From Erythrobacter insulae (GTDB lineage Bacteria; Pseudomonadota; Alphaproteobacteria; Sphingomonadales; Sphingomonadaceae): a stretch of DNA of 64,000 nucleotides. The stretch lies in assembly GCF_007004095.1 (NCBI RefSeq), contig NZ_VHJK01000001.1, forward strand, positions 124,001 through 188,000, in the 5' to 3' direction. The translations under genes and the position numbers were made by a program. Shown here piece by piece: positions 1 to 64,000 of the stretch (position 1 is its first letter; every line of letters begins with the position of its first letter). The notes under the pieces are model-generated. The model was given only the letters and a program-made list of their open reading frames with translations. It was not told where the DNA came from and made no database searches.

Positions 1-170
1 TGCATCATTCCTCGGGCCACAATTACGGGTTCTATTTCACGTGGTGGGACAAGATGATGGGCACCGAACATCCGCGTTACAAAGAAGAGTTTCGTAAGAA
101 CGCAAAGCCGCTGATCATGTTTGGTCGTCCGGTTGCATCTGCAGATACAGCCGCCCGCGAAAACGCGTAA
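1..170 (+). CDS. Sterol desaturase/fatty acid hydroxylase family protein (3' end only)
   Basis: Only the last 55 codons lie in the window, read in the frame that begins at base 3 and stopping with TAA at 168-170. The fragment opens with HHSSGHNYG followed by a WWDKMMGTEHP segment. A His-His pair with a downstream NYG and a W-D-x-x-x-GT motif is the usual last histidine box and C-terminus of the membrane-bound diiron fatty acid hydroxylase/sterol desaturase superfamily. The substrate cannot be inferred from this fragment; carotenoid, sterol and lipid hydroxylases all share the motif. A strong hairpin follows about 50 bases downstream. Confidence 0.75.
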   Translation, partial: HHSSGHNYGFYFTWWDKMMGTEHPRYKEEFRKNAKPLIMFGRPVASADTAARENA

Positions 171-220
171 CTTCGATCACCAGTCCCCAGCGGCCCGCGC
201 ACTCCTCGCGCAGGTCAAGC

Positions 221-264
221 GGCAGTCTTGATGATGCCCTCCACAGGCGCATCATGAGACTGCC
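221..264. terminator. Large inverted repeat, probable terminator of the desaturase gene
   Basis: GGCAGTCT...GATGATGC pairs with GCATCATG-AGACTGCC, giving a stem of about 16 bp with one bulge and a loop of about 11 bases. It lies 51 bases after the stop codon and is followed by a weakly T-rich stretch (GCATTTGCTTT). The strength of the stem supports a terminator; the lack of a clean U-run leaves Rho-independent function uncertain. Confidence 0.5.
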
Positions 265-357
265 GCATTTGCTTTACACGGCGGGGTATATCGTGCTGAA
301 GGGATCCGGATGGCGCGCCGCGCTATGGTGGCATTATTTTAGCGGAGAACCACGCGG

Positions 358-900
358 GTGACGAAAATTCTCGGACTTTTGCGTCACGCCAAATCCGATT
401 GGGATGACACCGCGCAGCGCGATTTTGACCGGACTCTGAATGATCGCGGGCGGCTTGGCGCGGAAACGATTGGCAATCACATCCGCGAGCACGGCATCGC
501 CTGGGACATGCTCATCGCCAGCCCAGCCGCACGGGTCGTCGCCACGTTGGACGGTGCCCTGCCCGAGCTCGAAGCAATTTTTGACAAACGGCTTTACCTT
601 GCAAGCTCGGACACAATCCTCGAAACGGTTGAGGCGCATGCAATGGCCCGCGATGAAGAGCCGGACACGGTCCTGATCGCAGCGCACAATCCCGGACTAC
701 AAGAAGTGCTGCTGGATCTGGTTTCTCCAGCGCGTGAGAATGACCTTTTCAAAGAGGCATCGGTCAAATTTCCAACCGCCACTTTTGCAGTTTTGAAATG
801 CGACATCGAAAGCTGGGCTGATTTGAAAAATTATTGCGCGACACTGGTCCATTTCGCCCGTCCGCGCGACCTCAACCCTGATCTGGGTCCGCAGTTTTAA
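358..900 (+). CDS. SixA-type histidine phosphatase family protein
   Basis: This 180-aa protein starts at GTG 358 after an AGCGGAGA element. It carries the phosphatase RHA motif at residues 9-11 (LLRHAKSDW), where His10 would be the phospho-acceptor, an ASPAAR segment near 54-59 and an AHNPG motif at 109-113 with the second catalytic His110. The order and spacing fit the SixA-like branch of the histidine phosphatase superfamily, whose E. coli member removes phosphate from histidine phosphotransfer domains. The physiological substrate is unknown here, and a phosphoprotein or small-molecule phosphatase role is equally possible. Its stop overlaps the convergent soxR stop by four bases. Confidence 0.8.
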   Translation: MTKILGLLRHAKSDWDDTAQRDFDRTLNDRGRLGAETIGNHIREHGIAWDMLIASPAARVVATLDGALPELEAIFDKRLYLASSDTILETVEAHAMARDEEPDTVLIAAHNPGLQEVLLDLVSPARENDLFKEASVKFPTATFAVLKCDIESWADLKNYCATLVHFARPRDLNPDLGPQF

Positions 901-1352
901 TCCAGGATAAGCTGACGGGGACCGGGGCCTTTAGCGGCCAAATGGTCATTATCGTTATAGATTGCGCATGTCTTCAGGCTTAAACAGCCGCAGCCAATGC
1001 ATCCGTCCAAAGCGTCGCGGGTCCGCTGTAATTCCGCTATCTTGGCATCCAGCACACCCCGGATGCCCTTGCTAATGCTTTGCCAATCGCGCGCGGTGGG
1101 CGTGCGCCCATGGGGCAGCTTGGCAAATTCGGCTTCAATCTCGCCAAGCGTCAGGCCAAGCTGCTGAGCGATACGGATAAAGCTGACGCGGCGGATATCG
1201 GAGCGCAAAAAGCGGCGTTGATTGCCGCCCGTGCGCACCGGCTCGACCAGTTTCTTGTCTTCGTAAAACCGGATTGCCGACACCGAAAGGCCAGTGCGCC
1301 GCGCCATTTCACCAATGGCGATCAGATCGGTTTTTCGCAGCGTTTTGGCCAT
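897..1352 (-). CDS. soxR: Redox-sensitive MerR-family activator SoxR
   Basis: This is a 151-aa MerR-type regulator. An N-terminal winged helix (LIAIGEMARRTGLSVSAIRFYE, residues 10-31) is followed by the dimerisation helix and the cluster-binding motif C118-X2-C121-X-C123-X5-C129, diagnostic of SoxR and its [2Fe-2S] cluster. Oxidation of the cluster switches the protein to an activator by untwisting a promoter with a 19-bp spacer. I chose ATG 1352 over the upstream TTG at 1373 because AGGAG lies 8 bases before it. The gene is divergent from a VOC gene, with a SoxR-type promoter between them; in many non-enteric bacteria SoxR controls a few oxidoreductase or detoxification genes directly. Confidence 0.93.
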   Translation of the reverse strand: MAKTLRKTDLIAIGEMARRTGLSVSAIRFYEDKKLVEPVRTGGNQRRFLRSDIRRVSFIRIAQQLGLTLGEIEAEFAKLPHGRTPTARDWQSISKGIRGVLDAKIAELQRTRDALDGCIGCGCLSLKTCAIYNDNDHLAAKGPGPRQLILD

Positions 1353-1376
1353 CGCAATTCTCCTGAAAATCAACTC

Positions 1377-1407
1377 TTGACCTCAAGTTAGGTTGAGATT
1401 GCATACT
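1377..1407 (+). promoter_or_regulatory. SoxR-type operator/promoter for the VOC gene
   Basis: TTGACC (1377-1382) and CATACT (1402-1407) are separated by exactly 19 bp, the elongated spacer typical of MerR-family targets. The spacer region holds CCTCAAGTTAGGTTGAG (1381-1397), whose left ten bases match the E. coli soxS box CCTCAAGTTAACTTGAGG. It sits between the divergent soxR start (1352) and VOC start (1455), so it could also mediate soxR autoregulation. Binding is inferred, not shown. Confidence 0.75.
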
Positions 1408-1454
1408 TCTCAAGTCTGCTGATTCGGATCAGCTTTTGTGAAGGAAACAGAACG

Positions 1455-1847
1455 ATGCCCACAGGCACTCTCGAACACGCCAATATCTCCGTAACCCAGC
1501 CCGAACGCAGCGCGGAGTTGTTCAAACAAATGCTGGGCTGGGAAGAACGCTGGCGCGGGCCAAGCCAGAAATACGGTTGGAGCCTGCATGTCGGCGATCC
1601 CGGCAACGGGCAGACATACCTTGCGCTTTACACCGGTGATCACGTGACCGGCGATTTTTCCAAAGGCCGGCCTCTCAACCATGTTGCCTTTGTTGTTGAT
1701 GATCTGGACGCGGCCGAAATGGTGGTCACCGCCGCTGGCCTCAAACCGTTCGGCCATGATCATTATGACCCTGGCAGGCGGTTCTATTTCTTTGACTGGG
1801 ACGGGATCGAATTCGAAGTCGTCAGCTATGATGAGGCGGCATCATGA
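1455..1847 (+). CDS. VOC-family (glyoxalase/dioxygenase fold) protein
   Basis: The 130-aa product has two paired beta-alpha-beta-beta-beta modules of the vicinal oxygen chelate fold: LEHANISVTQPERSAELFK at the start, with metal-ligand candidate His8, then PLNHVAFVVDDLDAAE in the middle and FYFFDWDGIEFEVVSY with a ligand-like Glu at the end. The family includes glyoxalase I, extradiol dioxygenases and antibiotic-binding proteins; the substrate here is unknown. A GAAGGAAA ribosome site precedes ATG 1455. The gene lies directly behind the SoxR-type promoter, so a role in coping with redox-active compounds or their electrophilic products is a reasonable inference. Confidence 0.8.
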   Translation: MPTGTLEHANISVTQPERSAELFKQMLGWEERWRGPSQKYGWSLHVGDPGNGQTYLALYTGDHVTGDFSKGRPLNHVAFVVDDLDAAEMVVTAAGLKPFGHDHYDPGRRFYFFDWDGIEFEVVSYDEAAS

Positions 1848-1911
1848 ACGAAATTATGCCCCGCGAACCGATGTTTCCCGCAAGGGCAAACCGCACCCGG
1901 CCAAAGCGGCC

Positions 1912-2541
1912 CTACAGCAGGTTTTTCTGCGTCGCCTTGCCTTTTACCCAAGGCTGGTCGGTACAGTTTATCGTCAACTCGCCCGCCCAAGCGACGCACA
2001 GCGCCCGTGCATCTTCGGGCGAGCCGGAAACCCAACCGGCATAATCGTCAGACTTTAGCAGCACCGGCATTCGGCTGTGCACGTCCTGCGCCGCCGATCC
2101 GGCGCTGTCGGTCATAACCATGGAATAACACAGGCCAAACTCATCGCTTTCCCGCCACACGCCTGCGCACGCAAACAGTTCTGCATCAGGCCGTGAAATC
2201 CATGTACGGGTTTTGCTGCCTTTTGGCCCCTGCGCCTCTGCCCAGGCGGTGATCGGAATGAGACAGCGCCGCTCTTCAAAAGAATATCGCCAAAAGAAAC
2301 TGTCGAGTTTGTCCATGCGGCAATTGTTGACCGGCTTAGGCTTGAGCGGCTGGCCGCTTTTGCCTTTCATCACCAGCGGAAAGCCCCAAGTCATCTGTTT
2401 AAGCTCACCGCCTGTCACAACAAGACCCGGATAGCCGGGATACACCTCTTCACCGAAATTCGCACCGCCCAGCGCGTCTACCGCGTCAAACCACTGGGCG
2501 ACTTCGTCTTTGCCTTTGGTCATGCGGTAGAGGTTGCACAT
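1912..2541 (-). CDS. yedK: SOS response-associated peptidase, YedK/HMCES family
   Basis: The 209-aa protein begins MCN, exposing Cys2, which in this family forms a thiazolidine crosslink with abasic sites in single-stranded DNA. Other family landmarks are present: NNCRMDKLDSFFW, CLIPITAWAEAQG, FACAGVW and the DVHSRMP segment containing the conserved histidine. The length is normal for the bacterial SRAP domain. The protein shields AP sites at replication forks and protects them from breakage. It lies 12 bases upstream of ubiA on the same strand, probably by packing rather than function. The 64 bases between the VOC gene and this gene show nothing convincing. Confidence 0.92.
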   Translation of the reverse strand: MCNLYRMTKGKDEVAQWFDAVDALGGANFGEEVYPGYPGLVVTGGELKQMTWGFPLVMKGKSGQPLKPKPVNNCRMDKLDSFFWRYSFEERRCLIPITAWAEAQGPKGSKTRTWISRPDAELFACAGVWRESDEFGLCYSMVMTDSAGSAAQDVHSRMPVLLKSDDYAGWVSGSPEDARALCVAWAGELTINCTDQPWVKGKATQKNLL

Positions 2542-2553
2542 CAGGCCCGGTCC

Positions 2554-3456
2554 TCACGCATTGCCAACCACAAAACACGCCGCCGCCATCAGCGCGCCGG
2601 CCCATCGGTTGGACCGGAACCGGGCAAGCGGATTGGCGGGATCTTCTGCATCAAGCGTGGAAACCTGCCACAGCAAATGCAGCGCCGCAGGCACAAGCGC
2701 GGCAAGCGCCAGCCAATCTGGCCGGTACAGCCATATGCCCAGCCCCCACAGCCCGATCGTGGCCGCATAAAACGCGCCCACACCTGCGTGAACTTTATCA
2801 CCCATCCGCAGCGCCGAGGATTTGATCCCGACCAGCGCATCGTCCTCTCGGTCTTGCAAGGCATAGATCGTATCAAAACCGATCACCCAGCAGATGCAGC
2901 CCGCATAGATACAGGCAAGCACATCCCAATTGTCCCAGCGCAGCTGTGTCCACCCGACCAGCACACCCCAGTTAAACACCATGCCAAGCCACGCCTGAGG
3001 CCACCATGTAATGCGCTTCATAAACGGATAGGCGGCGACAAGAGCAAGGCTCGCGAGCGCCACGATCTGAGCCTCCAGCCGCAATTGCAGCAGCACGATC
3101 AAACCAATCAGGCACAGAACAAACAGCCATCCCCATGCGAGCTTTTTCGATACTCTACCGCTGGCAACAGGGCGCGCGGCCGTACGCGCGACTTTTTTAT
3201 CGAGGTCGGCATCCACGATATCGTTGTAGACGCACCCTGCCCCCCGCATCGCTATCGCGCCGAGCAATAGCCAGCCCAGCAGCGGCAGCTGCCAACCAGC
3301 CCCTGTCAGCCAGACGCCGAAGACGCAGGGCCAAAATAGCAGCCACCAGCCGATTGGCCGGTCAAACCGCGCCAGCTGCGCAAGATCGCGCGGCAATTGC
3401 GGCAGGCGTTCTACAATCCCGCGATGTTCGCTGTCTGGGACGACTTGGTCATTCAT
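2554..3456 (-). CDS. ubiA: 4-hydroxybenzoate polyprenyltransferase (ubiquinone synthesis)
   Basis: This integral membrane protein of 300 aa has the two Asp-rich prenyl-diphosphate/Mg sites of the UbiA family: NDIVDADLD at residues 78-86 and DTIYALQDREDD at 195-206. Hydrophobic segments throughout fit about nine transmembrane helices. It attaches the polyprenyl chain to 4-hydroxybenzoate in the inner membrane, committing it to ubiquinone. GGGAG lies 7 bases before ATG 3456. It is divergent from rsmE-gshA, an arrangement common in related bacteria. UbiA relatives also include heme O synthase, but that enzyme is encoded separately at 33.7-34.6 kb, which supports the ubiquinone assignment. Confidence 0.93.
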   Translation of the reverse strand: MNDQVVPDSEHRGIVERLPQLPRDLAQLARFDRPIGWWLLFWPCVFGVWLTGAGWQLPLLGWLLLGAIAMRGAGCVYNDIVDADLDKKVARTAARPVASGRVSKKLAWGWLFVLCLIGLIVLLQLRLEAQIVALASLALVAAYPFMKRITWWPQAWLGMVFNWGVLVGWTQLRWDNWDVLACIYAGCICWVIGFDTIYALQDREDDALVGIKSSALRMGDKVHAGVGAFYAATIGLWGLGIWLYRPDWLALAALVPAALHLLWQVSTLDAEDPANPLARFRSNRWAGALMAAACFVVGNA

Positions 3457-3495
3457 GACTTGCTCCCTAGCGCCCCCTCGGCCTAGTGAAAAGCC

Positions 3496-4251
3496 ATGCC
3501 CGCCACTCCATCATGGCCCCCGCGCAGCGCACCGCGGCTTTTCGTCGAGGATGCACTTTGTGAAGGACAAGTTCTGACACTGGACGGTCCGCGCGCGCAT
3601 TATCTGGGCAAGGTCATGCGGGTGCGCGAAGGTGACGCGATCATTTTGTGCGACGACAAGACCGGCGAATGGGCCGCGCGTGTGGGTCAGGTGGATAAAC
3701 GCCGCGTCGATGTTACCGTGGCCGAACGGCTGCGACCTCGCGAAAGTGTGCCTGATCTGTGGCTATGTCCTGCGCTGCTTAAAAAAGATCGCTTCGATAT
3801 GGTGCTGGAAAAATCAACAGAACTTGGCGTCGGCCGGATCGCTCCGGTGCTGACCCGGCGATGCGTGGCGGACAAACTGAATATGGACCGGGCCCGCACA
3901 CTCACGATTGAAGCCGCAGAGCAATGCGCGCGCACCGCGCTGCCTGAACTTTGCGAACCGGCAAAACTGGATGCTCTGCTGCGCGAATGGCCGAGCGAGC
4001 GCGCTTTATTCTTTGCCGATGAAATGGGCGGTGATCCGGTGGCGGATGCGTTTTGTGACCATGAAGGCCCCGCAGCGATCCTGATCGGGCCTGAGGGCGG
4101 TTTTGACGATGCAGAACGCGAGGCGATCAAAGCCCATCCATCGGCGCGCGCCGTATCGCTGGGCCCGCGCATCCTGCGCGGCGAAACAGCGGCGATTGCG
4201 GCGCTTTCTGTATGGATGGCCAAGGCCGGCGACTGGCTTGACCAGGAATGA
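3496..4251 (+). CDS. rsmE: 16S rRNA m3U1498 methyltransferase RsmE
   Basis: The 251-aa protein has an N-terminal PUA-like RNA-binding domain (about residues 13-80) followed by a SPOUT methyltransferase domain. The knot signatures are visible: FDMVLEKSTELGV near 100-112, ILIGPEGGFDDAE at 195-207 and SLGPRILRGETAA at 221-233. RsmE methylates N3 of U1498 in helix 44 of 16S rRNA using SAM. It precedes gshA by 83 bases and may be co-transcribed with it. The ribosome site before ATG 3496 is weak, so a slightly internal start cannot be excluded. Confidence 0.92.
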   Translation: MPATPSWPPRSAPRLFVEDALCEGQVLTLDGPRAHYLGKVMRVREGDAIILCDDKTGEWAARVGQVDKRRVDVTVAERLRPRESVPDLWLCPALLKKDRFDMVLEKSTELGVGRIAPVLTRRCVADKLNMDRARTLTIEAAEQCARTALPELCEPAKLDALLREWPSERALFFADEMGGDPVADAFCDHEGPAAILIGPEGGFDDAEREAIKAHPSARAVSLGPRILRGETAAIAALSVWMAKAGDWLDQE

Positions 4252-4334
4252 TTTCGTCGATCAAAGGTCAGATTACGCTTCCCACATCCCACCCCGTTTT
4301 CTAGGGCGACTTTTAAGTTAGAGAGGTGCCCCCG

Positions 4335-5708
4335 ATGAGCACAAGAGAAGTATCCGACGGCAATGAACCCGTAATCGAAGGCATCGAGCAGCTCGTTGCC
4401 CCCATGATTGGCGGCGAAAAACCCGAATCCGATTGGCGCATCGGCACAGAGCACGAAAAGTTCGTCTATAAACGCGAAGACCGCCATGCGCCGTCGTATG
4501 ACGAGCCAGACGGCATTCGTGATATTCTCGTCGAAATGCAGGAATATGGCTGGCAGCCGGTCGAAGAGAACGGCAACATCATCGCCCTGAAAGGCGCGGA
4601 TGGCGCGATCAGCCTTGAACCGGCTGGTCAGCTTGAATTGTCAGGTGCCCCGCTTGAAAACCTGCACCAGACCTGCGCAGAAACGGGCCGCCATCTCGAG
4701 CAGGTAAAGACCATCGGTGAACGCTGCGGGGTCGGCTATCTTGGATTGGGCATGTGGCCTGACAAGACGCGCGAAGAGCTGCCGATTATGCCTAAAGGGC
4801 GGTATGGCATTATGCTCAAACATATGCCGAAGGTCGGCAATTTGGGCCTTGATATGATGCTGCGCACCTGCACCATTCAGGTCAATCTGGATTATTCATC
4901 CGAAGCCGACATGGTGAAGAAATTCCGCGTTGGCCTCGCGCTGCAACCGCTCGCGACTGCGTTGTTTGCAAACTCCCCGTTTACCGAGGGCAAACCCAAC
5001 GGTTACCTATCCTATCGCAGCCATATCTGGTCGGACACCGATCCGCATCGCACCGGAATGCTGCCATTTGTATTCGAGGACGGCTTTGGATACGAACGCT
5101 GGGCCGAATACATGCTCGATGTGCCGATGTATTTCGTGTTTCGCGATGGCAAATATATTGATGCGGCGGGCTTGAGCTTTCGCGATTTTATGGACGGCAA
5201 TCTTTCTGTACTGCCGGGCGAGCGGCCAACCTCCAGTGATTGGTGGGATCACCTTTCGACTGCTTTTCCCGAAGTGCGTCTGAAAAGTTTCCTCGAAATG
5301 CGCGGGGCAGATGGTGGCCCGTGGAGCCGCATTTGCGCCCTGCCGGCATTTTGGGTCGGCTTATTGTATGATCAAGGCGCGCTGGATGCCGCATGGAACC
5401 TGGTCAAAGACTGGTCGATGGAAGAGCGCGAACGGCTCCGCAATGAAGTGCCACGTCTGGCGCTCGACACGAAACTGCCCGGCGGTAAAGGCACGATGCA
5501 GGATCTTGGCCGCGAAGTCTTGGCCATCGCCCACAAAGGGCTTGCCGCCAGAGCGCGCCTGAACGCCAGCGGCGACAATGAAACCGGCTATCTCGAAACG
5601 CTCGACGAAATCGTCAGCACCGGCAAAGTACCGGCGCAGCGCCTGTTAGACGCATATCATGGCGAATGGGGCGGCGATGTAACGCGGGTCTACAAATATT
5701 CGTTTTAG
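4335..5708 (+). CDS. gshA: Glutamate-cysteine ligase (glutathione synthesis)
   Basis: The 457-aa protein belongs to the plant/alphaproteobacterial GCS2-type glutamate-cysteine ligase group. Family landmarks include WRIGTEHEKFVY near the N-terminus, ISLEPAGQLELSGAPLENLH, the MLRTCTIQVNLDY segment and SLSFRDFMDG. It makes gamma-glutamylcysteine from glutamate, cysteine and ATP, the first step of glutathione synthesis in the cytoplasm. ATG 4335 was preferred to GTG 4326 because GAGAGG at 4321-4326 lies 8 bases before it. The glutathione synthetase gene gshB is not in the window. Confidence 0.93.
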   Translation: MSTREVSDGNEPVIEGIEQLVAPMIGGEKPESDWRIGTEHEKFVYKREDRHAPSYDEPDGIRDILVEMQEYGWQPVEENGNIIALKGADGAISLEPAGQLELSGAPLENLHQTCAETGRHLEQVKTIGERCGVGYLGLGMWPDKTREELPIMPKGRYGIMLKHMPKVGNLGLDMMLRTCTIQVNLDYSSEADMVKKFRVGLALQPLATALFANSPFTEGKPNGYLSYRSHIWSDTDPHRTGMLPFVFEDGFGYERWAEYMLDVPMYFVFRDGKYIDAAGLSFRDFMDGNLSVLPGERPTSSDWWDHLSTAFPEVRLKSFLEMRGADGGPWSRICALPAFWVGLLYDQGALDAAWNLVKDWSMEERERLRNEVPRLALDTKLPGGKGTMQDLGREVLAIAHKGLAARARLNASGDNETGYLETLDEIVSTGKVPAQRLLDAYHGEWGGDVTRVYKYSF

Positions 5709-5729
5709 GTCTGTTTGTCAGGGGGAAAA

Positions 5730-7043
5730 GTGAAGATCAAATTTCTTGCGGTAGTTCTATCCGCGCTATTTGTTTGCACTCTCCCCCCGGCTGCCTCGGC
5801 GCAGACACTTGCCGAGATTGAAGCCAAATTCGCAGCCGACGCAGCCCAGCACCGGCGCGATCTGGATGATCTTTATTCGCTGCGCGGCCTTTCGTCACCC
5901 AAGATGGAAGACCCTACGGTTCAGGACATAGCGAAGTATCTGGCGACACAGCGCGCTGATAACAGCCCCGGCTATCCCGCAGGCACAGCGGTTCTGTTCT
6001 ATGCGCATAAGGGGGACCGTCTGGCGATCTATCTGATGGATACCTCGGGTATACTGGCACACCATATCTCCGCGGTTTCTCAGCTTGATCTGCGCGATGC
6101 CGCAGGGATGTACCGGCTCGAAATGGATGTGGACGGGATTGATCGAAGCCGCGCGCCGGTCTGGCAAGGCGAGGACATCCCAGCACCAACCTTCAAAATC
6201 TCGACCAGCGAGCATGATTGGGAAAGCCAAATTTCCGATATCCTGCTGCCCCAACCGATCCGCGCAAAATTGCGCGATGTCCGGCATCTGGTGGTCGTGG
6301 CCAATGGTGTGATCGCAACCAATCCGTTCGCGGCCTTTCCCCTGAACGGTGACGAACTGCTCATCGACAGGATGAGTGTTACGGTATCGGCTGGGCTGTT
6401 CGATCTGGACCAGATGATCCGGCCCTGGGGCGGTCTGAAGGAATATAATGATATCTTGCTGGTTGGTGATCCGTTGGTTCCGGCCACACCTGATTGGAGC
6501 GTGCCTCGCCTGCCCGGCGCAGTGAAGGAGACACAGCTCCTCGCCAGCCGCACCAATACCAAAGCACTGATCGGTGAATACGCAACCAAGGTGGCGGTGG
6601 TGGACCGTATGGAAAGCGCACGGATGCTCTATTTCGCGGCGCATGGCCTGTCCGATCCGCGCGCGCCGTTGACAGGCGGGTTTTTGATGCTGTCCGGCCC
6701 CACTCCCGATGCCGCATTCTTGACCGCAGGCGAAGTCCAGAGGATGGATTTGAGCGCCAGCATCGCTGTGCTGAGCGCGTGTCAGAGCGGCCTTGGTATG
6801 GAGCATGATGGAGGCGTGATCGGGCTGGCCCGTTCATTCCAGAAAGCGGGCGTACCGCGTGTGGTGATGAGCCTTTGGAGTGTCAGCGACGAGGCGACCG
6901 TTTATCTGATGGACCGGTTCCAACTTGCCGCGATGGTACATATGCCCGCCGAAGCCCTGCGCCTCGCCATGCTGGACACGCGCAAAAAATATCCCGATCC
7001 CGCGTTGTGGGCGCCGTTCACACTGTTCGGGACTCCTCGGTAG
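5730..7043 (+). CDS. Exported CHAT-domain (caspase-like) protein
   Basis: About 437 aa, starting at GTG 5730 behind AGGGGGAAAA; TTG 5715 is a less likely alternative. An N-terminal signal peptide (KIKFLAVVLSALFVCTLP) is followed by a probable ASA-Q cleavage site at residues 22-25. The C-terminal half is a CHAT domain with the catalytic pair in place: His305 in YFAAHG and Cys351 in LSACQSG, preceded by LPGAVKE and followed by GGVIGLARSFQKAGV and VMSLWSVSD. CHAT proteins are cysteine proteases of clan CD. Bacterial examples usually carry TPR repeats, which I do not see here. Export to the periplasm is inferred. It sits between gshA and an ABM monooxygenase on the same strand, and its substrate is unknown. 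Confidence 0.85.
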   Translation: MKIKFLAVVLSALFVCTLPPAASAQTLAEIEAKFAADAAQHRRDLDDLYSLRGLSSPKMEDPTVQDIAKYLATQRADNSPGYPAGTAVLFYAHKGDRLAIYLMDTSGILAHHISAVSQLDLRDAAGMYRLEMDVDGIDRSRAPVWQGEDIPAPTFKISTSEHDWESQISDILLPQPIRAKLRDVRHLVVVANGVIATNPFAAFPLNGDELLIDRMSVTVSAGLFDLDQMIRPWGGLKEYNDILLVGDPLVPATPDWSVPRLPGAVKETQLLASRTNTKALIGEYATKVAVVDRMESARMLYFAAHGLSDPRAPLTGGFLMLSGPTPDAAFLTAGEVQRMDLSASIAVLSACQSGLGMEHDGGVIGLARSFQKAGVPRVVMSLWSVSDEATVYLMDRFQLAAMVHMPAEALRLAMLDTRKKYPDPALWAPFTLFGTPR

Positions 7044-7054
7044 GAGAGATAGTG

Positions 7055-7357
7055 ATGCTGATGGTAATTGGAAAAGCGACGCTGGGCGAGGCGGGCAAGG
7101 ATGCAGCCCTCGATGCTTTCAAAACCATGATCGAAGCCTCTCGCGCAGAACAAGGCTGCATTGATTATGCCTATGCGCTCGATGTGATTGATCCCTCGGT
7201 CATGCACATTACCGAAAAGTGGACGGATGAGGCCGCATTGGCCGAACATTTTCAAACCCCGCATATGGCGGCATTTCGATCGGCGCTGGGCGATCTCGAT
7301 GTGCAGATCATCGACGTGAAGAAATTCCGGACCGACGAAGGCGCGCCGCTTTTATAG
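7055..7357 (+). CDS. Antibiotic biosynthesis monooxygenase (ABM) domain protein
   Basis: The 100-aa product is a single ABM-fold domain: a first strand (MLMVIGKATL), the helix AALDAFKTMIEASRAEQGCIDY, the conserved DPSVMHITEKWTDEAALAEHFQTPHMAAF stretch and a last strand. ATG 7055 is preceded by TAGGAG with 8 bases of spacing, which fixes the start. The family includes YgiN-like quinol monooxygenases and heme-degrading enzymes, and most members are small dimers acting on quinone-like compounds or of unknown role. It follows the CHAT gene by 11 bases, so the two are probably co-transcribed. It is convergent with the next gene. Confidence 0.8.
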   Translation: MLMVIGKATLGEAGKDAALDAFKTMIEASRAEQGCIDYAYALDVIDPSVMHITEKWTDEAALAEHFQTPHMAAFRSALGDLDVQIIDVKKFRTDEGAPLL

Positions 7358-7362
7358 GCGCT

Positions 7363-8772
7363 TTATTCAGCGGGTTCGGGTGCAGCTTTGCCGGCGCCTG
7401 TATCCCGGCGGTCTATCCGGTCAAGAACGCGGCGTTTTAACCGGGCAAACGGCGCAGTGATCAATCCGTTATGCTCCATCCAGTCGTAATATTCGCGGTA
7501 CTTTGGATCTTCGCCCAAAAGGTGGGCCTCTTCGGTGCGAGCGCGCCAGTAATAAATCGCGTTGACCATCAACAAAAAGAACGTGTTACGGATCACGTCA
7601 GCCGGTGATCCGCTGGTCACCAGAAACGGCATGACAGAGCACCACCAATAGAGGTTTTTTGACAGATAGGCCGGGTGCCGCGTGTAGCGGTACGGTCCGT
7701 TGGTCAACACCCCGCGATAGGTCAGATTTGAAAAGCGGATGCCAAACGCAACCGTGGCCCAAGCATACATTGCAGTAAGAAATACGAGCCATGCCGCCCA
7801 CGCCCATAGCAGCGCTTCGTTGCCTGCCAGCCAATGCCCCCAGCTCGCAACATTGCTTTCATAGCTTAGCACTTGGCTGTTATTGCCGATGAGGCCCCAG
7901 ACAAATGGCGGATAACACAACAGCGCAGCCAGCCACCCCGCCAAGAATGGATTGCCCGACCGGATATGCGCATCCAGCGGGCGCAGCGTGAACAGATAGC
8001 CTACGGTTCCAATCTGCACGTCGATCACAAACAAAAGCGAGATCAGGAGCATCCCGAGCTCAACCGGGTTGCGCGCAATCAAATCAAGATTGGCCTCGAC
8101 CACAAAAGCGAAACCGCCCGGCAGGATCGAGATCATAAATGCGCCAAAGAACCCTTTAATGATCCATGCGCGCCAGTGTTTCTTGATCGCTTCGGCGTCC
8201 CATTCTTCGCGCCCGATCAACATCGCTCCAAAATGCCAGGTCGAATCTTTGGGATCGACCATGAACCGGTCAAGCCAGATGATGTAAGGCACCGCGAGCA
8301 CAATCAACGGCACCACTGCGACAGACAAGACCTCCATCGCAAACAGATATGATCCGTCCCAGTACCACCGGCCAAGCGCGTAAAGGCCAGCAAGAACCGC
8401 AAAGGTTGCCCAGATGCCCGCAATTTTGACAACGGAAACCGGCAAGACTTCGGCGACGCTGCGCTTTAGGCTCCAGTCGATACCGGTCGACGGGCGCAAA
8501 TGCACACGGTCCACCACCAACGACCACATCGCCATCGGACCAGCTGTAAACAGCATGGAGGCAAGCGCCGCATAAGGGCCGGAGAGCACTCCGCGCTCTG
8601 CCGAAAAAGCCCCTGAAAACCCGAAGGTTTCGGCGATTAAGGGAAATGCCCGGCAAAACGCGATCCAGCCAAACAGGCCAAACAATCCGGCAAGGCCTAC
8701 GCCTGCCGATACGTCGCTTTTCGGCGGCTCGCTTTTGAAAGCTGCCGCGCCGGGTTGAATGTTTGCGCTCAT
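7363..8772 (-). CDS. Multi-pass membrane protein with ICMT/PEMT-type methyltransferase domain
   Basis: The 469-aa polytopic protein has many hydrophobic segments from residue 25 onward. The C-terminal quarter has the signature of the isoprenylcysteine carboxyl methyltransferase / phospholipid methyltransferase family: GVLTNGPYRYTRHPAYLSKN, followed by AIYYWRARTEEAHL and YREYYDWM. These enzymes methylate lipid-type substrates in the membrane using SAM. The N-terminal 300 residues are much longer than in minimal ICMT proteins and have no function I recognise. The substrate is unknown. Confidence 0.75.
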   Translation of the reverse strand: MSANIQPGAAAFKSEPPKSDVSAGVGLAGLFGLFGWIAFCRAFPLIAETFGFSGAFSAERGVLSGPYAALASMLFTAGPMAMWSLVVDRVHLRPSTGIDWSLKRSVAEVLPVSVVKIAGIWATFAVLAGLYALGRWYWDGSYLFAMEVLSVAVVPLIVLAVPYIIWLDRFMVDPKDSTWHFGAMLIGREEWDAEAIKKHWRAWIIKGFFGAFMISILPGGFAFVVEANLDLIARNPVELGMLLISLLFVIDVQIGTVGYLFTLRPLDAHIRSGNPFLAGWLAALLCYPPFVWGLIGNNSQVLSYESNVASWGHWLAGNEALLWAWAAWLVFLTAMYAWATVAFGIRFSNLTYRGVLTNGPYRYTRHPAYLSKNLYWWCSVMPFLVTSGSPADVIRNTFFLLMVNAIYYWRARTEEAHLLGEDPKYREYYDWMEHNGLITAPFARLKRRVLDRIDRRDTGAGKAAPEPAE

Positions 8773-8854
8773 GACCCTGTGGGCCGTAGCGCAAAATGGT
8801 TAACAGGCCGGTGCCAAACCACGCGTGATTACAGGCCGCATGGACCCCGCCCTA

Positions 8855-10183
8855 TCAACGCCAGGCGTGGATCGTCCCCGCATCATCGAGGATATACAGA
8901 TGGCCGCCGGCAACCACCGGAGGAAGGCTGACGGGTTCCTTGATCTCGGCGAACAGCTGTGATGATCCTTCGCCTGTGCTGATCCGCCAGATTTCACCGC
9001 GCGAACTCGCCACCCACAGATGATTTCCGGCCAGCACCGGTCCGGTCCAAAAGATCGGGTCCTGCTTTTTCTTCTCATTGCGGAATGGCTGAAGCTGGGT
9101 GATCCAGCGGACACGGCCGCTGGACCGGGCAATCGCCAGAACACGCGCATCATCGGTAAGGGTGAAAATCCATTCCCCGGCAATTGCCGGGGTGGAAATG
9201 CCAGCCAAGTTCAATTCCCAGATGCGCTGGCCCGTTACCAGTTCATACGCCGCCATTCTGCCGCCCTGACCCAGCGCGTAGACGCGGCCGGAATCGATAA
9301 TGGGATCGGCATCAATGTCGGTAAGCGAGCCGACTTGTGTGGAAATGTTGGTCCGCGCCAGCGCATCCGCCCAAAGCGTGCGTCCGTTCTCGTACCGATA
9401 GGCGTTGAGTTCACCAGAGGAATATCCCGCAATCACGGTGCCCTGACCCGCAGCGGGAGCCGCAACGCCGAACACGCCCGACTGCGCCGTAGAACCCGAT
9501 TCGTCCCACACCAGCGACCCGTCGGATGCGCGCAGCGAAATGATCTGATTGTCCTGCGTCATGACAAAGATTTGCCCGAACGCAATTGTCGGCGATCCGC
9601 GCAGCGGGCCGGCGGGCTTTACCTTCCAGATCTGCTCGCCTGTTTCCGCTTGCAAGGCTTTGACTTCGCCGGCGCCATTGGTCGCATAAAGCAGGCCGTT
9701 GTCATAGCTGACACCGCCGCCAAACGCCGATGGCCGCATGTCATCGTCCATCACAGCATCGGACCGCCACACAACCGCACCGGTTTGCTTGTCAAACGCG
9801 TGAATCGTTCCGTCAGACCCGACCGCGAACAGTTTATTGCCGCCGATGACAGGTGCCGCCGCAAGGCGCGCGCGATTGGTCGATCCTTCGACCTGCGCGG
9901 TCCAGGCGCGGGTAAGGTTCTCACCCAGAGCCAAATGGCCGTAGGCTTTGCTGGCTGATCCGCCCACTTGTGCCCATTCGGCGTTGTTTCGGGCAGGCGG
10001 CAAAACCACGCTGACACCGGCCAGTTCAGGATCGACGACAGCGCCGCTTTCGATCCGCGACAGGATCGGCATACGCTCGCCGATTGTCGGGGTCGTTTTC
10101 TCTTCACCGGCACAACCGGTCAACACGGCGGCCAATGCGCCTGCGACCAAAGCTGTTCGAATAGAAGGTAGCTGTTTCATCAT
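8855..10183 (-). CDS. bamB: Outer membrane assembly lipoprotein BamB-like beta-propeller
   Basis: About 442 aa. The lipoprotein signal ends with the lipobox LTGC (Cys24 from ATG 10183). The mature part consists of repeated PQQ-like beta-propeller blades, each with the pattern A-x-D-x-x-T-G-x-x-x-W: FDKQTGAVVWR, LQAETGEQIWK, RASDGSLVWD, YELVTGQRIWE and AIARSSGRVRWI. BamB is a scaffold of the BAM complex on the periplasmic face of the outer membrane. ATG 10183/10180 is preferred to TTG 10195 because GGACGG lies just upstream. The YfgM-like gene 64 bases upstream on the same strand repeats the yfgM-bamB order of E. coli. The 82-base gap downstream shows nothing. Confidence 0.85.
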   Translation of the reverse strand: MMKQLPSIRTALVAGALAAVLTGCAGEEKTTPTIGERMPILSRIESGAVVDPELAGVSVVLPPARNNAEWAQVGGSASKAYGHLALGENLTRAWTAQVEGSTNRARLAAAPVIGGNKLFAVGSDGTIHAFDKQTGAVVWRSDAVMDDDMRPSAFGGGVSYDNGLLYATNGAGEVKALQAETGEQIWKVKPAGPLRGSPTIAFGQIFVMTQDNQIISLRASDGSLVWDESGSTAQSGVFGVAAPAAGQGTVIAGYSSGELNAYRYENGRTLWADALARTNISTQVGSLTDIDADPIIDSGRVYALGQGGRMAAYELVTGQRIWELNLAGISTPAIAGEWIFTLTDDARVLAIARSSGRVRWITQLQPFRNEKKKQDPIFWTGPVLAGNHLWVASSRGEIWRISTGEGSSQLFAEIKEPVSLPPVVAGGHLYILDDAGTIHAWR

Positions 10184-10247
10184 CGGTCCGTCCAAATTGA
10201 ATTTTCATGCGCCGTGAAAGGCGGCGGGTGGGTATCTCAGAGTGGAG

Positions 10248-11039
10248 TTAAAGACCTGTTGAAGGCCCCAAGCCTGCTTCGGGATCAACCCCCTGATCCT
10301 CAAGCAGCTTGTCGACGTCCACGACCGCATCGACACCAAGCAAGCCCGCCATCTGACGAGCGCGCGAGCGCAGAGTTTCGGGTTGCTCTTCGTCTTTCGC
10401 GATTTCGCCGAACAAAGCGCCGGCGGCATCGCGGTTGCCCGCTTCGAGATGCGCGATAGCTGTCAGCTCACCGGCGCTTCCGAAAAAGGCATTGCCGGGC
10501 ACCGCAAGGCCTTTGAGCTTTGCGATTACATCGGCCGGATCACGATCATCGAAATTGGTCGAGACTTCGCGCAGCAAGGCGAGATCGCGCAGCGCTGGCG
10601 GTGCGTTTTCATCGGCGGCGATCATGCCAAACAATTCGACTGCTTTCGCAGTATCGCCTTGCTCCAATGCCGCCGCTGCCTGGATAAAGCGGGCTGCGGT
10701 GCGTGCACCGTCATTCTCAGAATCAAGCAACGCGTCTGCTGTTTCGCTCGACGCGGAGAAATCGCCTGCCTCGGATTGATCCAGCGCTTTCACAAGTGTT
10801 TCAGACTGCTGTTCCAATTGGCCTTCGCGGTAATTGTCCCACAGCAGATATCCACCAAACGCAGCCAGTACCAGCGCGAGCGCAGAGCCAAGCATTACGC
10901 CGTATTTCTGGAAAAACTGCGTGGCATCATCCTGCCGCACAGCTTCGTCAATTTCGCGCATCAGGATTTCATCTTCAGGAGACGGATCCTCGACGGTGAC
11001 TGACGGTGTTTTTTTCGAACCGGTAGGTTTGAGCGCCAC
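10248..11039 (-). CDS. YfgM-like TPR protein (ancillary SecYEG-associated subunit)
   Basis: The 263-aa protein has a short cytoplasmic N-terminus, one transmembrane helix (about residues 48-66, VMLGSALALVLAAFGGYLLW) and a periplasmic alpha-helical region of TPR type, with repeated A-rich helix pairs such as AARFIQAAAALEQGDTAKAVELF. This matches the TPR_21/YfgM family, which in E. coli binds SecYEG and hands exported proteins to periplasmic chaperones. Its position directly upstream of bamB matches the conserved pair. In E. coli and many other bacteria the GTPase gene der follows bamB; it is not present here. Confidence 0.8.
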   Translation of the reverse strand: MALKPTGSKKTPSVTVEDPSPEDEILMREIDEAVRQDDATQFFQKYGVMLGSALALVLAAFGGYLLWDNYREGQLEQQSETLVKALDQSEAGDFSASSETADALLDSENDGARTAARFIQAAAALEQGDTAKAVELFGMIAADENAPPALRDLALLREVSTNFDDRDPADVIAKLKGLAVPGNAFFGSAGELTAIAHLEAGNRDAAGALFGEIAKDEEQPETLRSRARQMAGLLGVDAVVDVDKLLEDQGVDPEAGLGPSTGL

Positions 11040-11204
11040 GGAGCTCTATTCCTCATGCCATTACTGTAATCGGGCGTCTTTAGGCGCGCCTGCACTCTTC
11101 CGCAATGCCGCGCATATTCGCGGGGCTTTGCTCTCCCCGTCTCAATTGCCTGCGAACCTGCGCATTCCAAGTTGAACGGCGCGTTAAGCAGGAATGGCAA
11201 CGCG

Positions 11205-12350
11205 TTATTTCGGGCCGGTCCAAGCGCCGCCCAGCGCGCTCGAATACAGATCGGCATACCGCGCGACCATCTTTGACTTGTCGAAAAACTCCGCCGCCTT
11301 TGCTCGATTTTGCGCTCCGATTTCAGTGCGCAGCGCAGGATTTTCGGCCAGCTCTGCAAGCATGATTGACAGCGCGTTGGTATCGTTTGGAACCGCGATA
11401 AATGGCCGGTTCTTGTCGGCGACTATGCCCTTCACATCGCCCACATCGGGCGCAGCAATGGGCAGGCCAGCGGCCATCGCCTCAACAACGGACAGCGGGA
11501 ATTGTTCGGATTTCGATGAGAGCGCGAAAATATCGAACAGCCCGATTACCGATGCCGGATCGGCCACAGCTCCGGGCAGATGGACGCGGTCGCTGATATC
11601 ATGGCGCAAAGCCGCATCTTGGATCGCATCGCGCTCCGGACCCTCGCCCAGAATCACCAAATGCCAGTTTTCAGGCAGGTCCCTAATCGCCTCGACCAGC
11701 ATCGGCAGCTGTTTGACAGCGCGCAGCCCGGCCAGTGTTCCGACCCATTTTTCACCATCATGCTTTAACAGGCGCAATTTGCTGGAATCGGGTTTGCGCG
11801 CGAATGCCTTTGTATCGATCCCGTTGGGAATGCGTACGACCCGCTGGCGCGGCTGTGCCCACGCATCCAGCGCCACTTTCTCCAGCGTTTCACTTGGCAC
11901 AACCAGCGAATGCGCCCGGCCAAGCGCAATTCGGCGGTACCAGTTTCGGGTCCATTTGAGCTGGTGCGCTTCGTCTTCGTTAAAGCCGTCCTCGTGGTGG
12001 ATCAGCGGCGGCAAATCGAATTGCTGCGCAAACACCGTATGCGCCATGACCACATCCATCGCGCCCCAATTGTATGTCAGGATCAGATCATAGGCTTTCA
12101 AAGCCTGCGCAATGGCGACCAGCCGGCCCGGTGTCGGCTTCCCGGTGAGAGACGGGAAGTTATCGGGATATCCGACCACCGCCCGTGTGCGATCAATCAG
12201 GGACCGTGCCCCCATTTCATTCGGCATCGCAGAGACAATATGATGCAATAGCCCTTTGCCAAACGCGTTGATTAAAGCGGCGCAGCGCACCTCCTTGCCG
12301 CCTGCCGAGAATGTCGAATGGCAGTGAAGAACCTTGGGCGTATCACTCAT
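11205..12350 (-). CDS. Glycosyltransferase family 4 protein
   Basis: The 381-aa GT-B fold protein has an N-terminal acceptor domain beginning VLHCHSTFSAGGKEVR and a C-terminal nucleotide-sugar domain with RIPNGID, WVGTLAGLRAVKQLPMLVEA, LVILGEGPERDAI and the E-x7-E motif in SEQFPLSVVEAMAAGLP. These are group 1 retaining glycosyltransferase signatures. Donor and acceptor are unknown; surface polysaccharide or glycolipid synthesis is usual for the family. Its ATG at 12350 overlaps the stop of the upstream hydrolase (ATGA), implying translational coupling. The 165-base gap downstream to the YfgM-like gene holds only short GC-rich repeats. Confidence 0.85.
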   Translation of the reverse strand: MSDTPKVLHCHSTFSAGGKEVRCAALINAFGKGLLHHIVSAMPNEMGARSLIDRTRAVVGYPDNFPSLTGKPTPGRLVAIAQALKAYDLILTYNWGAMDVVMAHTVFAQQFDLPPLIHHEDGFNEDEAHQLKWTRNWYRRIALGRAHSLVVPSETLEKVALDAWAQPRQRVVRIPNGIDTKAFARKPDSSKLRLLKHDGEKWVGTLAGLRAVKQLPMLVEAIRDLPENWHLVILGEGPERDAIQDAALRHDISDRVHLPGAVADPASVIGLFDIFALSSKSEQFPLSVVEAMAAGLPIAAPDVGDVKGIVADKNRPFIAVPNDTNALSIMLAELAENPALRTEIGAQNRAKAAEFFDKSKMVARYADLYSSALGGAWTGPK

Positions 12351-13213
12351 CAGATTGCCGCCAGCAATTCATCAATCGCGCCGCGTGCCTCCGGCTCGTC
12401 CAAAGTCGGCGCATGGCCGACACGGGGCACTGTCACGGTTTTTAACGCCGGATTGCGGCTTTCCATTTTTGTGACCGTTTCCGGCGTCAGCAAATCCGAT
12501 AATTCCCCGCGTAGCAACACCATGGGTACATCGCACAAAGCCTCGTATGCTGGCCATAAATCGGGCGGTGCGGCGTTGCCGGGCTGTTTGAACGGTTCTG
12601 CGATGGCCATGTCATAATCATAGCTGATCCGGCCATTCTGGCTGACCACCAAAGTCCGCTTTGCCATCTCAAGCCATCTATCAAGATCGTAATCGGGGAA
12701 TGCCGCGCCATGCACATCTTTGAGCGAGCGCGCGGCGTGGATCCATGTCGGATAGCTGCCGCCCTGACCGACATACTGCCCGATCCTTTCAACACCGACC
12801 GGATTAATCTCTGGCCCGATATCGTTCATCACCACAGCTGCGATCCGGCCCGGCTTTGCCGCCGCCATCAGCATCGTCATCAATCCGCCCATCGACGTTC
12901 CGATTGAAATAAATCGGTCAATGCCTTCTTCATCGAGCAGCTTTTCGACGTCGGCGACATATTGCATCGGATTGTAGGTTTCCGATGACGGCGCATAATC
13001 GCTTAATCCGCGTCCGCGCATCTCGGGCACGATTACGCGGCGGGTCTGGCACAAATGCTGCGCAAGGCCTGCAAAGTCGCGCGAATTGCGGGTGAGGCCG
13101 TGCAAGCATAGAACCGGCGGGCCATCATAGTCTGCTGGCCCGGCATAATCGCGGTAGTGCAAATTGAGCCCGTCCGCGCTTGTCCAAGAGCGGTCTTCGT
13201 ATTTTGATGCCAT
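12350..13213 (-). CDS. Alpha/beta hydrolase
   Basis: About 287 aa from ATG 13213. The fold is clear: oxyanion-hole HG in LCLHGLTRNSRDF (near residue 38), the PEMRGRGLSD turn at 63-72, the nucleophile elbow GTSMGG with Ser107, and a C-terminal VGHAPTLDEPEA segment carrying the catalytic His. Members include esterases, lactonases and C-C hydrolases, and no substrate can be assigned. The open frame continues upstream to 13537, but that part overlaps selO on the other strand, has no family resemblance and was not included. A ribosome site AAGGA lies 12 bases before the ATG, longer than ideal. It is translationally coupled to the glycosyltransferase. Confidence 0.82.
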   Translation of the reverse strand: MASKYEDRSWTSADGLNLHYRDYAGPADYDGPPVLCLHGLTRNSRDFAGLAQHLCQTRRVIVPEMRGRGLSDYAPSSETYNPMQYVADVEKLLDEEGIDRFISIGTSMGGLMTMLMAAAKPGRIAAVVMNDIGPEINPVGVERIGQYVGQGGSYPTWIHAARSLKDVHGAAFPDYDLDRWLEMAKRTLVVSQNGRISYDYDMAIAEPFKQPGNAAPPDLWPAYEALCDVPMVLLRGELSDLLTPETVTKMESRNPALKTVTVPRVGHAPTLDEPEARGAIDELLAAI

Positions 13214-13288
13214 GTCAGGCGCATATCCTTCACAGATTGTCTCGTCTGCGCGCTTGCGCACGCTCACTCTTGCCCCCACTATCGCCGG

Positions 13289-14698
13289 ATGCGTTCCGAA
13301 CCGCAACCTTCCGCATATCGCGCCGATACCGTCATTGCGCAGCTTACCGATTGGATAGCCGCGCCGGTTGCTGCCGCCGACTTCCCCATGATGATGGTGC
13401 GGTTCCGCAACGATCGATGGGCCAGCACCGTCGGGCTTGATCATCTCAACGATTCCGACTGGGCGAGGCATTTCGGGCAGTTTGTGCCTTTGCAGGACAA
13501 TCTGCCGCGGCCTTTGGCGCTGAAATATCACGGGCACCAGTTTCGCGTTTACAATCCCGATATCGGGGATGGCCGCGGTTTCTTGTTCGCGCAGATGCGT
13601 GATGGCGGCGGCCGTTTGCTTGATCTAGGCACAAAAGGGACAGGCCAGACCCCGTTCAGCCGCGCCGGAGACGGGCGCCTGACGCTCAAAGGCGCCGTGC
13701 GCGAAATCCTTGCGACAGAGATGCTGGAGGCGCTCGGCGTGAATACCTCCAAAACATTTTCGGTGATCGAGACCGGCGAAAAGCTGATCCGGCAAGACGA
13801 ACCCTCGCCTGCTCGGTCTGCCGCGATGGTCCGGCTTAGCCACTCGCACATCCGAATCGGGACTTTCCAACGTCTGCTCGCCCACGAAGAGAGCGAGCAA
13901 ATGGAGGCGCTGGTTGAGTATTGTCTGACGAATTTTCCGGGCAACATGCCGCCCGAAGACGCACCGGGCCGCGATGAACCGGCGGTGATTTTGCTGCATC
14001 AAGTGGTCGAGCGCATGGCCGATCTGGCGGCGAGTTACATGGTATCAGGGTTCGTCCATGGCGTGCTCAACACCGACAACATGAACATTACGGGCGAAAG
14101 TTTCGATTATGGCCCGTGGCGCTGGCTGCCGACTTGGGATCCGGGCTTCACTGCGGCCTATTTCGACCATAGCAGCCTTTACGCGTTCGGGCGTCAGCCA
14201 GAGGCTTTGCATTGGAATTGCGGTCAATTGGCGGTGTCGCTGCGATTGCTGGCCGATTCAGAGCCGCTGGTGGCCGCAATGAACCGGTTTGGCGAATTAT
14301 ACATGTCAGCAATCGCGCGGCGGTGGTGCTGGCGATTGGGCGTAGAGCCACGCGGAACCGAGCATGACACGGCATTGGTCGGTTTGTGTGAACAGGCGAT
14401 GCGCGCATCATCGACCGGACCGGATGAATTTTTCTTCGGTCACCGCGCGGGCCGCGGCGATGCAGCGGGTGAATTCGGCGAGGCTCTGGCGCAATACACT
14501 GCGGCTGATAGCTCGCATGATTACTGGTCCGATGATGTCCCGCAAAGCATGCTGATCGAAGAAGTCGAAGCAATCTGGGCCGCGATTGACGAGCGGGACG
14601 ATTGGAGCGCTCTCAACGCCAAAGTGGATCAATTGCGGCGCATGGGTGAGGCGCACGGCGAACCGCCCGTGGCAGCTTGTCATTCAAAACCCGAATAA
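13289..14698 (+). CDS. selO: SelO/YdiU protein adenylyltransferase (AMPylase)
   Basis: The 469-aa pseudokinase-fold protein has ALKYHGHQFRVYNPDIGDGRG, LDLGTKGTGQTPFSRAGDGRLTLKGAVREIL, HGVLNTDNMNITGESFDYGPW and YFDHSSLYAFGRQP, all SelO landmarks. SelO binds ATP in a flipped orientation and transfers AMP to Ser/Thr/Tyr residues of proteins involved in redox balance. Eukaryotic forms have a C-terminal selenocysteine; this one ends without such a motif, as in many bacteria. It is divergent from the alpha/beta hydrolase with a 75-base gap. The 163 bases after it contain a small palindrome (CAATTT-GTA-AAATTG) but no clear terminator. Confidence 0.93.
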   Translation: MRSEPQPSAYRADTVIAQLTDWIAAPVAAADFPMMMVRFRNDRWASTVGLDHLNDSDWARHFGQFVPLQDNLPRPLALKYHGHQFRVYNPDIGDGRGFLFAQMRDGGGRLLDLGTKGTGQTPFSRAGDGRLTLKGAVREILATEMLEALGVNTSKTFSVIETGEKLIRQDEPSPARSAAMVRLSHSHIRIGTFQRLLAHEESEQMEALVEYCLTNFPGNMPPEDAPGRDEPAVILLHQVVERMADLAASYMVSGFVHGVLNTDNMNITGESFDYGPWRWLPTWDPGFTAAYFDHSSLYAFGRQPEALHWNCGQLAVSLRLLADSEPLVAAMNRFGELYMSAIARRWCWRLGVEPRGTEHDTALVGLCEQAMRASSTGPDEFFFGHRAGRGDAAGEFGEALAQYTAADSSHDYWSDDVPQSMLIEEVEAIWAAIDERDDWSALNAKVDQLRRMGEAHGEPPVAACHSKPE

Positions 14699-14861
14699 CG
14701 CAGCCAAATCGAGGCAACATCACCTTGTTATCAATTTGTAAAATTGCACCGCACTCTTTCCTTTGGTCAAAGGGATCGTTAGCTGATTTGGCTATCGAGC
14801 CTTGCCCCGATGTAGGGTAAAGCCACATGAGGAACCTCACAGAGAGGGCAGATTATCAAGC

Positions 14862-16274
14862 GTGACCGATAAAACCCTAATTTCATATGACCCTGCGACT
14901 GGCGAAGAATTGTGGCGCGGTGAACACGGCGATGTTGATGCCGCAGTCAGCGCCGCACGCCGCGCATTTCCCGAATGGGCCGCACGCCCCCTTGCCAACC
15001 GGATCGAAATGGTTCGCCGGTTTGCCAACGAAGTTCGCGCCGAAGCAGATGGCATTGCCGAACTGATCACTCGCGAAACGGGCAAACCGTTGTGGGAATC
15101 AAGGACGGAAGTCGATGCGGTGATCAACAAAGTTGATATCTCGGTAAACGCCTATGCTGAACGCACTGGCAAGAAAAAGCTGGATAGCGCGATGAACGGA
15201 ACCGCCGCGCTGCGTCACAAGCCGCACGGCGCGATGGCTGTGCTTGGTCCGTACAATTTTCCGGCACATCTCCCGAATGGTCACATCATTCCGGCATTGA
15301 TTGCTGGCAATGTTGTGTTGTTCAAACCATCGGAAAAATCGCCAGCTGTGGGCGCGGCGTTGGTTGAATGTTTCCGCAAGGCCGAATTTCCCGAAGGCGT
15401 GGTCCAGCTTGTGATCGGCGGCCCTGACGAAGGCAAAGCACTGGTTGCACATCCCGGCATTGATGGCGTGCTGTTCACAGGCTCCGCCAATGCAGGCATC
15501 GCAATCAATCGCAAACTCGCTTCGAATCCGGGTAAGATTGTTGCTCTGGAAATGGGCGGAAACAATCCAATTGTGGTGACCAACACACCGTTGCTCACCG
15601 ATGCGGCGGCTCTGATTGTACAGAGCGCTTTTACCAGTGCGGGCCAACGCTGCACCGCAGCGCGCCGATTGGTCATCGTTGATTCGATGTATGATGCGCT
15701 GATTAAAGAGCTGGTCAAGCTCACCAAGAGCCTGCTCGTCGGTGATCCTTTGGGTGATCCGCAACCATTTATGGGGCCGGTGATCGACAACGAAACCGCC
15801 GAATTGCTCGGCGAAAGTTTCCTCGCGCTGGTCACAGCGGGCGGTAAGCCGATTACGCATTTGCGCCGGATATACCCGGACAAACCATTTTTGACGCCCG
15901 GCATTATTGATACGACCGATATCCCGGAAAGGCCCGATATCGAGCTGTTCGGCCCGATTTTGCAGGTGATTCGGGTGCCGGATCTGGATGCAGCCATTGC
16001 CGAGGCGAACAACACGCGTTTCGGTCTTTCGGCATCCCTGATTGGCGGCTCACCCGAAGACTACGCCCGGTTCTGGGCGAATGTTCGGGCCGGCATAATC
16101 AACTGGAACAGGCCGACCAACGGAGCATCATCATCGGCTCCATTCGGCGGTATTGGTCTGTCTGGCAATCACCGTCCCGCAGCGTTTTACGCCGCAGATT
16201 ACTGCGCCTATCCCGTTGCCAGTAATGAAATGGAACAACCGCGCGCCAATATCGGCGTTGGCCTGAAAAGCTGA
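14862..16274 (+). CDS. astD: Succinylglutamate-semialdehyde dehydrogenase-like aldehyde dehydrogenase
   Basis: The 470-aa ALDH-superfamily enzyme contains GPYNFPAHLPNGHIIPALIAGN (cofactor site), ALEMGGNNPIVV (general-base Glu) and SAGQRCTAARRLV (catalytic Cys). The LPNGHI and GGNNPIVV variants are characteristic of AstD, which oxidises N-succinylglutamate semialdehyde in arginine catabolism. GTG 14862 is the best start I see; GAGGG lies 13 bases upstream, so the start is uncertain. No other ast gene is in the window, so either the pathway genes lie elsewhere or the enzyme serves another aldehyde. Confidence 0.8.
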   Translation: MTDKTLISYDPATGEELWRGEHGDVDAAVSAARRAFPEWAARPLANRIEMVRRFANEVRAEADGIAELITRETGKPLWESRTEVDAVINKVDISVNAYAERTGKKKLDSAMNGTAALRHKPHGAMAVLGPYNFPAHLPNGHIIPALIAGNVVLFKPSEKSPAVGAALVECFRKAEFPEGVVQLVIGGPDEGKALVAHPGIDGVLFTGSANAGIAINRKLASNPGKIVALEMGGNNPIVVTNTPLLTDAAALIVQSAFTSAGQRCTAARRLVIVDSMYDALIKELVKLTKSLLVGDPLGDPQPFMGPVIDNETAELLGESFLALVTAGGKPITHLRRIYPDKPFLTPGIIDTTDIPERPDIELFGPILQVIRVPDLDAAIAEANNTRFGLSASLIGGSPEDYARFWANVRAGIINWNRPTNGASSSAPFGGIGLSGNHRPAAFYAADYCAYPVASNEMEQPRANIGVGLKS

Positions 16275-16296
16275 ACCGCCGGACGAAAAACTCGCT

Positions 16297-17034
16297 CTAT
16301 TTGGTCCAATAAATCAGATCTACCGCGCTCATACCGCCAGGTCCGGGGCGAACATGGACAACCAGTTGTTCGGTTCTGCCGTCGCCTATCATCGAACTTT
16401 CCGGCGTTTCATAAATGATCGGACGAAGCCGCGCACGGTCTGCGAGGGTAAAGTGATATTGCATCACGTCGCCGATATCGACTGGCGTAACATAGCGCAC
16501 GACTCGCGCGGTGCATTTTGCGTCCGATACGCCGGCAGCCTGTTGAACCAGACCGTGGGGCATTATCGATGACGGTCCCGGCATGTCAGCCGCCCAGCGC
16601 AAGCCAGATATAAGCGCGGCGGCGCATGGGTCAGGACCGCCAGCGGCCAACAACAGCGCGCCTGCATCTGTGAGATCGGCAAAATTACCCGGCGCATCGC
16701 CATCAAAAGCGAATGGCAATTCAGGTATGGGGCCGTCATTCAACAATTCGACGCGAGCGGCCTCGCGCGCTTGATTGGCCAGCTCGTCTGTCGCGACAAG
16801 CGGCGGCAAAGCATGGTCATAACGCACGGTCACAGCCGCATTTGCCTCGTTACGATAGGCCAGATCAGGGTCCACCATCAACGGATCGTTTAATGCGCGC
16901 GCCATCAACGGATCGGTTGAAAACACGCTCTGCACGGCTTCGGGTTCAGCCTCCGATCCACAGCCCGGCAAGGCCATCGCCGCCAACAAAGGAACAGCAA
17001 CCAAAGGTTTGATGAAGGCACCGCGAGTAAACAT
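16297..17034 (-). CDS. Hypothetical lipoprotein
   Basis: The 245-aa product has a signal segment (LVAVPLLAAMALPGC) with a lipobox-like ALPGC, so it is probably a membrane-anchored lipoprotein. The mature part contains a duplicated DPLM motif (TDPLMARALNDPLMVDPDLAY) that comes from a 14-bp direct repeat at 16875-16888 and 16902-16915. Two cysteines (in DPCAAAL and AKCTARV) could form a disulfide. I do not recognise the family. It is convergent with the astD-like gene and divergent from the 6S RNA region. Confidence 0.6.
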   Translation of the reverse strand: MFTRGAFIKPLVAVPLLAAMALPGCGSEAEPEAVQSVFSTDPLMARALNDPLMVDPDLAYRNEANAAVTVRYDHALPPLVATDELANQAREAARVELLNDGPIPELPFAFDGDAPGNFADLTDAGALLLAAGGPDPCAAALISGLRWAADMPGPSSIMPHGLVQQAAGVSDAKCTARVVRYVTPVDIGDVMQYHFTLADRARLRPIIYETPESSMIGDGRTEQLVVHVRPGPGGMSAVDLIYWTK

Positions 17035-17062
17035 GGAGATTGCTTTGGCGCATCAAGGTTAA

Positions 17063-17230
17063 CATTCGCTATCTGCGGGCCAAAAATGAAAACGCCCCCG
17101 AGCCCAAAGGACAAGAAAGCGTTTTCCGCGGTTGGTGGTTACCGCGCTCAGGCCGCTGGTGGGTTGGCCCAAGATGGGAGGAGGAGGCCCGCAAAATGGT
17201 GGGTTTTTGCGGCGCCCCTCAAATGATGTG
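17063..17230 (+). ncRNA. ssrS: Probable 6S RNA
   Basis: The 359-base gap 17035-17393 is the longest without a protein gene. Within it motifs appear in the order found in E. coli 6S RNA: GCGGGCCA (17075-17082), CCCCCGAGCC (17095-17104; E. coli CCCCUGAGCC), CCGCGGTTGGTG (17126-17137; E. coli CCGCGGUUGGUG) and TTGCGGCG (17207-17214; E. coli CUGCGGCGG). GCGGGCC can pair with GGCCCGC at 17186-17192, and CGCGGT (17127-17132) with ACCGCG (17141-17146). 6S RNA mimics an open promoter and sequesters sigma-70 RNA polymerase. The ends are approximate. The rest of the gap (17231-17393) holds only a short GTTCAT/ATGAAC repeat. Confidence 0.68.
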
Positions 17231-17393
17231 TTCATGTATATGGGTTCCAATATGAACAGCCTGCAATCAGCGCGGAAAGCAACGGTTCAGCGTTGCAAGC
17301 AGATGTAACACCCGCGCTGCAGCCGACCGGGATCACCACCGAAGCACGGCGCCGCTTGCGCTTGGTTCATGCGGAGCCTACGGGCCGTGCTTC

Positions 17394-18314
17394 ATGGCGA
17401 CGCCGACACCCTCCCCCACTGACAGCGATACTCAGCCGTCCGGATTGCCTGCTGCGCTTGGCGCGTATCTGATCTGGGGTTTCCTGCCGCTTTATCTGCT
17501 GCTGGTTACATCGGTCCCGCCGTTTGAATTTGTGGGCTGGCGCATCATCTGGACGCTGCCGTTCTGTTTGCTGATTGTGGCGCTGCGCAAGCAATTTCCC
17601 GCGTTGCTAGAGGCGTTATCGAACCGCCGCACAGTGATGGCGCTGTTTGCAAGCGCGATCCTGATTGCGATCAACTGGTTCGTATATATCTGGGCGATCA
17701 TGCAGAATCAGGTCTACGCCGCCAGCCTTGGATATTATCTCAACCCGCTTTTGAATGTCCTGCTCGGCACGCTTTTTCTGGGCGAGAAACTGTCGAAGCG
17801 TCAGTGGCTGGCCGTCGGCATTGCTTTGACGGCGGTCGCTATTTTGGCAGCCGGGGCGCTCACCACTCTGTGGATCAGTCTAAGCCTTGCTTTTAGCTTC
17901 GGCCTTTATGGCATTGTAAGGAAACAGGTTCCTGTCGGGTCACTTCCCGGGTTGACTATCGAAAGTGCGATTTTGCTCATTCCGGCGGCTGGGATCGCAT
18001 GGTGGTATGGACAGAGCCCAGCGGGATCGGCTTTTGGCAATGACTGGTTCTTGAGCGCTGCGATTGTTTTTTCAGGGGTGGTCACAGCGGTCCCGCTGAT
18101 GCTGTTCGCGATTGCGGCCAAACGGATGAATTACTCGACGCTTGGTTTTATCCAATATCTCGCGCCGACAATCGTATTCCTGCTCGGCCTGACGGTGTTC
18201 GACGAAGAATTGCGTCCGGCCCAGCTGGGCAGTTTCCTGTTGATATGGACAGCAGTTGCGATCTTTATGTTCGATCTTTGGGCGCGCAGCCGCAAAGCGA
18301 AAGCCGCCGCCTAA
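17394..18314 (+). CDS. rarD: RarD-type EamA/DMT-family transporter
   Basis: The 306-aa protein has about ten transmembrane helices and two EamA-type repeats. RarD-specific stretches are present: GAYLIWGFLPLYLLL at the start, FVGWRIIWTLPF, NWFVYIWAI, SLGYYLNPLLNVLLG and NYSTLGFIQYLAPTIVFLLG. RarD proteins are inner-membrane drug/metabolite exporters of unknown substrate, named from a chloramphenicol-sensitivity locus. ATG 17394 directly follows the 6S RNA region. Its stop overlaps the convergent pyrC stop by four bases. Confidence 0.88.
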   Translation: MATPTPSPTDSDTQPSGLPAALGAYLIWGFLPLYLLLVTSVPPFEFVGWRIIWTLPFCLLIVALRKQFPALLEALSNRRTVMALFASAILIAINWFVYIWAIMQNQVYAASLGYYLNPLLNVLLGTLFLGEKLSKRQWLAVGIALTAVAILAAGALTTLWISLSLAFSFGLYGIVRKQVPVGSLPGLTIESAILLIPAAGIAWWYGQSPAGSAFGNDWFLSAAIVFSGVVTAVPLMLFAIAAKRMNYSTLGFIQYLAPTIVFLLGLTVFDEELRPAQLGSFLLIWTAVAIFMFDLWARSRKAKAAA

Positions 18315-19348
18315 CCCGCGATCCGCCAGCCTATCGTTTGGCCGCCATGCCAAGGCACGATGGTCGATCCGGCAAGCTCCAATTCTGCCGGAACAGCAAT
18401 CTCTGCGCGTTCCAGTGTGACTGTCGCTTCGTTCACCGGAAGACCGTAAAACGCAGGCCCGTTGAGCGAGGCGAAGGCCTCGAATTGATCGAGAGCGCCC
18501 TCTTGATCAAACACGGTGCAGTAGCTTTCCAGCGCATAGGGCGCGCCAAAAATCCCCGCACACCCGCATGCGCTTTCCTTGTCACCGCGAAGATGGGGGG
18601 CGCTGTCTGTGCCTAAAAAGAATTTCGGCGATCCCGAAGTTGCCGCTTTGCGCAGCGCAAGCCGGTGCAATTCACGCTTGGCCACCGGCAGGCAGTAATT
18701 GTGCGGCTGTATCCCGCCAACCAGCATCGCGTTTCGATTGATGTGAAGATGCTGCGGTGTGATTGTTGCGGCAACATTGGGTCCGCATTCCTCGACGAAG
18801 GTCACCGCATCGGCTGTTGTGATATGTTCAAAGACGACTTTAAGCTGCGGAAAATCGCGAACAATCGCACGCAAGTGGCGTTCAATAAATTCAGCTTCGC
18901 GGTCAAACACATCGATATCTGGATCGGTCACCTCACCGTGGATACACAGCACGATGCCTGTCGCCTCCATGCGTTCAAGCACGGGGTAGATTTTGGTCAC
19001 ATCGCTCACACCATGAGCGGAATTGGTGGTTGCGTTGGCGGGATAGAGTTTGGCTGCTGTAAAAACGCCGTCGGAGTGCCCGCGCGCCAGATCATCCGGA
19101 TCGGTCGCGTCGGTCAAATAACACGTCATCAGCGGCGTAAAAGTCATCCCGGCGGGCACTGCGGCCGCGATCCGATCCCGATATTCAGCCGCCAAAGCCG
19201 CTGTTGTGACCGGAGGCGTGAGATTGGGCATGACAATCGCCCGGCCAAATTGACGCGCCGTATAAGGCACAACGCCGCGCATTATCTCACCATCGCGAAA
19301 ATGCAGGTGCCAATCATCGGGGCGGCGGATTGTAATGGTATCGCTCAT
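18311..19348 (-). CDS. pyrC: Dihydroorotase (class II)
   Basis: The 345-aa amidohydrolase has the Zn ligands HLH at residues 14-16 (WHLHFRDG), the carboxylated lysine in AAKLYPANATTNS, the HGE motif in VLCIHGEVTD, His in FEHITTADA and the catalytic Asp in LGTDSAPHLRGDKE. Length and motifs match the E. coli-type pyrC branch. It closes carbamoyl-aspartate to dihydroorotate in pyrimidine synthesis. The later-acting pyrE lies at 37.8 kb, so the pathway genes are dispersed. Divergent from the ATP-grasp gene with a 64-base gap. Confidence 0.95.
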   Translation of the reverse strand: MSDTITIRRPDDWHLHFRDGEIMRGVVPYTARQFGRAIVMPNLTPPVTTAALAAEYRDRIAAAVPAGMTFTPLMTCYLTDATDPDDLARGHSDGVFTAAKLYPANATTNSAHGVSDVTKIYPVLERMEATGIVLCIHGEVTDPDIDVFDREAEFIERHLRAIVRDFPQLKVVFEHITTADAVTFVEECGPNVAATITPQHLHINRNAMLVGGIQPHNYCLPVAKRELHRLALRKAATSGSPKFFLGTDSAPHLRGDKESACGCAGIFGAPYALESYCTVFDQEGALDQFEAFASLNGPAFYGLPVNEATVTLERAEIAVPAELELAGSTIVPWHGGQTIGWRIAG

Positions 19349-19412
19349 GCCGGACCCTTAGTCTGGCACAGAAACTCTTTCCAGTCCCGCCAGACAGCAA
19401 TACAGGCTTTGC

Positions 19413-20303
19413 ATGACAAAAATCGGATTTCTTGCATGCGAAACAACCGTTCCCAGTTCAGGAGAGCGGCGCGGTGACGCGTTTGAACATGACCTGATGA
19501 TCGCGGCGCTGGAGCCTGCTTTTGCTGAGCAGGGGTTGCAGCTGCATGTCATCGATTGGGAAGCGCCGATCGAGGCATTTGACGGTATCGCATTGGCCAT
19601 GCTGGGCACGGCATGGAATTATCAGGACAAGTCCGATCAATTCATCGCCAAGCTCGATGCCTTATCCGCCAGCGGGATCACCGTATGCAATGCGCCTGAG
19701 GTTGTTCGCTGGAACGCGACGAAAACCTATCTGCGCGATCTTGCGCAGCGCGGCGCGCATACAATCCCGACCGAGTGGCGCAGCGATGTCACAACCGCAG
19801 ATGCGCTCGCTGCGATGGAGCGGTTCGGATGCGATAAAATGGTCGTGAAACGCCAGGTGGGCGCCGGTGCGCTGGATCAAATATTGCTGTCGCGCGGCGA
19901 TATGCCGCCAAGCGATTGGCACTATGGCCACGCCGCTATGCTTCAACCATTTCTGCCGGCAATTGCCGAAGAAGGCGAACTGAGCTTTATCTTTATCGAT
20001 GGAGCATTAAGCCATGCGCTTCGCAAACGTCCGGCTGCAGGCGATTATCGCATTCAATCGCTGTATGGCGGGACAGAAAGCATGCATGAGCCGGGCACGG
20101 CAGAGATCGAGGCCGCCTCCGCGATTATCGCCGCCCTACCCTTTCCCGCACCGCTATATGCCCGCATCGATATGCTCCGCGCTGTAGATGGCCGATTAAC
20201 AATCATGGAAGCCGAGCTGATCGAACCCTATCTGTATCCCGAACAAGGGCCAGATCTGGGCAGGCGCCTCGCCCTCGCTGTCGCAAAAAGGCTAAGCCAA
20301 TGA
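19413..20303 (+). CDS. ATP-grasp domain protein (RimK/glutathione synthetase-like)
   Basis: The 296-aa product begins MTKIGFLACETTVP and contains WNATKTYLRDLAQRGAHTIPTEW, KMVVKRQVGAGALD, an EGELSFIFIDGALSHALRKRP core and LTIMEAELIEPYLY near the end; the last carries the acidic Mg-binding residues of ATP-grasp ligases. Related proteins are annotated as prokaryotic glutathione synthetase-type or cycloserine-pathway ATP-grasp enzymes. They join a carboxylate to an amine or thiol through an acyl phosphate. Substrates are unknown. It overlaps ygfZ by four bases (ATGA), indicating co-translation. Confidence 0.78.
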   Translation: MTKIGFLACETTVPSSGERRGDAFEHDLMIAALEPAFAEQGLQLHVIDWEAPIEAFDGIALAMLGTAWNYQDKSDQFIAKLDALSASGITVCNAPEVVRWNATKTYLRDLAQRGAHTIPTEWRSDVTTADALAAMERFGCDKMVVKRQVGAGALDQILLSRGDMPPSDWHYGHAAMLQPFLPAIAEEGELSFIFIDGALSHALRKRPAAGDYRIQSLYGGTESMHEPGTAEIEAASAIIAALPFPAPLYARIDMLRAVDGRLTIMEAELIEPYLYPEQGPDLGRRLALAVAKRLSQ

Positions 20304-21040
20304 CTGCACGAATATTATCAGACCGCGCCGTGATCCGTTTGGCACCAACGGATACGGGCGAGGATGTTCGGGGATTTTTGCAGGGTCTTGTCACCAACGA
20401 TGTGAGCGGCAGGCTGCCCGTCTATGCGGCTTTGTTGTCCGCTCAGGGTAAAACCATGTTCGAATTTCTCGTGTTCGAAAATACCCAAGACGAAGGCGGA
20501 GGGGTGCTGATTGATTGCGAAGCACAATCGGCAGACGACCTGGCAAAACGTCTCTCGCTTTACCGTTTGCGCCGCAAGATTGCGATCGCGCGCGATGCGA
20601 CAGTGGCCGTTTATTGGAACACAGACCGGTTTGAAGACGCCGCAGTCGATCCCCGCCACGCAGGCTTGGGATACCGAACAATCGCTCCGATGCGCGCCGC
20701 AGATACCGCCGACGATGCCTACCGGTCTTTGCGTCTATCGCTCGGCATTCCGGAAGGGCGCGGCGAGCTTTCAGATATACTGTGGCTGGAGACGAACGCG
20801 GTTGAACTCAACGGCGTCAGTTTCGAAAAAGGGTGCTACATCGGTCAGGAAAACACCGCGCGCATGAATTGGCGGCAAAAGGTCAATCGCCGATTGGTTG
20901 TGGTGCCTTCCGATCAGTCAGACGAAAAGCGGCGCAAGGCGATCTATCCCGAGCTTGGAATGGCGGTAGACCATTTGCGCGTTTCGGACCTAGATCCGGC
21001 CAGCCTGCCTGAATGGCAAAGTGCCGGCCTTTCCGGCTAA
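20300..21040 (+). CDS. ygfZ: Folate-binding protein YgfZ (Fe-S cluster maintenance)
   Basis: The 246-aa GcvT-fold protein carries the YgfZ signature K-G-C-Y-x-G-Q-E (FEKGCYIGQENTARM), with the functional Cys. The N-terminal FLQGLVTNDVSG and YAALLSAQGKTMFEF segments are also typical. YgfZ/IBA57 proteins act with tetrahydrofolate in assembly or repair of [4Fe-4S] clusters in enzymes such as MiaB. The window also encodes a MoaA radical-SAM enzyme and FNR-type and SoxR regulators that need such clusters, though not next to this gene. Translationally coupled to the ATP-grasp gene. Confidence 0.9.
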   Translation: MTARILSDRAVIRLAPTDTGEDVRGFLQGLVTNDVSGRLPVYAALLSAQGKTMFEFLVFENTQDEGGGVLIDCEAQSADDLAKRLSLYRLRRKIAIARDATVAVYWNTDRFEDAAVDPRHAGLGYRTIAPMRAADTADDAYRSLRLSLGIPEGRGELSDILWLETNAVELNGVSFEKGCYIGQENTARMNWRQKVNRRLVVVPSDQSDEKRRKAIYPELGMAVDHLRVSDLDPASLPEWQSAGLSG

Positions 21041-21041
21041 T

Positions 21042-21638
21042 CTACGCCTGATGATGCTCTGCAAGTGAGGCTTCAAGATTGGCCGCAGCGCGTTCCCGCG
21101 CGGTATCACGTGGCAAACCGAGCGATTTGGCAAGCGCTCCGCCGATAAGCGCATCTCCCAGCGCAAGCAGCACCAGGCTGAGTGTATCTTTGTGCACGTG
21201 CATCGAATCGCCGGAATGATCCGCTTCTCCCGGCGCGATCTCATCAACCAATTCGTGAATCGTGCTGATAATGGGGTTGAGGGCATCTTCATTGCCAGTC
21301 AGCAGCATCCAGCTGGTCAAAGCGCCCGCGCCTTCACGGTCAAACGCATCAAAGGCCAAATCAACCACTTCGCGCGCCGAGCCAAGGCCCGCGCGGGTGG
21401 CATGGACCGCTTCGATGATCGTTTCGCATACGGTTTTGGCCAGATGCTCCGCCAGCGCCTTCTGCAGGCCGGAAGCCGACCCGAAATGATGAAGTAAATT
21501 GGCATGCGTACGCCCGATACGCCCCGCAACAGCCTTTAATGTGACCGATTGCGGACCTGTTTCGATCAATAAATCCCGCGCCGCTTGTAGTGCGGAACTG
21601 CGGGACTCTTCCGGCGTTAATCTCTTACGACTTGTCAT
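21042..21638 (-). CDS. TetR-family transcriptional regulator
   Basis: The 198-aa protein has an N-terminal helix-turn-helix of TetR type: ALQAARDLLIETGPQSVTLKAVAGRIGRTHANLLHHFGSASGL (about residues 16-58). The remaining helical domain contains clustered histidines in GEADHSGDSMHVHKD, possibly a metal or ligand site, but no recognisable ligand family. It is divergent from the diiron-type hydrolase gene with only 30 bases between the start codons, so it very likely represses that gene and itself. No obvious palindrome longer than a few bases is visible in the gap. Confidence 0.88.
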   Translation of the reverse strand: MTSRKRLTPEESRSSALQAARDLLIETGPQSVTLKAVAGRIGRTHANLLHHFGSASGLQKALAEHLAKTVCETIIEAVHATRAGLGSAREVVDLAFDAFDREGAGALTSWMLLTGNEDALNPIISTIHELVDEIAPGEADHSGDSMHVHKDTLSLVLLALGDALIGGALAKSLGLPRDTARERAAANLEASLAEHHQA

Positions 21639-21668
21639 TAACGACCATCCCTAATAAAAGTTTACCTT

Positions 21669-22598
21669 ATGAACAAGCAAACCTCGATCGATCTCGACCG
21701 CGCATCACCCGTTGATACAGCGCCGGATAATGAAAAATCAGTCGGACTGGCGCGTGCTACGGCAACTCCGGCCGAACACGAACTGATTGTTCGAAATGAA
21801 CGGTTCCCGCGAAACGCAATGGTACCACGCCATTGGCACTCTGGCGATCCAGTTGCGACAGCCTGGTACAATTCGGTTTCGGCCAGCCTGCCGCGCGGCG
21901 AAGCGTTTTTCATCGATACGCTGCGCCTGTTCCGCGATGATTTGCCGCCGCAACTTGCGCGGGAGGTAAAAGCCTTCACCACGCAGGAAATCAATCACAC
22001 GCGCGAACATGTCGCGTTTAACCGGCTTGTTTCCGACCACGGCTATAACGTGGAAAGCATTGATCAGGGTATTCAGGCGATGCTTGCATTGACCGAAGGG
22101 CGCCCGAAAGAATTCAATCTTGCCATCACGATCGCTCTGGAACATTTCGCGGCGATCATCAGCCGTCATTTGTTGCAGCATCCCGATTATCTTGAAGGTG
22201 CCGATCCGGTGGCCGCAGAAGTATGGCGTTGGCATGCAACGGAAGAGATCGAGCACAAGGGCTTGGTTTATGACGTCTGGATGCACGCAACACGGGATTG
22301 GAGCGCTTGGAAGCGTTACAAGACCCGCGCTTTGATTGCTGCTTTGATAACCAAGAAGTATTTCGGCAACCGTATCCGTGATGCGATTGGCCTTTTGGAG
22401 CAGGACGGTTTCACCCGTTCACAGGCAAAGCGTAAACTGTATGCCTTTCTGTGGTGGAAACCCGGCATGATGCGCCGCATGTTTTTTGAATGGGCCAGCA
22501 TCCTGAAACCAAGCTTTCACCCTTGGGATCATGATGACCGTGATCTGATCCAGAAATGGGAAAGCCCGTATTCCGATGCGGTCATGCCGGCCGAATAA
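21669..22598 (+). CDS. Predicted metal-dependent hydrolase (ferritin-like diiron family, COG3687 type)
   Basis: The 309-aa protein fits the predicted metal-dependent hydrolase family PF10118. It has VPRHWHSGDPVATAWYNSVSASLPRGEAFFIDTLR near the N-terminus and helices with Glu/His metal-ligand patterns: TTQEINHTREHVAFN, ITIALEHFAAIISR and WHATEEIEHKGLVYD. The E-x-x-H pairs resemble a ferritin-like diiron site. No reaction is established for the family; members occur near lipid or hydrocarbon metabolism genes. The divergent TetR gene 30 bases away probably controls it. A strong intrinsic terminator follows the stop. Confidence 0.75.
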   Translation: MNKQTSIDLDRASPVDTAPDNEKSVGLARATATPAEHELIVRNERFPRNAMVPRHWHSGDPVATAWYNSVSASLPRGEAFFIDTLRLFRDDLPPQLAREVKAFTTQEINHTREHVAFNRLVSDHGYNVESIDQGIQAMLALTEGRPKEFNLAITIALEHFAAIISRHLLQHPDYLEGADPVAAEVWRWHATEEIEHKGLVYDVWMHATRDWSAWKRYKTRALIAALITKKYFGNRIRDAIGLLEQDGFTRSQAKRKLYAFLWWKPGMMRRMFFEWASILKPSFHPWDHDDRDLIQKWESPYSDAVMPAE

Positions 22599-22615
22599 AC
22601 GGCGATAGATGAATG

Positions 22616-22653
22616 AAAAACCCCGGCGTTCCTTTGGGATAGCCGGGGTTTTT
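22616..22653. terminator. Bidirectional intrinsic terminator
   Basis: AAAAA-CCCCGGC, a 14-base loop and GCCGGGG-TTTTT form a perfect 7-bp GC stem with A and T tracts on both sides. It lies between the convergent diiron-hydrolase and GNAT genes and can serve both. Confidence 0.92.
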
Positions 22654-22672
22654 CGTATCTGACGCCGCGCAA

Positions 22673-23218
22673 TCACGCAGCGCGGGAAATGTCTTCATCT
22701 GCGCCGCTTTCCAGCAACAATTCGTATTCCGCCGTCGGAGACTTTTCCCCGCGACCGCAAGAATGGCGCTCAACAATTCGACCGGTCGGGCAAAAGCCGA
22801 TCTTGCGCAAAACTGCACCCGATGCGGGATTGTCGAGAAAATGTGATGCGAATAGCCGCCTGTGACCGAGCGTACGAGCGACCTTCAATGCTGCCGTCCC
22901 CGCCTCGGTAGCAAATCCCTGTCCCCAATAAGGACGCGCGATCCAATACCCAAGCTCAACGGCATCCTTGTCGCCATCCATCGGATCCATACCGATACAT
23001 CCAACAATTTCAGCGTCGCGAGCCCGCGTAATGAGAAAGCGCGGGAACAAGGGATCAATCGGTAATGAAACAAATCGCCGCGCGTCTTCCGCCGCATAGG
23101 GCCACGGTGCGCTTGCAAGGTTTCGAACGACATCTTCATCGGCAATGCCCGAAAGCACACCTTGCCAATCCTCTGGCCAAAGCGGTCTCAGCAGCAGTCT
23201 TGCGCTTCGATGGAACAC
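22673..23218 (-). CDS. GNAT-family acetyltransferase (RimJ/RimL type)
   Basis: About 181 aa from GTG 23218, chosen because GGGGAG lies 7 bases upstream; the open frame extends to TTG 23284 without a ribosome site. The RimJ-like pattern is clear: ARLLLRPLWPEDW, VELGYWIARPYWGQGFATEAGTAALKVAR (acetyl-CoA loop) and RRLFASHFLDNPASGAVLRKIGF. Such enzymes acetylate protein N-termini, amino groups of small molecules or antibiotics; no substrate can be named. It shares a terminator region with the convergent diiron-hydrolase gene. Confidence 0.85.
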   Translation of the reverse strand: MFHRSARLLLRPLWPEDWQGVLSGIADEDVVRNLASAPWPYAAEDARRFVSLPIDPLFPRFLITRARDAEIVGCIGMDPMDGDKDAVELGYWIARPYWGQGFATEAGTAALKVARTLGHRRLFASHFLDNPASGAVLRKIGFCPTGRIVERHSCGRGEKSPTAEYELLLESGADEDISRAA

Positions 23219-23339
23219 GAACTTTCTCCCCAATAGAGAACCCAACCCTCGCACAGACACGCGCTTAGACGGCCTGCATGACAATTGCGTTGCCGTGAAA
23301 TTTTATTGTTCCACGGATTTTTCTGAGGGAGAAACGAGA

Positions 23340-23383
23340 AGAGGGAGATGGCTCCCCCGAAACGGGGTGGCCCTTCTCCCTCT
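23340..23383. terminator. Hairpin downstream of rpmA
   Basis: AGAGGGAGA (23340-23348) pairs with TCTCCCTCT (23375-23383), with an inner CCCC-GAAAC-GGGG stem. It sits 65 bases after the rpmA stop and before the GNAT gene. It has no U-run in either direction, so it may be a Rho-type or processing element rather than a simple intrinsic terminator. The rest of 23219-23447 shows nothing recognisable. Confidence 0.5.
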
Positions 23384-23447
23384 ACGCTGCCGATTGTGTC
23401 ATCGGCTAGGACCGCCCCGGTGGACGATCCTGTTTTAGATCATCCGA

Positions 23448-23717
23448 TTATTCAGCTGCCTGCGCAATAATGTCTACCGACACGAATTTGCGGCCAAGTT
23501 TGCCTTTATGGAATCGCACCACACCTTCGCCGAGGGCGAATAGCGTGTGGTCTTTGCCCATGCCGACATTGCTGCCCGCATAGAATTTGGTTCCGCGCTG
23601 ACGCACGATGATGTTTCCGCCGATCACGTCCTGACCGCCGAATTTTTTCACACCAAGGCGGCGACCTGCTGAGTCGCGACCGTTACGCGATGAACCGCCT
23701 GCTTTTTTATGTGCCAT
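23448..23717 (-). CDS. rpmA: 50S ribosomal protein bL27
   Basis: The 89-aa protein starts [18 protein letters not shown] and continues [24 protein letters not shown], the invariant bL27 sequence whose flexible N-terminus reaches the peptidyl-transferase centre. There is no Firmicutes-type N-terminal cleavage extension. It follows rplU by 12 bases, the universal rplU-rpmA pair. Confidence 0.98.
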
Positions 23718-23729
23718 GGGTCCTGATCC

Positions 23730-24239
23730 TTACTTGGTCTCGTCAGCCTTGGGCGCGGCTTTTTTGGCCGGTGCCTTTTTGGCTGGTGCTTTTTTCGCTG
23801 CAGGTTCTTTAGTGGCTGCAGTTTTCGGAGCGGCTTTCTTTGCCGGAGCCTTCTTGGCAGGTGCCGCCTTGGCTTCGGTTTCCGCTTTTGGCGCTGCTTC
23901 CTTCTTAGGAGCAGCAGCCTTTTTCGCTGGAGCTTTTTTGCCTTCGCCGACATCGGTGATGCGCAGCAAAGTCATTTGCTGACGATGGCCCGCTTTCCGG
24001 CGGTAATTGTGGCGACGACGCTTTTTGAAAACGACGACTTTCTCGCTCTTGGCTTGAGCGATGATTTCTGCCGATACACTCACCTTGGTGGCATCAGCGA
24101 TGCTATCGCCTTCGCCGGCGAGCAACACGTCACCCAGGGTGATGGTATCGCCGGCTTCACCAGCGAGTTTCTCAACGGCAATCTTGTCTCCGGCGGCAAC
24201 CCGATATTGCTTGCCGCCTGTGCGCACTATCGCGAACAT
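23730..24239 (-). CDS. rplU: 50S ribosomal protein bL21 with long Lys/Ala/Pro-rich C-terminal tail
   Basis: Residues 1-99 form a normal bL21 ([43 protein letters not shown]). They are followed by about 70 extra residues made of imperfect AKKAPAKKA-type repeats, giving 169 aa against about 103 in E. coli. The tail is low-complexity, strongly basic and resembles histone H1-like tails. The frame is open throughout, with no sign of a frameshift. The tail should sit on the ribosome surface or contact RNA; its role is unknown. A consensus-like promoter lies about 110-135 bases upstream. Confidence 0.95.
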
Positions 24240-24345
24240 GGCTTTATACTCTCAATCTCTTGGCGTGTCCGGCTTCGTGTAAAGAGTTCACACCAACCGA
24301 ACGGCATTGCGACGCCGCATTCACGCAGCGTCGGAAAGAACGGTG

Positions 24346-24374
24346 CCGTTAAGGGAAACGCCAAAGCAAGTCAA
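24346..24374 (-). promoter_or_regulatory. Probable sigma-70 promoter of rplU-rpmA
   Basis: On the minus strand TTGACT (24374-24369) and TAACGG (24351-24346) are separated by 17 bp. This would start transcription near 24339, giving a leader of about 100 bases with a GACGC...GCGTC hairpin. The rest of 24240-24475 shows no other feature. Confidence 0.6.
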
Positions 24375-24475
24375 CGCTATCTGGCGATGAATCTGGCTCT
24401 GGACCGACTCTTTTTCAAGAGCATGCCGATCCGACTTTGCGCAACTGGGCCTTCGTGATATTCGCCAAAATCAAT

Positions 24476-24985
24476 ATGACACGGCGTAACCCCCTACTGT
24501 TTTTGATCGCAGCGAGCACGCTTGCCCTGTCTGCGTGCGCAGACAGCAGCGATAAATACCCGTCTCTTGCAATCAGAGATGTGGAACGCGTTGCAGGCCA
24601 GTTCCGGCCCGCCCCGCCGCAAAGCGCCGAGGCGATTCGCCCCGTCGCGTCAGAGAAAGAGATTTCCGAGATTGTCGGGCGAGCTGATGAAGCGCACCGT
24701 CGATTCCTCGCCAGACGGGCCGATGCGAGACGATTGGTCGAATCAGCCCGCCTGACCAATATCGAAAGCAATGTCCGGCAGCGCGCTCTGATCGCACTGG
24801 CGGATTTGGCATCCTTGCGCAGCGATACAGTTCTTTCATTAGGAGATCTGGATCTGTTGAGAGCCGAAGCCGAAACGACGTTCGCGCCGACTGACGACAT
24901 TTTTCAGGCGCAAGCCCGCATCGGGCTATCGTTAAATGTCCAAAATGGCATCATCAACAGTCTTTGGGCAGATTTGGGCCAATGA
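24476..24985 (+). CDS. Hypothetical lipoprotein coupled to the FNR-type regulator
   Basis: The 169-aa product has a signal segment LLFLIAASTLALSAC with lipobox LSAC. The mature part is helical and charged (EKEISEIVGRADEAHRRFLARRADARRLVESARLTN), suggesting a coiled-coil-like periplasmic domain. I do not recognise the family. ATG 24476 was chosen because it places the signal peptide correctly; the ribosome site is poor. The stop overlaps the ATG of the regulator by four bases, so the two are translated together. Confidence 0.6.
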   Translation: MTRRNPLLFLIAASTLALSACADSSDKYPSLAIRDVERVAGQFRPAPPQSAEAIRPVASEKEISEIVGRADEAHRRFLARRADARRLVESARLTNIESNVRQRALIALADLASLRSDTVLSLGDLDLLRAEAETTFAPTDDIFQAQARIGLSLNVQNGIINSLWADLGQ

Positions 24986-25686
24986 ATAGCAACTGCGCAA
25001 CCTGTCCTGTAAAAGACAGCGCAGCCTGCTCTGTTTTGACCGAGGAAGAACGTAACGCTCTCGCCAGCGCTGGCCGGACACGCGATTTGAAACGCGGTGA
25101 AATGTTGTTTGCTGCGGGCGACGAAGACGCCGCCTGCGCCACACTTGTTACCGGCGCGCTGAAAGTTTCGGCAATTGATCGCGATGGCAACGAACAAATA
25201 CTGGCTCTTGTGCATCCATCAGGCTTCATCGGTGAGCTGTTTTCACCATTTGCCCATCACGATGTCGTGGCGCTGACCAATAGCCGCCTTTGCACGTTCG
25301 CACGAAAAGATATCGAACGCGCGATTGACGAATTTCCCTCGCTCGCCCGTGCCTTGCTGCGCCGCAGTCAGGAAGACTTGCTCGCAACGCGCGGCTTGCT
25401 CGAATTGAACGCGACTGCCGACGCTGAAACCCGGCTGGCTGCGCTGATCCACGACTTTGCAGCCGCCGCGAGCCACACGTCATGCCATCTTGCCTCGGAA
25501 TTTGAATTGCCGCTGACCCGCGGAGAGATTGCCAATATGCTTGGCCTTACGATCGAGACCGTTAGCCGCAAACTTGGCGAGATTGAGGATAATGGCGCGA
25601 TCAAACGCAAAGGAAAGCGCGGGATCGAAATAATCGATCCCGCGCTCCTTCAGGTCCTGTCTGGGCGCCAGGCTGCTCAGGCCTAG
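24982..25686 (+). CDS. fnr: FNR-type oxygen-sensing Crp/Fnr regulator
   Basis: The 234-aa protein has N-terminal cysteines C5-X2-C8-X7-C16 plus Cys104 in SRLCTF, at the place of E. coli FNR Cys122. Together they form the ligand set expected for an O2-labile [4Fe-4S] cluster. A cyclic-nucleotide-type beta-roll domain is followed by the DNA-binding helix LTRGEIANMLGLTIETVSRKLGEIEDNGAIKRKGKRGIEI. The E-x2-S-R recognition pattern (ETVSR) is typical of proteins binding TTGAT-N4-ATCAA. A perfect copy of that box lies 0.5 kb away in front of the next-but-one operon. Related names in alphaproteobacteria include FnrL and FnrN. Confidence 0.88.
   Translation: MNSNCATCPVKDSAACSVLTEEERNALASAGRTRDLKRGEMLFAAGDEDAACATLVTGALKVSAIDRDGNEQILALVHPSGFIGELFSPFAHHDVVALTNSRLCTFARKDIERAIDEFPSLARALLRRSQEDLLATRGLLELNATADAETRLAALIHDFAAAASHTSCHLASEFELPLTRGEIANMLGLTIETVSRKLGEIEDNGAIKRKGKRGIEIIDPALLQVLSGRQAAQA
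25617..25645. repeat. Perfect 12-bp inverted repeat inside the fnr coding end
   Basis: GCGCGGGATCGA (25617-25628) and its exact reverse complement TCGATCCCGCGC (25634-25645) are separated by AATAA. It encodes part of the KRGIEIIDPAL segment and lies about 40 bases before the stop. It could act as a transcript-end stabiliser or terminator, but there is no T-run. Confidence 0.7.
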
Positions 25687-25733
25687 CTTGCATATTGTGA
25701 TCCTTGCATAAGGCTTCGATCAAAGCCCCTTGA

Positions 25734-26171
25734 TCACACCAAAGCGGCAATCACAACAACAGTGCAGGCCCAAAGAACGATCAACACCGGCAGGATCAAC
25801 ATCTGAATTGTCGCATCCCGTGCAGCAAGCCGCCCGGTGTTGGTCATGATGCCGGCCTGCGCAAATTTCCCCATTGTCATGGGGACGCTGTCATTATCCC
25901 TAAGCCGCGTCCAGAGCGCGGGCACCCCAAAGCCCGCTGCGATGATCGCGGCAAAGATCACCATCGGGATGATAAGGCCGGGAGTGGAAAAAGCGGCCGC
26001 CATGATCCCAATAAAGGCGAGGTAGCAGCCAACAGTTGCGCCATAGAGCGCGGTTGGAAGCCCGAAATTGCGATCACTTTCAACCTGATTGCGCGGAGCA
26101 TTAGCGTTGGCTGGCGCTTCGACAATGCGGGCATCACCGCGGGCGAGAATATCATGGACTTGTTTACTCAT
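25734..26171 (-). CDS. Small integral membrane protein, probably FNR-regulated
   Basis: The 145-aa protein has a hydrophilic N-terminus (about 36 residues) and three or more hydrophobic segments: ALYGATVGCYLAFIGIMAAAF, LIIPMVIFAAIIAAGFGVPAL and LILPVLIVLWACTVVVIAAL. No family is recognised. AAGGAG precedes ATG 26171 by 9 bases. A perfect FNR box with a correctly spaced -10 lies 54 bases upstream, so expression should rise when oxygen is low. The gene is convergent with fnr. Confidence 0.7.
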   Translation of the reverse strand: MSKQVHDILARGDARIVEAPANANAPRNQVESDRNFGLPTALYGATVGCYLAFIGIMAAAFSTPGLIIPMVIFAAIIAAGFGVPALWTRLRDNDSVPMTMGKFAQAGIMTNTGRLAARDATIQMLILPVLIVLWACTVVVIAALV

Positions 26172-26196
26172 GGGGCTTTCTCCTTCGTTGGAAAGA

Positions 26197-26238
26197 GAAT
26201 TAGAGCGGTCCGGCAGGGCGGACCTTGATCCAAATCAA
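26197..26238 (-). promoter_or_regulatory. FNR box and class II promoter
   Basis: TTGATCCAAATCAA (26225-26238) matches the FNR consensus TTGAT-N4-ATCAA exactly. On the minus strand the -10-like TAATTC is at 26202-26197. A start near 26190 puts the box centre at -41.5, the standard position for FNR activation. It is upstream of the small membrane protein and downstream of moaE. Confidence 0.85.
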
Positions 26239-26254
26239 ACTGCCAAATTTAATA

Positions 26255-26701
26255 TCAATTCCAGCGGGCCAGATCGGCGTAATCTGCACTGCGCGGCTCA
26301 ATCCAGCGCCAGTTTCCACCGCTAAGTTCGCGTTTCCAGAACCATGCCGCGCTTTTGAGATGATCCATGCAGAAATCGACCGCATCGATGGCGTCGCGCC
26401 TGTGGCGGGATGCCGCAGAGACGCACACAATCGGTTCACCCGGACCCATCGTTCCCACGCGGTGAACAATCAGCAATCCCAGCAAGTCGAACCTCTTCGA
26501 GGCTTTATCAGCCAGTTGATCCAGACCCGGCAGGGTCAAAGGCTCATAATGGGATAGCTCCAGCGCTTCGACATCGGCCTCTCTGCGAACTTCACCAATA
26601 AAGGTGCAAATGCCGCCCGCATCACTGCAAATTCTTGCGAAGGGTTCCGTAAGTTCGCCCGGAACAAACGGGTCATGCAGCAAGCGGATATCGCGGTGCA
26701 T
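26255..26701 (-). CDS. moaE: Molybdopterin synthase catalytic subunit MoaE
   Basis: The 148-aa protein shows the MoaE pattern: GGICTFIGEVRREADVEALELSHYEPL near residues 29-55, IVHRVGTMGPGEPIVCVSAASRHRRDAIDAVDFCMDHLK and the catalytic-Lys segment AAWFWKREL. With MoaD it transfers sulfur to cyclic pyranopterin to form molybdopterin. It follows moaD by 6 bases in the moaA-moaD-moaE run. Confidence 0.95.
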   Translation of the reverse strand: MHRDIRLLHDPFVPGELTEPFARICSDAGGICTFIGEVRREADVEALELSHYEPLTLPGLDQLADKASKRFDLLGLLIVHRVGTMGPGEPIVCVSAASRHRRDAIDAVDFCMDHLKSAAWFWKRELSGGNWRWIEPRSADYADLARWN

Positions 26702-26707
26702 GCGGCG

Positions 26708-26950
26708 CTACCCCCCGCTAACCGGGGGTAGCAGCGCGATCTCGTCGCCATCCCGGGCATTCAGCGCAGCCTTTTCAGTCAGGACTTTGCCCGCGCATGC
26801 AACATTAACCCGGTCCTCTGCCAGTTGATCGGCAATCTCGGGGCCAACCTCAGCCAGCAACCCCTCCCAATCCAGCGGCGCTGCCGCGCTGCGGCTGTCT
26901 TCACCTGCTATATCGCGCAAAGGGCCAAGAAATAAGATTGTTACGGCCAC
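26708..26950 (-). CDS. moaD: Molybdopterin synthase sulfur carrier subunit MoaD
   Basis: The 80-aa ubiquitin-like protein ends in PPVSGG; the terminal Gly-Gly is adenylated and thiocarboxylated to carry sulfur. The beta-grasp core VTILFLGPLRDIAGEDS and VACAGKVLTEKAALNARDGDEIALLPPV is typical. It lies between moaA and moaE with 5- and 6-base gaps. Confidence 0.95.
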   Translation of the reverse strand: MAVTILFLGPLRDIAGEDSRSAAAPLDWEGLLAEVGPEIADQLAEDRVNVACAGKVLTEKAALNARDGDEIALLPPVSGG

Positions 26951-26955
26951 AGCGA

Positions 26956-28002
26956 TCAGCCCCCTGTCATCGACATATGGCGCGGTTGAGCCGGAACTGC
27001 GCCGCGCTTGTCCATGCGAAAATCGTGTTTTTCCGGTTTGATCATCATCGCCTGCGCCAATCCTTTGGCGAGGTTTGCCTGCGGGTCATCCGATCGCAAT
27101 GCAGCGCGAAGATCGACGCGCTCGGCCCCGCCAAGGCACGGATAAAGCTGACCCGTTGCCGTCACGCGGAGCCTGTTGCAGCCTGCACAGAAATTTCCGG
27201 TAAGCGGCGTAATAAGGCCCAGCCTGCCTCCTGTCTCGGCAATATCAAAATATCGCGCCGGTCCGCCGGTGGTGTGATCACTCGGCGTCAACGTCCATCG
27301 CTGTTCCAGTTGCTCTTTAACAAGGCCGAGAGAAAGGAACTGATCAAGCCTCTCCTCCTCTATCTCACCCAGCGGCATCACCTCGATCAGCGTCACATCG
27401 TGCCCCTCTGAATGGGCCCATGCGATCAAATCGGGCAGTTCGTTCTCATTCACGCCTTTCAATGCGACTGCGTTCAGTTTGACCTTGAGCCCAGCGTCTT
27501 TGGCAGCGGCGATGCCATTGAGCACCTGAGGCAGCACATCGCGGCGGGTCAGCCGGGCGAAACGATCACGGTCCAGTGTATCGAGCGAGACGTTGACACG
27601 CTGCACACCCGCTTTTGCCAACGCATCAGCATGATCGGCCAATCGGGTTGCGTTGGTGGTGAGCGTCAATTCATCAAGACCATCCCCGATGCGCCGCCCT
27701 AGCGCAGCAATCAGATCAGTAATATCGCGCCGCACCAAGGGCTCCCCGCCGGTAATGCGAATCTTGGTGACACCGCGTTCGATAAAACCGCTCGCCAGAT
27801 CATAGAGTTCTTCGAGTGTAAGAACCTCTTTGCGCGGCAGAAACTGCATCCGTTCTGGCATGCAATAGGTGCAGCGCAAATCGCAGCGATCCGTCACTGA
27901 CATGCGCAGATAGGAAATTGAACGCTGGAACGTATCGATCAGCGGCGCTTCCCTGCCGCCAAGATCAATGCGGTCTGGTTTGCGAGTCGAAATTTCACCC
28001 AT
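26956..28002 (-). CDS. moaA: GTP 3',8-cyclase MoaA (radical SAM)
   Basis: About 348 aa from ATG 28002. The radical-SAM cluster motif C40-X3-C44-X2-C47 lies in VTDRCDLRCTYCMPE. GGEPLVRRD, the C-terminal second cluster motif NFCAGCNRLRVTATGQLYPC and a terminal SMTGG complete the MoaA pattern. It converts GTP to 3',8-cyclo-GTP in molybdenum cofactor synthesis. The ATG overlaps the upstream truncated-SDR stop by eight bases, supporting this start over ATG 28038. Confidence 0.95.
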   Translation of the reverse strand: MGEISTRKPDRIDLGGREAPLIDTFQRSISYLRMSVTDRCDLRCTYCMPERMQFLPRKEVLTLEELYDLASGFIERGVTKIRITGGEPLVRRDITDLIAALGRRIGDGLDELTLTTNATRLADHADALAKAGVQRVNVSLDTLDRDRFARLTRRDVLPQVLNGIAAAKDAGLKVKLNAVALKGVNENELPDLIAWAHSEGHDVTLIEVMPLGEIEEERLDQFLSLGLVKEQLEQRWTLTPSDHTTGGPARYFDIAETGGRLGLITPLTGNFCAGCNRLRVTATGQLYPCLGGAERVDLRAALRSDDPQANLAKGLAQAMMIKPEKHDFRMDKRGAVPAQPRHMSMTGG

Positions 28003-28315
28003 GAGCAGGAAGATACTGCCCGGTAACGCCGGGCGCATCCTTTAAGTAGGAAATGATCGCATCCACTCCCGCACCCACACGCGCTGCGCCGATTACATTG
28101 GCTCGTTTGGGGGTGTATTCTCGTGCAAGATCCCGCGCGAGCGAGCGCCGCCAGTCATCATGATCCTTGCCAGCGGCCGGCAGTATTATCACCAAAGCCT
28201 CGGTTTCTGCTGCACTCAAAAGGGCAGCGGCCTGGTCCAAGTACAATTTGAAAAACTCAGCGCTCGCCGCGATGCCGCTATCAGGCAGTGAATTCACGGT
28301 TAGCACGGCCTGCAT
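27995..28315 (-). CDS. 106-aa C-terminal-type SDR fragment (mini Rossmann protein)
   Basis: The small protein lacks a dinucleotide-binding TGxxxGxG start but ends like a short-chain dehydrogenase: WRRSLARDLAREYTPKRANVIGA (residues 55-77) resembles the helix after the SDR Tyr-Lys pair, and YLKDAPGVTGQYLPAHG (90-106) resembles the classical VTGQ-x-L-x-x-DGG end. The catalytic Tyr-x3-Lys is missing. The frame is intact and the gene overlaps both folB (TGATG) and moaA (8 bases), so it is translated and coupled. Pteridine-reductase-type SDRs often accompany folB, so a degenerate relative with a structural role is possible. Confidence 0.65.
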   Translation of the reverse strand: MQAVLTVNSLPDSGIAASAEFFKLYLDQAAALLSAAETEALVIILPAAGKDHDDWRRSLARDLAREYTPKRANVIGAARVGAGVDAIISYLKDAPGVTGQYLPAHG

Positions 28316-28698
28316 CAGTCAGCCGGTCTTTCACGGTGCATGGTGATACCGATTTTCTCGTTCGCCTCGGCGATGGCGAGCTTCACGATCTTTATCGTTA
28401 CAGCCTGAACCCGCGTATCCTGCACAAACAGGCTTTCACAGATGTGGTCGGCCACCGCTTCGATCAGTTTGAAATGGACATCCTTCGGTAGCCCTTCGGA
28501 GGCTGCGAATTTAAGATCCATATAGTTTTTGCTGGCATCAAGCGGGGTATCGGGATCGTAACGATCCGCGATATCATAGCGCGTTTGGATCGTTATCCGC
28601 AGCGGCTGCGGATTGCCGGTTTCCTCTGAATAGATGCCGGTCAGGACATCCACTTCGAGATCGGCAACTTCGAGAATTAGCGAATCGGTCATAGTCAT
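28315..28698 (-). CDS. folB: Dihydroneopterin aldolase family protein FolB
   Basis: The 127-aa protein has the FolB/T-fold layout: LEVADLEVDVLTGIYSEETGNPQPLRITI at the start, LDASKNYMDLKFAASEG, KLIEAVADHICESLF with the conserved Glu and helix, and IKIVKLAIAEANEKIGITMHR with the catalytic Lys near the end. FolB cleaves dihydroneopterin in folate synthesis. Its placement with the truncated SDR and moaA groups pterin-related genes together. It lies 6 bases from the methyltransferase stop upstream. Confidence 0.85.
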   Translation of the reverse strand: MTMTDSLILEVADLEVDVLTGIYSEETGNPQPLRITIQTRYDIADRYDPDTPLDASKNYMDLKFAASEGLPKDVHFKLIEAVADHICESLFVQDTRVQAVTIKIVKLAIAEANEKIGITMHRERPAD

Positions 28699-28704
28699 TG
28701 GCTC

Positions 28705-29613
28705 TTAGACGGGATTGGACCATCGTGCGAAGATTGCGGTGGGCAATCGGCGCCGCGGCGCGCCTTCGCCCAAGCTCGCTTCGGTGACGACAAGATCGCC
28801 ATACTCGACAAGCCCCGGCAGATGCCGCAGTTTTTCCTCAAGCAGCCCTGCAAGAGAGATTGCGCTCATGCGAACGGCATAGACGGTCAAAAACAAGAAC
28901 GCGCTTTTGCTATCAAGCAGCTGCGCGCAGTCACCGATCAGATCGGGCAGGCCTTCTTCCAACCGCCATGTTTCGTTCTTTGGACCTCGCCCAAATTTGG
29001 GCGGGTCAAGAATGATCCCGTCATAGCGCCGCTCCCGCCGCACTTCACGCGCGGCAAATTTCGCCGCATCATCCACCAACCAGCGGATCGGGCGGTCATC
29101 CATACCGGAAAGCGCCGAGTTATCGCGAGCCTGTGCCACCGATTTCTTGGAAGCATCGACATGGGTAACGCGTCCGTGATCGCTCAGCGCCAGCGTGCCT
29201 AGGCCGGTATAGCCGAACATATTCATCGTTTCGGCATCATCGCGGCCTGCAAGCTGGCCCGTCATCCAATCCCAAACGGGTGCCATATCTGGGAAGAATT
29301 GCAGGTGCCGGAACGGGGTCGGCTGCGCGGTAAACCGGATATCATTCCATGCCAGCTCCCAACCCTCTTCGGGAAGCTCGCTTTCCAATTGCCATCGGCC
29401 GCCGCCATCCTCATCGGAGCCCGGCACAAACTCACCATCTGCCGGCCATTGCGGGAGTCTGGGTTGCCAAAGCGCCTGCGGTTCCGGACGTATGAAGGTA
29501 TGCGGCCCGAACCGCTCAATCTTGCGTCCGCCACCGCTATCAAGCAGCGAATACGCATCATCAGGCCACCCCGCGCACTCCATCACCATAGGTTGAGGCG
29601 CAAGCATCACCAT
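28705..29613 (-). CDS. Class I SAM-dependent RNA methyltransferase, RlmI-like
   Basis: The 302-aa protein has motif I in TMNMFGYTGLGTLALSDHGRVTHVDASKKSVAQARDN and motif IV DPPKFGRG (in YDGIILDPPKFGRGPKNETW), plus a LTVYAVRMSA segment. The DPPKF motif and the preceding RHLQFFPDMAPVWDW are typical of the RlmI/RlmK-like 23S rRNA cytosine methyltransferase group. The N-terminal PUA domain of RlmI is not evident. The ATG overlaps the thrC stop (TGATG). The exact target nucleotide cannot be inferred. Confidence 0.82.
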   Translation of the reverse strand: MVMLAPQPMVMECAGWPDDAYSLLDSGGGRKIERFGPHTFIRPEPQALWQPRLPQWPADGEFVPGSDEDGGGRWQLESELPEEGWELAWNDIRFTAQPTPFRHLQFFPDMAPVWDWMTGQLAGRDDAETMNMFGYTGLGTLALSDHGRVTHVDASKKSVAQARDNSALSGMDDRPIRWLVDDAAKFAAREVRRERRYDGIILDPPKFGRGPKNETWRLEEGLPDLIGDCAQLLDSKSAFLFLTVYAVRMSAISLAGLLEEKLRHLPGLVEYGDLVVTEASLGEGAPRRRLPTAIFARWSNPV

Positions 29614-31022
29614 CAGGCAGAGGCCGCGTTCTGCAGCACAAAATCGCGGGTTGTCTCATAATCACCGGCCAGCTCGATAAAGCGTTCCTCGCGCCCGAAC
29701 AGATCGCCAACGCGCGCGGGCAGGCCAGGCCGTACACCGATTGCGCGCTCGACCGCGTCTGGAAACTTGGCCGGATGCGCCGTTGCAAGCGTCACAATCG
29801 GCACATCTGGAGCAATCACGCCCGATGCGCCCGCCGTAATGCCCGCATGAAGCCCAACGCCTGTATGCGGATCAATTACCTGCCCCGCTTCGCGATGCGC
29901 CCACGCAAGCGCGCGATTGGTATCATCCTGATCCGCCCTCAAACTGGTGAACAACGCCGAGGCACCTTGCGACTGCGCATTGGTCAGGCGCATACTCTTG
30001 GATGCTTCAAATGCATGCATCTGGTCAGCCATGGCCATGCCGTCACGCCCGCCGCAATCGAACAGCAAGCGTTCAAAATTCGAGCTGACCTGAATATCCA
30101 TCGAAGGCGTAATCGTCGGCGTGACACCGCCCGCCGAATAATCGCCTTCGCTGATCGCACGGTGCAGAATATCATTCACATTTGTGGCCACAATCAGCCG
30201 CTCAATCGGCAGCCCCATTCGGGCCGCAACATAGCCTGCGAACACATCGCCGAAATTGCCGGTCGGCACGGAATAGGCGACCGTCCGGTCTGGCCCGCCA
30301 AGCTGCAATGCAGAGTAAAAATAATACACCACCTGGGCCATCAGGCGCGCCCAATTGATCGAGTTTACCGCGCCCAATTGCAACCGGCCTGTTACGTCAT
30401 CGTCACGGAACATCCGCTTCACATGCGCCTGCGCATCGTCAAAGCTGCCTTCAATGGCAAGGTTGTAGACATTGGGCGCGCGCACTGTCGTCATCTGGCG
30501 GCGCTGAACATCGCTGACCTTGCCCTTTGGATGGAGCATGAAAATCTCAACGCGCTCAAGCCCGGCCACCGCGCGAATCGCAGCGGACCCGGTATCGCCG
30601 CTGGTCGCGCCGACAATTTTGAGTTGCTGATCGCGCCGGTCGAGAAAAGTCTCAAACAACCGGCCTAACATTTGCAACGCGACATCTTTGAAAGCGAGCG
30701 TCGGACCGTGGAACAGTTCAAGCAGCCATTGCTGCTGGTCCAATTGGACGAGAGGCGTCACAGCAGCGTGGCCAAAATCGCCGTACACCGTGTGACACAG
30801 CGCATCGAGTTCATCGTCGGTCAGACTTCCAGCGACGAACGGGCGCATAATCGTTGCCGCCAATTCGGGATACGGCCTGCCCCGCATTGCGCGGATCTCA
30901 GCCTCGGTGAAGCGCGGCCATTCGCGCGGGAGATACAATCCGCCATCGCTGGCGAGACCGGCCAATGTTGCGCCTTCGAAATCCAGCGTCGGCGCGCTTC
31001 CTCGGGTGGAGATATATTCCAT
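29613..31022 (-). CDS. thrC: Threonine synthase
   Basis: The 469-aa PLP enzyme begins MEYISTRGSAPTLDFEGATLAGLASDGGLYLP and carries the PLP lysine in GPTLAFKDVALQ, the phosphate-binding GATSGDTGSAAI and the NSINWARLMAQVVYYF segment of the long (proteobacterial/yeast) threonine synthase class. It converts O-phosphohomoserine to threonine. It follows the SURF1 gene by 61 bases at the end of the oxidase cluster, an adjacency common in sphingomonads with no known functional reason. Confidence 0.95.
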   Translation of the reverse strand: MEYISTRGSAPTLDFEGATLAGLASDGGLYLPREWPRFTEAEIRAMRGRPYPELAATIMRPFVAGSLTDDELDALCHTVYGDFGHAAVTPLVQLDQQQWLLELFHGPTLAFKDVALQMLGRLFETFLDRRDQQLKIVGATSGDTGSAAIRAVAGLERVEIFMLHPKGKVSDVQRRQMTTVRAPNVYNLAIEGSFDDAQAHVKRMFRDDDVTGRLQLGAVNSINWARLMAQVVYYFYSALQLGGPDRTVAYSVPTGNFGDVFAGYVAARMGLPIERLIVATNVNDILHRAISEGDYSAGGVTPTITPSMDIQVSSNFERLLFDCGGRDGMAMADQMHAFEASKSMRLTNAQSQGASALFTSLRADQDDTNRALAWAHREAGQVIDPHTGVGLHAGITAGASGVIAPDVPIVTLATAHPAKFPDAVERAIGVRPGLPARVGDLFGREERFIELAGDYETTRDFVLQNAASA

Positions 31023-31083
31023 AGTTTGCAGCGGTTAGCGCCGTGCGGGTTTGAGAGCAAGCAAGGGTGCCTTCGCCCTCCCC

Positions 31084-31653
31084 CTAGTCTTTCTTTCGGA
31101 GCCGCGAACGAATGGCAAAACCGTAGATGATCAAGGCGGTCAGCGCGAAGAAGAACCATTGCCCCGCATAGGCGAGATGGTTGTTCGGCAGATTGCTCGG
31201 GTCGGGCTTTATCAGCGGCGCAAGGCCGGCTTGCGGTGGGTCAGCGACAAGACGCGGGCCCGGTGCAATGATGCCGGTCACCTCTCCGCCGGTCCATTCG
31301 GGTGCGGCAAGGCCGCGCGAATATCCCAGATCGACAAGGATTACGGCCCTATCCTCAAGCCGGCAAGTTGCGCGCTGCGCCCATCCTTTCTGGCCGCGCT
31401 GCGATGTGCCGGCGACTGTTTCGATCGAGACAACCTCAACACAATCGATCGCGCTCCGGCGAAACCACACATCCCTGCCCGAACCCGAAACCGGGAAACT
31501 GACGGGATCGGCATTTGCCGACGCCTGAGAATAGGCGGCAAGCATGGCCTGCTTCTCATCCATCCGGCCCAATTGCCAGAACCCCAGCCAGACCATCGTA
31601 ATCACAGCGGCGATTACGATGATGGTTGGAATAATCGGAATGCGAGAGGTCAT
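31084..31653 (-). CDS. SURF1-family cytochrome oxidase assembly protein
   Basis: The 189-aa protein has an N-terminal membrane helix (IPTIIVIAAVITMVWLGFWQLGRMDEK) and a C-terminal one (LAYAGQWFFFALTALIIYGF), the standard two-helix SURF1 layout with WQ-x2-R and P-x-NHL-x-YA-x-QW landmarks. It is shorter than typical SURF1 (about 230-250 aa) because the periplasmic loop is compact. SURF1 delivers or retains heme a for aa3 oxidase subunit I. It overlaps the DUF983 gene by four bases. Confidence 0.88.
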   Translation of the reverse strand: MTSRIPIIPTIIVIAAVITMVWLGFWQLGRMDEKQAMLAAYSQASANADPVSFPVSGSGRDVWFRRSAIDCVEVVSIETVAGTSQRGQKGWAQRATCRLEDRAVILVDLGYSRGLAAPEWTGGEVTGIIAPGPRLVADPPQAGLAPLIKPDPSNLPNNHLAYAGQWFFFALTALIIYGFAIRSRLRKKD

Positions 31654-32039
31654 TGGCTCGGTTTCTCTTTGTCAGATTGCGCTTCATACTGCGCATATAG
31701 CAGCGCGGTTTTGTACAGCCTCAATCCGCCCAGCACCGCGGTGATCGTTGCCGCGCTCCAGAAAACTGCCTGAAGCCAGAACGGGGGCTGCAATGCCATA
31801 TCGATGCCGATTGCTGCAGAAATCAGGACGACGGCTATCAGGATTGTCAGCAATCCCGACCAGCGTGCGCCGCGTTCGAGCTCGCTGAAATCAAGCCCGC
31901 AACTCTCGCACGAAATGGCGATGCGCGCTGGCGCTTCAAACAGGGTTGGATCGCTGCATCGCGGACACAAACCAGAAAGGGCAGCCTGGAATAAACCCGG
32001 CTGCCCCTCTGTGTGTTTCAGACTTTCGTCCGGGCGCAT
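31650..32039 (-). CDS. DUF983 family membrane protein
   Basis: The 129-aa protein from ATG 32039 has a small Cys-rich domain LCPRCSDPTLFEAPARIAISCESCGLDFSELERG (two CxxC pairs, zinc-ribbon-like) followed by two transmembrane helices. This is the DUF983 family, regularly found between ctaE and SURF1 in alphaproteobacterial oxidase operons and presumed to help assembly. The start overlaps the ctaE stop (TGATG) and the stop overlaps the SURF1 start (ATGA). Confidence 0.88.
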   Translation of the reverse strand: MRPDESLKHTEGQPGLFQAALSGLCPRCSDPTLFEAPARIAISCESCGLDFSELERGARWSGLLTILIAVVLISAAIGIDMALQPPFWLQAVFWSAATITAVLGGLRLYKTALLYAQYEAQSDKEKPSQ

Positions 32040-32917
32040 CAGTGGACTGCAGCGCCCCAACCGCCCCAGACATATACGGCGATAAAGAGGAACAGCCAAA
32101 CGACGTCGACAAAGTGCCAATACCAGGCCGCAGCTTCGAAACCGAAATGCTGGCGCGGGGTAAAGTGCCCTTTATATGTGCGGAACAGGCACACAGCGAG
32201 GAACAGGGTGCCGATCAATACGTGGAAGCCGTGAAAGCCGGTCGCCATGTAGAACGCCGAACTGTACGTGTTCTGGCCAAAGTTGAACGGCGCGATGCTG
32301 TACTCATAAGCCTGGATTGCGCTGAACAATACGCCGAGTGCGATAGTCGCCCAAAGCCCTTTCTTGAGGCCATCACGGTCGCCATGGATGAGCGAATGGT
32401 GCGCCCATGTGACTGTTGTGCCCGAACACAGCAGGATCAGCGTGTTGAGCAAAGGCAGACTGAAAGCGTCCAGCACCTCCATGCCTTGCGGGACAAGCGT
32501 AGCGGTGGCGCCTGCTTGACCAAAGAGACTGGTCGTCATTTGCTCGGCTGTGCCAGCGTCTGTGACTGTCAGCGGCGTCGGGAACAGAGCGAAGTCAAAA
32601 AAGCTCCAGAACCAACCGACAAAGAACATGACTTCCGATGCGATGAACAGGATCATGCCGTAACGCATGTGAAGCTGAACCACCGGAGTGTGATCGCCGC
32701 GCTGCGCCTCGACCACGATGTTTTTGAACCACATGAAGAACGTTGCGATCAGTCCGGCAAGACCGGCCCACATGATGATGCTGCCCGAACTGCCAAAGGT
32801 GTCTGGATGCATATTCAGCACCAGACCGCTGGTAAATGTAACAGCCGACAAAGAGCCTACAAATGGCCAGATGTCGGGTTCAAGAATGTGATAATCGTGG
32901 TTTACGTTGCCAGCCAT
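32039..32917 (-). CDS. ctaE: Cytochrome c oxidase subunit III
   Basis: About 292 aa from ATG 32917 (MAGNVNHDYHILEPDIWPF). It has seven hydrophobic segments and subunit III signatures such as RYGMILFIASEVMFFVGWFWSFF, WAHHSLIHGDR, FYMATGFHGFHVLIGT and the terminal AAAWYWHFVDVVWLFLF. Subunit III binds lipids and stabilises the catalytic core. An upstream TTG at 32953 is in frame, but ATG 32917 starts the conserved sequence. Confidence 0.96.
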   Translation of the reverse strand: MAGNVNHDYHILEPDIWPFVGSLSAVTFTSGLVLNMHPDTFGSSGSIIMWAGLAGLIATFFMWFKNIVVEAQRGDHTPVVQLHMRYGMILFIASEVMFFVGWFWSFFDFALFPTPLTVTDAGTAEQMTTSLFGQAGATATLVPQGMEVLDAFSLPLLNTLILLCSGTTVTWAHHSLIHGDRDGLKKGLWATIALGVLFSAIQAYEYSIAPFNFGQNTYSSAFYMATGFHGFHVLIGTLFLAVCLFRTYKGHFTPRQHFGFEAAAWYWHFVDVVWLFLFIAVYVWGGWGAAVH

Positions 32918-32966
32918 GGTCTGCTTTTCCCGTCCCTTAGGATGCGTATTCAATCATGTTTGCGCG

Positions 32967-33545
32967 TTACGATCCCGTTCCTACGGGTTCTTTCGCGCGG
33001 TGAAAAGTGTAACTCAAAGTAATCTGTTCGACATCCGCCATAAACTCATCTTCGAGGATCGCGGGATCGACGTAATACAGCACAGGCATGTTCACTTCCT
33101 GCCCGGGTTGCAGCGTCTGCTCGGTAAAGCAGAAGCATTGGATTTTATGGAAGTATTTGCCCGCCTGTGCCGGTTCAACATTGAATGTCGCGGTGCCGGT
33201 TACGGGATATTTGCTGTCGTTGCGCGCAATGTAGGACGCCAAATCGCGCTGCCCGATGCGCACCGTATCGGTCGCCTGCGCGGGATTGAAAGTCCAAGGA
33301 ACATCGCGGGCGGTGGATGCATCAAAACGAATTGAAATCTGCTTAGAAATCCCGGCGCGGGCCGCCGATATCGCTTCCGCTTCTGTTGCGACCTGAGTCG
33401 TCCCGCCAAAGCCGGTTACGCGGCAGAACAGATCGTAAAGCGGAACCGCAGCATAACCGAGACCAAGCATCGCCAGTGCACCGAGCAGCGCCAGGCCACC
33501 GGTCTGCAGGTTACGGTTATCCACCGAGGCATTCGCAGTGCTCAT
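32967..33545 (-). CDS. ctaG: Cytochrome c oxidase CuB assembly protein Cox11/CtaG
   Basis: The 192-aa protein has one N-terminal membrane helix (GGLALLGALAMLGLGYAAVPLYDLFC) and a periplasmic domain with the copper motif C-F-C in KIQCFCFTEQTLQPGQEVNMPVLYYVDP. CtaG delivers copper to CuB of subunit I. ATG 33545 shares its A with the stop of the small upstream ORF (TAATG), which fixes the start. Confidence 0.95.
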   Translation of the reverse strand: MSTANASVDNRNLQTGGLALLGALAMLGLGYAAVPLYDLFCRVTGFGGTTQVATEAEAISAARAGISKQISIRFDASTARDVPWTFNPAQATDTVRIGQRDLASYIARNDSKYPVTGTATFNVEPAQAGKYFHKIQCFCFTEQTLQPGQEVNMPVLYYVDPAILEDEFMADVEQITLSYTFHRAKEPVGTGS

Positions 33546-33673
33546 TATTGACCACCAATCCTTGCGATGGTGATCATGTAGAACAGCACCACAAAAAACA
33601 ACAGAGTGCCGCCAACCACAAGATTGCGGGCTTTTTGACGGCGCTTCACTTCGTTCTCGTCTTCCGGTGTCAT
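33545..33673 (-). CDS. 42-aa single-helix membrane protein in the oxidase operon (CoxF-like)
   Basis: This short ORF, easily missed, reads [17 protein letters not shown] followed by one hydrophobic helix ([20 protein letters not shown]) and RIGGQ. It overlaps ctaB by four bases (ATGA) and ctaG by one base (TAATG), so it fills the gap between them exactly. A tiny membrane protein at this position is known in many alphaproteobacterial cox operons (CoxF-type) and is presumed to help oxidase assembly. Confidence 0.85.
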
Positions 33674-34617
33674 GCGAAGAAACCTCCACCGATAAGGCCG
33701 TTATTCTCAAGCAGACGATCTGCGACCAATGCCGCAAACAGCGCAAACAGGTAATAGATACTGAATTTGAAAAGCGTCTTTTCAGGCACCATCGGATCTT
33801 CGTCTGCGCGCGTGCGCGTGCCGACCGGCATGGCAAGTGCGAGGAACATCAACGAAAGGACTACGGCGACGGAACCAAATACCCAGCTTGTCGCGCCAAT
33901 GGCCCACGGCGCGATTGCGACCGGAGCAAGCAAGACGGTATAAACCAGTATCTGGAAACGGGTGGATTTCTCACCAGCGACAACCGGCATCATGGGGATG
34001 CCGACCTTCGCGTAATCGGATTTCATAAACAGCGCGAGTGCCCAGAAGTGCGGCGGTGTCCACATAAAGATGATGGCAAACAGCAAGACCGGCATGAGAG
34101 TGATCTCACCGGTCACTGCAATCCAGCCGATGAACGGGGGAAAAGCGCCCGAACCGCCGCCAATCACGATGTTCTGCGGCGTACGCGGCTTAAGCCACAT
34201 TGTGTAGACGACCGCATAATAGACAATTGCCACCGCAAGCGAAGCCGCAGCCAGCCAACCAATCGCAACACCCATCAGGCCAACCGATGTAACCGACAGG
34301 AAAATACCAAAATCTCTGGCATCCTTTGGCAGCATCCGACCGGAGGGAAGCGGCCGATTGGCAGTGCGCTTCATGCCCGCATCAAGATCCATCTCCCACC
34401 AATGGTTAAGTGCGGCGGAACCGCCAGCACCCATCGCGATGGCAAGGATCGCTGTAAAGCCGAGGATCGGATGGATGCTTCCCGGAGCCGCAAGCAGACC
34501 GCAAATGCCGGTGAAAATCACCAGCGTCATCACGCGCGGCTTTGTCAGCGTGAAAAAATCACGCCAATCGGCCGGCATCGGATGCGGTTTGGCAGTTGGG
34601 GTTAAAAGCGTGTCCAT
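33670..34617 (-). CDS. ctaB: Heme O synthase (protoheme IX farnesyltransferase)
   Basis: The 315-aa polytopic UbiA-superfamily protein has [24 protein letters not shown], the first Asp-rich site, and [30 protein letters not shown], the heme O synthase signature. It farnesylates heme b, the first step towards heme a for the adjacent oxidase. A heme A synthase gene is not in the window. It is separated from ctaD by a strong inverted repeat. Confidence 0.95.
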
Positions 34618-34650
34618 ATTCTACGTTTCAAGTGCCTGTCTGATTTGAAA

Positions 34651-34678
34651 GAGAGCGCGCTATCTCCAGCGCGCTCTC
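34651..34678. terminator. Perfect 11-bp inverted repeat between ctaD and ctaB
   Basis: GAGAGCGCGCT (34651-34661) and AGCGCGCTCTC (34668-34678) form a perfect GC-rich stem with a 6-base loop; on the minus strand TTTC follows. It lies inside the oxidase gene run, so partial termination or mRNA end protection after ctaC-ctaD is likely. Confidence 0.65.
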
Positions 34679-34739
34679 CCCCTTTTCTGTTTGGCCGCGG
34701 ATCACGGAGCAATTGCACCGATCCGCCGGTCCATCACGA

Positions 34740-36464
34740 TCAGGCCGAAGCCGGACGGTGGTCGTGGTAGTCGTGGTGATCCTCGATCACGGGAAGCGTT
34801 TCGAACTGGTGGAACGGTGGAGGGCTCGAAAGCGTCCATTCCAGCGTCGTCGCGCCTTCACCCCATGGGTTCGCAGCGGCTTTCTTACCGGCTGTGAATG
34901 CATAGACCAGGTTGACGAAGAAGATCAGCATCGAAGCAGCCATGATCACATAGCCATAAGAACTGATCTCGTTCCAGTATGCATAGGCCTCTGGATAGTC
35001 AGGGATACGGCGCGGCATTCCGTTCATACCCAGGAAGTGCTGCGGGAAGAAGATCACGTTCACACCGATGAAGAAACCCCAGAAATGAAGGTGCGAAAGA
35101 AGTTCGGAATGCATCCGTCCGCTCATCTTCGGGAACCAGTAATAGAAACCGGCGAACAACGAGAAGACCGCACCCATCGACAAGACATAGTGGAAGTGGG
35201 CAACCACATAATACGTGTCATGCAGGTTATCATCGATACCGCCATTGGCGAGCACAACACCGGTCACACCGCCGACGGTGAACAGGAAGATGAAACCCAT
35301 CGCCCAAACCATCGGTGATTTGAACTCCATGCTGCCGCCCCACATTGTGGCGATCCAGCTGAAGATCTTCACACCGGTTGGCACCGCGATTACCATCGTG
35401 GCTGCGGTGAAGTACATCTTCGTGTTTACGTCGAGGCCGACAGTGTACATGTGGTGCGCCCAGACGATGAAGCCGACGACACCGATTGCAACCATAGCAT
35501 AGGCCATGCCGAGGTAACCGAAGACCGGCTTACGGCTGAAAGTCGCGACGATCTGGGAGATCATGCCAAACCCTGGCAGAATCATGATGTACACTTCGGG
35601 GTGACCAAAGAACCAGAACAGGTGCTGGTAAAGAACAGGGTCCCCGCCGCCAGCTGGATCAAAGAATGTGGTCTGGAAGTTGCGATCGGTCAGCAACATC
35701 GTGATCGCCGCAGCAAGCACCGGAAGCGCAAGCAGAAGCAGGAATGCTGTGACCAGCACCGACCATACAAACAGCGGCATTTTGTGCAGGGTCATACCCG
35801 GCGCACGCATGTTGAAAATGGTGGTGATGAAGTTGGTGGCACCAAGGATAGAACCCGCGCCCGCAAGGTGAAGCGAGAAGATTGCAAAATCGACCGCAGG
35901 CCCCGGGTTACCGGTGGTTGAAAGCGGTGCGTAGACTGTCCAGCCCACACCTGCGCCCAGCGCGTCTGGCCCGGTACCCGGCACAAACAATGAGAAACAC
36001 AGGCTGATAAAGCCGGCTACAGTCAGCCAGAACGATACGTTGTTCATGCGCGGGAAGGCCATGTCCGGCGCACCAATCATAAGCGGTACGAACCAGTTAC
36101 CAAAACCGCCGATCATAGCCGGCATGACCATGAAGAAGACCATAATCAAACCGTGGGCCGTGATGAACACGTTCCACATGTGAAGGTTGGCGTTCTCTGT
36201 CGGGTTACCGCCAAAGAAAGCCACCGCATCGCCAAGATATTGAATGCCGGGTTCGGCCAGTTCAAGACGCATCACGCCTGACATGGCGCCGCCCACGATA
36301 CCCGCGATAATCGCGAAGATCAGATAAAGCGTGCCGATATCTTTGTGGTTGGTCGACATAAACCAGCGCGCGAAGAAACTCGGCTTATGATCGGCATGAT
36401 CATGTCCGTGGTCTCCGGCGTTTCCGGTTGTTGGGGTGTCGAAACCTTCAGCGGTGGTAGCCAT
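34740..36464 (-). CDS. ctaD: Cytochrome c oxidase subunit I (aa3 type)
   Basis: The 574-aa protein has twelve hydrophobic segments. Landmarks include [25 protein letters not shown] (low-spin heme ligand), [22 protein letters not shown] (CuB His and cross-linked Tyr region), [13 protein letters not shown] (CuB His pair) and [19 protein letters not shown] (heme ligands). This is an A-type heme-copper oxidase, reducing O2 to water while pumping protons. It lies 67 bases after ctaC on the same strand. Confidence 0.98.
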
Positions 36465-36531
36465 GGTTTTGATTCTCTCGGTTCGTATCGTTTTCGTTAT
36501 TCAATCGGCGTTTGTATCAGCGCTCAGCGTC

Positions 36532-37584
36532 TTATGCAGCTGGCACCGCTTCTGCAGCGTCTTCGGTCGCAGCTTCTTCTGCAACTTCTTCAACGCCGGG
36601 CTTTTCGCCGCCCTGCTCGATGATCCATGCTTCGAATTCTTCCATCGGAAGAGCTTCAACCGCGATGGGCATGTAGCCGTGGCGCGCGCCGCACAATTCA
36701 GAACATTGACCGTAATAAAGGCCGGGCTCTTTAATTGTCAGCAATTTTTCGTTCAACCGGCCCGGTACAGCATCCATTTTGAACCAGAGCGATGGTACGG
36801 AAAATGCGTGGATCACATCAGCGGCAGTGGTCTGAATGCGCAGCGGAACACCGGCAGGAACAACCATCCGGTTGTCGACTGCGAGCTTCGCTGGCTCACC
36901 ATTGGCAATTGCATCAGCATCAGAAAGCATGTTGGAGATGATCTCCACATCGCCATAGTCTGGGTAATTGTAGCCCCAATACCACTGATAACCGGTTGCT
37001 TTGATCGTGATCGCCTCTTCCGGCGGTGTCTCGTATTGACGCGCAAGCAGCGTGATCGAAGGAACTGCGATCACGACAAGGATGAGCGCCGGTACAATCG
37101 TCCAGACGACTTCGATGAGCGTGTTGTGCGTGGTCTTCGAAGGCTCAGGATTGGCCTTGCGGTTGAACCGGATCACAACCCAGAACAGCAGGAACAGCAC
37201 AAACACGCTGATAGCGGTGATAACCGGCATCAAGATATAATCGTGCATGGCCAGCGCATAAAGACCATCTTCGGTATATTGATCCTGAAAAGTCATGCTT
37301 TTCAGGACATCGTCATTCGCGCTGGTGGGCATACCTTTGCCCTCTGTCGGCGTCATCGGCGTGTAAGCGCCAGAAGCCTCTGGTGCCACAGTGTCTCCGG
37401 CAGAAATTTCCTGCGGAGCCGCAGTGGCCGGAACCTCAGCGCCAACGGTTTCCTGCGCAATTGCAGTCTGCGGCGTAACCACAGCAAGCAACGCAGCAAA
37501 CGCTGTCAAAAAGCCAAACTTCAAACGGGTATGGATGTGCCCCATCATAAATGCGCCCAAACTAACTTTCGATTTTAATCCCAT
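36532..37584 (-). CDS. ctaC: Cytochrome c oxidase subunit II
   Basis: The 350-aa protein has a signal peptide (FGFLTAFAALLAVVTPQTAIAQ), two transmembrane helices and a periplasmic cupredoxin domain. The CuA site is complete: His in ADVIHAFSVPSL and CSELCGARHGYMPI with its two Cys, Glu, His and Met. An aromatic YQWYWGYNYPDYG stretch for electron entry is present. The C-terminal 25 residues are an acidic Ala/Glu tail. A promoter lies about 75-105 bases upstream. Confidence 0.97.
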   Translation of the reverse strand: MGLKSKVSLGAFMMGHIHTRLKFGFLTAFAALLAVVTPQTAIAQETVGAEVPATAAPQEISAGDTVAPEASGAYTPMTPTEGKGMPTSANDDVLKSMTFQDQYTEDGLYALAMHDYILMPVITAISVFVLFLLFWVVIRFNRKANPEPSKTTHNTLIEVVWTIVPALILVVIAVPSITLLARQYETPPEEAITIKATGYQWYWGYNYPDYGDVEIISNMLSDADAIANGEPAKLAVDNRMVVPAGVPLRIQTTAADVIHAFSVPSLWFKMDAVPGRLNEKLLTIKEPGLYYGQCSELCGARHGYMPIAVEALPMEEFEAWIIEQGGEKPGVEEVAEEAATEDAAEAVPAA

Positions 37585-37661
37585 GTCGCCTCTGATCCGC
37601 CGCGCTTTTGCGAAGTGAATCGGACGACGCCTTTGCCGACACTTATGTCAGCTTTGATGGC

Positions 37662-37690
37662 CTATTAGCCGTGCTTGCCCCGTGTCTCAA
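37662..37690 (-). promoter_or_regulatory. Probable promoter of the ctaC oxidase operon
   Basis: On the minus strand TTGAGA (37690-37685) and TAATAG (37667-37662) are separated by 17 bp. Transcription would start near 37655, about 70 bases before ctaC. No FNR box is visible in the 236-base gap 37585-37820, which also carries the leader of pyrE; no clear pyrE promoter was found. Confidence 0.55.
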
Positions 37691-37820
37691 GCGGTTCTAG
37701 GGAGAAAATTATGCAATGGTCTGTGTTTCCTGCGCAAGTTCGCCCTGTAAAGCCCGGTCTAGAGCTGGGTAAAAACCCTCTAATTGTCACCAAAACTGCT
37801 ATGCAAAGGCTTTGAAACTC

Positions 37821-38426
37821 ATGAACCCAGCCTCCGATCTGCCCCGCACTGAAGAGCAAGTGCTCGCCGAGTTTCGCGGCTCTGGTGCCCTACTGGAGGG
37901 GCATTTCAAACTCTCTTCGGGCAAACATAGTGGCCATTACCTACAATGCGCCCGTGTTCTGATGAACCCGGCGCGCGCCGCCCGATTGGCGCAGGCCGTA
38001 GTCGCTGGCCTACCCGATGAAATCGTGGAAAACGTGGATGTCGTCGTATCTCCGGCCATGGGCGGTATCATAATCGGCCATGAAATTGGCCGGGTGCTTG
38101 ATAAAGATGCGATCTTTCTTGAACGGCCCGAGGGTACATTTCATCTGCGGCGCGGTTTTGCGCTAGAGCCGGGATCGAGAGTCCTGATGGTTGAAGATGT
38201 CGTGACAACCGGACTCTCTAGCCGCGAAGCTATCGCCGCAATTGCCCGCGAAGGCGGTGAAGTAATCGCCGAATGCGCTTTGATTGATCGGTCGGTCGGG
38301 ACAGTCGATCTTGGCGTCCCGTTTTACCCGCTCGCCGCATTCGATTTTCCGACTTATGATGCAGACAGCATCCCGGAAAGCCTGGCGAGCGTAGATATAA
38401 CGAAGCCCGGCAGCCGCAAAGAATAA
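37821..38426 (+). CDS. pyrE: Orotate phosphoribosyltransferase
   Basis: About 201 aa from ATG 37821. It has the PRPP-binding motif in VLMVEDVVTTGLSSREAI (residues about 121-138), the flexible-loop SSGKHSGHYLQCARVLM and VDVVVSPAMGGIIIGHEIGR. It makes OMP from orotate and PRPP in pyrimidine synthesis. AAAGG precedes the ATG by 11 bases; TTG 37812 is an alternative. It starts a rightward run with pdxJ, acpS and lepB, a conserved alphaproteobacterial neighbourhood. Confidence 0.95.
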   Translation: MNPASDLPRTEEQVLAEFRGSGALLEGHFKLSSGKHSGHYLQCARVLMNPARAARLAQAVVAGLPDEIVENVDVVVSPAMGGIIIGHEIGRVLDKDAIFLERPEGTFHLRRGFALEPGSRVLMVEDVVTTGLSSREAIAAIAREGGEVIAECALIDRSVGTVDLGVPFYPLAAFDFPTYDADSIPESLASVDITKPGSRKE

Positions 38427-38433
38427 GCAGATT

Positions 38434-39189
38434 ATGACAGCATCGCTCCACCCACACCCACTGCGTCTCGGCGTGAACATTGATCATGTCGCGACGATCC
38501 GAAATGCGCGCGGAGGCGATCATCCCGATCCCGTCCGCGCAGCCGAAATCGTAAGCCGCGTTGGCGGTGACGGGATCACCGCGCATCTGCGCGAGGATCG
38601 CCGCCATATTCGCGATGAGGACTTGGCCCGCATTCAGGCGGCGACCAATCTTCCGCTTAATCTGGAAATGGCCGCAACCCGCGAAATGTTGGATATTGCA
38701 CTGCGCCACAAACCCCATGCGGCCTGCATTGTCCCGGAAAAGCGCGAAGAACGCACGACCGAAGGCGGGCTCGACGCAGCTGGATTGCACAACACATTGG
38801 TGCCGATTGTGGATGAACTGCGCAGCGCGGGCATCCGTGTGTCGCTGTTTATCGAGGCAAGCGAGCGCCAGCTCGACGCCGCGCTACGCCTTGGCGCTCC
38901 AGTTGTTGAATTTCACACCGGCGAATATGCCCATGCCATTCTTGACGGCGACAGTGACCGTATAGAGCGCGAACTGCGCCGCATCGCCGACATGTCCGCA
39001 CTCGCAGCAAAGAACGGAATCGAGCCGCACGCAGGGCACGGACTCACCTATGATAATGTCCAACCGATTGCCGCAATACCTCACATCGCCGAACTGAATA
39101 TCGGACATTATCTGGTGGGTGAGGCGGTTTTTGTGGGGCTGGAAAATGCTGTGCTCCGGATGCGCGAATTGATGGATGATGCACGCTGA
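38434..39189 (+). CDS. pdxJ: Pyridoxine 5'-phosphate synthase
   Basis: The 251-aa TIM-barrel enzyme contains LRLGVNIDHVATIRNARGGDHPDP, GITAHLREDRRHI, NLPLNLEMAAT, ACIVPEKREERTTEGGLD and the C-terminal PHAGHGLTYDNV with NIGHYLVGEAVFVGL. It condenses 1-deoxyxylulose 5-phosphate with 3-amino-1-hydroxyacetone phosphate. It follows pyrE by 7 bases. Confidence 0.97.
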   Translation: MTASLHPHPLRLGVNIDHVATIRNARGGDHPDPVRAAEIVSRVGGDGITAHLREDRRHIRDEDLARIQAATNLPLNLEMAATREMLDIALRHKPHAACIVPEKREERTTEGGLDAAGLHNTLVPIVDELRSAGIRVSLFIEASERQLDAALRLGAPVVEFHTGEYAHAILDGDSDRIERELRRIADMSALAAKNGIEPHAGHGLTYDNVQPIAAIPHIAELNIGHYLVGEAVFVGLENAVLRMRELMDDAR

Positions 39190-39190
39190 T

Positions 39191-39478
39191 ATGGACACCA
39201 GCAAAGCACCGGACCTGACGGCAGAACAGAAACGCTGGGCGTTCCTCGGATCGACAATGCTGCTTACGGCGGTCGGTTTTCTTGGGTTTGCCTTTGCAGA
39301 AGGCATCATGCTGCCGTTCGCGATAGGATGGGTGGTGTTGCAGATGTTCGGGTATGTCGGATCATTGAAACTGGGCAATGGCGATCTTGCCCATCCGTTG
39401 TTCAAAACTCAGGTGATGCTGCACATGATGGTGCTGGGCCTGCTGATCGCTTTGGTTATCAGGGCAACTCCGGGTTGA
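39191..39478 (+). CDS. Hypothetical small membrane protein
   Basis: About 95 aa from ATG 39191; ATG 39176, overlapping pdxJ, is an alternative. A short polar start (MDTSKAPDLTAEQKRW) precedes three hydrophobic stretches: FLGSTMLLTAVGFLGFAF, GIMLPFAIGWVVLQMFGYV and QVMLHMMVLGLLIALVI. I do not recognise the family. The downstream gene starts at TTG within this stop codon (TTGA), so the two are coupled and may form a complex. Confidence 0.55.
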   Translation: MDTSKAPDLTAEQKRWAFLGSTMLLTAVGFLGFAFAEGIMLPFAIGWVVLQMFGYVGSLKLGNGDLAHPLFKTQVMLHMMVLGLLIALVIRATPG

Positions 39479-39780
39479 GAACGGCTACGCCTCGCAGTTG
39501 GCCGCTGATCCTGTTGCTGGTTTGGTACGGGATACTTTTGATCGGCACCGGGGGCATGTTCTTGCTCGCGCTGGCTTTTGGATCGGAGGCCTATCGCGGC
39601 AGGCCAATCCCGCTTGGCGAAATGGCGATCATCTGTGCCACTGTATTGATCACAGTGGCGTTTATTGCACTCACGGTGTATCTTTGGAACACGGGCCAGG
39701 AACAATTTGTCTTTATGCTGTTTGGGCTTAGCGTCATTGGCGCTGCAATCATCTTACTCGCAGCCGGAGCGGTCATTTAG
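39475..39780 (+). CDS. Hypothetical small membrane protein, coupled to its upstream partner
   Basis: The 101-aa ORF starts at TTG 39475, overlapping the stop of the preceding gene. It has three hydrophobic segments: [47 protein letters not shown] and [23 protein letters not shown]. No family is recognised. It ends 2 bases before acpS. The dense packing within a conserved metabolic run argues that both small membrane genes are real. Confidence 0.55.
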
Positions 39781-39782
39781 AT

Positions 39783-40193
39783 ATGTTAATCGGTCTTGGC
39801 TCTGATCTGTGCAATATTGAACGCATTCAAAATTCGCTCGACCGGTTTGGCAAGCGTTTCGAAAACCGCGTTTTTACTGATATCGAGCGCGCGAAAGCCC
39901 GTCGCCGCCCTTTTACCATTGCCGGAACGTACGCCAAACGCTTCGCTGCGAAAGAAGCCTTCAGCAAGGCCGTAGGCACGGGGTTTAAACGCGGTGTGTT
40001 CATGAAAGATATCGGCGTGGTCAACGCGCCTTCGGGTGCACCCACACTTGCTCTCACCGGCGGCGCTGCAAAGCGGCTTGAAGAAATGATCCCTTCAGGC
40101 CATGAGGCGCATATTCATCTTACCCTAACCGACGATCATCCATGGGCACAGGCCTTCGTCATAATCGAAGCCCTGCCCATGACCGACGTTTGA
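39783..40193 (+). CDS. acpS: Holo-[acyl-carrier-protein] synthase
   Basis: The 136-aa phosphopantetheinyl transferase starts [15 protein letters not shown] (Asp8 metal ligand), with [18 protein letters not shown] carrying the catalytic E-x3-K pattern. It moves 4'-phosphopantetheine from CoA to apo-ACP. It lies between the small membrane genes and lepB in the pdxJ-acpS-lepB neighbourhood. Confidence 0.96.
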
Positions 40194-40215
40194 ACAGAGT
40201 GCCGAAACCAAAATT

Positions 40216-41094
40216 GTGAACCATCAAACCGACCCTCAGACCGAAGAAAAGATCAACTGGTTCGCCGAACTGCGCGGGCTGGCGATCATGCTGCTCGCAG
40301 TGCTGGCGTTTCACAGTCTCGTCGCCAAACCATTCTACATTCCCTCCACCTCCATGATGCCCAGCCTGTATGTTGGTGACCGCCTCGTGGTGAGCAAATA
40401 TCCCTATGGTTGGTCATGGGCATCGGCGAGTTTTCACATGCTGCCGCGCGGCGAATGGCGCGTGCTTGGCTCAAACCCTGAATATGGTGACATCGTCATT
40501 CCGGTTCATCCGACCCGTAACGAGGATTATATCAAGCGTGTCGTTGCGCTTCCGGGGGACACGATTGAGGTTCGCGATGGCCGGATCATCCTTAATGGAG
40601 TTCCGGTAAAACGCGAAATCGTGCCGCCGGTTCGTATTCCATTCGAACCAGAATTGCTGTGCGATAGCAGCTTGGGCAAGCGTGCCTGTCTTGAAAATTT
40701 TGACCGGTACAGAGTGACCGGTGCAGACGGGACAGACTATTTTGAGCCGGAAACCTACCGGGAAACTCTGCCCAACGGCGCGACCTATCTGGTCATCGAC
40801 CACACCAACCAGCCGCTTGATAATTTCGGGCCTCAGGTCATTCCCGAAGACCACGTTTTCGTCATGGGTGATAACCGTGATGAAAGCGCCGACAGCCGCG
40901 CGCCTGCCGAAGCGCGCGGATTAGGCGGAGCCATTCCGATGGAAAACATTGGCGGCCGCGCGGAATTCATCACCTTCTCACTCGACGGATCGACCACGTG
41001 GAACCCGGCGAGCTGGTTCTCAAGCCTTCGCGGTGATCGGGCATGGACAACGCTGCGCCCGCCAATCGCCGAAGGATATGAAACCGAAGAGTGA
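40216..41094 (+). CDS. lepB: Signal peptidase I
   Basis: The 292-aa protein has one N-terminal membrane helix (LAIMLLAVLAFHSLVAKPF). The catalytic Ser46 is in PSTSMMPSL and the Lys107 base in NEDYIKRVVALPGDTIE; the GDNRDESADSR box lies near the C-terminus. It removes signal peptides from exported proteins such as the CHAT protein and CtaC of this window. The start is GTG 40216 with a poor ribosome site. In many relatives rnc and era follow lepB; here a DUF3089 gene does. Confidence 0.95.
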   Translation: MNHQTDPQTEEKINWFAELRGLAIMLLAVLAFHSLVAKPFYIPSTSMMPSLYVGDRLVVSKYPYGWSWASASFHMLPRGEWRVLGSNPEYGDIVIPVHPTRNEDYIKRVVALPGDTIEVRDGRIILNGVPVKREIVPPVRIPFEPELLCDSSLGKRACLENFDRYRVTGADGTDYFEPETYRETLPNGATYLVIDHTNQPLDNFGPQVIPEDHVFVMGDNRDESADSRAPAEARGLGGAIPMENIGGRAEFITFSLDGSTTWNPASWFSSLRGDRAWTTLRPPIAEGYETEE

Positions 41095-41115
41095 AGCGGG
41101 CGTTAGTGGACCATC

Positions 41116-42354
41116 ATGGCCAAAAAATTTCTCTACTTCATCGCGATCTGTATCGTTCTCTTCCTCGTCGGCCGCATCGGTTACGAGATGTTTCAGGACG
41201 AACTGGCCGAGTTTGCGCTCGTCCCGTCATCTGAATTCAACCCGACAAAGCCGCTCGAGGCGAACGCGTACCAAGATACCGCCTTGTGGTATTCCCGGCC
41301 CGGGATCGGGGTAACCGACCCTGCGCGTTGGCAACCTGCGATGGCGACCAGCATTATGGATAGCGCCGATGGAGCAGAGGGCGCCGACACAGCAAATAAC
41401 GCCAATGCAGCAGCTACCCAAAGCGTGGCGGGCAAGGCCGTAACGCGCCCAAAGGCAGCAGCCGATGCAACTGCTATTGATGCGGTCGGCGATTACGCAG
41501 TCTTTTTCGTTCACCCGACCAGTTATCTAAGCCGTGACAATTGGAATGCCCCGATCGGCGATGATGAAGCAGAACGTATCGCGCGGCTGTATGTGCGCGG
41601 AATGGCAAGCCCATTTAATTCAGCGAGCGAAATCTGGGCGCCGCGTTATCGCCAGGCGACTATGGGTTCGTTTCTTACCGATGCGCCCGAAGCAGAGCAG
41701 GCCATCGATGCTGCTTATGCCGATGTCGTCGAAGCCTATCGGTATTTCCTCAGTTCACTGGATGACAGCACGCCGATTGTGCTTGCAGGACATTCACAGG
41801 GATCGCTGCATCTCTTAAGGTTGCTGCGCGAAGAAGTGAAAGGCTCACCCACCGCCGAGCGATTGGTAGGGGCATATGTGATTGGATGGCCGATATCGGT
41901 CGATCATGACGTACCCGAGCTCGGCTTTGCCGCATGTGCCACTCCCGCTCAGACTGGCTGTATCGTATCATGGTCCAGCTTTGCAGAGCCTGCCGACCCG
42001 TCGCGCGTGATCGAAACATATGCGAATTCGATTGGCTTTGATGGCAACAAACGCGGCACCAGCCAGATTCTCTGCACCAACCCCCTGACCGGCACCTATG
42101 GCGGCAAGGCGCCGGCCAGCGCCAATCTCGGTACGCTTGTCCCCGATGATATGATGTCGACCGGCCAGCTAGTGCCCGGCGCGGTTCCGGCTCGCTGCGA
42201 TGAACGCGGATTGTTGCTGATCGGTGATCCGCCGGAACTTGGCTCATACGTGCTGCCGGGCAACAATTATCATGTTTACGATCTGCCTTTGTTTTGGGCC
42301 AACACCCAAGCCGATGTGAATCGCCGTGTGCCCGCATGGGAGGCGGCGCGCTGA
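41116..42354 (+). CDS. DUF3089 alpha/beta-hydrolase-fold protein
   Basis: The 412-aa protein has an N-terminal membrane anchor or signal segment (FLYFIAICIVLFLVGRIGY) and a low-complexity Ala-rich insert (residues about 88-117). The DUF3089 domain has DYAVFFVHPTSYLSRDNWNAP and the nucleophile elbow GHSQGSLHLLRLL. The family is a lipase/esterase-like hydrolase group of unknown substrate. It overlaps ruvX by 19 bases. Confidence 0.82.
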   Translation: MAKKFLYFIAICIVLFLVGRIGYEMFQDELAEFALVPSSEFNPTKPLEANAYQDTALWYSRPGIGVTDPARWQPAMATSIMDSADGAEGADTANNANAAATQSVAGKAVTRPKAAADATAIDAVGDYAVFFVHPTSYLSRDNWNAPIGDDEAERIARLYVRGMASPFNSASEIWAPRYRQATMGSFLTDAPEAEQAIDAAYADVVEAYRYFLSSLDDSTPIVLAGHSQGSLHLLRLLREEVKGSPTAERLVGAYVIGWPISVDHDVPELGFAACATPAQTGCIVSWSSFAEPADPSRVIETYANSIGFDGNKRGTSQILCTNPLTGTYGGKAPASANLGTLVPDDMMSTGQLVPGAVPARCDERGLLLIGDPPELGSYVLPGNNYHVYDLPLFWANTQADVNRRVPAWEAAR

Positions 42355-42821
42355 TTACAGAGGCCGCATTGGATTTCGCCGAGGCATTGCCTGATGGCGG
42401 CGTGTTGCTGGGTCTGGATCCGGGCACAAAAACCATTGGCACCGCGATCTGCGATGCCGGATGGCGCTTCGCCACGAATGGCAAGACATTAGGCCGCGGC
42501 AAATGGACGCGCGATAAAGGCTTGCTTTCGGAAGTCATCCAATCGCGCCGCGTACAAGGTCTTGTCATCGGGCTACCGCGAAATATGGATGGCAGCGAGG
42601 GGCCGCGCGCTCAGGCGGCTCGTGCCTTTGCCCGAAATTGCTCCGAAGCTTTTGATTTACCGATCCTTTTGTGGGACGAACGCTGGTCCACACAAAGCGC
42701 CGAAGCCGCGATGATCGGACAAGATATGAGCCGCGCCAAACGTGCCGAGGCCATTGACAGCCATGCTGCGGCGATCATTTTGCAAGGCGCAATTGACCGG
42801 CTGGCAGGCGGAATACTCTAA
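42336..42821 (+). CDS. ruvX: RuvX/YqgF-family putative Holliday junction resolvase
   Basis: About 161 aa from ATG 42336, inside the end of the DUF3089 gene. The RNase H-like fold is shown by VLLGLDPGTKTIGTAICD (first catalytic Asp), VQGLVIGLPRNMDGSEGPRAQAARAFA, LLWDERWSTQSAE and the C-terminal AIDSHAAAIILQGAID. The family acts in pre-16S rRNA maturation and has been proposed to resolve Holliday junctions. No good ribosome site is visible, so translation may depend on coupling. Confidence 0.9.
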   Translation: MGGGALITEAALDFAEALPDGGVLLGLDPGTKTIGTAICDAGWRFATNGKTLGRGKWTRDKGLLSEVIQSRRVQGLVIGLPRNMDGSEGPRAQAARAFARNCSEAFDLPILLWDERWSTQSAEAAMIGQDMSRAKRAEAIDSHAAAIILQGAIDRLAGGIL

Positions 42822-43714
42822 CCGGCCAACGCCGCTCTGCGCCGTTTTGCGATAGCCATTACCATCTCGCCGCCCGACTTTTCCGCCATTCGCCACAGAT
42901 CGTCCTGTTCGCATGGATTGGAAAGCCGCGCCGCTCGCGCTTCAAAGCTGGCCAGCCGCAGCCTGTCGCTGGGATGGTTGCGCCCTACCCATTCTGAATA
43001 ATCCAGCGCTTCATCCGATCCAACGCCGATCGCAATACGCAAGAAAGTCTCGGTCGCGTTCGGGCTGAGCACGCGTGTCACTTCGCGCTGTTCCAGATCG
43101 AATCCGTATTGATCGAACCAGCACTGCGCCGGATCGACATGCATCACATTGAGCGAGACTGAGAGGCTTTCCGGTGGCAGTTGGGAATGAACATCGCGGT
43201 GCGCGCGGTAGAGCATGATTTTGCCTTCATGCAGGGCGCTTCGCTCAATAAAGTTGAGCGATGCAGGCTCGCCGGTGAAACCGGCCACCGCTTCATAATC
43301 ATACTCAAAATAATCACTGCGATATCCAGGCCCGCAATATCCGCTCGTGAGAAACGAGAAATTGTGATCATGCGGCACGCCATAAACGAAGCTGCCTGCG
43401 CCGCTGTTGCGGAAACACAGATCTTGTTCCGCAGGCCAGATATTCGCGCGCAAGAACATATTGCCGCGTCTGTGGCTCAGCACGATAGCTTGCGGACCAT
43501 AGCCGCTCTCTATGTCCCCTTGTGTACGCCCTGTGATCCGGTCAATCAGCATGTCCGCCAGGAATGTCCGATTATTCGTCAGCCGCTTTAGCCAATGGGC
43601 AGCGACGGCCGTACTTTCGGGATCAAGCGGATCAAAATTGCAATGTGCAAGTGCCTCCTCACACTCGGACAGGGAACACGTTTGCGCCGATGTGCTTTCG
43701 ATTAATTGCGGCAT
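42818..43714 (-). CDS. Unknown cupin-like protein with three-His (thiol-dioxygenase-like) pattern
   Basis: About 298 aa from ATG 43714, which shares a base with the upstream stop (TGATG). No named family is recognised with confidence. The middle reads GSFVYGVPHDHNFSFLT (His115, His117) and, 55 residues later, MLYRAHRDVHSQLPPESLSVSLNVM (His172/His176). HxH plus a later His followed by SVSL is the arrangement of cysteine-dioxygenase-type Fe(II) cupins. The C-terminal 80 residues are helical. It is the third gene of a leftward operon with a 52-aa peptide and a second unknown protein, so it may oxidise that peptide (inference). Confidence 0.6.
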   Translation of the reverse strand: MPQLIESTSAQTCSLSECEEALAHCNFDPLDPESTAVAAHWLKRLTNNRTFLADMLIDRITGRTQGDIESGYGPQAIVLSHRRGNMFLRANIWPAEQDLCFRNSGAGSFVYGVPHDHNFSFLTSGYCGPGYRSDYFEYDYEAVAGFTGEPASLNFIERSALHEGKIMLYRAHRDVHSQLPPESLSVSLNVMHVDPAQCWFDQYGFDLEQREVTRVLSPNATETFLRIAIGVGSDEALDYSEWVGRNHPSDRLRLASFEARAARLSNPCEQDDLWRMAEKSGGEMVMAIAKRRRAALAG

Positions 43715-44697
43715 CACTCAGCCCCCGCGCAGAGCTGTCGCAATTCCGGATGAGCCAAAGACAATTGCCCGCGCAGCTGCTCCGCTGGCTCACACAACTG
43801 ATCCCCTTTGTCGGCTGCGATCTGCACCAAAAGGGCCATTCCATCCCTGCTATCGCGTGCCAGCATGTGCCGCACCGCCTCCCATCGAACATCCTGGGCT
43901 TCATCGCGGTTCAAGGCGCTGTACCGGAACGTCTCACCAATGACTGGATCGCAGCATTCCAGAGCGCCCAGCACCGCGAGCCCCATCAATCGCTGGCTCG
44001 CTGTTTTATCCCCGCTTGTGCTTTTCAGCAACGCTCCATCGGGCAGCCGGTATTCGCGCGACGGTTTGGCCTGCTGCGGCAATCGTGTCAGGCGCAGGAT
44101 AGCCATGACGCTTTCAACCTTGACTATCTGACGAGCCTGCGAGCGCCCGGTGAACGACAGGCAATCTCCGGCATTCAGATTGAACCGGGTGGTGATGATC
44201 GATGCCGCGTCTTGGCTCGTTTCATCCATCTGATGCCGCGTCGCCAATGCTGATCCAGAAAGGATGATCTCGTGGCATTCACAATCAGCGAAAAGCACGC
44301 TTTGCGGGAATCGAACTTTGCATTCGGTCTGCCGTTCATAAACAATCAGGTTCAAGGACGCTCGGCCCGACTGCATGATCTGCATATTGGCGAGGCCCGG
44401 AGAGTACCGGTATTGATACGGCACCTCTCCCAGCGGCTCTTGGCGAACGGCATCAAGCGCCGATGCGATCCACATCTCGGTCAGCTCAACGGCGCTATCC
44501 GCAGCTGTCATGATAGCAGCCAAGCCGGGGCATTGAGACAGGGCGCAACCGCCCCCGAATTCGGTGAGGTCGCGCGCCAGAACCCGGGCCACATGGCTCC
44601 TTTGCCACTGCTCTTTACCGCGGCCCATTCGGTCTGAGATGCGGCGCTGCAAAGCTGTATCGCTCCGCAGCGCCGCGATGTCGGGATGGATAATCAT
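43714..44697 (-). CDS. Unknown protein, second gene of the peptide operon
   Basis: The 327-aa protein has a helical N-terminus (about 100 residues, with GGCALSQCPGLAAIMTAAD). A beta-rich centre containing RASLNLIVYERQTECKVRFP, CECHEIILSGSALATRHQ and FNLNAGDCLSFTG looks cupin-like. A C-terminal alpha-helical part (VRWEAVRHMLARDSRDGMALLVQIAADKGDQLCEPAEQLR) resembles HEAT-type repeats. I do not recognise the family. It starts 18 bases after the 52-aa ORF and its stop overlaps the cupin-like gene, so all three are probably one transcript. A substrate-binding partner is a plausible role but unproven. Confidence 0.6.
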   Translation of the reverse strand: MIIHPDIAALRSDTALQRRISDRMGRGKEQWQRSHVARVLARDLTEFGGGCALSQCPGLAAIMTAADSAVELTEMWIASALDAVRQEPLGEVPYQYRYSPGLANMQIMQSGRASLNLIVYERQTECKVRFPQSVLFADCECHEIILSGSALATRHQMDETSQDAASIITTRFNLNAGDCLSFTGRSQARQIVKVESVMAILRLTRLPQQAKPSREYRLPDGALLKSTSGDKTASQRLMGLAVLGALECCDPVIGETFRYSALNRDEAQDVRWEAVRHMLARDSRDGMALLVQIAADKGDQLCEPAEQLRGQLSLAHPELRQLCAGAE

Positions 44698-44715
44698 CTC
44701 CGCCGTATCACCAGT

Positions 44716-44874
44716 TCAAATGACCGTTTCAGGCGGTACGCTGTCATAGACATAGACCATGATCGACACGATCGATTCCTCGTAAGCGGCACCGATTTGA
44801 CTGACTGATCCGTACAGACCTTGCGCGGTCTCAAGACCAGGAATGGCAGCAATATCAAGTGTTGGAAGTTTCAT
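44716..44874 (-). CDS. 52-aa peptide, candidate precursor at the head of an unknown operon
   Basis: This ORF is too short for most gene callers. ATG 44874 is preceded by AAGGGAC with about 6-7 bases of spacing, one of the better ribosome sites nearby. The peptide starts MKLPTLDIAAIPGLETAQG, has a middle LYGSVSQIGAAYEES and ends IVSIMVYVYDSVPPETVI. It has no Cys and no signal peptide, and its hydrophobic stretch is too short to cross a membrane. The leader-like, helix-compatible start and the unusual Val/Tyr-rich end are what a modified-peptide precursor could look like. The two downstream genes on the same strand are unknown proteins, one with an iron-cupin pattern. Confidence 0.6.
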   Translation of the reverse strand: MKLPTLDIAAIPGLETAQGLYGSVSQIGAAYEESIVSIMVYVYDSVPPETVI

Positions 44875-45002
44875 GTGTAGGTCCCTTTTGCACCCGCGCT
44901 TCAGCGGAATTGCCGAAGCGCAGGAGCCAAAGTGACGCGAAGAGCTGCGCTAGAGAAATTAAATGATTGTAATGCGCTGCGCCGCATTCCAATGGTCTTG
45001 CC

Positions 45003-45491
45003 ATGAGCACACCACTCGCCCGTTTTGATCCCAGCGAAGCCTCGAAATTCTTCTTCAGGCACGGCCACACCGGCTGGCTCGGGCTTAGATACAGCGCCCA
45101 TCAGGACAATTGGGTTGAGCTGGAATTGCCGTGGCGCGAGGATTTGCTGGGGGAGTCCGATCGTGCGGTGCTTGCATCGGGTCCGATCATCAGCCTGATG
45201 GACATGGCAAGCGGCATGTCCATCTGGCAAACAAAGGGCACGTTCACGCCCATCGCCACACTCGATTTGAGGGTCGATTATCAACGCCCCGCGCGCGAGC
45301 GCAGCTCTGTATGGGGGCGCGTTGAATGCTATCGCATCACCCGATCCGCAGCATTTGTTCGCGGGATAGCGCACGATGGTGACCACAATGATCCAGTGGC
45401 GCATGTGGCCGGTGTCTTCATGACCATCGGCAAAGATCCGCGGCAAGGCAAAGTGCCCAATGGCAGCGAAGCGGGGACCGGCGATGAGTAA
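45003..45491 (+). CDS. PaaI-type hotdog thioesterase
   Basis: The 162-aa protein shows the hotdog pattern GWLGLRYSAHQDNWVELELPW, ASGPIISLMDMASGMSIWQTKGTFTPIATLDLRVDYQRPA and VAHVAGVFMTIG. The usual catalytic Asp/Asn-Gly region is replaced by SGPIISLMDMASG. Such enzymes hydrolyse acyl- or aryl-CoA thioesters. It overlaps a second hotdog gene by eight bases, suggesting a heteromer or paired activity. It is divergent from the peptide operon across 128 bases, which contain an AT-rich stretch (GAAATTAAATGATTG) but no confident promoter. Confidence 0.78.
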   Translation: MSTPLARFDPSEASKFFFRHGHTGWLGLRYSAHQDNWVELELPWREDLLGESDRAVLASGPIISLMDMASGMSIWQTKGTFTPIATLDLRVDYQRPARERSSVWGRVECYRITRSAAFVRGIAHDGDHNDPVAHVAGVFMTIGKDPRQGKVPNGSEAGTGDE

Positions 45492-45876
45492 GCTTGAACT
45501 GCCGCCCTATGCCATTGCGCTTGGCATTCGCGGTCATGACATCGAAAACGGCGTTCCTGTTTTGACAGTTGAATTCGGACCGTCAGTTGAAGGCCGCCCC
45601 GCCCATTATCACGGCGGCGCAATCGCCGGATTGCTGGAAAATGCAGGCTACGCGGTGCTGCGGGCCCGCCTGATTGAGGAAGGCCGCGAAGCCAAGCTCA
45701 AGCCGGTCAATATTACCGTCCAATACCTGTCCGCCGGAAAAACGCAGCCAAGCTTTGCCAAAGGGCGGATAACCCGTCTTGGTCGTCGCAATGCGAACAT
45801 CACGGTCGAGGCATGGCAGGATAATCGCGACCGGCCCATCGCCACAGCGATCATGAATATATTGATGGCGTCATGA
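45484..45876 (+). CDS. PaaI-type hotdog thioesterase, second copy
   Basis: The 130-aa protein contains FGPSVEGRPAHYHGGAIAGLLENAGYAVL, the HGG-x2-A-x-LLE active-site helix of PaaI-type thioesterases, and LKPVNITVQYLSAGKTQPSFAKGRI. It has the classical motif that the upstream partner lacks. ATG 45484 overlaps the partner by 8 bases. Substrate unknown. It is convergent with the PBP gene. Confidence 0.8.
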   Translation: MSKLELPPYAIALGIRGHDIENGVPVLTVEFGPSVEGRPAHYHGGAIAGLLENAGYAVLRARLIEEGREAKLKPVNITVQYLSAGKTQPSFAKGRITRLGRRNANITVEAWQDNRDRPIATAIMNILMAS

Positions 45877-45877
45877 T

Positions 45878-48040
45878 TTAGCGGTCAGGTTCAAGCTGCT
45901 CGACCTGCAAACCGTTTTCATCCAGCCGCAATTCGACCGGCACACCGTCCTGCGAAAGAATGATCCCCTGTTCCTCGAACCGGATTGAAGTCCCGTCCTG
46001 TCCCAACGGGATTTCTTCGCCTTCCTCAATATCCAGCGGCTGCACCGGACCTTCGGGATCGGGGGCAGAGGATGGCTTGGGCGCTGGCAATGACAGTGCA
46101 GACCGCATGAAATCTTTCCAGATTCGTGCAGGAAGCCCGCCGCCGGTTACTTTGTTAAGCGGGGAATTGTCGTCATTCCCGACCCACACTCCGACAACCA
46201 GATCGCCCGCATATCCGACAAACAAAGCATCGCGGTAATTCTGGGTTGTTCCGGTCTTTCCATAATTGGCAATGGGCAATGTCGCGGCCCGCCCGGTTCC
46301 CCGGTTAATGGCTGCGCGCAGCATCTGTTCAAGATCTTGATGCGCACGGCTGGAGACACTGTCCGTGGTCGTGGTAATCCATTCCCACCACCCTGTTTCT
46401 GCTTTTGGGATGGCATGCGGCCTTACTGGAAACGTATTGGCCGAGACCCCTGCATAGGCAGCCGTCAGCTCCAGCAGGGTCATCGTCGAAGTTCCCAGAG
46501 CAAGGCTGGGATCGCCTTCGGGCATGGGCGATGCAATGCCAAGCGAACGGGCAGTCCTGATCACATTTTCGCTTCCAACCTCATTGAACAATCGCACCGC
46601 AGCGACATTGCTCGACGTGGCCAGCGCATCCTCCAGAGTGATCGTGTCGGAATAGCGGTCACGCGAGTTTTTCGGGCGGTAACTGCCATTTTCGATTGGC
46701 GTATTGTCGATCGTATCTTCTGGGTTCCACCCTGCTTCCAACGCCGCGAGATAGACGAACAGTTTGAAAGTCGATCCGGGTTGGCGTTTTGCTTGCGTCG
46801 CCCGGTTGAATGGCGATTTGGCGTAACTTTTGCCGCCCACCATTGCGACCACTTCCCCAGTCGGACGCATGGCCACCAAAGCGACTTGCGCATCGCCCAA
46901 CGCAGCCCGCGAAGTCACCCTGTTGGCCAAAGCCTGCAACTGGGCATCAAGCGTCGTCGTGATCACCTGCTTTGAATAGGTCGCCTCTATTTCTTCGCGG
47001 GCGATCGGCAGTGCCCAGTCCGCAAAATAGGTGCCCGTTGGCACATCGTTGCTGGCGCGCACATCAATGCGAGGCGCAGGCATGTTCGCGGCTTGCGCCT
47101 CGGTGATATAACCAACATCGGCCATTGCGCCGATCACCAGATCCATCCGGGCTTTTGCGCGATCATAATGTTTGGTCGGATTGTACCGCGATGGCGCTTG
47201 CAACAGGCCGGCAAGCATCGCGGCCTGCTGCGGCTTAAGGTTTTCCGGCTTGCGAAAGAAGTAATGCAGGCTGGCTGCGCGCAGTCCGTATTGATTGTCT
47301 CCGAAATAAGCATTGGAGAGGTAGCGCGAGAGGATTTCGTCCTTCGTCAGCCAGGTTTCGAGCCAGAACGCGATGAGCGCCTCGCGCGCCTTACGCGTCA
47401 TGGTTTGCTCTGGTGTCAGAAAGGTGAATTTGGCCAGCTGCTGTGTGATGGTGCTGCCGCCGCCGCGCCCGGTCCAGGCTGCACGCGCTATACCGCGGGG
47501 ATCAACGCCCCAATGCGAATAAAACCGGCGATCTTCAATTGCGAGGAATGGTTGGATCACATGTTCGGGCAAGTCGGCCACCTTGACTGGCGCATCCACC
47601 ACCGCTCCGCTTCGAGCGATTGGTGTTCCGTCGCTCGCTAACAGTGTGACCTGAGGTGCAGCGATTGGCTCAAGCGATTTGGAAAGCGGCGCAGTAATCG
47701 CAAGCCAAGCGACCAGAGCAAAGAACAAAAGAAATATCGCCGCGATGATTCGCAGCGCCCACCAGCGCTTTTTGCGGCCACGGTAATGGTCTGGCCTCCA
47801 CCATGGGATGCGGCGGCGTTCTTCGCGAATGATACTTTGATCGACCTGCGAAAGCTGCTGGTCCCATGCGCTGTAATCTGGCGATGGGCGCGACGCGCTG
47901 CCATCGCTGCCATCGCTGCCAGCGTCGTCGTCATCATCGGGATGATAATCTCGCTGCGATTCGTATAACGGATAAAACCCGTTATCGCCGCCTCGCGGTT
48001 CGTCGCTCGAGCGTTTTCGGAATCGCGCAAATAGGCCCAT
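45878..48040 (-). CDS. Class A penicillin-binding protein (PBP1a family)
   Basis: About 720 aa from ATG 48040. There is a cytoplasmic Asp-rich tail (DDDDDAGSDGSDGS), a single membrane helix (IIAAIFLLFFALVAWLAIT) and a GT51 glycosyltransferase domain with the catalytic Glu in AIEDRRFYSHWGVD and GGSTITQQLAK. The transpeptidase domain has the S-x-x-K serine in RQPGSTFKLF, SSN in ATSSNVAAV and KTGT in NYGKTGTTQNYRDALF. It polymerises and cross-links peptidoglycan. The last 60 residues form an acidic extension. Confidence 0.95.
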   Translation of the reverse strand: MGLFARFRKRSSDEPRGGDNGFYPLYESQRDYHPDDDDDAGSDGSDGSASRPSPDYSAWDQQLSQVDQSIIREERRRIPWWRPDHYRGRKKRWWALRIIAAIFLLFFALVAWLAITAPLSKSLEPIAAPQVTLLASDGTPIARSGAVVDAPVKVADLPEHVIQPFLAIEDRRFYSHWGVDPRGIARAAWTGRGGGSTITQQLAKFTFLTPEQTMTRKAREALIAFWLETWLTKDEILSRYLSNAYFGDNQYGLRAASLHYFFRKPENLKPQQAAMLAGLLQAPSRYNPTKHYDRAKARMDLVIGAMADVGYITEAQAANMPAPRIDVRASNDVPTGTYFADWALPIAREEIEATYSKQVITTTLDAQLQALANRVTSRAALGDAQVALVAMRPTGEVVAMVGGKSYAKSPFNRATQAKRQPGSTFKLFVYLAALEAGWNPEDTIDNTPIENGSYRPKNSRDRYSDTITLEDALATSSNVAAVRLFNEVGSENVIRTARSLGIASPMPEGDPSLALGTSTMTLLELTAAYAGVSANTFPVRPHAIPKAETGWWEWITTTTDSVSSRAHQDLEQMLRAAINRGTGRAATLPIANYGKTGTTQNYRDALFVGYAGDLVVGVWVGNDDNSPLNKVTGGGLPARIWKDFMRSALSLPAPKPSSAPDPEGPVQPLDIEEGEEIPLGQDGTSIRFEEQGIILSQDGVPVELRLDENGLQVEQLEPDR

Positions 48041-48080
48041 CAAGACTGTGTTATCAGACTAATACGCCTGAACGCAAGAT

Positions 48081-49070
48081 TTACACGCTCTGCGCCGCGC
48101 TTTCCGGCAGATCCTCATTAAAGACCCGCTGGTAATATTCGCTCACCAAGGTTCGTTCTGCTTCGTCGCATTTGTTCAGGAATGACAGACGAAATGAAAA
48201 ACCAACCGAATTGAAGATCGCGGCATTCTGAGCCCAGGTGATGACTGTACGCGGGCTCATCACGGTCGAAATATCGCCATTCATGAAACCCTGACGTGTA
48301 AGCTCGGCCACCTTCACCATGTCCGCGATCATCGCTTCGTCGGCATCCGGGGTCTTCGATTTAACAATCTGCTGCTCTATTTCAGCAGGCAGATAATTCA
48401 GCGCAACAACCACGTTCCAGCGGTCCATTTGCGCTTGGTTGATTGCCTGCGTGCCATGATAAAGCCCGCTCGTGTCGCCTAGGCCAACGGTGTTGGTGGT
48501 CGCGAACAGACGGAAATATGGGTTCGGGGTGATTACGCGGTTCTGATCGAGCAGCGTCAGGCGGCCATCGAATTCAAGAATACGCTGGATCACGAACATT
48601 ACGTCTGGCCGGCCCGCATCATATTCGTCGAACGTCAACGCCACAGGATGCTGCAACGCCCATGGCAGGATACCTTCCTTGAACTCGGTAACCTGCAAGC
48701 CGTCTTTCAACACAATCGCATCCCGGCCAACCAAATCGATTCGGCTGATATGGGCATCCAGATTGACCCGAATACTGGGCCAATTCAGGCGCGCTGCGAC
48801 TTGTTCGATATGGGTCGATTTACCGGTGCCATGGTACCCCTGCACCATCACACGGCGGTTATGCGTAAAGCCAGCCAGGATCGCGAGAGTCGTGTCGTGA
48901 TCGAAGACATAGCTCTCATCAAGCTCGGGCACGTGTTCGCTGGTTTCGGCAAAGGCCGGAACCTGCAGATCAATGTCGATACCAAATGTATCGCGCACAT
49001 CGATCATCGCCTCTGGCGTGGTGGGGAGGCCGCTATGGCCGGTGAATTCTTCTGAGGAATGTGAGTTCAT
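48081..49070 (-). CDS. cobS: CobS-like AAA+ ATPase (cobaltochelatase subunit)
   Basis: The 329-aa MoxR/CobS-type ATPase has Walker [19 protein letters not shown] (residues about 78-95), Walker [18 protein letters not shown], a sensor-type [29 protein letters not shown] and the CobS ending [10 protein letters not shown]. CobS with CobT and CobN inserts cobalt in aerobic B12 synthesis. Here neither cobT nor other cob genes adjoin it. Many alphaproteobacteria without aerobic B12 synthesis keep a CobS/CobT pair with a J-domain protein, so the role may not be cobalt chelation. Confidence 0.88.
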
Positions 49071-49153
49071 TGCGCGCCCGCGTTAAAGAGGGATTCGCAA
49101 TGCTGCAAGACAGACAAGGCTGCTAAATTTGCAAGTCAGTGCGTTTTTGCGAC

Positions 49154-49831
49154 TTATTTCGCAGGAGCGACAATATTTGCGAGGTGCCCGCGCTTGATCC
49201 AAACTCTAGCGCCGGAACTCTCTGCGACAAATGTCTCGCTTGCTCCGGCGGGCAAGCGAATCCAATCGTGGCGGCCATATATTTCGTCATTATGGGAGCA
49301 CGAACCGTCGAGGATCAGCATTTCAAGCCCGCACGGATCGGACAGTCCGACTTTGGCATGTGCGTCCCACACTTCCAGCGCAACATGTTCATATTCGCGC
49401 GCGGCCAGCGTCGCGCTTGAGACACCTGCCCGATCAAGGGCTGGCAATATCTCGATTGAGTCCAGATCGACTGCGATCTGTTCCTGATCCGCCGGATCGA
49501 ATTGCCACAGCTTTACAAAAATCGTGCAACCGGGATCAGAGCGGGGGATGTGATGCGTCCCGACTGGATTGCGAATATATGTGCCCGCCGGATAATCGCC
49601 GTGCTCGTCCTGAAACACGCCTTCGAGAACGATGAACTCCTCTCCGCCGGAATGGGTGTGCTCGGCAAACGAGCTGCCCTTTGCGTAGCGGACGATCGAA
49701 GTTGCGCGGGCGACTTCACCGCCAATTCGATCAAGCATTCGGCGCTCGACCCCGGCCATCGGCGAGGCGACCCAGTCGATCTGGCTGGTATGACGCAGAA
49801 CGGGCTCTTCAAAGTCGGCATTGATTTCCAT
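49154..49831 (-). CDS. ChrR-type cupin protein
   Basis: The 225-aa protein contains two cupin-like halves. The first has SSFAEHTHSGGEEFIVLEGVFQDEHGDYPAGTYIRNPVGTHHIP, the metal-binding H-x-H-x5-E pattern of the ChrR cupin. The second, ending EIYGRHDWIRLPAGASETFVAESSGARVWIKRGHL, resembles it weakly. The Zn-binding anti-sigma domain of true ChrR is missing and no ECF sigma gene is adjacent. A free-standing metallo-cupin acting on an oxidised small molecule is likely; the substrate is unknown. Confidence 0.78.
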   Translation of the reverse strand: MEINADFEEPVLRHTSQIDWVASPMAGVERRMLDRIGGEVARATSIVRYAKGSSFAEHTHSGGEEFIVLEGVFQDEHGDYPAGTYIRNPVGTHHIPRSDPGCTIFVKLWQFDPADQEQIAVDLDSIEILPALDRAGVSSATLAAREYEHVALEVWDAHAKVGLSDPCGLEMLILDGSCSHNDEIYGRHDWIRLPAGASETFVAESSGARVWIKRGHLANIVAPAK

Positions 49832-49911
49832 ATTCGGTAGATGGGAGCAGCCGCGAAAGAATTAAGAGGCTGAATACTCGAATTTTTGCCGCCAGTGATT
49901 ACATTACTGCC

Positions 49912-50751
49912 ATGGCTGACCCGATTGAAACCATGCGCCTACGCCTCGTTGAACAGGTGCGCGGCGTATTTAACGATGCGTCCAAGGGGCAAAAGCCCGT
50001 ACCTCCATCGGACGATGCCTTGTTCAAGCGCGATACCCCGATCCGTCTGGTGCACGCCGATCTGGTCGGAATGATGACCGGCGGCATCCGCAGCCTGATG
50101 CTTCAAATGCTGCATCCTCATGCGCTTCAGGGTGTGCTCGACCATTCGAACTTTCGCGAAGACATGCACGGCAGGCTGCAACGCACCGCAAAGTTTATCG
50201 CTGTTACCAGTTTTGGTCACCGCGACGAGGCGATGAAAGCTATCGAGCGGGTTAACCGGATTCACGCCAAAGTCGGCGGGACACTGCCGGATGGCACCCC
50301 GTATATTGCCAACAATCCGCGCACGCTCGCTTGGGTCCATGTGGCTGAAGCGCAAAGTTTTCTGGCGGGATATTTGCGCCACGTCCGCCCTGATATGCCA
50401 TTTGCCGATCAGGATGAATATTACCGGCAATTTGCCGTGATTGCCCGTGCATTGGGCGCCGATCCAGTACCGGAAAGCAGGAGCGAGGCCGAAGCGGTTT
50501 TTCGAGAGTTGCGGTCCGACCTTCGTCCATCACCCGAAGCGCGCGAAGTGGCGCAGCTTGTGCTCAGCCAGCGTCCAAAAGGAACGCCGCCCGCATTACA
50601 AAAGGTGATCGGCGCGGAAAGCGTTGCCATGCTTCCCGATTGGGCCCGTCATATGTTGAAATTGCAAAAACCGGTTTTGACCGCCCTGCCCGCTCGCGCC
50701 GCGACATGGGGTGTCGGACGCACCTTGCGATGGGCTTTCCGTCAGAATTAG
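49912..50751 (+). CDS. Oxygenase MpaB family (DUF2236) protein
   Basis: The 279-aa helical protein has the DUF2236 pattern: LVHADLVGMMTGGIRSLMLQMLHPHALQGVLDHSNFREDMHGRLQRTAKFIAVTSFG, NRIHAKVGG and WVHVAEAQSFLAGY. The conserved His residues and FREDMHGRLQRT arginines resemble those that bind heme b in the latex-clearing-protein and MpaB oxygenase relatives. The substrate is unknown. It is divergent from the ChrR-type cupin with an 80-base gap and convergent with the DUF998 gene (4-base overlap). Confidence 0.82.
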   Translation: MADPIETMRLRLVEQVRGVFNDASKGQKPVPPSDDALFKRDTPIRLVHADLVGMMTGGIRSLMLQMLHPHALQGVLDHSNFREDMHGRLQRTAKFIAVTSFGHRDEAMKAIERVNRIHAKVGGTLPDGTPYIANNPRTLAWVHVAEAQSFLAGYLRHVRPDMPFADQDEYYRQFAVIARALGADPVPESRSEAEAVFRELRSDLRPSPEAREVAQLVLSQRPKGTPPALQKVIGAESVAMLPDWARHMLKLQKPVLTALPARAATWGVGRTLRWAFRQN

Positions 50752-51392
50752 GCAGACGGGGCGGTATTGCTTTCTGATTTCACGCGATCCGCCAATGACG
50801 CTGCGCCGGAGCCTCTAAAATAATAAGCAAAGAGCAGCGGCCACGCAAAGTTGATCGAGCCGAAGATCCGCTGCGACAAACCTGCAAAACCCTCCGGCTC
50901 AAAACCTGTGAGCGCCAGCCATAGATACAGCATCCCGGATAGACTGACGAAGGTCGTGATCACATTCATTTTGCGCCTGCCACTTTCGTCCTGAAACTCG
51001 ACATCCTGCAGGTCGAGCATAGAAAGAGCCGGCGCAAGGATATTGAAAATTCCGATGACGTAAAAACCGTGCATGGGTGACCCCATCGGCCAAATTCCGT
51101 TAGAAATCATCGCAATGCCAAACACAATCCAGCACATTGCTCCACCGGAAAACGCGCGTCTTGATATCCGCCAGATCGCGGCACCAAAAACGATCAGACT
51201 TATCCCAGCGATCAGAGCCGCAATATTCGCGATCATATGCGCGGCCCCGTCCTGCAAAGTCATCACGCTGACGTGAGACGATACCGGGTCATAATCCTGT
51301 GCGAGAAACCCGGCGAAGGTGGTCAGTAAAAGCCATACGGGGAGAGGAAACATTCCAGCCCAAATGGCTGATTTTGCGAGATTGTTATCCAT
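50748..51392 (-). CDS. DUF998-family membrane protein
   Basis: The 214-aa protein has six hydrophobic segments. The early part, IWAGMFPLPVWLLLTTFAGFLAQDYDPVSSHVSVMTLQDG, with its P-x-SSHVS loop, is typical of DUF998. ISNGIWPMGSPMHGFYVIGI is in the middle. No function is known for the family. It is convergent with the DUF2236 gene. Confidence 0.7.
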   Translation of the reverse strand: MDNNLAKSAIWAGMFPLPVWLLLTTFAGFLAQDYDPVSSHVSVMTLQDGAAHMIANIAALIAGISLIVFGAAIWRISRRAFSGGAMCWIVFGIAMISNGIWPMGSPMHGFYVIGIFNILAPALSMLDLQDVEFQDESGRRKMNVITTFVSLSGMLYLWLALTGFEPEGFAGLSQRIFGSINFAWPLLFAYYFRGSGAASLADRVKSESNTAPSA

Positions 51393-51448
51393 GGAAATCC
51401 TAACGACTGCTATCTCGCAGTGACTTGGTGAAGGGCCATCAGTTTGAC

Positions 51449-52042
51449 TTATTGTATCGTGGCGCTTTTGCGCAGCAATTGATAGGCTTCGACCACTTTA
51501 TTCAGTTGTGCCTCGTGGCTGCGATCGCCGCCATTGCGGTCCGGATGATAGCGCCGGACAAGCTCGGAATAACGCCGCCTTAATTTGCGGCGATCCGTAT
51601 CCGATCCCAGTCCCATGGATTCAAGAGCTTCGGCTTCGACCTTTGAAAACCGGCCATCCATAGCCATTTTCGCCTCGCGCTCTGCGCGGCTGCGGATCCC
51701 GCCAGCGCGCGCAGATATCGCATCCAGCGGATCCTGATAATCGGCCCAGCGCGGCATCCCATCCACCGCGGCCCTTGGTGAAAATGCCGCACTTTCCGTG
51801 CGCCAGCCGCTCGCCGGGCTTTGCGCGGCGAGAATTTCCTCCGCGCTCATCCCCTCAAACCAGTCATAACCCGCGTTGAATTCTCGCACATGGTCCAAAC
51901 AGAACCAGCGCCACGTGCCCGGACCGTCAAATCCGCTCGGCTGGTATCCGGGCGCGCGAAATTCACCCGCATCGCGGCAAGTGGGGTGTTCGCAGACGCG
52001 ATCAGCGTCTTCGTAGCGTCCGTGGAGTTTCGCAGAAGGCAT
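51449..52042 (-). CDS. J-domain (DnaJ-like) protein
   Basis: The 197-aa protein has an N-terminal domain with paired cysteines (CEHPTCRDAGEFRAPG and WRWFCLDHVREFN), a possible zinc site, and a C-terminal J-domain with the HPD tripeptide in RRRYSELVRRYHPDRNGGDRSHEAQLNKVVEAYQLL. Putting the J-domain at the C-terminus is the reverse of DnaJ. Such genes commonly sit beside cobS/cobT and bolA in alphaproteobacteria. Here bolA is divergent 70 bases away and cobS is 2.4 kb downstream. It probably recruits DnaK to a specific client. Confidence 0.88.
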   Translation of the reverse strand: MPSAKLHGRYEDADRVCEHPTCRDAGEFRAPGYQPSGFDGPGTWRWFCLDHVREFNAGYDWFEGMSAEEILAAQSPASGWRTESAAFSPRAAVDGMPRWADYQDPLDAISARAGGIRSRAEREAKMAMDGRFSKVEAEALESMGLGSDTDRRKLRRRYSELVRRYHPDRNGGDRSHEAQLNKVVEAYQLLRKSATIQ

Positions 52043-52112
52043 AGGGGCTTGAGAATGGTGTCTTTACCCCCAAATGCCAAGAACAACCGGATTGCAAAAA
52101 GGACAAGCGGAC

Positions 52113-52379
52113 ATGAGCGGGACCGTCGCAGATGAAATGAAGCAGCTTTTGACCAAGGCTTTTGATCCTACCGGGCTGGACATAATCAATGACAGTGCGC
52201 AGCACTCCGGTCATTCCGGTGATGACGGATCAGGCGAATCGCACTTCACAATAGTGATCGAAGCGCCTGGATTTGCAGATATGTCGCGTCTTGCCCGCCA
52301 GCGCGCTGTTATCGCCGCGCTCGGCGATATTGTTGGTGAACGGGTTCATGCAGTCGCGATCAAGGCCAGCGCGCCCTGA
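52113..52379 (+). CDS. bolA: BolA-family protein
   Basis: About 88 aa from ATG 52113, with AAAGGACA upstream. The BolA fold is shown by GESHFTIVIEAPGFADMSRLARQRAVIAALGDIVGERVHAVAIKASAP. The conserved His in SHFTIVIEAP is a candidate cluster ligand when it pairs with a monothiol glutaredoxin. BolA proteins link Fe-S trafficking to stress and cell shape. Divergent from the J-domain gene. Confidence 0.9.
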   Translation: MSGTVADEMKQLLTKAFDPTGLDIINDSAQHSGHSGDDGSGESHFTIVIEAPGFADMSRLARQRAVIAALGDIVGERVHAVAIKASAP

Positions 52380-52398
52380 TCGCGGAAACCACCGGTCG

Positions 52399-53004
52399 TT
52401 ATTGTGCAAGCGTGAAAAACATCAGATAAATCAGCCTGCCATCGTCAACCGATCGGCCAAAGCCGGGGCCGGACGTATGGAAAAACCAGGGCCGCAAAAG
52501 AAGCAAACGATTGTAGCGCATCGGGATTTCCATCGTTTTTTCCCAAGCTGCACGTTTGTTTCCGTCTTTCTCAATAGTCTGGTTTAAAACCGCGTCGCGG
52601 CTGCTGTATCCCATGGAAACTGCCTCGGCATCGGTGATCGGCGAGCGTTCCAGACCAGTGGCCTTATGACGGAAGAAATCGGTGCCGCTGACCCCGTCAC
52701 CGTTCTTGCTCAGATATAATATTCCGGACCATTGGGACGGATCGACGTGAACCTGTCCCCGGCGCGGGTCTGTTTTCAACGCGACCCGGCATTTGCCATG
52801 CGAATCCAGCGGCTCAACGGGTTTTAGCGGCTCTCCAACCAATTGTGATGCATATTGGGAAAGGCCGGGCAGATCGAGCCGCTGCACACTGTTGCGCCCC
52901 GGATATGGCCCTTCCTGTTCAGGATAATCGAGGTTTAACGCCTGCGCCCGAAATGCATCGGGGTTATCCAGAAAATCATCGACGACGAGAAATGAGAGAG
53001 GCAT
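52399..53004 (-). CDS. DUF6445-type protein with 2OG-oxygenase-like motif
   Basis: The 201-aa protein starts MPLSFLVVDDFLDNPDAFRAQAL, like many prolyl-hydroxylase-fold proteins. It contains RRGQVHVDPSQWSGILYLS (H-x-D) and LLLLRPWFFHTSGPGFG (distal His), followed by RLIYLMFFT. The H-x-D...H triad fits an Fe(II)/2-oxoglutarate-dependent oxygenase. No substrate is known. It is convergent with bolA. The 140-base gap to the NUDIX gene shows nothing recognisable. Confidence 0.72.
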   Translation of the reverse strand: MPLSFLVVDDFLDNPDAFRAQALNLDYPEQEGPYPGRNSVQRLDLPGLSQYASQLVGEPLKPVEPLDSHGKCRVALKTDPRRGQVHVDPSQWSGILYLSKNGDGVSGTDFFRHKATGLERSPITDAEAVSMGYSSRDAVLNQTIEKDGNKRAAWEKTMEIPMRYNRLLLLRPWFFHTSGPGFGRSVDDGRLIYLMFFTLAQ

Positions 53005-53144
53005 AGCGAGCTCCGAACCAAGTTGCGGCCTGATAACAGCGATGATGAAAAGGGTAAAATGCCAATGATCCGCCGGAATGCATGGGCAGTGATCGCATTG
53101 CTAACCCTGCCTGATCGATCCGCCATTTCATTGGGCGGTGCGCG

Positions 53145-53594
53145 ATGAAAGACGCCGCCAAACGTGTTCGCAAATCGGCGCGCATTGTTGTGCTTGATCC
53201 TGAAAACAGGGTTTTGATGTTCCGGTTCGATGTTGCGGACAGACCGCCCTTTTGGGTTACGACCGGCGGTGAATGTGACCCGGGCGAGAGCTTCGAGGAC
53301 GCGGCGCGCCGTGAACTTTTCGAGGAAACCGGCATTGTTGCCGATCCGGGGCATCAGGTTGCACGCACCACGCCGGAATTTGTCACCGTAGAGGGCGAGC
53401 CAGTGCAAGCGGATGAGCGGTATTTTATTGTCCGCGCTGGCGGGGCACGGATTGATACAACCAATCACACCGCGCTTGAGCAAAAGGTCATGACGCAGCA
53501 CCGCTGGTTCACGGTGGACGAGCTTTCAGACTGGCATGAGGCCGTTTTTCCCGAGAGCCTTGCTGAAATTATTACGTTGCACGCCGCAACCTGA
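53145..53594 (+). CDS. NUDIX hydrolase
   Basis: The 149-aa protein contains the complete Nudix box GGECDPGESFEDAARRELFEETGI (G-x5-E-x7-R-E-x2-E-E-x-G-x) near residues 43-66. RVLMFRFDVADRPPFWVTTGG precedes it and TQHRWFTVDELSDW follows. It hydrolyses nucleoside diphosphate-X compounds; the substrate cannot be assigned. It starts a rightward trio with an SDR and an epoxide-hydrolase-like gene. Confidence 0.9.
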   Translation: MKDAAKRVRKSARIVVLDPENRVLMFRFDVADRPPFWVTTGGECDPGESFEDAARRELFEETGIVADPGHQVARTTPEFVTVEGEPVQADERYFIVRAGGARIDTTNHTALEQKVMTQHRWFTVDELSDWHEAVFPESLAEIITLHAAT

Positions 53595-53644
53595 TTGCCG
53601 CGCCCACGGTGTCTCGCTATCCCTATGCAAAGGGAGAGAACGAC

Positions 53645-54457
53645 ATGGATTACACGGGCAAGGTTATCTGGATAACAGGCGCTTCATCGGGCATCGGAGC
53701 GGCTCTGGCCCGCGATGCGGCATCGCGCGGCGCGCACATTGTGCTCTCCGGACGAGACGAGGCCCGCCTTGCCGAAGTTGCCGCCGATTGCGGTGAGACA
53801 TTGATCATACCGTTCGATGTGCGTGATGATGCCGCATTGGCCGATGCCACTGCCAAAGCGATCCACTGGAAAGGCGGCGTTGATGTTGCCTTTGCCAATG
53901 CGGGTGTTTCGCAGCGCAGCCGTGCGCTTAAAACCGATATGCAGGTTTACAGGGATATCATCGACATAGATCTGACAGCGCAGATTGCATTCAGTCAGGG
54001 TCTAATCGGTCATATGACAGAGCGCGGTTCGGGTGCTCTGGCGTTTATATCTTCTATTGCGGGCAAGGTCGGAGTGCCAATGCGCACGGCCTATAGTGCG
54101 GTGAAATTCGGCCTTGCCGGTTATGGTGATGCGCTGCGCGGTGAATTGTCGCAAACAGGCGTGAATGTGCATGTAATCTATCCCGGCTCGGTCGCGACCG
54201 ATGTCGCTCGCAACGCGATGGTCGCGGACGGATCAAAACGGGGCGTAAGCGACAGAGCCATCGATGAGGGTATTCCCGCCGCAGACGCTGCCAGGAAGAT
54301 GCTTGATGAAATGGCAGCCGGCACGCGCGAGATCATCGTTGCTCAGGGTATGGAGGAGCAGATGGGCGAAATGCGGAGAACGCCAGACGCGCTGTTTGAT
54401 CAGGTCGCACAGATGGTTGCCGGCGGGTACATGGAGAAGATGGAGGCCGAGGGATGA
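53645..54457 (+). CDS. Short-chain dehydrogenase/reductase
   Basis: About 270 aa from ATG 53645, with AAAGGGAGAG upstream. The nucleotide-binding VIWITGASSGIGAALAR (TGxxxGxG), the D-V pair after strand 4, FANAGVS (NAG), SSIAG and the catalytic Tyr-x3-Lys in RTAYSAVKFGLAGYGDALRGEL are all present. The long C-terminal region resembles the DHRS7-like group that reduces lipids or ketones. It overlaps the downstream epoxide-hydrolase-like gene by four bases (ATGA). Confidence 0.9.
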   Translation: MDYTGKVIWITGASSGIGAALARDAASRGAHIVLSGRDEARLAEVAADCGETLIIPFDVRDDAALADATAKAIHWKGGVDVAFANAGVSQRSRALKTDMQVYRDIIDIDLTAQIAFSQGLIGHMTERGSGALAFISSIAGKVGVPMRTAYSAVKFGLAGYGDALRGELSQTGVNVHVIYPGSVATDVARNAMVADGSKRGVSDRAIDEGIPAADAARKMLDEMAAGTREIIVAQGMEEQMGEMRRTPDALFDQVAQMVAGGYMEKMEAEG

Positions 54458-55350
54458 TCACGTTGGAGCAAAAGCGCGTTACGCTTGCCAATGGAATTAA
54501 ACTGGACGTGGTCGATGAAGGGCCGGTCGACGCCCCGGCCCTCATATTCCTTCACGGCTTTCCCGAAAGTCATCGGACCTGGCGCAATCAGATTGCGCAT
54601 TTTTCAGATCGTTACCGTTGTATTGCCCCCGATCAACGCGGCTATCGCGGATCGTCCAAGCCGCAAGAGATCGAGGCCTATACGCCCGACAAACTGATCG
54701 GCGACATTTTCTTGCTCGCCGATGCGCTTGGCATCGCAAAGTTCACCATAGTCGGGCATGATTGGGGCGGAGCGATTGCCTGGGGTGTGGCGCTTGGCGG
54801 TCAACATATGCGGGTCGAACGGGCGATCATCGCCAATGCGCCGCATCCGTCGATCTTTCAAAAACTGCTTTACACCCACAAGGGACAACGTGAGGCCAGC
54901 CAGTATATTCGCGGTTTCCGTGATCCGGCGAACGATGCACTGATCCGTGAAAAGGGGCTGACCGGATTGATGATGCAAGAGGTCAAATGGGACAAGCCCA
55001 GCACGATGGAAGCCGAAGAACGCGCGCAATTGCTCCGCGATTGGGAAGACCGCGACGCGTGTTTCGGAATGATCAATTACTATCGCGGCAGCTCCTTACA
55101 CGTCCCGCCCATGGATGCGCCCTACGCTCCGCCCGATGGCTATACGCCGCCGGCTCTGCCGGACTTAACCATTCCAACGCTGGTGATCTGGGCGATGGAC
55201 GATCTGGCATTGCCGCCGGAAAACCTCGAAGGGTTGGAGGACATTATTGACCCGCTGACCATCGTAAAAGTGCCCGACTGCGGTCATTTTGTGCCTTGGG
55301 AAGCGCCCGAACGGTTCAATGCCGCGATGGAAGAATTCCTGAACAGCTAA
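54454..55350 (+). CDS. Epoxide hydrolase-like alpha/beta hydrolase
   Basis: The 298-aa protein has HGFPE at residues 34-38 (oxyanion hole), PDQRGYRGSSKP, the nucleophile Asp103 in GHDWGGAIAW and the His of DCGHFVPWEAPE near the end. An Asp nucleophile in GHDWGG with HGFPE is the mark of soluble epoxide hydrolases and haloalkane dehalogenases. A cap with NYYRGSS could supply one of the ring-opening Tyr residues. The coupled SDR suggests both act on the same lipid-type substrate (inference). Confidence 0.85.
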   Translation: MITLEQKRVTLANGIKLDVVDEGPVDAPALIFLHGFPESHRTWRNQIAHFSDRYRCIAPDQRGYRGSSKPQEIEAYTPDKLIGDIFLLADALGIAKFTIVGHDWGGAIAWGVALGGQHMRVERAIIANAPHPSIFQKLLYTHKGQREASQYIRGFRDPANDALIREKGLTGLMMQEVKWDKPSTMEAEERAQLLRDWEDRDACFGMINYYRGSSLHVPPMDAPYAPPDGYTPPALPDLTIPTLVIWAMDDLALPPENLEGLEDIIDPLTIVKVPDCGHFVPWEAPERFNAAMEEFLNS

Positions 55351-56429
55351 TGCACGAGCCACTCAACCCATGCGCCGTGTGGGTGGGAATGGCTGATCAG
55401 ATGCGGCGTTCCGTCATCGGGTGATCCATTCCATAGCCGCACTTTTAATTCATGCCGAAAAGTGGCCGGATCGGTTTCAAGCGCGATCCACGCCAAGGGC
55501 GATTGAGCGCTCGCGGCCTTGCCCGCTGTCTCAAACGCCTCGGTAATCGTCGCTTGCGTGGCGGCAGGCATATATTGCCACATGATCGAATGGAACATCG
55601 CGCGGGTGGTGCCTTCGGTTTGCGGCTCAGCCAGCATCGCCGTCACAAATTCACCTGCATCCTGCTTGACCAGATCGGGCGGGCGGGCGCTTGCCAGAGC
55701 GATCGCTGCATCAATGCGCGCCATCCGGCCCGGGGCATCAGGCCACACGTAACTTTTGAGTCGAAGAGCGCTAATGGGATCGCTCAGATCAATCGGCGCA
55801 ATGTCACAGCCACACACGGACAGGATCTGAAAATTCGCAGGCGCGGCGGCCGGAGACACTTCGCCGCGCCATTCCGGTGCGATCTGCATCGGCGAACCTC
55901 TTGGCCCGGCAATTGTTTCGCCCAGCTGGAACCGGTACCGGTCCAACATCGTCAGCACCCCTGCACTCGCGCCCAATTCGAACAGCTCAAATTTGGGCAC
56001 CGTTTTTTGAGCGAGCCACAACAAACCGCCCATAATGCTGGCTGCGCGTCCAGCCTCATTCGTCTGGGGCGGTCCATCAAGCCAAGGAAGCAACTGCGTG
56101 TCAAAAGTTTCGACCAATTCACAGACCAGTGCATCAATCCGGTCCTGATCGGTGACCTGTCCGCTATATACCCGTGCCAGCCGGCGATCTGCCCCGGACA
56201 ATACCAGATGATGCAGCCCGCCTGCGAGCCGCAGCGGCATCGCGTCTTTCAGCGTCAACCCGGCCCAGTTTGCGATGCGCGCGCCCGTCGCTGTATCGCT
56301 TTCACGCACCTTTGCGAGCGAGCGAACAACCCTTGCCGTGCAGGGCGCGCCGTTTTGTTCGGCATGGTCCGCTTGCCAATCAAGCGCCTCGATAAATTCC
56401 TCGATCGCCATCACGTCTGGTTTGCTCAT
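55347..56429 (-). CDS. DUF2332 family protein
   Basis: The 360-aa protein starts MSKPDVMAIEEFIEALDWQADHAEQNGAPCTARVV and contains the DUF2332 features PQTNEAGRAASIMGGLLWLA, LFELGASAGVLTMLDRYRF (a methyltransferase-like glycine motif) and FHSIMWQYMPAATQATI. The fold may derive from SAM-dependent methyltransferases, but activity is unknown. It is convergent with the epoxide-hydrolase-like gene (4-base overlap) and divergent from hisG. Confidence 0.82.
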   Translation of the reverse strand: MSKPDVMAIEEFIEALDWQADHAEQNGAPCTARVVRSLAKVRESDTATGARIANWAGLTLKDAMPLRLAGGLHHLVLSGADRRLARVYSGQVTDQDRIDALVCELVETFDTQLLPWLDGPPQTNEAGRAASIMGGLLWLAQKTVPKFELFELGASAGVLTMLDRYRFQLGETIAGPRGSPMQIAPEWRGEVSPAAAPANFQILSVCGCDIAPIDLSDPISALRLKSYVWPDAPGRMARIDAAIALASARPPDLVKQDAGEFVTAMLAEPQTEGTTRAMFHSIMWQYMPAATQATITEAFETAGKAASAQSPLAWIALETDPATFRHELKVRLWNGSPDDGTPHLISHSHPHGAWVEWLVH

Positions 56430-56518
56430 CCCAATTTCCTTCGCTTCGGTTCACGCGATCTTATTGCCCTTTGGCCGCGCAATGCCTAAGTCGCGGCCCT
56501 GATTAGAAAAGACAGACA

Positions 56519-57208
56519 ATGACCACCGACCAAGCCAATGAAACATTTGGACAGCTGACTTTCGCTGTTCCCAAAGGCCGCATCCTAGACGAGGCGTTGC
56601 CAGTGATGGCGCGTGCCGGAGTGGTGCCTGATGCAGGCTTCCACGACAAGTCCAACCGTTCGCTATCGTTCGATACGACCCGCGCCGACATGCGTCTGAT
56701 CCGTGTGCGGGCGTTCGATGTGGCGACGTTTGTCGCGCACGGAGCCGCACAAATCGGGATTGTCGGATCGGACGTGGTTGAAGAATTTGACTATGCTGAT
56801 CTCTACGCGCCGGTCGATCTGGATATCGGCCATTGCCGCCTTTCGGTGGCGCGCCTTGCCGAGGATACAGACGAGCGTTCCGGCGTCAGCCACCTCAGAG
56901 TTGCCACCAAATATCCAAACCTGACCAGCAAGCACTTTGAAGCCGCCGGAATTCAGGCCGAGTGCGTGAAATTGAACGGTGCGATGGAGCTTGCGCCTTC
57001 ACTTGGATTGGCACGCCAGATTGTCGATCTGGTTTCAACCGGCGCCACGCTGAAGCAAAACGGCCTTACTGAAACGAGCAAGATTATCGATATTTCTGCC
57101 CGTCTCATCGTGAACCGGGCGGCTCTTAAAAAGGATCCTCGCGTTGCAGAATTGGTCGCAGCGTTTCGAGCGGATGCGGAAACGCGCGCTAGCAAGGATG
57201 CTGCCTGA
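56519..57208 (+). CDS. hisG: ATP phosphoribosyltransferase, short form
   Basis: The 229-aa enzyme has [44 protein letters not shown] and [32 protein letters not shown], standard for HisG. It ends after the catalytic domains, without the C-terminal regulatory ACT-like domain of the long form (about 300 aa). Short HisG needs the HisZ subunit for activity and feedback control; hisZ is not in this window. It begins the run hisG-hisD-nusB-thiL-hppA. Confidence 0.95.
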
Positions 57209-58500
57209 TGCAGATGTTTTCCACACTCTCACCTGATTTTGATAAAAACTTCACCCGGCTGGTCAACGCGCGGCGTGAAACAGACAGTGATGTTGCAGGA
57301 CAAGTGTCCAGCATTCTCAGCTCGGTCAAAAACCGCGGTGATGACGCGCTGATCGAATACAGTCAGCGCTTCGATGGCTATGCTTTGGCCGATGATAGCG
57401 ACTGGATCATCACCCCGGAACGCTGCGCCGAAGCCTATGCCGGGCTCGAAACCGGGCTTCGCGAGGCGCTGGATCTCGCAGCTGCGCGGATCCGGGCGTA
57501 CCACGAGGCGCAAATGCCGCAGGATCGCGATTACACCGACGATGCCGGCGTGCGGTTGGGCGCGATCTGGAGGCCGGTTGATGCGGCGGGGCTATACGTG
57601 CCCGGCGGACGCGCGGCCTACCCTTCATCGCTGCTGATGAATGCCATCCCTGCGCAGGTCGCTGGCGTCGAACGTATTGTGGTGGTTACTCCGACACCCA
57701 AGGGCAATTCCAACCCGCTTGTCTTGGCCGCGGCCCATGTCGCTGGCGTGGGAGAGATCTGGCGTGTGGGGGGAGCGCACGCCTTGGGCGCGCTTGCCTA
57801 TGGTACAAACAAAATCAGACCCGTCGATGTGATCACCGGCCCCGGAAACGCTTACGTCGCAGAGGCGAAACGTCAGCTTTACGGTGTGGTCGGGATAGAT
57901 ATGGTCGCTGGACCGTCAGAAATTCTGGTCATTTCCGATGGCAAAACCGATCCCGATTGGATTGCGGCAGACCTGTTAAGTCAGGCCGAACACGATCCCA
58001 CATCGCAATCGATCCTGATAACAGACGATGCGGGGTTTGCCGCGTTGGTCGAAGATAGCGTCTCCGTCCAGCTCAGCCAGCTTTCAACCGGCAAGGTCGC
58101 AAAGACCAGCTGGGATGCAAATGGCGCGATCATTGTGGTGAATGATCTGGAAAGCGAAGCGCCTGCGCTCGCCAATCGGCTCGCGGCTGAACACGTTGAG
58201 CTGGCGGTCGATAATCCCGAACCCATGCTGCAAAGCATCCGCCACGCAGGCAGCATATTTCTGGGCCGGATGACACCGGAGGCGGTCGGCGATTATGTTG
58301 CCGGACCGAACCATGTTCTGCCAACTGGCAGACGCGCGCGTTTTTCCAGTGGGCTTTCGGTCCTCGATTTCATGAAACGCACCAGTTTCCTTGGCCTTGA
58401 CGAGGCTTCCTTCGCCAAGATTGGCCCCGCTGCGGCCACTCTTGCTCACGCAGAAGGGCTTCCTGCCCATGCAAAATCGGTGGAGCTTCGCCAAAAATGA
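57208..58500 (+). CDS. hisD: Histidinol dehydrogenase
   Basis: The 430-aa enzyme carries AAGLYVPGGRAAYPSSLLMNAIPAQVAGV, GGAHALGALAYGTNKIRPVDVITGPGNAYVAEAKRQ, the Zn/active-site segment AAEHVELAVDNPEPML and GPNHVLPTGRRARFSSGLSV. It oxidises histidinol to histidine in two NAD-dependent steps. Its ATG overlaps the hisG stop (TGATG) and its stop overlaps nusB (ATGA). Confidence 0.97.
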   Translation: MQMFSTLSPDFDKNFTRLVNARRETDSDVAGQVSSILSSVKNRGDDALIEYSQRFDGYALADDSDWIITPERCAEAYAGLETGLREALDLAAARIRAYHEAQMPQDRDYTDDAGVRLGAIWRPVDAAGLYVPGGRAAYPSSLLMNAIPAQVAGVERIVVVTPTPKGNSNPLVLAAAHVAGVGEIWRVGGAHALGALAYGTNKIRPVDVITGPGNAYVAEAKRQLYGVVGIDMVAGPSEILVISDGKTDPDWIAADLLSQAEHDPTSQSILITDDAGFAALVEDSVSVQLSQLSTGKVAKTSWDANGAIIVVNDLESEAPALANRLAAEHVELAVDNPEPMLQSIRHAGSIFLGRMTPEAVGDYVAGPNHVLPTGRRARFSSGLSVLDFMKRTSFLGLDEASFAKIGPAAATLAHAEGLPAHAKSVELRQK

Positions 58501-58964
58501 ATACGCCAGCCCGTTCCCAAGCCCGATCTACTGCGCGCCTCGCCAGTGTGCAGGCGCTGTATCAGCTCCAAATGGAGGGAACTGCCCTGTCCAAACTGCT
58601 GAATGAATTTCATCAGCACCGTCTCGGACGCGAAGTGGACGATGAAGATCACGAAGGCGAAGTCTTTGCCGATGCCGAAATCGAATTTTTCGATGATATC
58701 GTGCGCGGAGTGGATGCCAGACGCGAGGAAATCGATGCTTTGTTGATGAGCAAGCTTGCCGAGGGTTGGACCGTCAAACGTTTGGACAAAACCATGTTGC
58801 AGGTTTTGCGAGCCGGTTGTTATGAATTGCTGGCCCGCGCCGATGTGCCCAGTGCTTCGGCCATCAGCGAGTATGTCGATGTCGCCAAGGCATTCTTTGA
58901 CGACCGCGAAGCCAAATTCGTCAACGGCATTCTGGATGCTGTGGCAAAAGAAGTGAGAAGCTGA
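58497..58964 (+). CDS. nusB: Transcription antitermination factor NusB
   Basis: The 155-aa all-helical protein reads ARSTARLASVQALYQLQMEG at the start and has VKRLDKTMLQVLRAGCYELLARADVPSASAISEYVDVAKAFF and FVNGILDAVAKEV at the end, the NusB consensus. It binds boxA RNA with NusE for rRNA antitermination. Overlaps hisD by four bases. Confidence 0.95.
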   Translation: MNTPARSQARSTARLASVQALYQLQMEGTALSKLLNEFHQHRLGREVDDEDHEGEVFADAEIEFFDDIVRGVDARREEIDALLMSKLAEGWTVKRLDKTMLQVLRAGCYELLARADVPSASAISEYVDVAKAFFDDREAKFVNGILDAVAKEVRS

Positions 58965-59002
58965 CTTCGCAAGGCCGGTAATACCGTGGTACTGTCTGCG
59001 CC

Positions 59003-59863
59003 ATGATGACCGAACATGAGTTTCTCGCTGCGCTGAGAACATTGCCCCTTCATGAAGGAGCTCGCGGTCTGAAAGACGATTGCGCGCTAATCGAGATTGG
59101 CGACGAAACGCTCATCTTCAATCATGATTCCATGGCCGAGGGCACGCATTTCCGACCCGAAGCCGATCTAGCTGATGTTGCTTGGAAACTGGTTGCGATC
59201 AACCTGTCCGATCTCGCATCGAAAGGGGCCAAGCCTGTCGGAATTTTGCTGGGCCACTCCCTAGGCGGCAACGATCAGAGATTTATCGAAGGCCTGCGTG
59301 AAGTTCTGACGGCGTACAATGTTAAATTGATGGGCGGAGACACAGTCGCTGCGACCGGGGCAAGCACCTATGCGGTTACGGCGATTGGTAAAGCGACCTG
59401 CAAACCAGTCCCGGCGCGCAACGCTGCGAAGGTTGGTCACGGTGTCTTCGTCACAGGATCGATCGGCTGCGCAATGCTTGGCTTTGAAGGTCATGTGGCC
59501 CATCTCAAAGCGTTCAACCGGCCAACGCCTCTTGTCGAAGCAGGTCAGGCGCTCGCACCCCATGTTGGCGCGATGATGGATGTCTCCGATGGATTATTGC
59601 TCGATATCTATCGCATGGCCGGGGCCAGCGAAGTCACAATTTCCCTGGAGAGTATTGCCGTGCCAGTTGCCGATGAAGCGCGGCGTGATGAATGTCTGCG
59701 TTGGGGAGACGATTATCAGCTGCTGTTCACCCTTCCCCAAGGTGTCGAGCTTCCATGGCCAGCCACGATGATTGGAACTGTCGAACCACGCGCGCCAATT
59801 CGGCTATTCGTCGATGGTAAGCCTGTAAGCAGCACAGCAGGCCTCGGTTATGAACACGGCTGA
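59003..59863 (+). CDS. thiL: Thiamine-monophosphate kinase
   Basis: The 286-aa protein has the ThiL/PurM-fold pattern: KDDCALIEIGDETLIFNHDSMAEGTHFRP, WKLVAINLSDLASKGAKPVGIL, LMGGDTVAATGA and VGAMMDVSDGLLLDIYRMA. It phosphorylates thiamine monophosphate to the active diphosphate. No TPP riboswitch is visible in the short gap after nusB. Confidence 0.95.
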   Translation: MMTEHEFLAALRTLPLHEGARGLKDDCALIEIGDETLIFNHDSMAEGTHFRPEADLADVAWKLVAINLSDLASKGAKPVGILLGHSLGGNDQRFIEGLREVLTAYNVKLMGGDTVAATGASTYAVTAIGKATCKPVPARNAAKVGHGVFVTGSIGCAMLGFEGHVAHLKAFNRPTPLVEAGQALAPHVGAMMDVSDGLLLDIYRMAGASEVTISLESIAVPVADEARRDECLRWGDDYQLLFTLPQGVELPWPATMIGTVEPRAPIRLFVDGKPVSSTAGLGYEHG

Positions 59864-59939
59864 TTGACGACCGGCGCGGCTAAGCCTTTCAAAACTGGTG
59901 AAATTGACGCGTAACAAAAACGGGGCCCGCGCTAGACAC

Positions 59940-59967
59940 TTGTCACCTGCAAGCAAGACCGTATGAC
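59940..59967 (+). promoter_or_regulatory. Possible hppA promoter and leader hairpin
   Basis: TTGTCA (59940-59945) and TATGAC (59962-59967) are separated by 16 bp. The transcript would have a leader of about 85 bases in which GCGGGA (59994-59999) can pair with TCCCGC (60032-60037). The hairpin lies about 20 bases before the GTG start of hppA. Confidence 0.4.
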
Positions 59968-60057
59968 TGATGCGCTGCGCCGCATAAAATAAAGCGGGAT
60001 CTTTTGAAAAGGGCGCAGTTATAAAAAATAGTCCCGCGTCACGAGAGGGGATTATTC

Positions 60058-62163
60058 GTGAACCTAATTCTAATATCTATCGGGCTGGGGTTGCTCGCCG
60101 TAGTATACGGCGTTGTGACCCGCGCGCAGGTGCTTTCGGCCAGCACCGGTAACGAGAAAATGCAGGAGATTGCAGGCGCCATCCAAGAAGGCGCGCAGGC
60201 TTACCTCAATCGGCAATATACGACGATCGGGATCGTTGGTGTCGTGGTCGCAATCATCGTCGGGGTGTTCCTCGGAATGATTCCAGCGATTGGTTTTGTT
60301 GTCGGCGCCGTGCTTTCCGGCGTGGCAGGCTATATCGGAATGAACATTTCTGTTCAGTCCAATGTGCGCACCGCTCAGGCAGCCAGCACCAGCTTGCAGG
60401 CCGGTCTGACGTTGGCGTTCCGTGCAGGTGCAATCACCGGCATGCTGGTGGCTGGTCTCGCATTGCTGGCGATTGCTGTGTTCTTCTATGTGCTTGTTGG
60501 TCCGATGGAACTCGAACCGAACAGCCGGACTGTGATTGATGGCCTCGTCGGCCTTGCCTTTGGTGCATCGCTGATTTCGATCTTCGCGCGTTTGGGCGGC
60601 GGCATTTTTACCAAGGCCGCAGATGTCGGTGCCGATCTTGTCGGTAAAGTCGAAGCAGGCATTCCGGAGGATGACCCCCGTAACCCTGCAGTAATTGCAG
60701 ATAACGTGGGCGACAATGTCGGTGACTGTGCCGGGATGGCGGCTGACTTGTTTGAAACATACGTCGTTACCGTTGGTGCGACGATGGTTCTGACCGCGCT
60801 TCTGCTGACCCAGTTGGGCGATCTGTTGCTTCCGATGATGGCGCTTCCGCTGCTTATCGGCGGTGCTTGCATCGTCACCTCGATCATTGGCACATACTTC
60901 GTGCGCCTTGGCGGTGGTACAAATGTCATGGGCGCGATGTACAAGGGCTTCCTTGTGACAGCAGTCCTGTCTGTTCCGCTCATTTATGTGGTCACACAAT
61001 ATGCGCTCGGCGATATGAACACGGTCCTGAATGCCGGAACTGGCATGGTCGAATTCACCGGAATGGATCTGTTCCTGTGTGCGATTATCGGTCTGGTTCT
61101 GACCGGCGTCATCATTTGGATCACCGAGTATTACACCGGCACGAATTTCCGTCCGGTCCGATCAATCGCAAAGGCTTCGGAAACGGGGCACGGCACCAAC
61201 GTGATCCAGGGTCTGGCAATCAGTCTGGAATCAACCGCGTTGCCTACCCTTGCCATCATTGCGGCGATTATCGGTGCATACCAGCTCGCTGGTCTGATCG
61301 GTCTGGCATACGGTGCGACCGCAATGCTGGCGCTTGCCGGTATGGTTGTCGCGCTCGACGCGTACGGTCCGGTCACCGATAACGCGGGCGGCATTGCTGA
61401 AATGGCGGGCCTTGATGACAGCGTGCGTGAAAAAACCGACCTGCTTGATGCGGTTGGCAACACCACGAAAGCTGTGACCAAGGGTTATGCGATCGGTTCG
61501 GCCGGTCTTGCTGCACTCGTGCTGTTTGCGGCTTACACCGCTGACCTGCGTGCATACTTTCCAGAGGCTGAGGTCAATTTCAGCCTTGAGAACCCGTATG
61601 TGATCGTCGGTCTTCTGCTTGGTGCGCTGCTCCCGTATCTGTTCGGTGCGATGGGCATGACCGCTGTGGGCCGCGCTGCGGGCGACGTTGTGAAAGACGT
61701 TCGTGAGCAGTTCAAAGAGAAGCCGGGCATCATGGATTACTCCGAGAAGCCCGACTACGCCCGCACCGTGGATCTGGTGACGAAGGCTGCGATCAAAGAA
61801 ATGATCATTCCTTCGCTTCTGCCGGTTCTGGCTCCGGTGGTTGTCTACTTCGTGATCCTCGGCCTTGCCGGTCAGGAGAACGCTTTCGCTGCACTGGGCG
61901 CATTGCTGCTTGGTGTGATCGTCAGCGGCCTGTTCGTCGCGCTTTCCATGACCGCTGGCGGCGGTGCATGGGACAATGCGAAGAAGTACATCGAAGACGG
62001 CAATCACGGCGGCAAGGGCTCCGAAGCCCACAAGGCCGCGGTAACAGGCGACACTGTTGGCGATCCTTATAAGGATACCGCAGGTCCAGCTGTGAACCCG
62101 ATGATCAAAATCACAAACATCGTCGCACTGCTTCTGCTCGCGGCCTTGGCCGGCACGCACTAA
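60058..62163 (+). CDS. hppA: H+-translocating membrane pyrophosphatase
   Basis: The 701-aa polytopic protein (about 16 helices) has the pyrophosphate site [60 protein letters not shown] and the C-terminal [22 protein letters not shown]. In the motif [16 protein letters not shown] the Lys after GNTT is the residue that marks K+-independent enzymes (K+-dependent ones have Ala). It pumps protons using PPi hydrolysis. The start is GTG 60058 with GAGAGGGGA 7 bases upstream. A strong terminator follows. Confidence 0.97.
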
Positions 62164-62187
62164 CGCTGCCGAAAATGATCAAATCAG

Positions 62188-62222
62188 CCCCGCCGGAAGC
62201 GATTTCGGCGGGGTTATTTTTT
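62188..62222 (+). terminator. Intrinsic terminator after hppA
   Basis: CCCCGCCG (62188-62195) pairs with CGGCGGGG (62206-62213) around a 10-base loop and is followed by TTATTTTTT. It lies 25 bases after the hppA stop. Confidence 0.93.
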
Positions 62223-62339
62223 GCCTAAGGTTCGTCCAGATTCTGGACACTGTTCGCAGGACAAAAGTTTTCTTCATCCCTCCATGATAATGGAAGCTTA
62301 GACGCATAATGCCGTGCGTCAGAGTAAGGTTTGCTGCGG

Positions 62340-63515
62340 ATGGACTTGGCAAATGCGCCAGATCTGAAGAACAAAGGGCGCGCCACCGGCGCCCCTTTTG
62401 ACCGCTATTGCGGCTTCCGCGTGCTTTGCGCAGAGCAGGCGCGCACGCCGGAATTCGTCGCGCAGTGGCAAGACATAGCCAATCGCGCTGCTGAACCTAA
62501 TCCGTTCTTTGAACCCTGGTTCTGCCTTCCCTCACTCGAATTTCTTACGCCTTCGGCCTCTGGAAGACCGCGCGTTTCGATCCTTGCCCATTTTACAAAA
62601 GGTCAGCTTACCGGCGTGATGCCGATTGAGCAGTCCCGCGAGTATTACGGCTATCCCGTGCCGCATTTTTCGGCGTGGCTGCACGCCAATGCATTTTACG
62701 GCGCACCACTGGTTATAGAGGGGTTCGAACATGATTTCTGGACCGACTTGCTTAGCCATTTTGACGCGCGGCCCGGCCTTGCCCTGTTTGCCCATCTGCC
62801 ATTGCTGGAACAGGGCGGACCGCTCGATGCTGCGCTTGATGCAATTCTAAGCGCATCGCGGCGCAATACATCGGTCGTGCTGCGCCGCGAACGCGCGCTT
62901 CATGCCTCGTCGCTGTCTGCCGAACACTATCTTGATCGGGCATTGAGCAAAAAGCATCGCAAGGAATTGCGCCGTCAACGCCGGCGTCTGTCCGAGCACG
63001 GTGAGCTTACCGTCGAGCGCAGAAGCGATGATTTCGGGCTCAAAGAATGGATCGCAGAATTTCTCGCGCTTGAAACGGCGGGATGGAAAGGCGATGCGGG
63101 CTCATCACTTGCAGGCACCCCGGCAACTCGTAATTTCTTCACAGCATGCATGCGCGGCGCGGCATCCGTGGGCAAGTTGGATAGAATAGCCCTTCGCCTC
63201 GATGGAAAACCAATCGCAATGCTCACCAGTTTTGTCACAGCGCCGGGATGCTACAGTTTCAAAACCGCGTTTGATGAACGTTACTCTGCGCATTCGCCGG
63301 GTATGCAGTTGCAGATCGACAATCTCACCGCGCTCGACCGGCCCAATATTGAATGGACCGATAGCTGCGCCGCAGAAGGCCATCCCATGATCGACCGGTT
63401 GTGGACCGAACGCCGTCGACTTGTCAGTCGCAACGTTGCAATCGGTGGTAGGCTGCGCCGGGCCGCTTTCGCACGTTTATCAGCTTACGAAAATCGCAGC
63501 GAGAAAGTAGCATGA
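62340..63515 (+). CDS. BioF2/FemAB-like GNAT acyltransferase
   Basis: About 391 aa from ATG 62340, with AAGG 10 bases upstream. It matches the acetyltransferase group PF13480: a first half with NPFFEPWFCLPSLEFL, then ALSKKHRKELRRQRRRLSEHGELTVERR, LETAGWKGDAGSSL and RIALRLDGKPIAMLTSFVTAPGCYSFKTAFDERYSAHSPGMQLQIDNL. Relatives are found with exopolysaccharide or lipid synthesis genes. It overlaps the next gene by four bases (ATGA). Confidence 0.82.
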   Translation: MDLANAPDLKNKGRATGAPFDRYCGFRVLCAEQARTPEFVAQWQDIANRAAEPNPFFEPWFCLPSLEFLTPSASGRPRVSILAHFTKGQLTGVMPIEQSREYYGYPVPHFSAWLHANAFYGAPLVIEGFEHDFWTDLLSHFDARPGLALFAHLPLLEQGGPLDAALDAILSASRRNTSVVLRRERALHASSLSAEHYLDRALSKKHRKELRRQRRRLSEHGELTVERRSDDFGLKEWIAEFLALETAGWKGDAGSSLAGTPATRNFFTACMRGAASVGKLDRIALRLDGKPIAMLTSFVTAPGCYSFKTAFDERYSAHSPGMQLQIDNLTALDRPNIEWTDSCAAEGHPMIDRLWTERRRLVSRNVAIGGRLRRAAFARLSAYENRSEKVA

Positions 63516-64000
63516 ACGCACCTTTTCATCAGAACGCTGAATGGCAACTCGATCAGAAATCCGTTTCCGGGGTGTTTGATCAGGCAGCACGCGCCCACTT
63601 TGGACAGCACTATCCCGAAAAACCGCATTTGCTGCGTCACGGACTTCAAAAACATCCGCTGCTGGAAATAGAGGCGTTGGCGAATCTCGCCGAACGGCTC
63701 GGCGAAGGCAGTGTCGAATATAATCGCGGCGACCTGCCGCTGGGCGTGGATGGAAAGCCTGCATCCAATGGCCTTTCCATTGGCGAGACGATCCGCAGGG
63801 TCCGCGAAGCCAACAGCTGGGCCGTGCTGAAGAACATTGAACAAGTGCCGGCATATCAATCACTGCTCATGGATCTGCTCGGCGATCTCCGACCAGAGAT
63901 CGAGAACGCGACCGGGCAGCTGCTGACGCCGCAGGGCTTTCTGTTCATCTCAAGCCCTAATGCGGTGACGCCGTATCACTTCGATCCCGAGCACAATATT
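63512..64000 (+). CDS. Cupin/JmjC-like protein (5' part)
   Basis: 163 codons are present before the window ends. The N-terminus MNAPFHQNAEWQLDQKSVSG leads to YNRGDLPLGVDGKPASNGLSIGETIRRVREANSWAVLKNIEQVP and then LFISSPNAVTPYHFDPEHNI. The H-x-D in YHFDPEHN is the first pair of the Fe(II)/2-oxoglutarate JmjC/cupin-8 triad. The distal His and the rest of the protein lie outside the window. Coupled to the upstream GNAT gene, so the pair probably acts together. Confidence 0.75.
   Translation, partial: MNAPFHQNAEWQLDQKSVSGVFDQAARAHFGQHYPEKPHLLRHGLQKHPLLEIEALANLAERLGEGSVEYNRGDLPLGVDGKPASNGLSIGETIRRVREANSWAVLKNIEQVPAYQSLLMDLLGDLRPEIENATGQLLTPQGFLFISSPNAVTPYHFDPEHNI

Follow-up and report, generated by a model that had tools for sequence, protein, structure and literature searches.

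A conserved three-gene unit of Erythrobacter insulae with a putative peptide precursor and a predicted cupin-type partner pair

What does a 52-codon open reading frame (ORF) encode when it stands at the head of an operon of two proteins that reach no family cut-off? The question is raised by a locus in a 64,000-nucleotide stretch of Erythrobacter insulae DNA (hereafter, the window). The original prediction, made from the letters of the window, regarded the arrangement as the layout of a peptide-modification locus. We refer to the short ORF as P and to the two genes that follow it as A and B (Table 1).

Table 1. Features of the P-A-B unit, with positions in the window.
Feature	Position	Strand	Basis
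P gene, 52 aa, putative RiPP-type precursor	44716..44874	-	profile search, same-place copies, dN/dS
Ribosome-binding site AAGGGAC	44881..44887	-	sequence; 6 nt 5' of ATG 44874
P residues 1-23, conserved N-terminal leader-like segment, ID-x3-[LI]-P-x-L-[DE]...[FY]G	44806..44874	-	column conservation, 79 CDS
P residues 32-52, core-like C-terminal segment	44719..44781	-	EESIVSIMVYVYD conserved, tail SVPPETVI variable
Gene A, 327 aa	43714..44697	-	helices, cupin-like beta sandwich, HEAT-like helices; no conserved His
Gene B, 298 aa	42818..43714	-	N-terminal helices, cupin-like core with H-x-H...H, HEAT-like helices
B H115-D116-H117, with H115 and H117 putative metal ligands	43364..43372	-	invariant 26/26; 33/33 in an overlapping set
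B H176, putative third metal ligand	43187..43189	-	25/26 (Arg in L191); 33/33 in a set without L191

P is a real gene under purifying selection

The translation of P is MKLPTLDIAAIPGLETAQGLYGSVSQIGAAYEESIVSIMVYVYDSVPPETVI, followed by the stop codon. The ribosome-binding site predicted in front of its ATG is present, and gene A begins 18 nt past the P stop, which agrees with the spacing originally given for the co-oriented gene; the ATG of B overlaps the stop of A by 1 nt. Comparison of 20 relative loci revealed the flanking order LepB, hydrolase, RuvX, B-A-P, hotdog, hotdog, PBP and MoxR up to the contig ends, with the exception of L036 and L048, in which A is missing and B is wholly or mostly missing. 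RuvX and one hotdog neighbour scored above the Pfam cut-off and the second hotdog gene is a sub-threshold NCBIfam match, while the names PBP, MoxR-type, LepB and hydrolase were assigned by eye. The two hotdog genes (45003-45876, forward strand) diverge directly upstream of P, and the nearer one has a homologue in 76 of 80 close loci; in 18 of 46 divergent loci a homologue lies near B on the opposite strand. Inspection of the 20 relative loci by eye showed no exporter, protease or regulator adjoining the operon in the window's lineage, and no regulator or receptor was recognised within the operon by Pfam, NCBIfam or the neighbourhood view. C39 peptidase genes were not associated with the locus, being found in 9 of 19 genomes with P-A-B versus 7 of 18 other genomes of the genus.

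The genus-level set comprised 61 genomes, namely the window's own and 60 relatives. The P profile matched 21 of these, all of the window's genus, and the same 21 were recovered at E < 1e-4. In the 20 relative loci, P lies between RuvX and the hotdog genes as far as the contigs reach, starts with ATG as called, encodes 46-57 aa and is followed by A after 7-31 nt, and B overlaps A or adjoins it closely wherever both genes are whole. The profile matches and the shared chromosomal place confirm that the P ORF is a real gene, more than chance. The original prediction would have been abandoned had homologues been lacking at the same place; they are there in the 20 relative loci, although 39 of the 61 genomes are without the locus. 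By profile, P, A and B are nearly all-or-none: 19 genomes hold all three (with genes in pieces at contig ends in G010 and G013), 39 hold none and three hold remnants, which are P alone (G005), P with a C-terminal B fragment (G008) and a short B remnant (G002). A scan of public genomes with B gave 305 loci, and P, A and B were all matched in 79 of the nearest 80, the exception being a contig end; at least 10 of these 80 loci are the same contigs as genus-set loci, so the two counts are not independent. The predicted conservation of the peptide and its linkage to the two downstream genes were thus borne out in many marine bacteria. Among the 80 loci, A matched only partly in L076, L079, L107 and L122, and B in L100, perhaps through frameshifts or sequencing errors.

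Pooled over 22 non-overlapping locus pairs chosen by B identity, dN/dS was 0.158 for P (21 pairs, L078-L087 being saturated), 0.248 for A and 0.112 for B, and all single-pair values of P were at most 0.44 where defined. P is therefore under purifying selection, and its ratio is far from the value near 1 that had been named in advance as evidence against it. Pairs chosen by dS gave a median P dN/dS of 0.44 (1691 pairs) or 0.47 (38 greedy pairs), with several values above 1; these were replaced because, in our reading, they join far relatives with saturated or codon-biased synonymous sites.

Apparent stages of operon loss were seen in three genomes. In G008 (L036), A and part of B are deleted. 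In G005 (L048), A and B are both gone and P is decaying, with the conserved leader positions Pro12 and Phe/Tyr21-Gly22 broken; the pattern is kept in 76 of the 79 other peptides. In G002 (C1:1375863-1375973), a bare 37-codon remnant of B is left.

Sampling of wider groups found B in 98 of the 296 genomes taken from the window's order. Every one of the 98 belongs to the window's family, and two carry no more than a short remnant. Three of 289 genomes in a class sample were matched, all from that family, and 14 of 398 in a phylum sample, two of them outside it. Two other families, chosen for search because each already held a match, contained B in 5 of 79 and 3 of 79 genomes. A single plasmid record matches window B (Alteromonas stellipolaris pASTE61-200, 42% identity), and no match was found among phages.

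Alignment of 79 P coding sequences (78 loci and the window, leaving out L105, for which no in-frame start was called where one was expected, and L085, at a contig end) showed the strongest conservation at Pro4, Ile6, Pro12, Leu14, Phe/Tyr21, Gly22, Asp33, Met39, Val40, Tyr43 and Asp/Glu44, and the conserved C-terminal pattern is DD-x-I-V-x-I-M-V-Y-V-Y-[DE]. A [VTIA][YFW]x[YHFC][DES] segment is present in all 79 peptides and is followed by a variable tail of 2-13 residues; the Pro-Pro-Glu end, to which the original prediction had given weight, is consequently the least constrained part of P. The absence of Cys and of a long hydrophobic helix was correctly foreseen: the highest 19-residue Kyte-Doolittle mean of window P is 1.08, so that window P has no ordinary membrane helix. 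Some peptides of relatives reach a hydrophobicity that would allow a membrane helix, the mean exceeding 1.6 for 7 of the 79 close peptides and for 9 of the 19 aligned ones. Runs of at least four Pro near the C-terminus, for example PPPPPPPGLF, occur in 11 of the 79 peptides (L051, L052, L057, L058, L059, L060, L064, L071, L076, L089 and L100), and such peptides may need EF-P for their translation.

Genes A and B

A yielded a good structural model (mean pLDDT 89.9), which consists of helices, a cupin-like sandwich and HEAT-like helices, and its best structural matches in Foldseek and VIA-align are thiol dioxygenases and other cupins; the lack of a cupin family from the VIA list is not evidence of its absence. 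For B the model is poor (mean pLDDT 58.8), and Foldseek gave it a weak best fold match (8vni, E 1e-3), yet its matches are topped by the same kind of protein. At the level of sequence families, window P, A and B reached no cut-off in Pfam or NCBIfam, and nothing at E < 0.03 appeared when PADLOC and PHROGs were included. Window B matched no Pfam family at E up to 1, window A had no match, to a leader recognition domain (RRE) or otherwise, in Pfam or NCBIfam at E up to 1, and none of 33 B proteins matched a cupin or CDO family of Pfam at E up to 0.1. The first profiles searched against solved structures gave nothing meaningful, and the best matches of a deeper B profile were HEAT-type repeats, located in the B C-terminus. 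The HEAT model itself matched 11 of the 33 B proteins and 21 of the 32 A proteins (E up to 0.1).

Deep profiles of the two proteins, built from 33 divergent B and 32 divergent A sequences, aligned over 255 columns with an hhalign probability of 98% and an E value of 6e-14; with 17-sequence profiles no relationship was detected (probability 0.5%). This alignment makes A and B paralogues. In it, H115-H117 of B stands opposite a gap in A, a protein in which no His is conserved. From its homology to B, the gapped stretch and the lack of conserved His, A is probably a pseudoenzyme paralogue of B. In the 33-protein B set, which reaches down to 18% identity and leaves out L191, all three His are invariant, together with R89, W93, G128, G130, Y131 and Q178. 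The His set and the fold, weakly modelled as it is, suggest a three-His cupin site with a predicted metal and make B a probable metalloenzyme. The 26-residue spacing between the invariant R89 and H115 of B equals that between R60 and H86 of CDO. In L191 (G180), B carries Arg in place of H176 and the operon is kept, with an altered peptide before A that ends in PCLFPFALLD; this locus is possibly an inactivated copy.

The distances of P and A correlated with a partial r of 0.44 after hotdog and B were accounted for, and those of P and B with 0.27 after A and hotdog, in a Mantel set uncorrected for phylogeny, namely the 73 of 81 rows (80 loci plus the window) in which the P, A, B and hotdog proteins are all complete. 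This uncorrected correlation hints, and does no more than hint, that A may meet the leader of P.

Divergent relatives and peptide types

The slot before A was examined in 44 divergent loci, counting ORFs of 34-65 aa that have a ribosome site. At least one was found in 40 loci, and 36 of the 44 contained an ORF of 36-63 aa that appeared precursor-like by eye, those of L223 and L225 being doubtful. The leader motif, which was written after some slot sequences were seen, occurred in 17 of 52 slot ORFs versus 2 of 583 control ORFs of that kind elsewhere; for a hydrophobic tail combined with a net negative charge the counts were 17 of 52 and 5 of 583. No precursor-like ORF was found before A in L224 or L237, both of which lie outside the 44 loci.

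Within close loci both halves of P are conserved; across divergent loci the C-termini differ, and the N-terminal pattern persists in many. The C-termini include Val/Ile runs (L173, L175 and L198), FVIPIIII (L174) and a Cys/Gly type, TVGxxCxxxGxxxGV, shared by L222 and the Alteromonas plasmid. In G827 the peptide ends in GIPPFIGYQEPPIEEL, preceded by a double-glycine-like leader. In G720, two paralogous peptides stand in tandem before A-B, a MacB-type ATPase and permease precede them (Pfam), and a HlyD-like stretch upstream and an ABC-type ATPase frame after B were identified by eye. The order on the Alteromonas plasmid is Yip1, HlyD, ABC ATPase, MacB/FtsX, two short ORFs, A, B, ABC ATPase and ABC-2 permease; the two short ORFs have no entry among the gene-table rows listed. 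Exporter genes together with short ORFs and A-B, in these two cases, form the layout of an exported, modified peptide.

A proposed modification mechanism and its precedents

The peptide-modification layout first proposed for this locus is strengthened by the relationship of A to B and the enzyme-like three-His set of B, and further by the relatives with two short ORFs, exporter genes or a double-glycine-like leader. Taken jointly, P is probably a RiPP-type precursor, with B as an oxygenase and A as its non-catalytic partner. P would be made on the ribosome and modified afterwards, its N-terminal half serving as a recognition leader, presumably removed later, and its Val/Ile/Met/Tyr-rich C-terminal segment as the part that is modified. 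B would be a mononuclear non-haem cupin oxygenase with three His ligands and a metal, probably Fe(II), and would oxidise side chains of this segment. A, having lost the metal site, may bind the leader, hold the precursor or both. Our guess for the residue modified is oxidation of aliphatic beta-branched residues, because many distant cores have no Tyr, Met or Cys but keep Val/Ile; the Cys-type cores and the Tyr-rich core of the window may leave room for other chemistries. That P is modified or cleaved, and by which chemistry, we infer, as the original prediction did.

Several observations count against the RiPP reading. No exporter, protease or regulator was seen by eye in the window's lineage, and C39 is unassociated. 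The B model is poor, its fold match is weak and it has no cupin or CDO match in Pfam. Both halves of P are conserved in near relatives, unlike a fast-evolving bacteriocin core; the L191 operon is kept without H176, and L224 and L237 have no slot ORF. The partial A and B loci, the membrane-helix-like peptides of some relatives and the post hoc leader motif also weigh on this side.

Comparison with known RiPP clusters revealed a similar arrangement, in which a short precursor ORF with leader-like and core-like parts lies beside enzyme-like genes, and some gammaproteobacterial relatives of P-A-B add two precursors and exporter genes. One feature of a RiPP locus is present in that a ribosomal precursor ORF under selection adjoins enzyme-like genes, B being presumably an enzyme. 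The difference is that A and B match no class-defining enzyme model of Pfam or NCBIfam: the class-defining enzymes of the lanthipeptide, lasso, YcaO, radical SAM and MNIO/DUF692 classes were all absent from the locus in these searches, and the pair consists of a cupin and a paralogue without conserved His. Darobactin-type clusters carry a MacAB-like exporter beside a small precursor, which resembles the Alteromonas plasmid and G720, but no radical SAM gene was found among the Alteromonas genes scanned, and the A-B pair is there instead.

The nearest precedent to B among the literature matches listed is PbsQ, a cupin-like ornithine hydroxylase of a biphenomycin-like RiPP that is related to a JmjC protein and acts beside an MNIO, an arginase and a B12-radical SAM enzyme (PMC12257519). 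PbsQ is, as B is proposed to be, a cupin-fold protein that acts on a RiPP precursor (PMC12257519); B differs in its three-His set, its HEAT-like helices, its paralogous partner and an operon in which no other modifying gene was recognised.

No description of P-A-B appeared among the full-text literature matches listed, judged by titles and the opening of abstracts. P-A-B is a candidate for a new class of RiPP rather than a system new in kind. If B oxidises P, it would be a kind of peptide-tailoring enzyme without RiPP precedent among the literature matches listed, with an inactive paralogue as its partner. A more specific version, that P-A-B is a new class built on a HEAT-cupin heterodimer (a three-His oxygenase with its metal-less paralogue), exporter-linked in gammaproteobacteria and domesticated in Erythrobacteraceae, is tentative, at somewhat under an even chance. 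Under it, the gammaproteobacterial clusters, some of them on plasmids, would be linked to exporters and carry several types of core, and in Erythrobacteraceae P would be a peptide fixed in the chromosome, lacking an exporter, under selective constraint and resident in the cell with a cellular or signalling role.

Alternative readings and further observations

The likeness of A, and weakly B, to CDO, ADO and plant cysteine oxidases (the cupin fold of A in Foldseek and VIA-align, that of B in Foldseek, and three His in B) raises another reading, in which P stays unmodified and serves an A-B enzyme as small subunit or activator, the enzyme acting on a small molecule, such as a thiol. The conservation of P along most of its length in near relatives and the lack of a linked exporter in the window are consistent with it. 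Nevertheless, A and B differ from thiol dioxygenases in their extra helical N-terminus, their HEAT-like C-terminus and the lack of a Pfam match, window P has no Cys, and the sequence profile of the CDO family did not match B (window B at E up to 1; 33 B proteins at E up to 0.1). A subunit role also fits poorly with the different peptides encoded in tandem beside exporter genes in G720 and on the plasmid of Alteromonas, with the double-glycine-like leader of G827 and with the wide differences in C-terminal segments between lineages, which makes this reading unlikely.

Another possibility is that P is a secreted signal, a pheromone whose hydrophobic C-terminal segment is released, with A and B as processing or sensing proteins. 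It accords with the fixed chromosomal place in the genus and a C-terminal segment conserved within the lineage, and the Val/Ile-rich tails resemble the short hydrophobic peptides of streptococci. With no regulator or receptor recognised in the operon and with A and B resembling a metalloenzyme and its paralogue, we consider this quite improbable, but it is compatible with the precursor reading if the modified product is the signal. That P acts as an attenuator, a regulatory leader whose translation and not its product matters to the A-B operon, agrees with its place directly before A and with the Pro runs, which could stall ribosomes, but is scarcely credible given purifying selection on amino acids that includes the N-terminal half, the tandem copies in G720, the lack of any Rfam family at E up to 0.1, and a search for attenuator signs with no promoter-like site and a single terminator-like site, inside B (shuffled mean 2.2).

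Three divergent loci have further features. L237 is a distant A-B pair on a plasmid of Vibrio sp. ED002 (5282-6838), beside Tn3/transposase and restriction-modification genes, and its 59-aa annotated ORF overlaps the end of B and does not lie before A. L223 (G721, 5940-9900) has two tandem A-B pairs, and in the ORF before the second the segments STLFIFAARK and STAFIFAAQR resemble each other and might represent a pair of cores within a single precursor. In L227 (G827), an ORF near A-B (10295-10552, forward strand) has a Lys-rich stretch, MKLKLNKKKLKNLSKDKKSLPAEMT, which we take to resemble a lantibiotic-type leader, and a large ORF near A-B (12005-15937, reverse strand) appears adenylation-like by eye.
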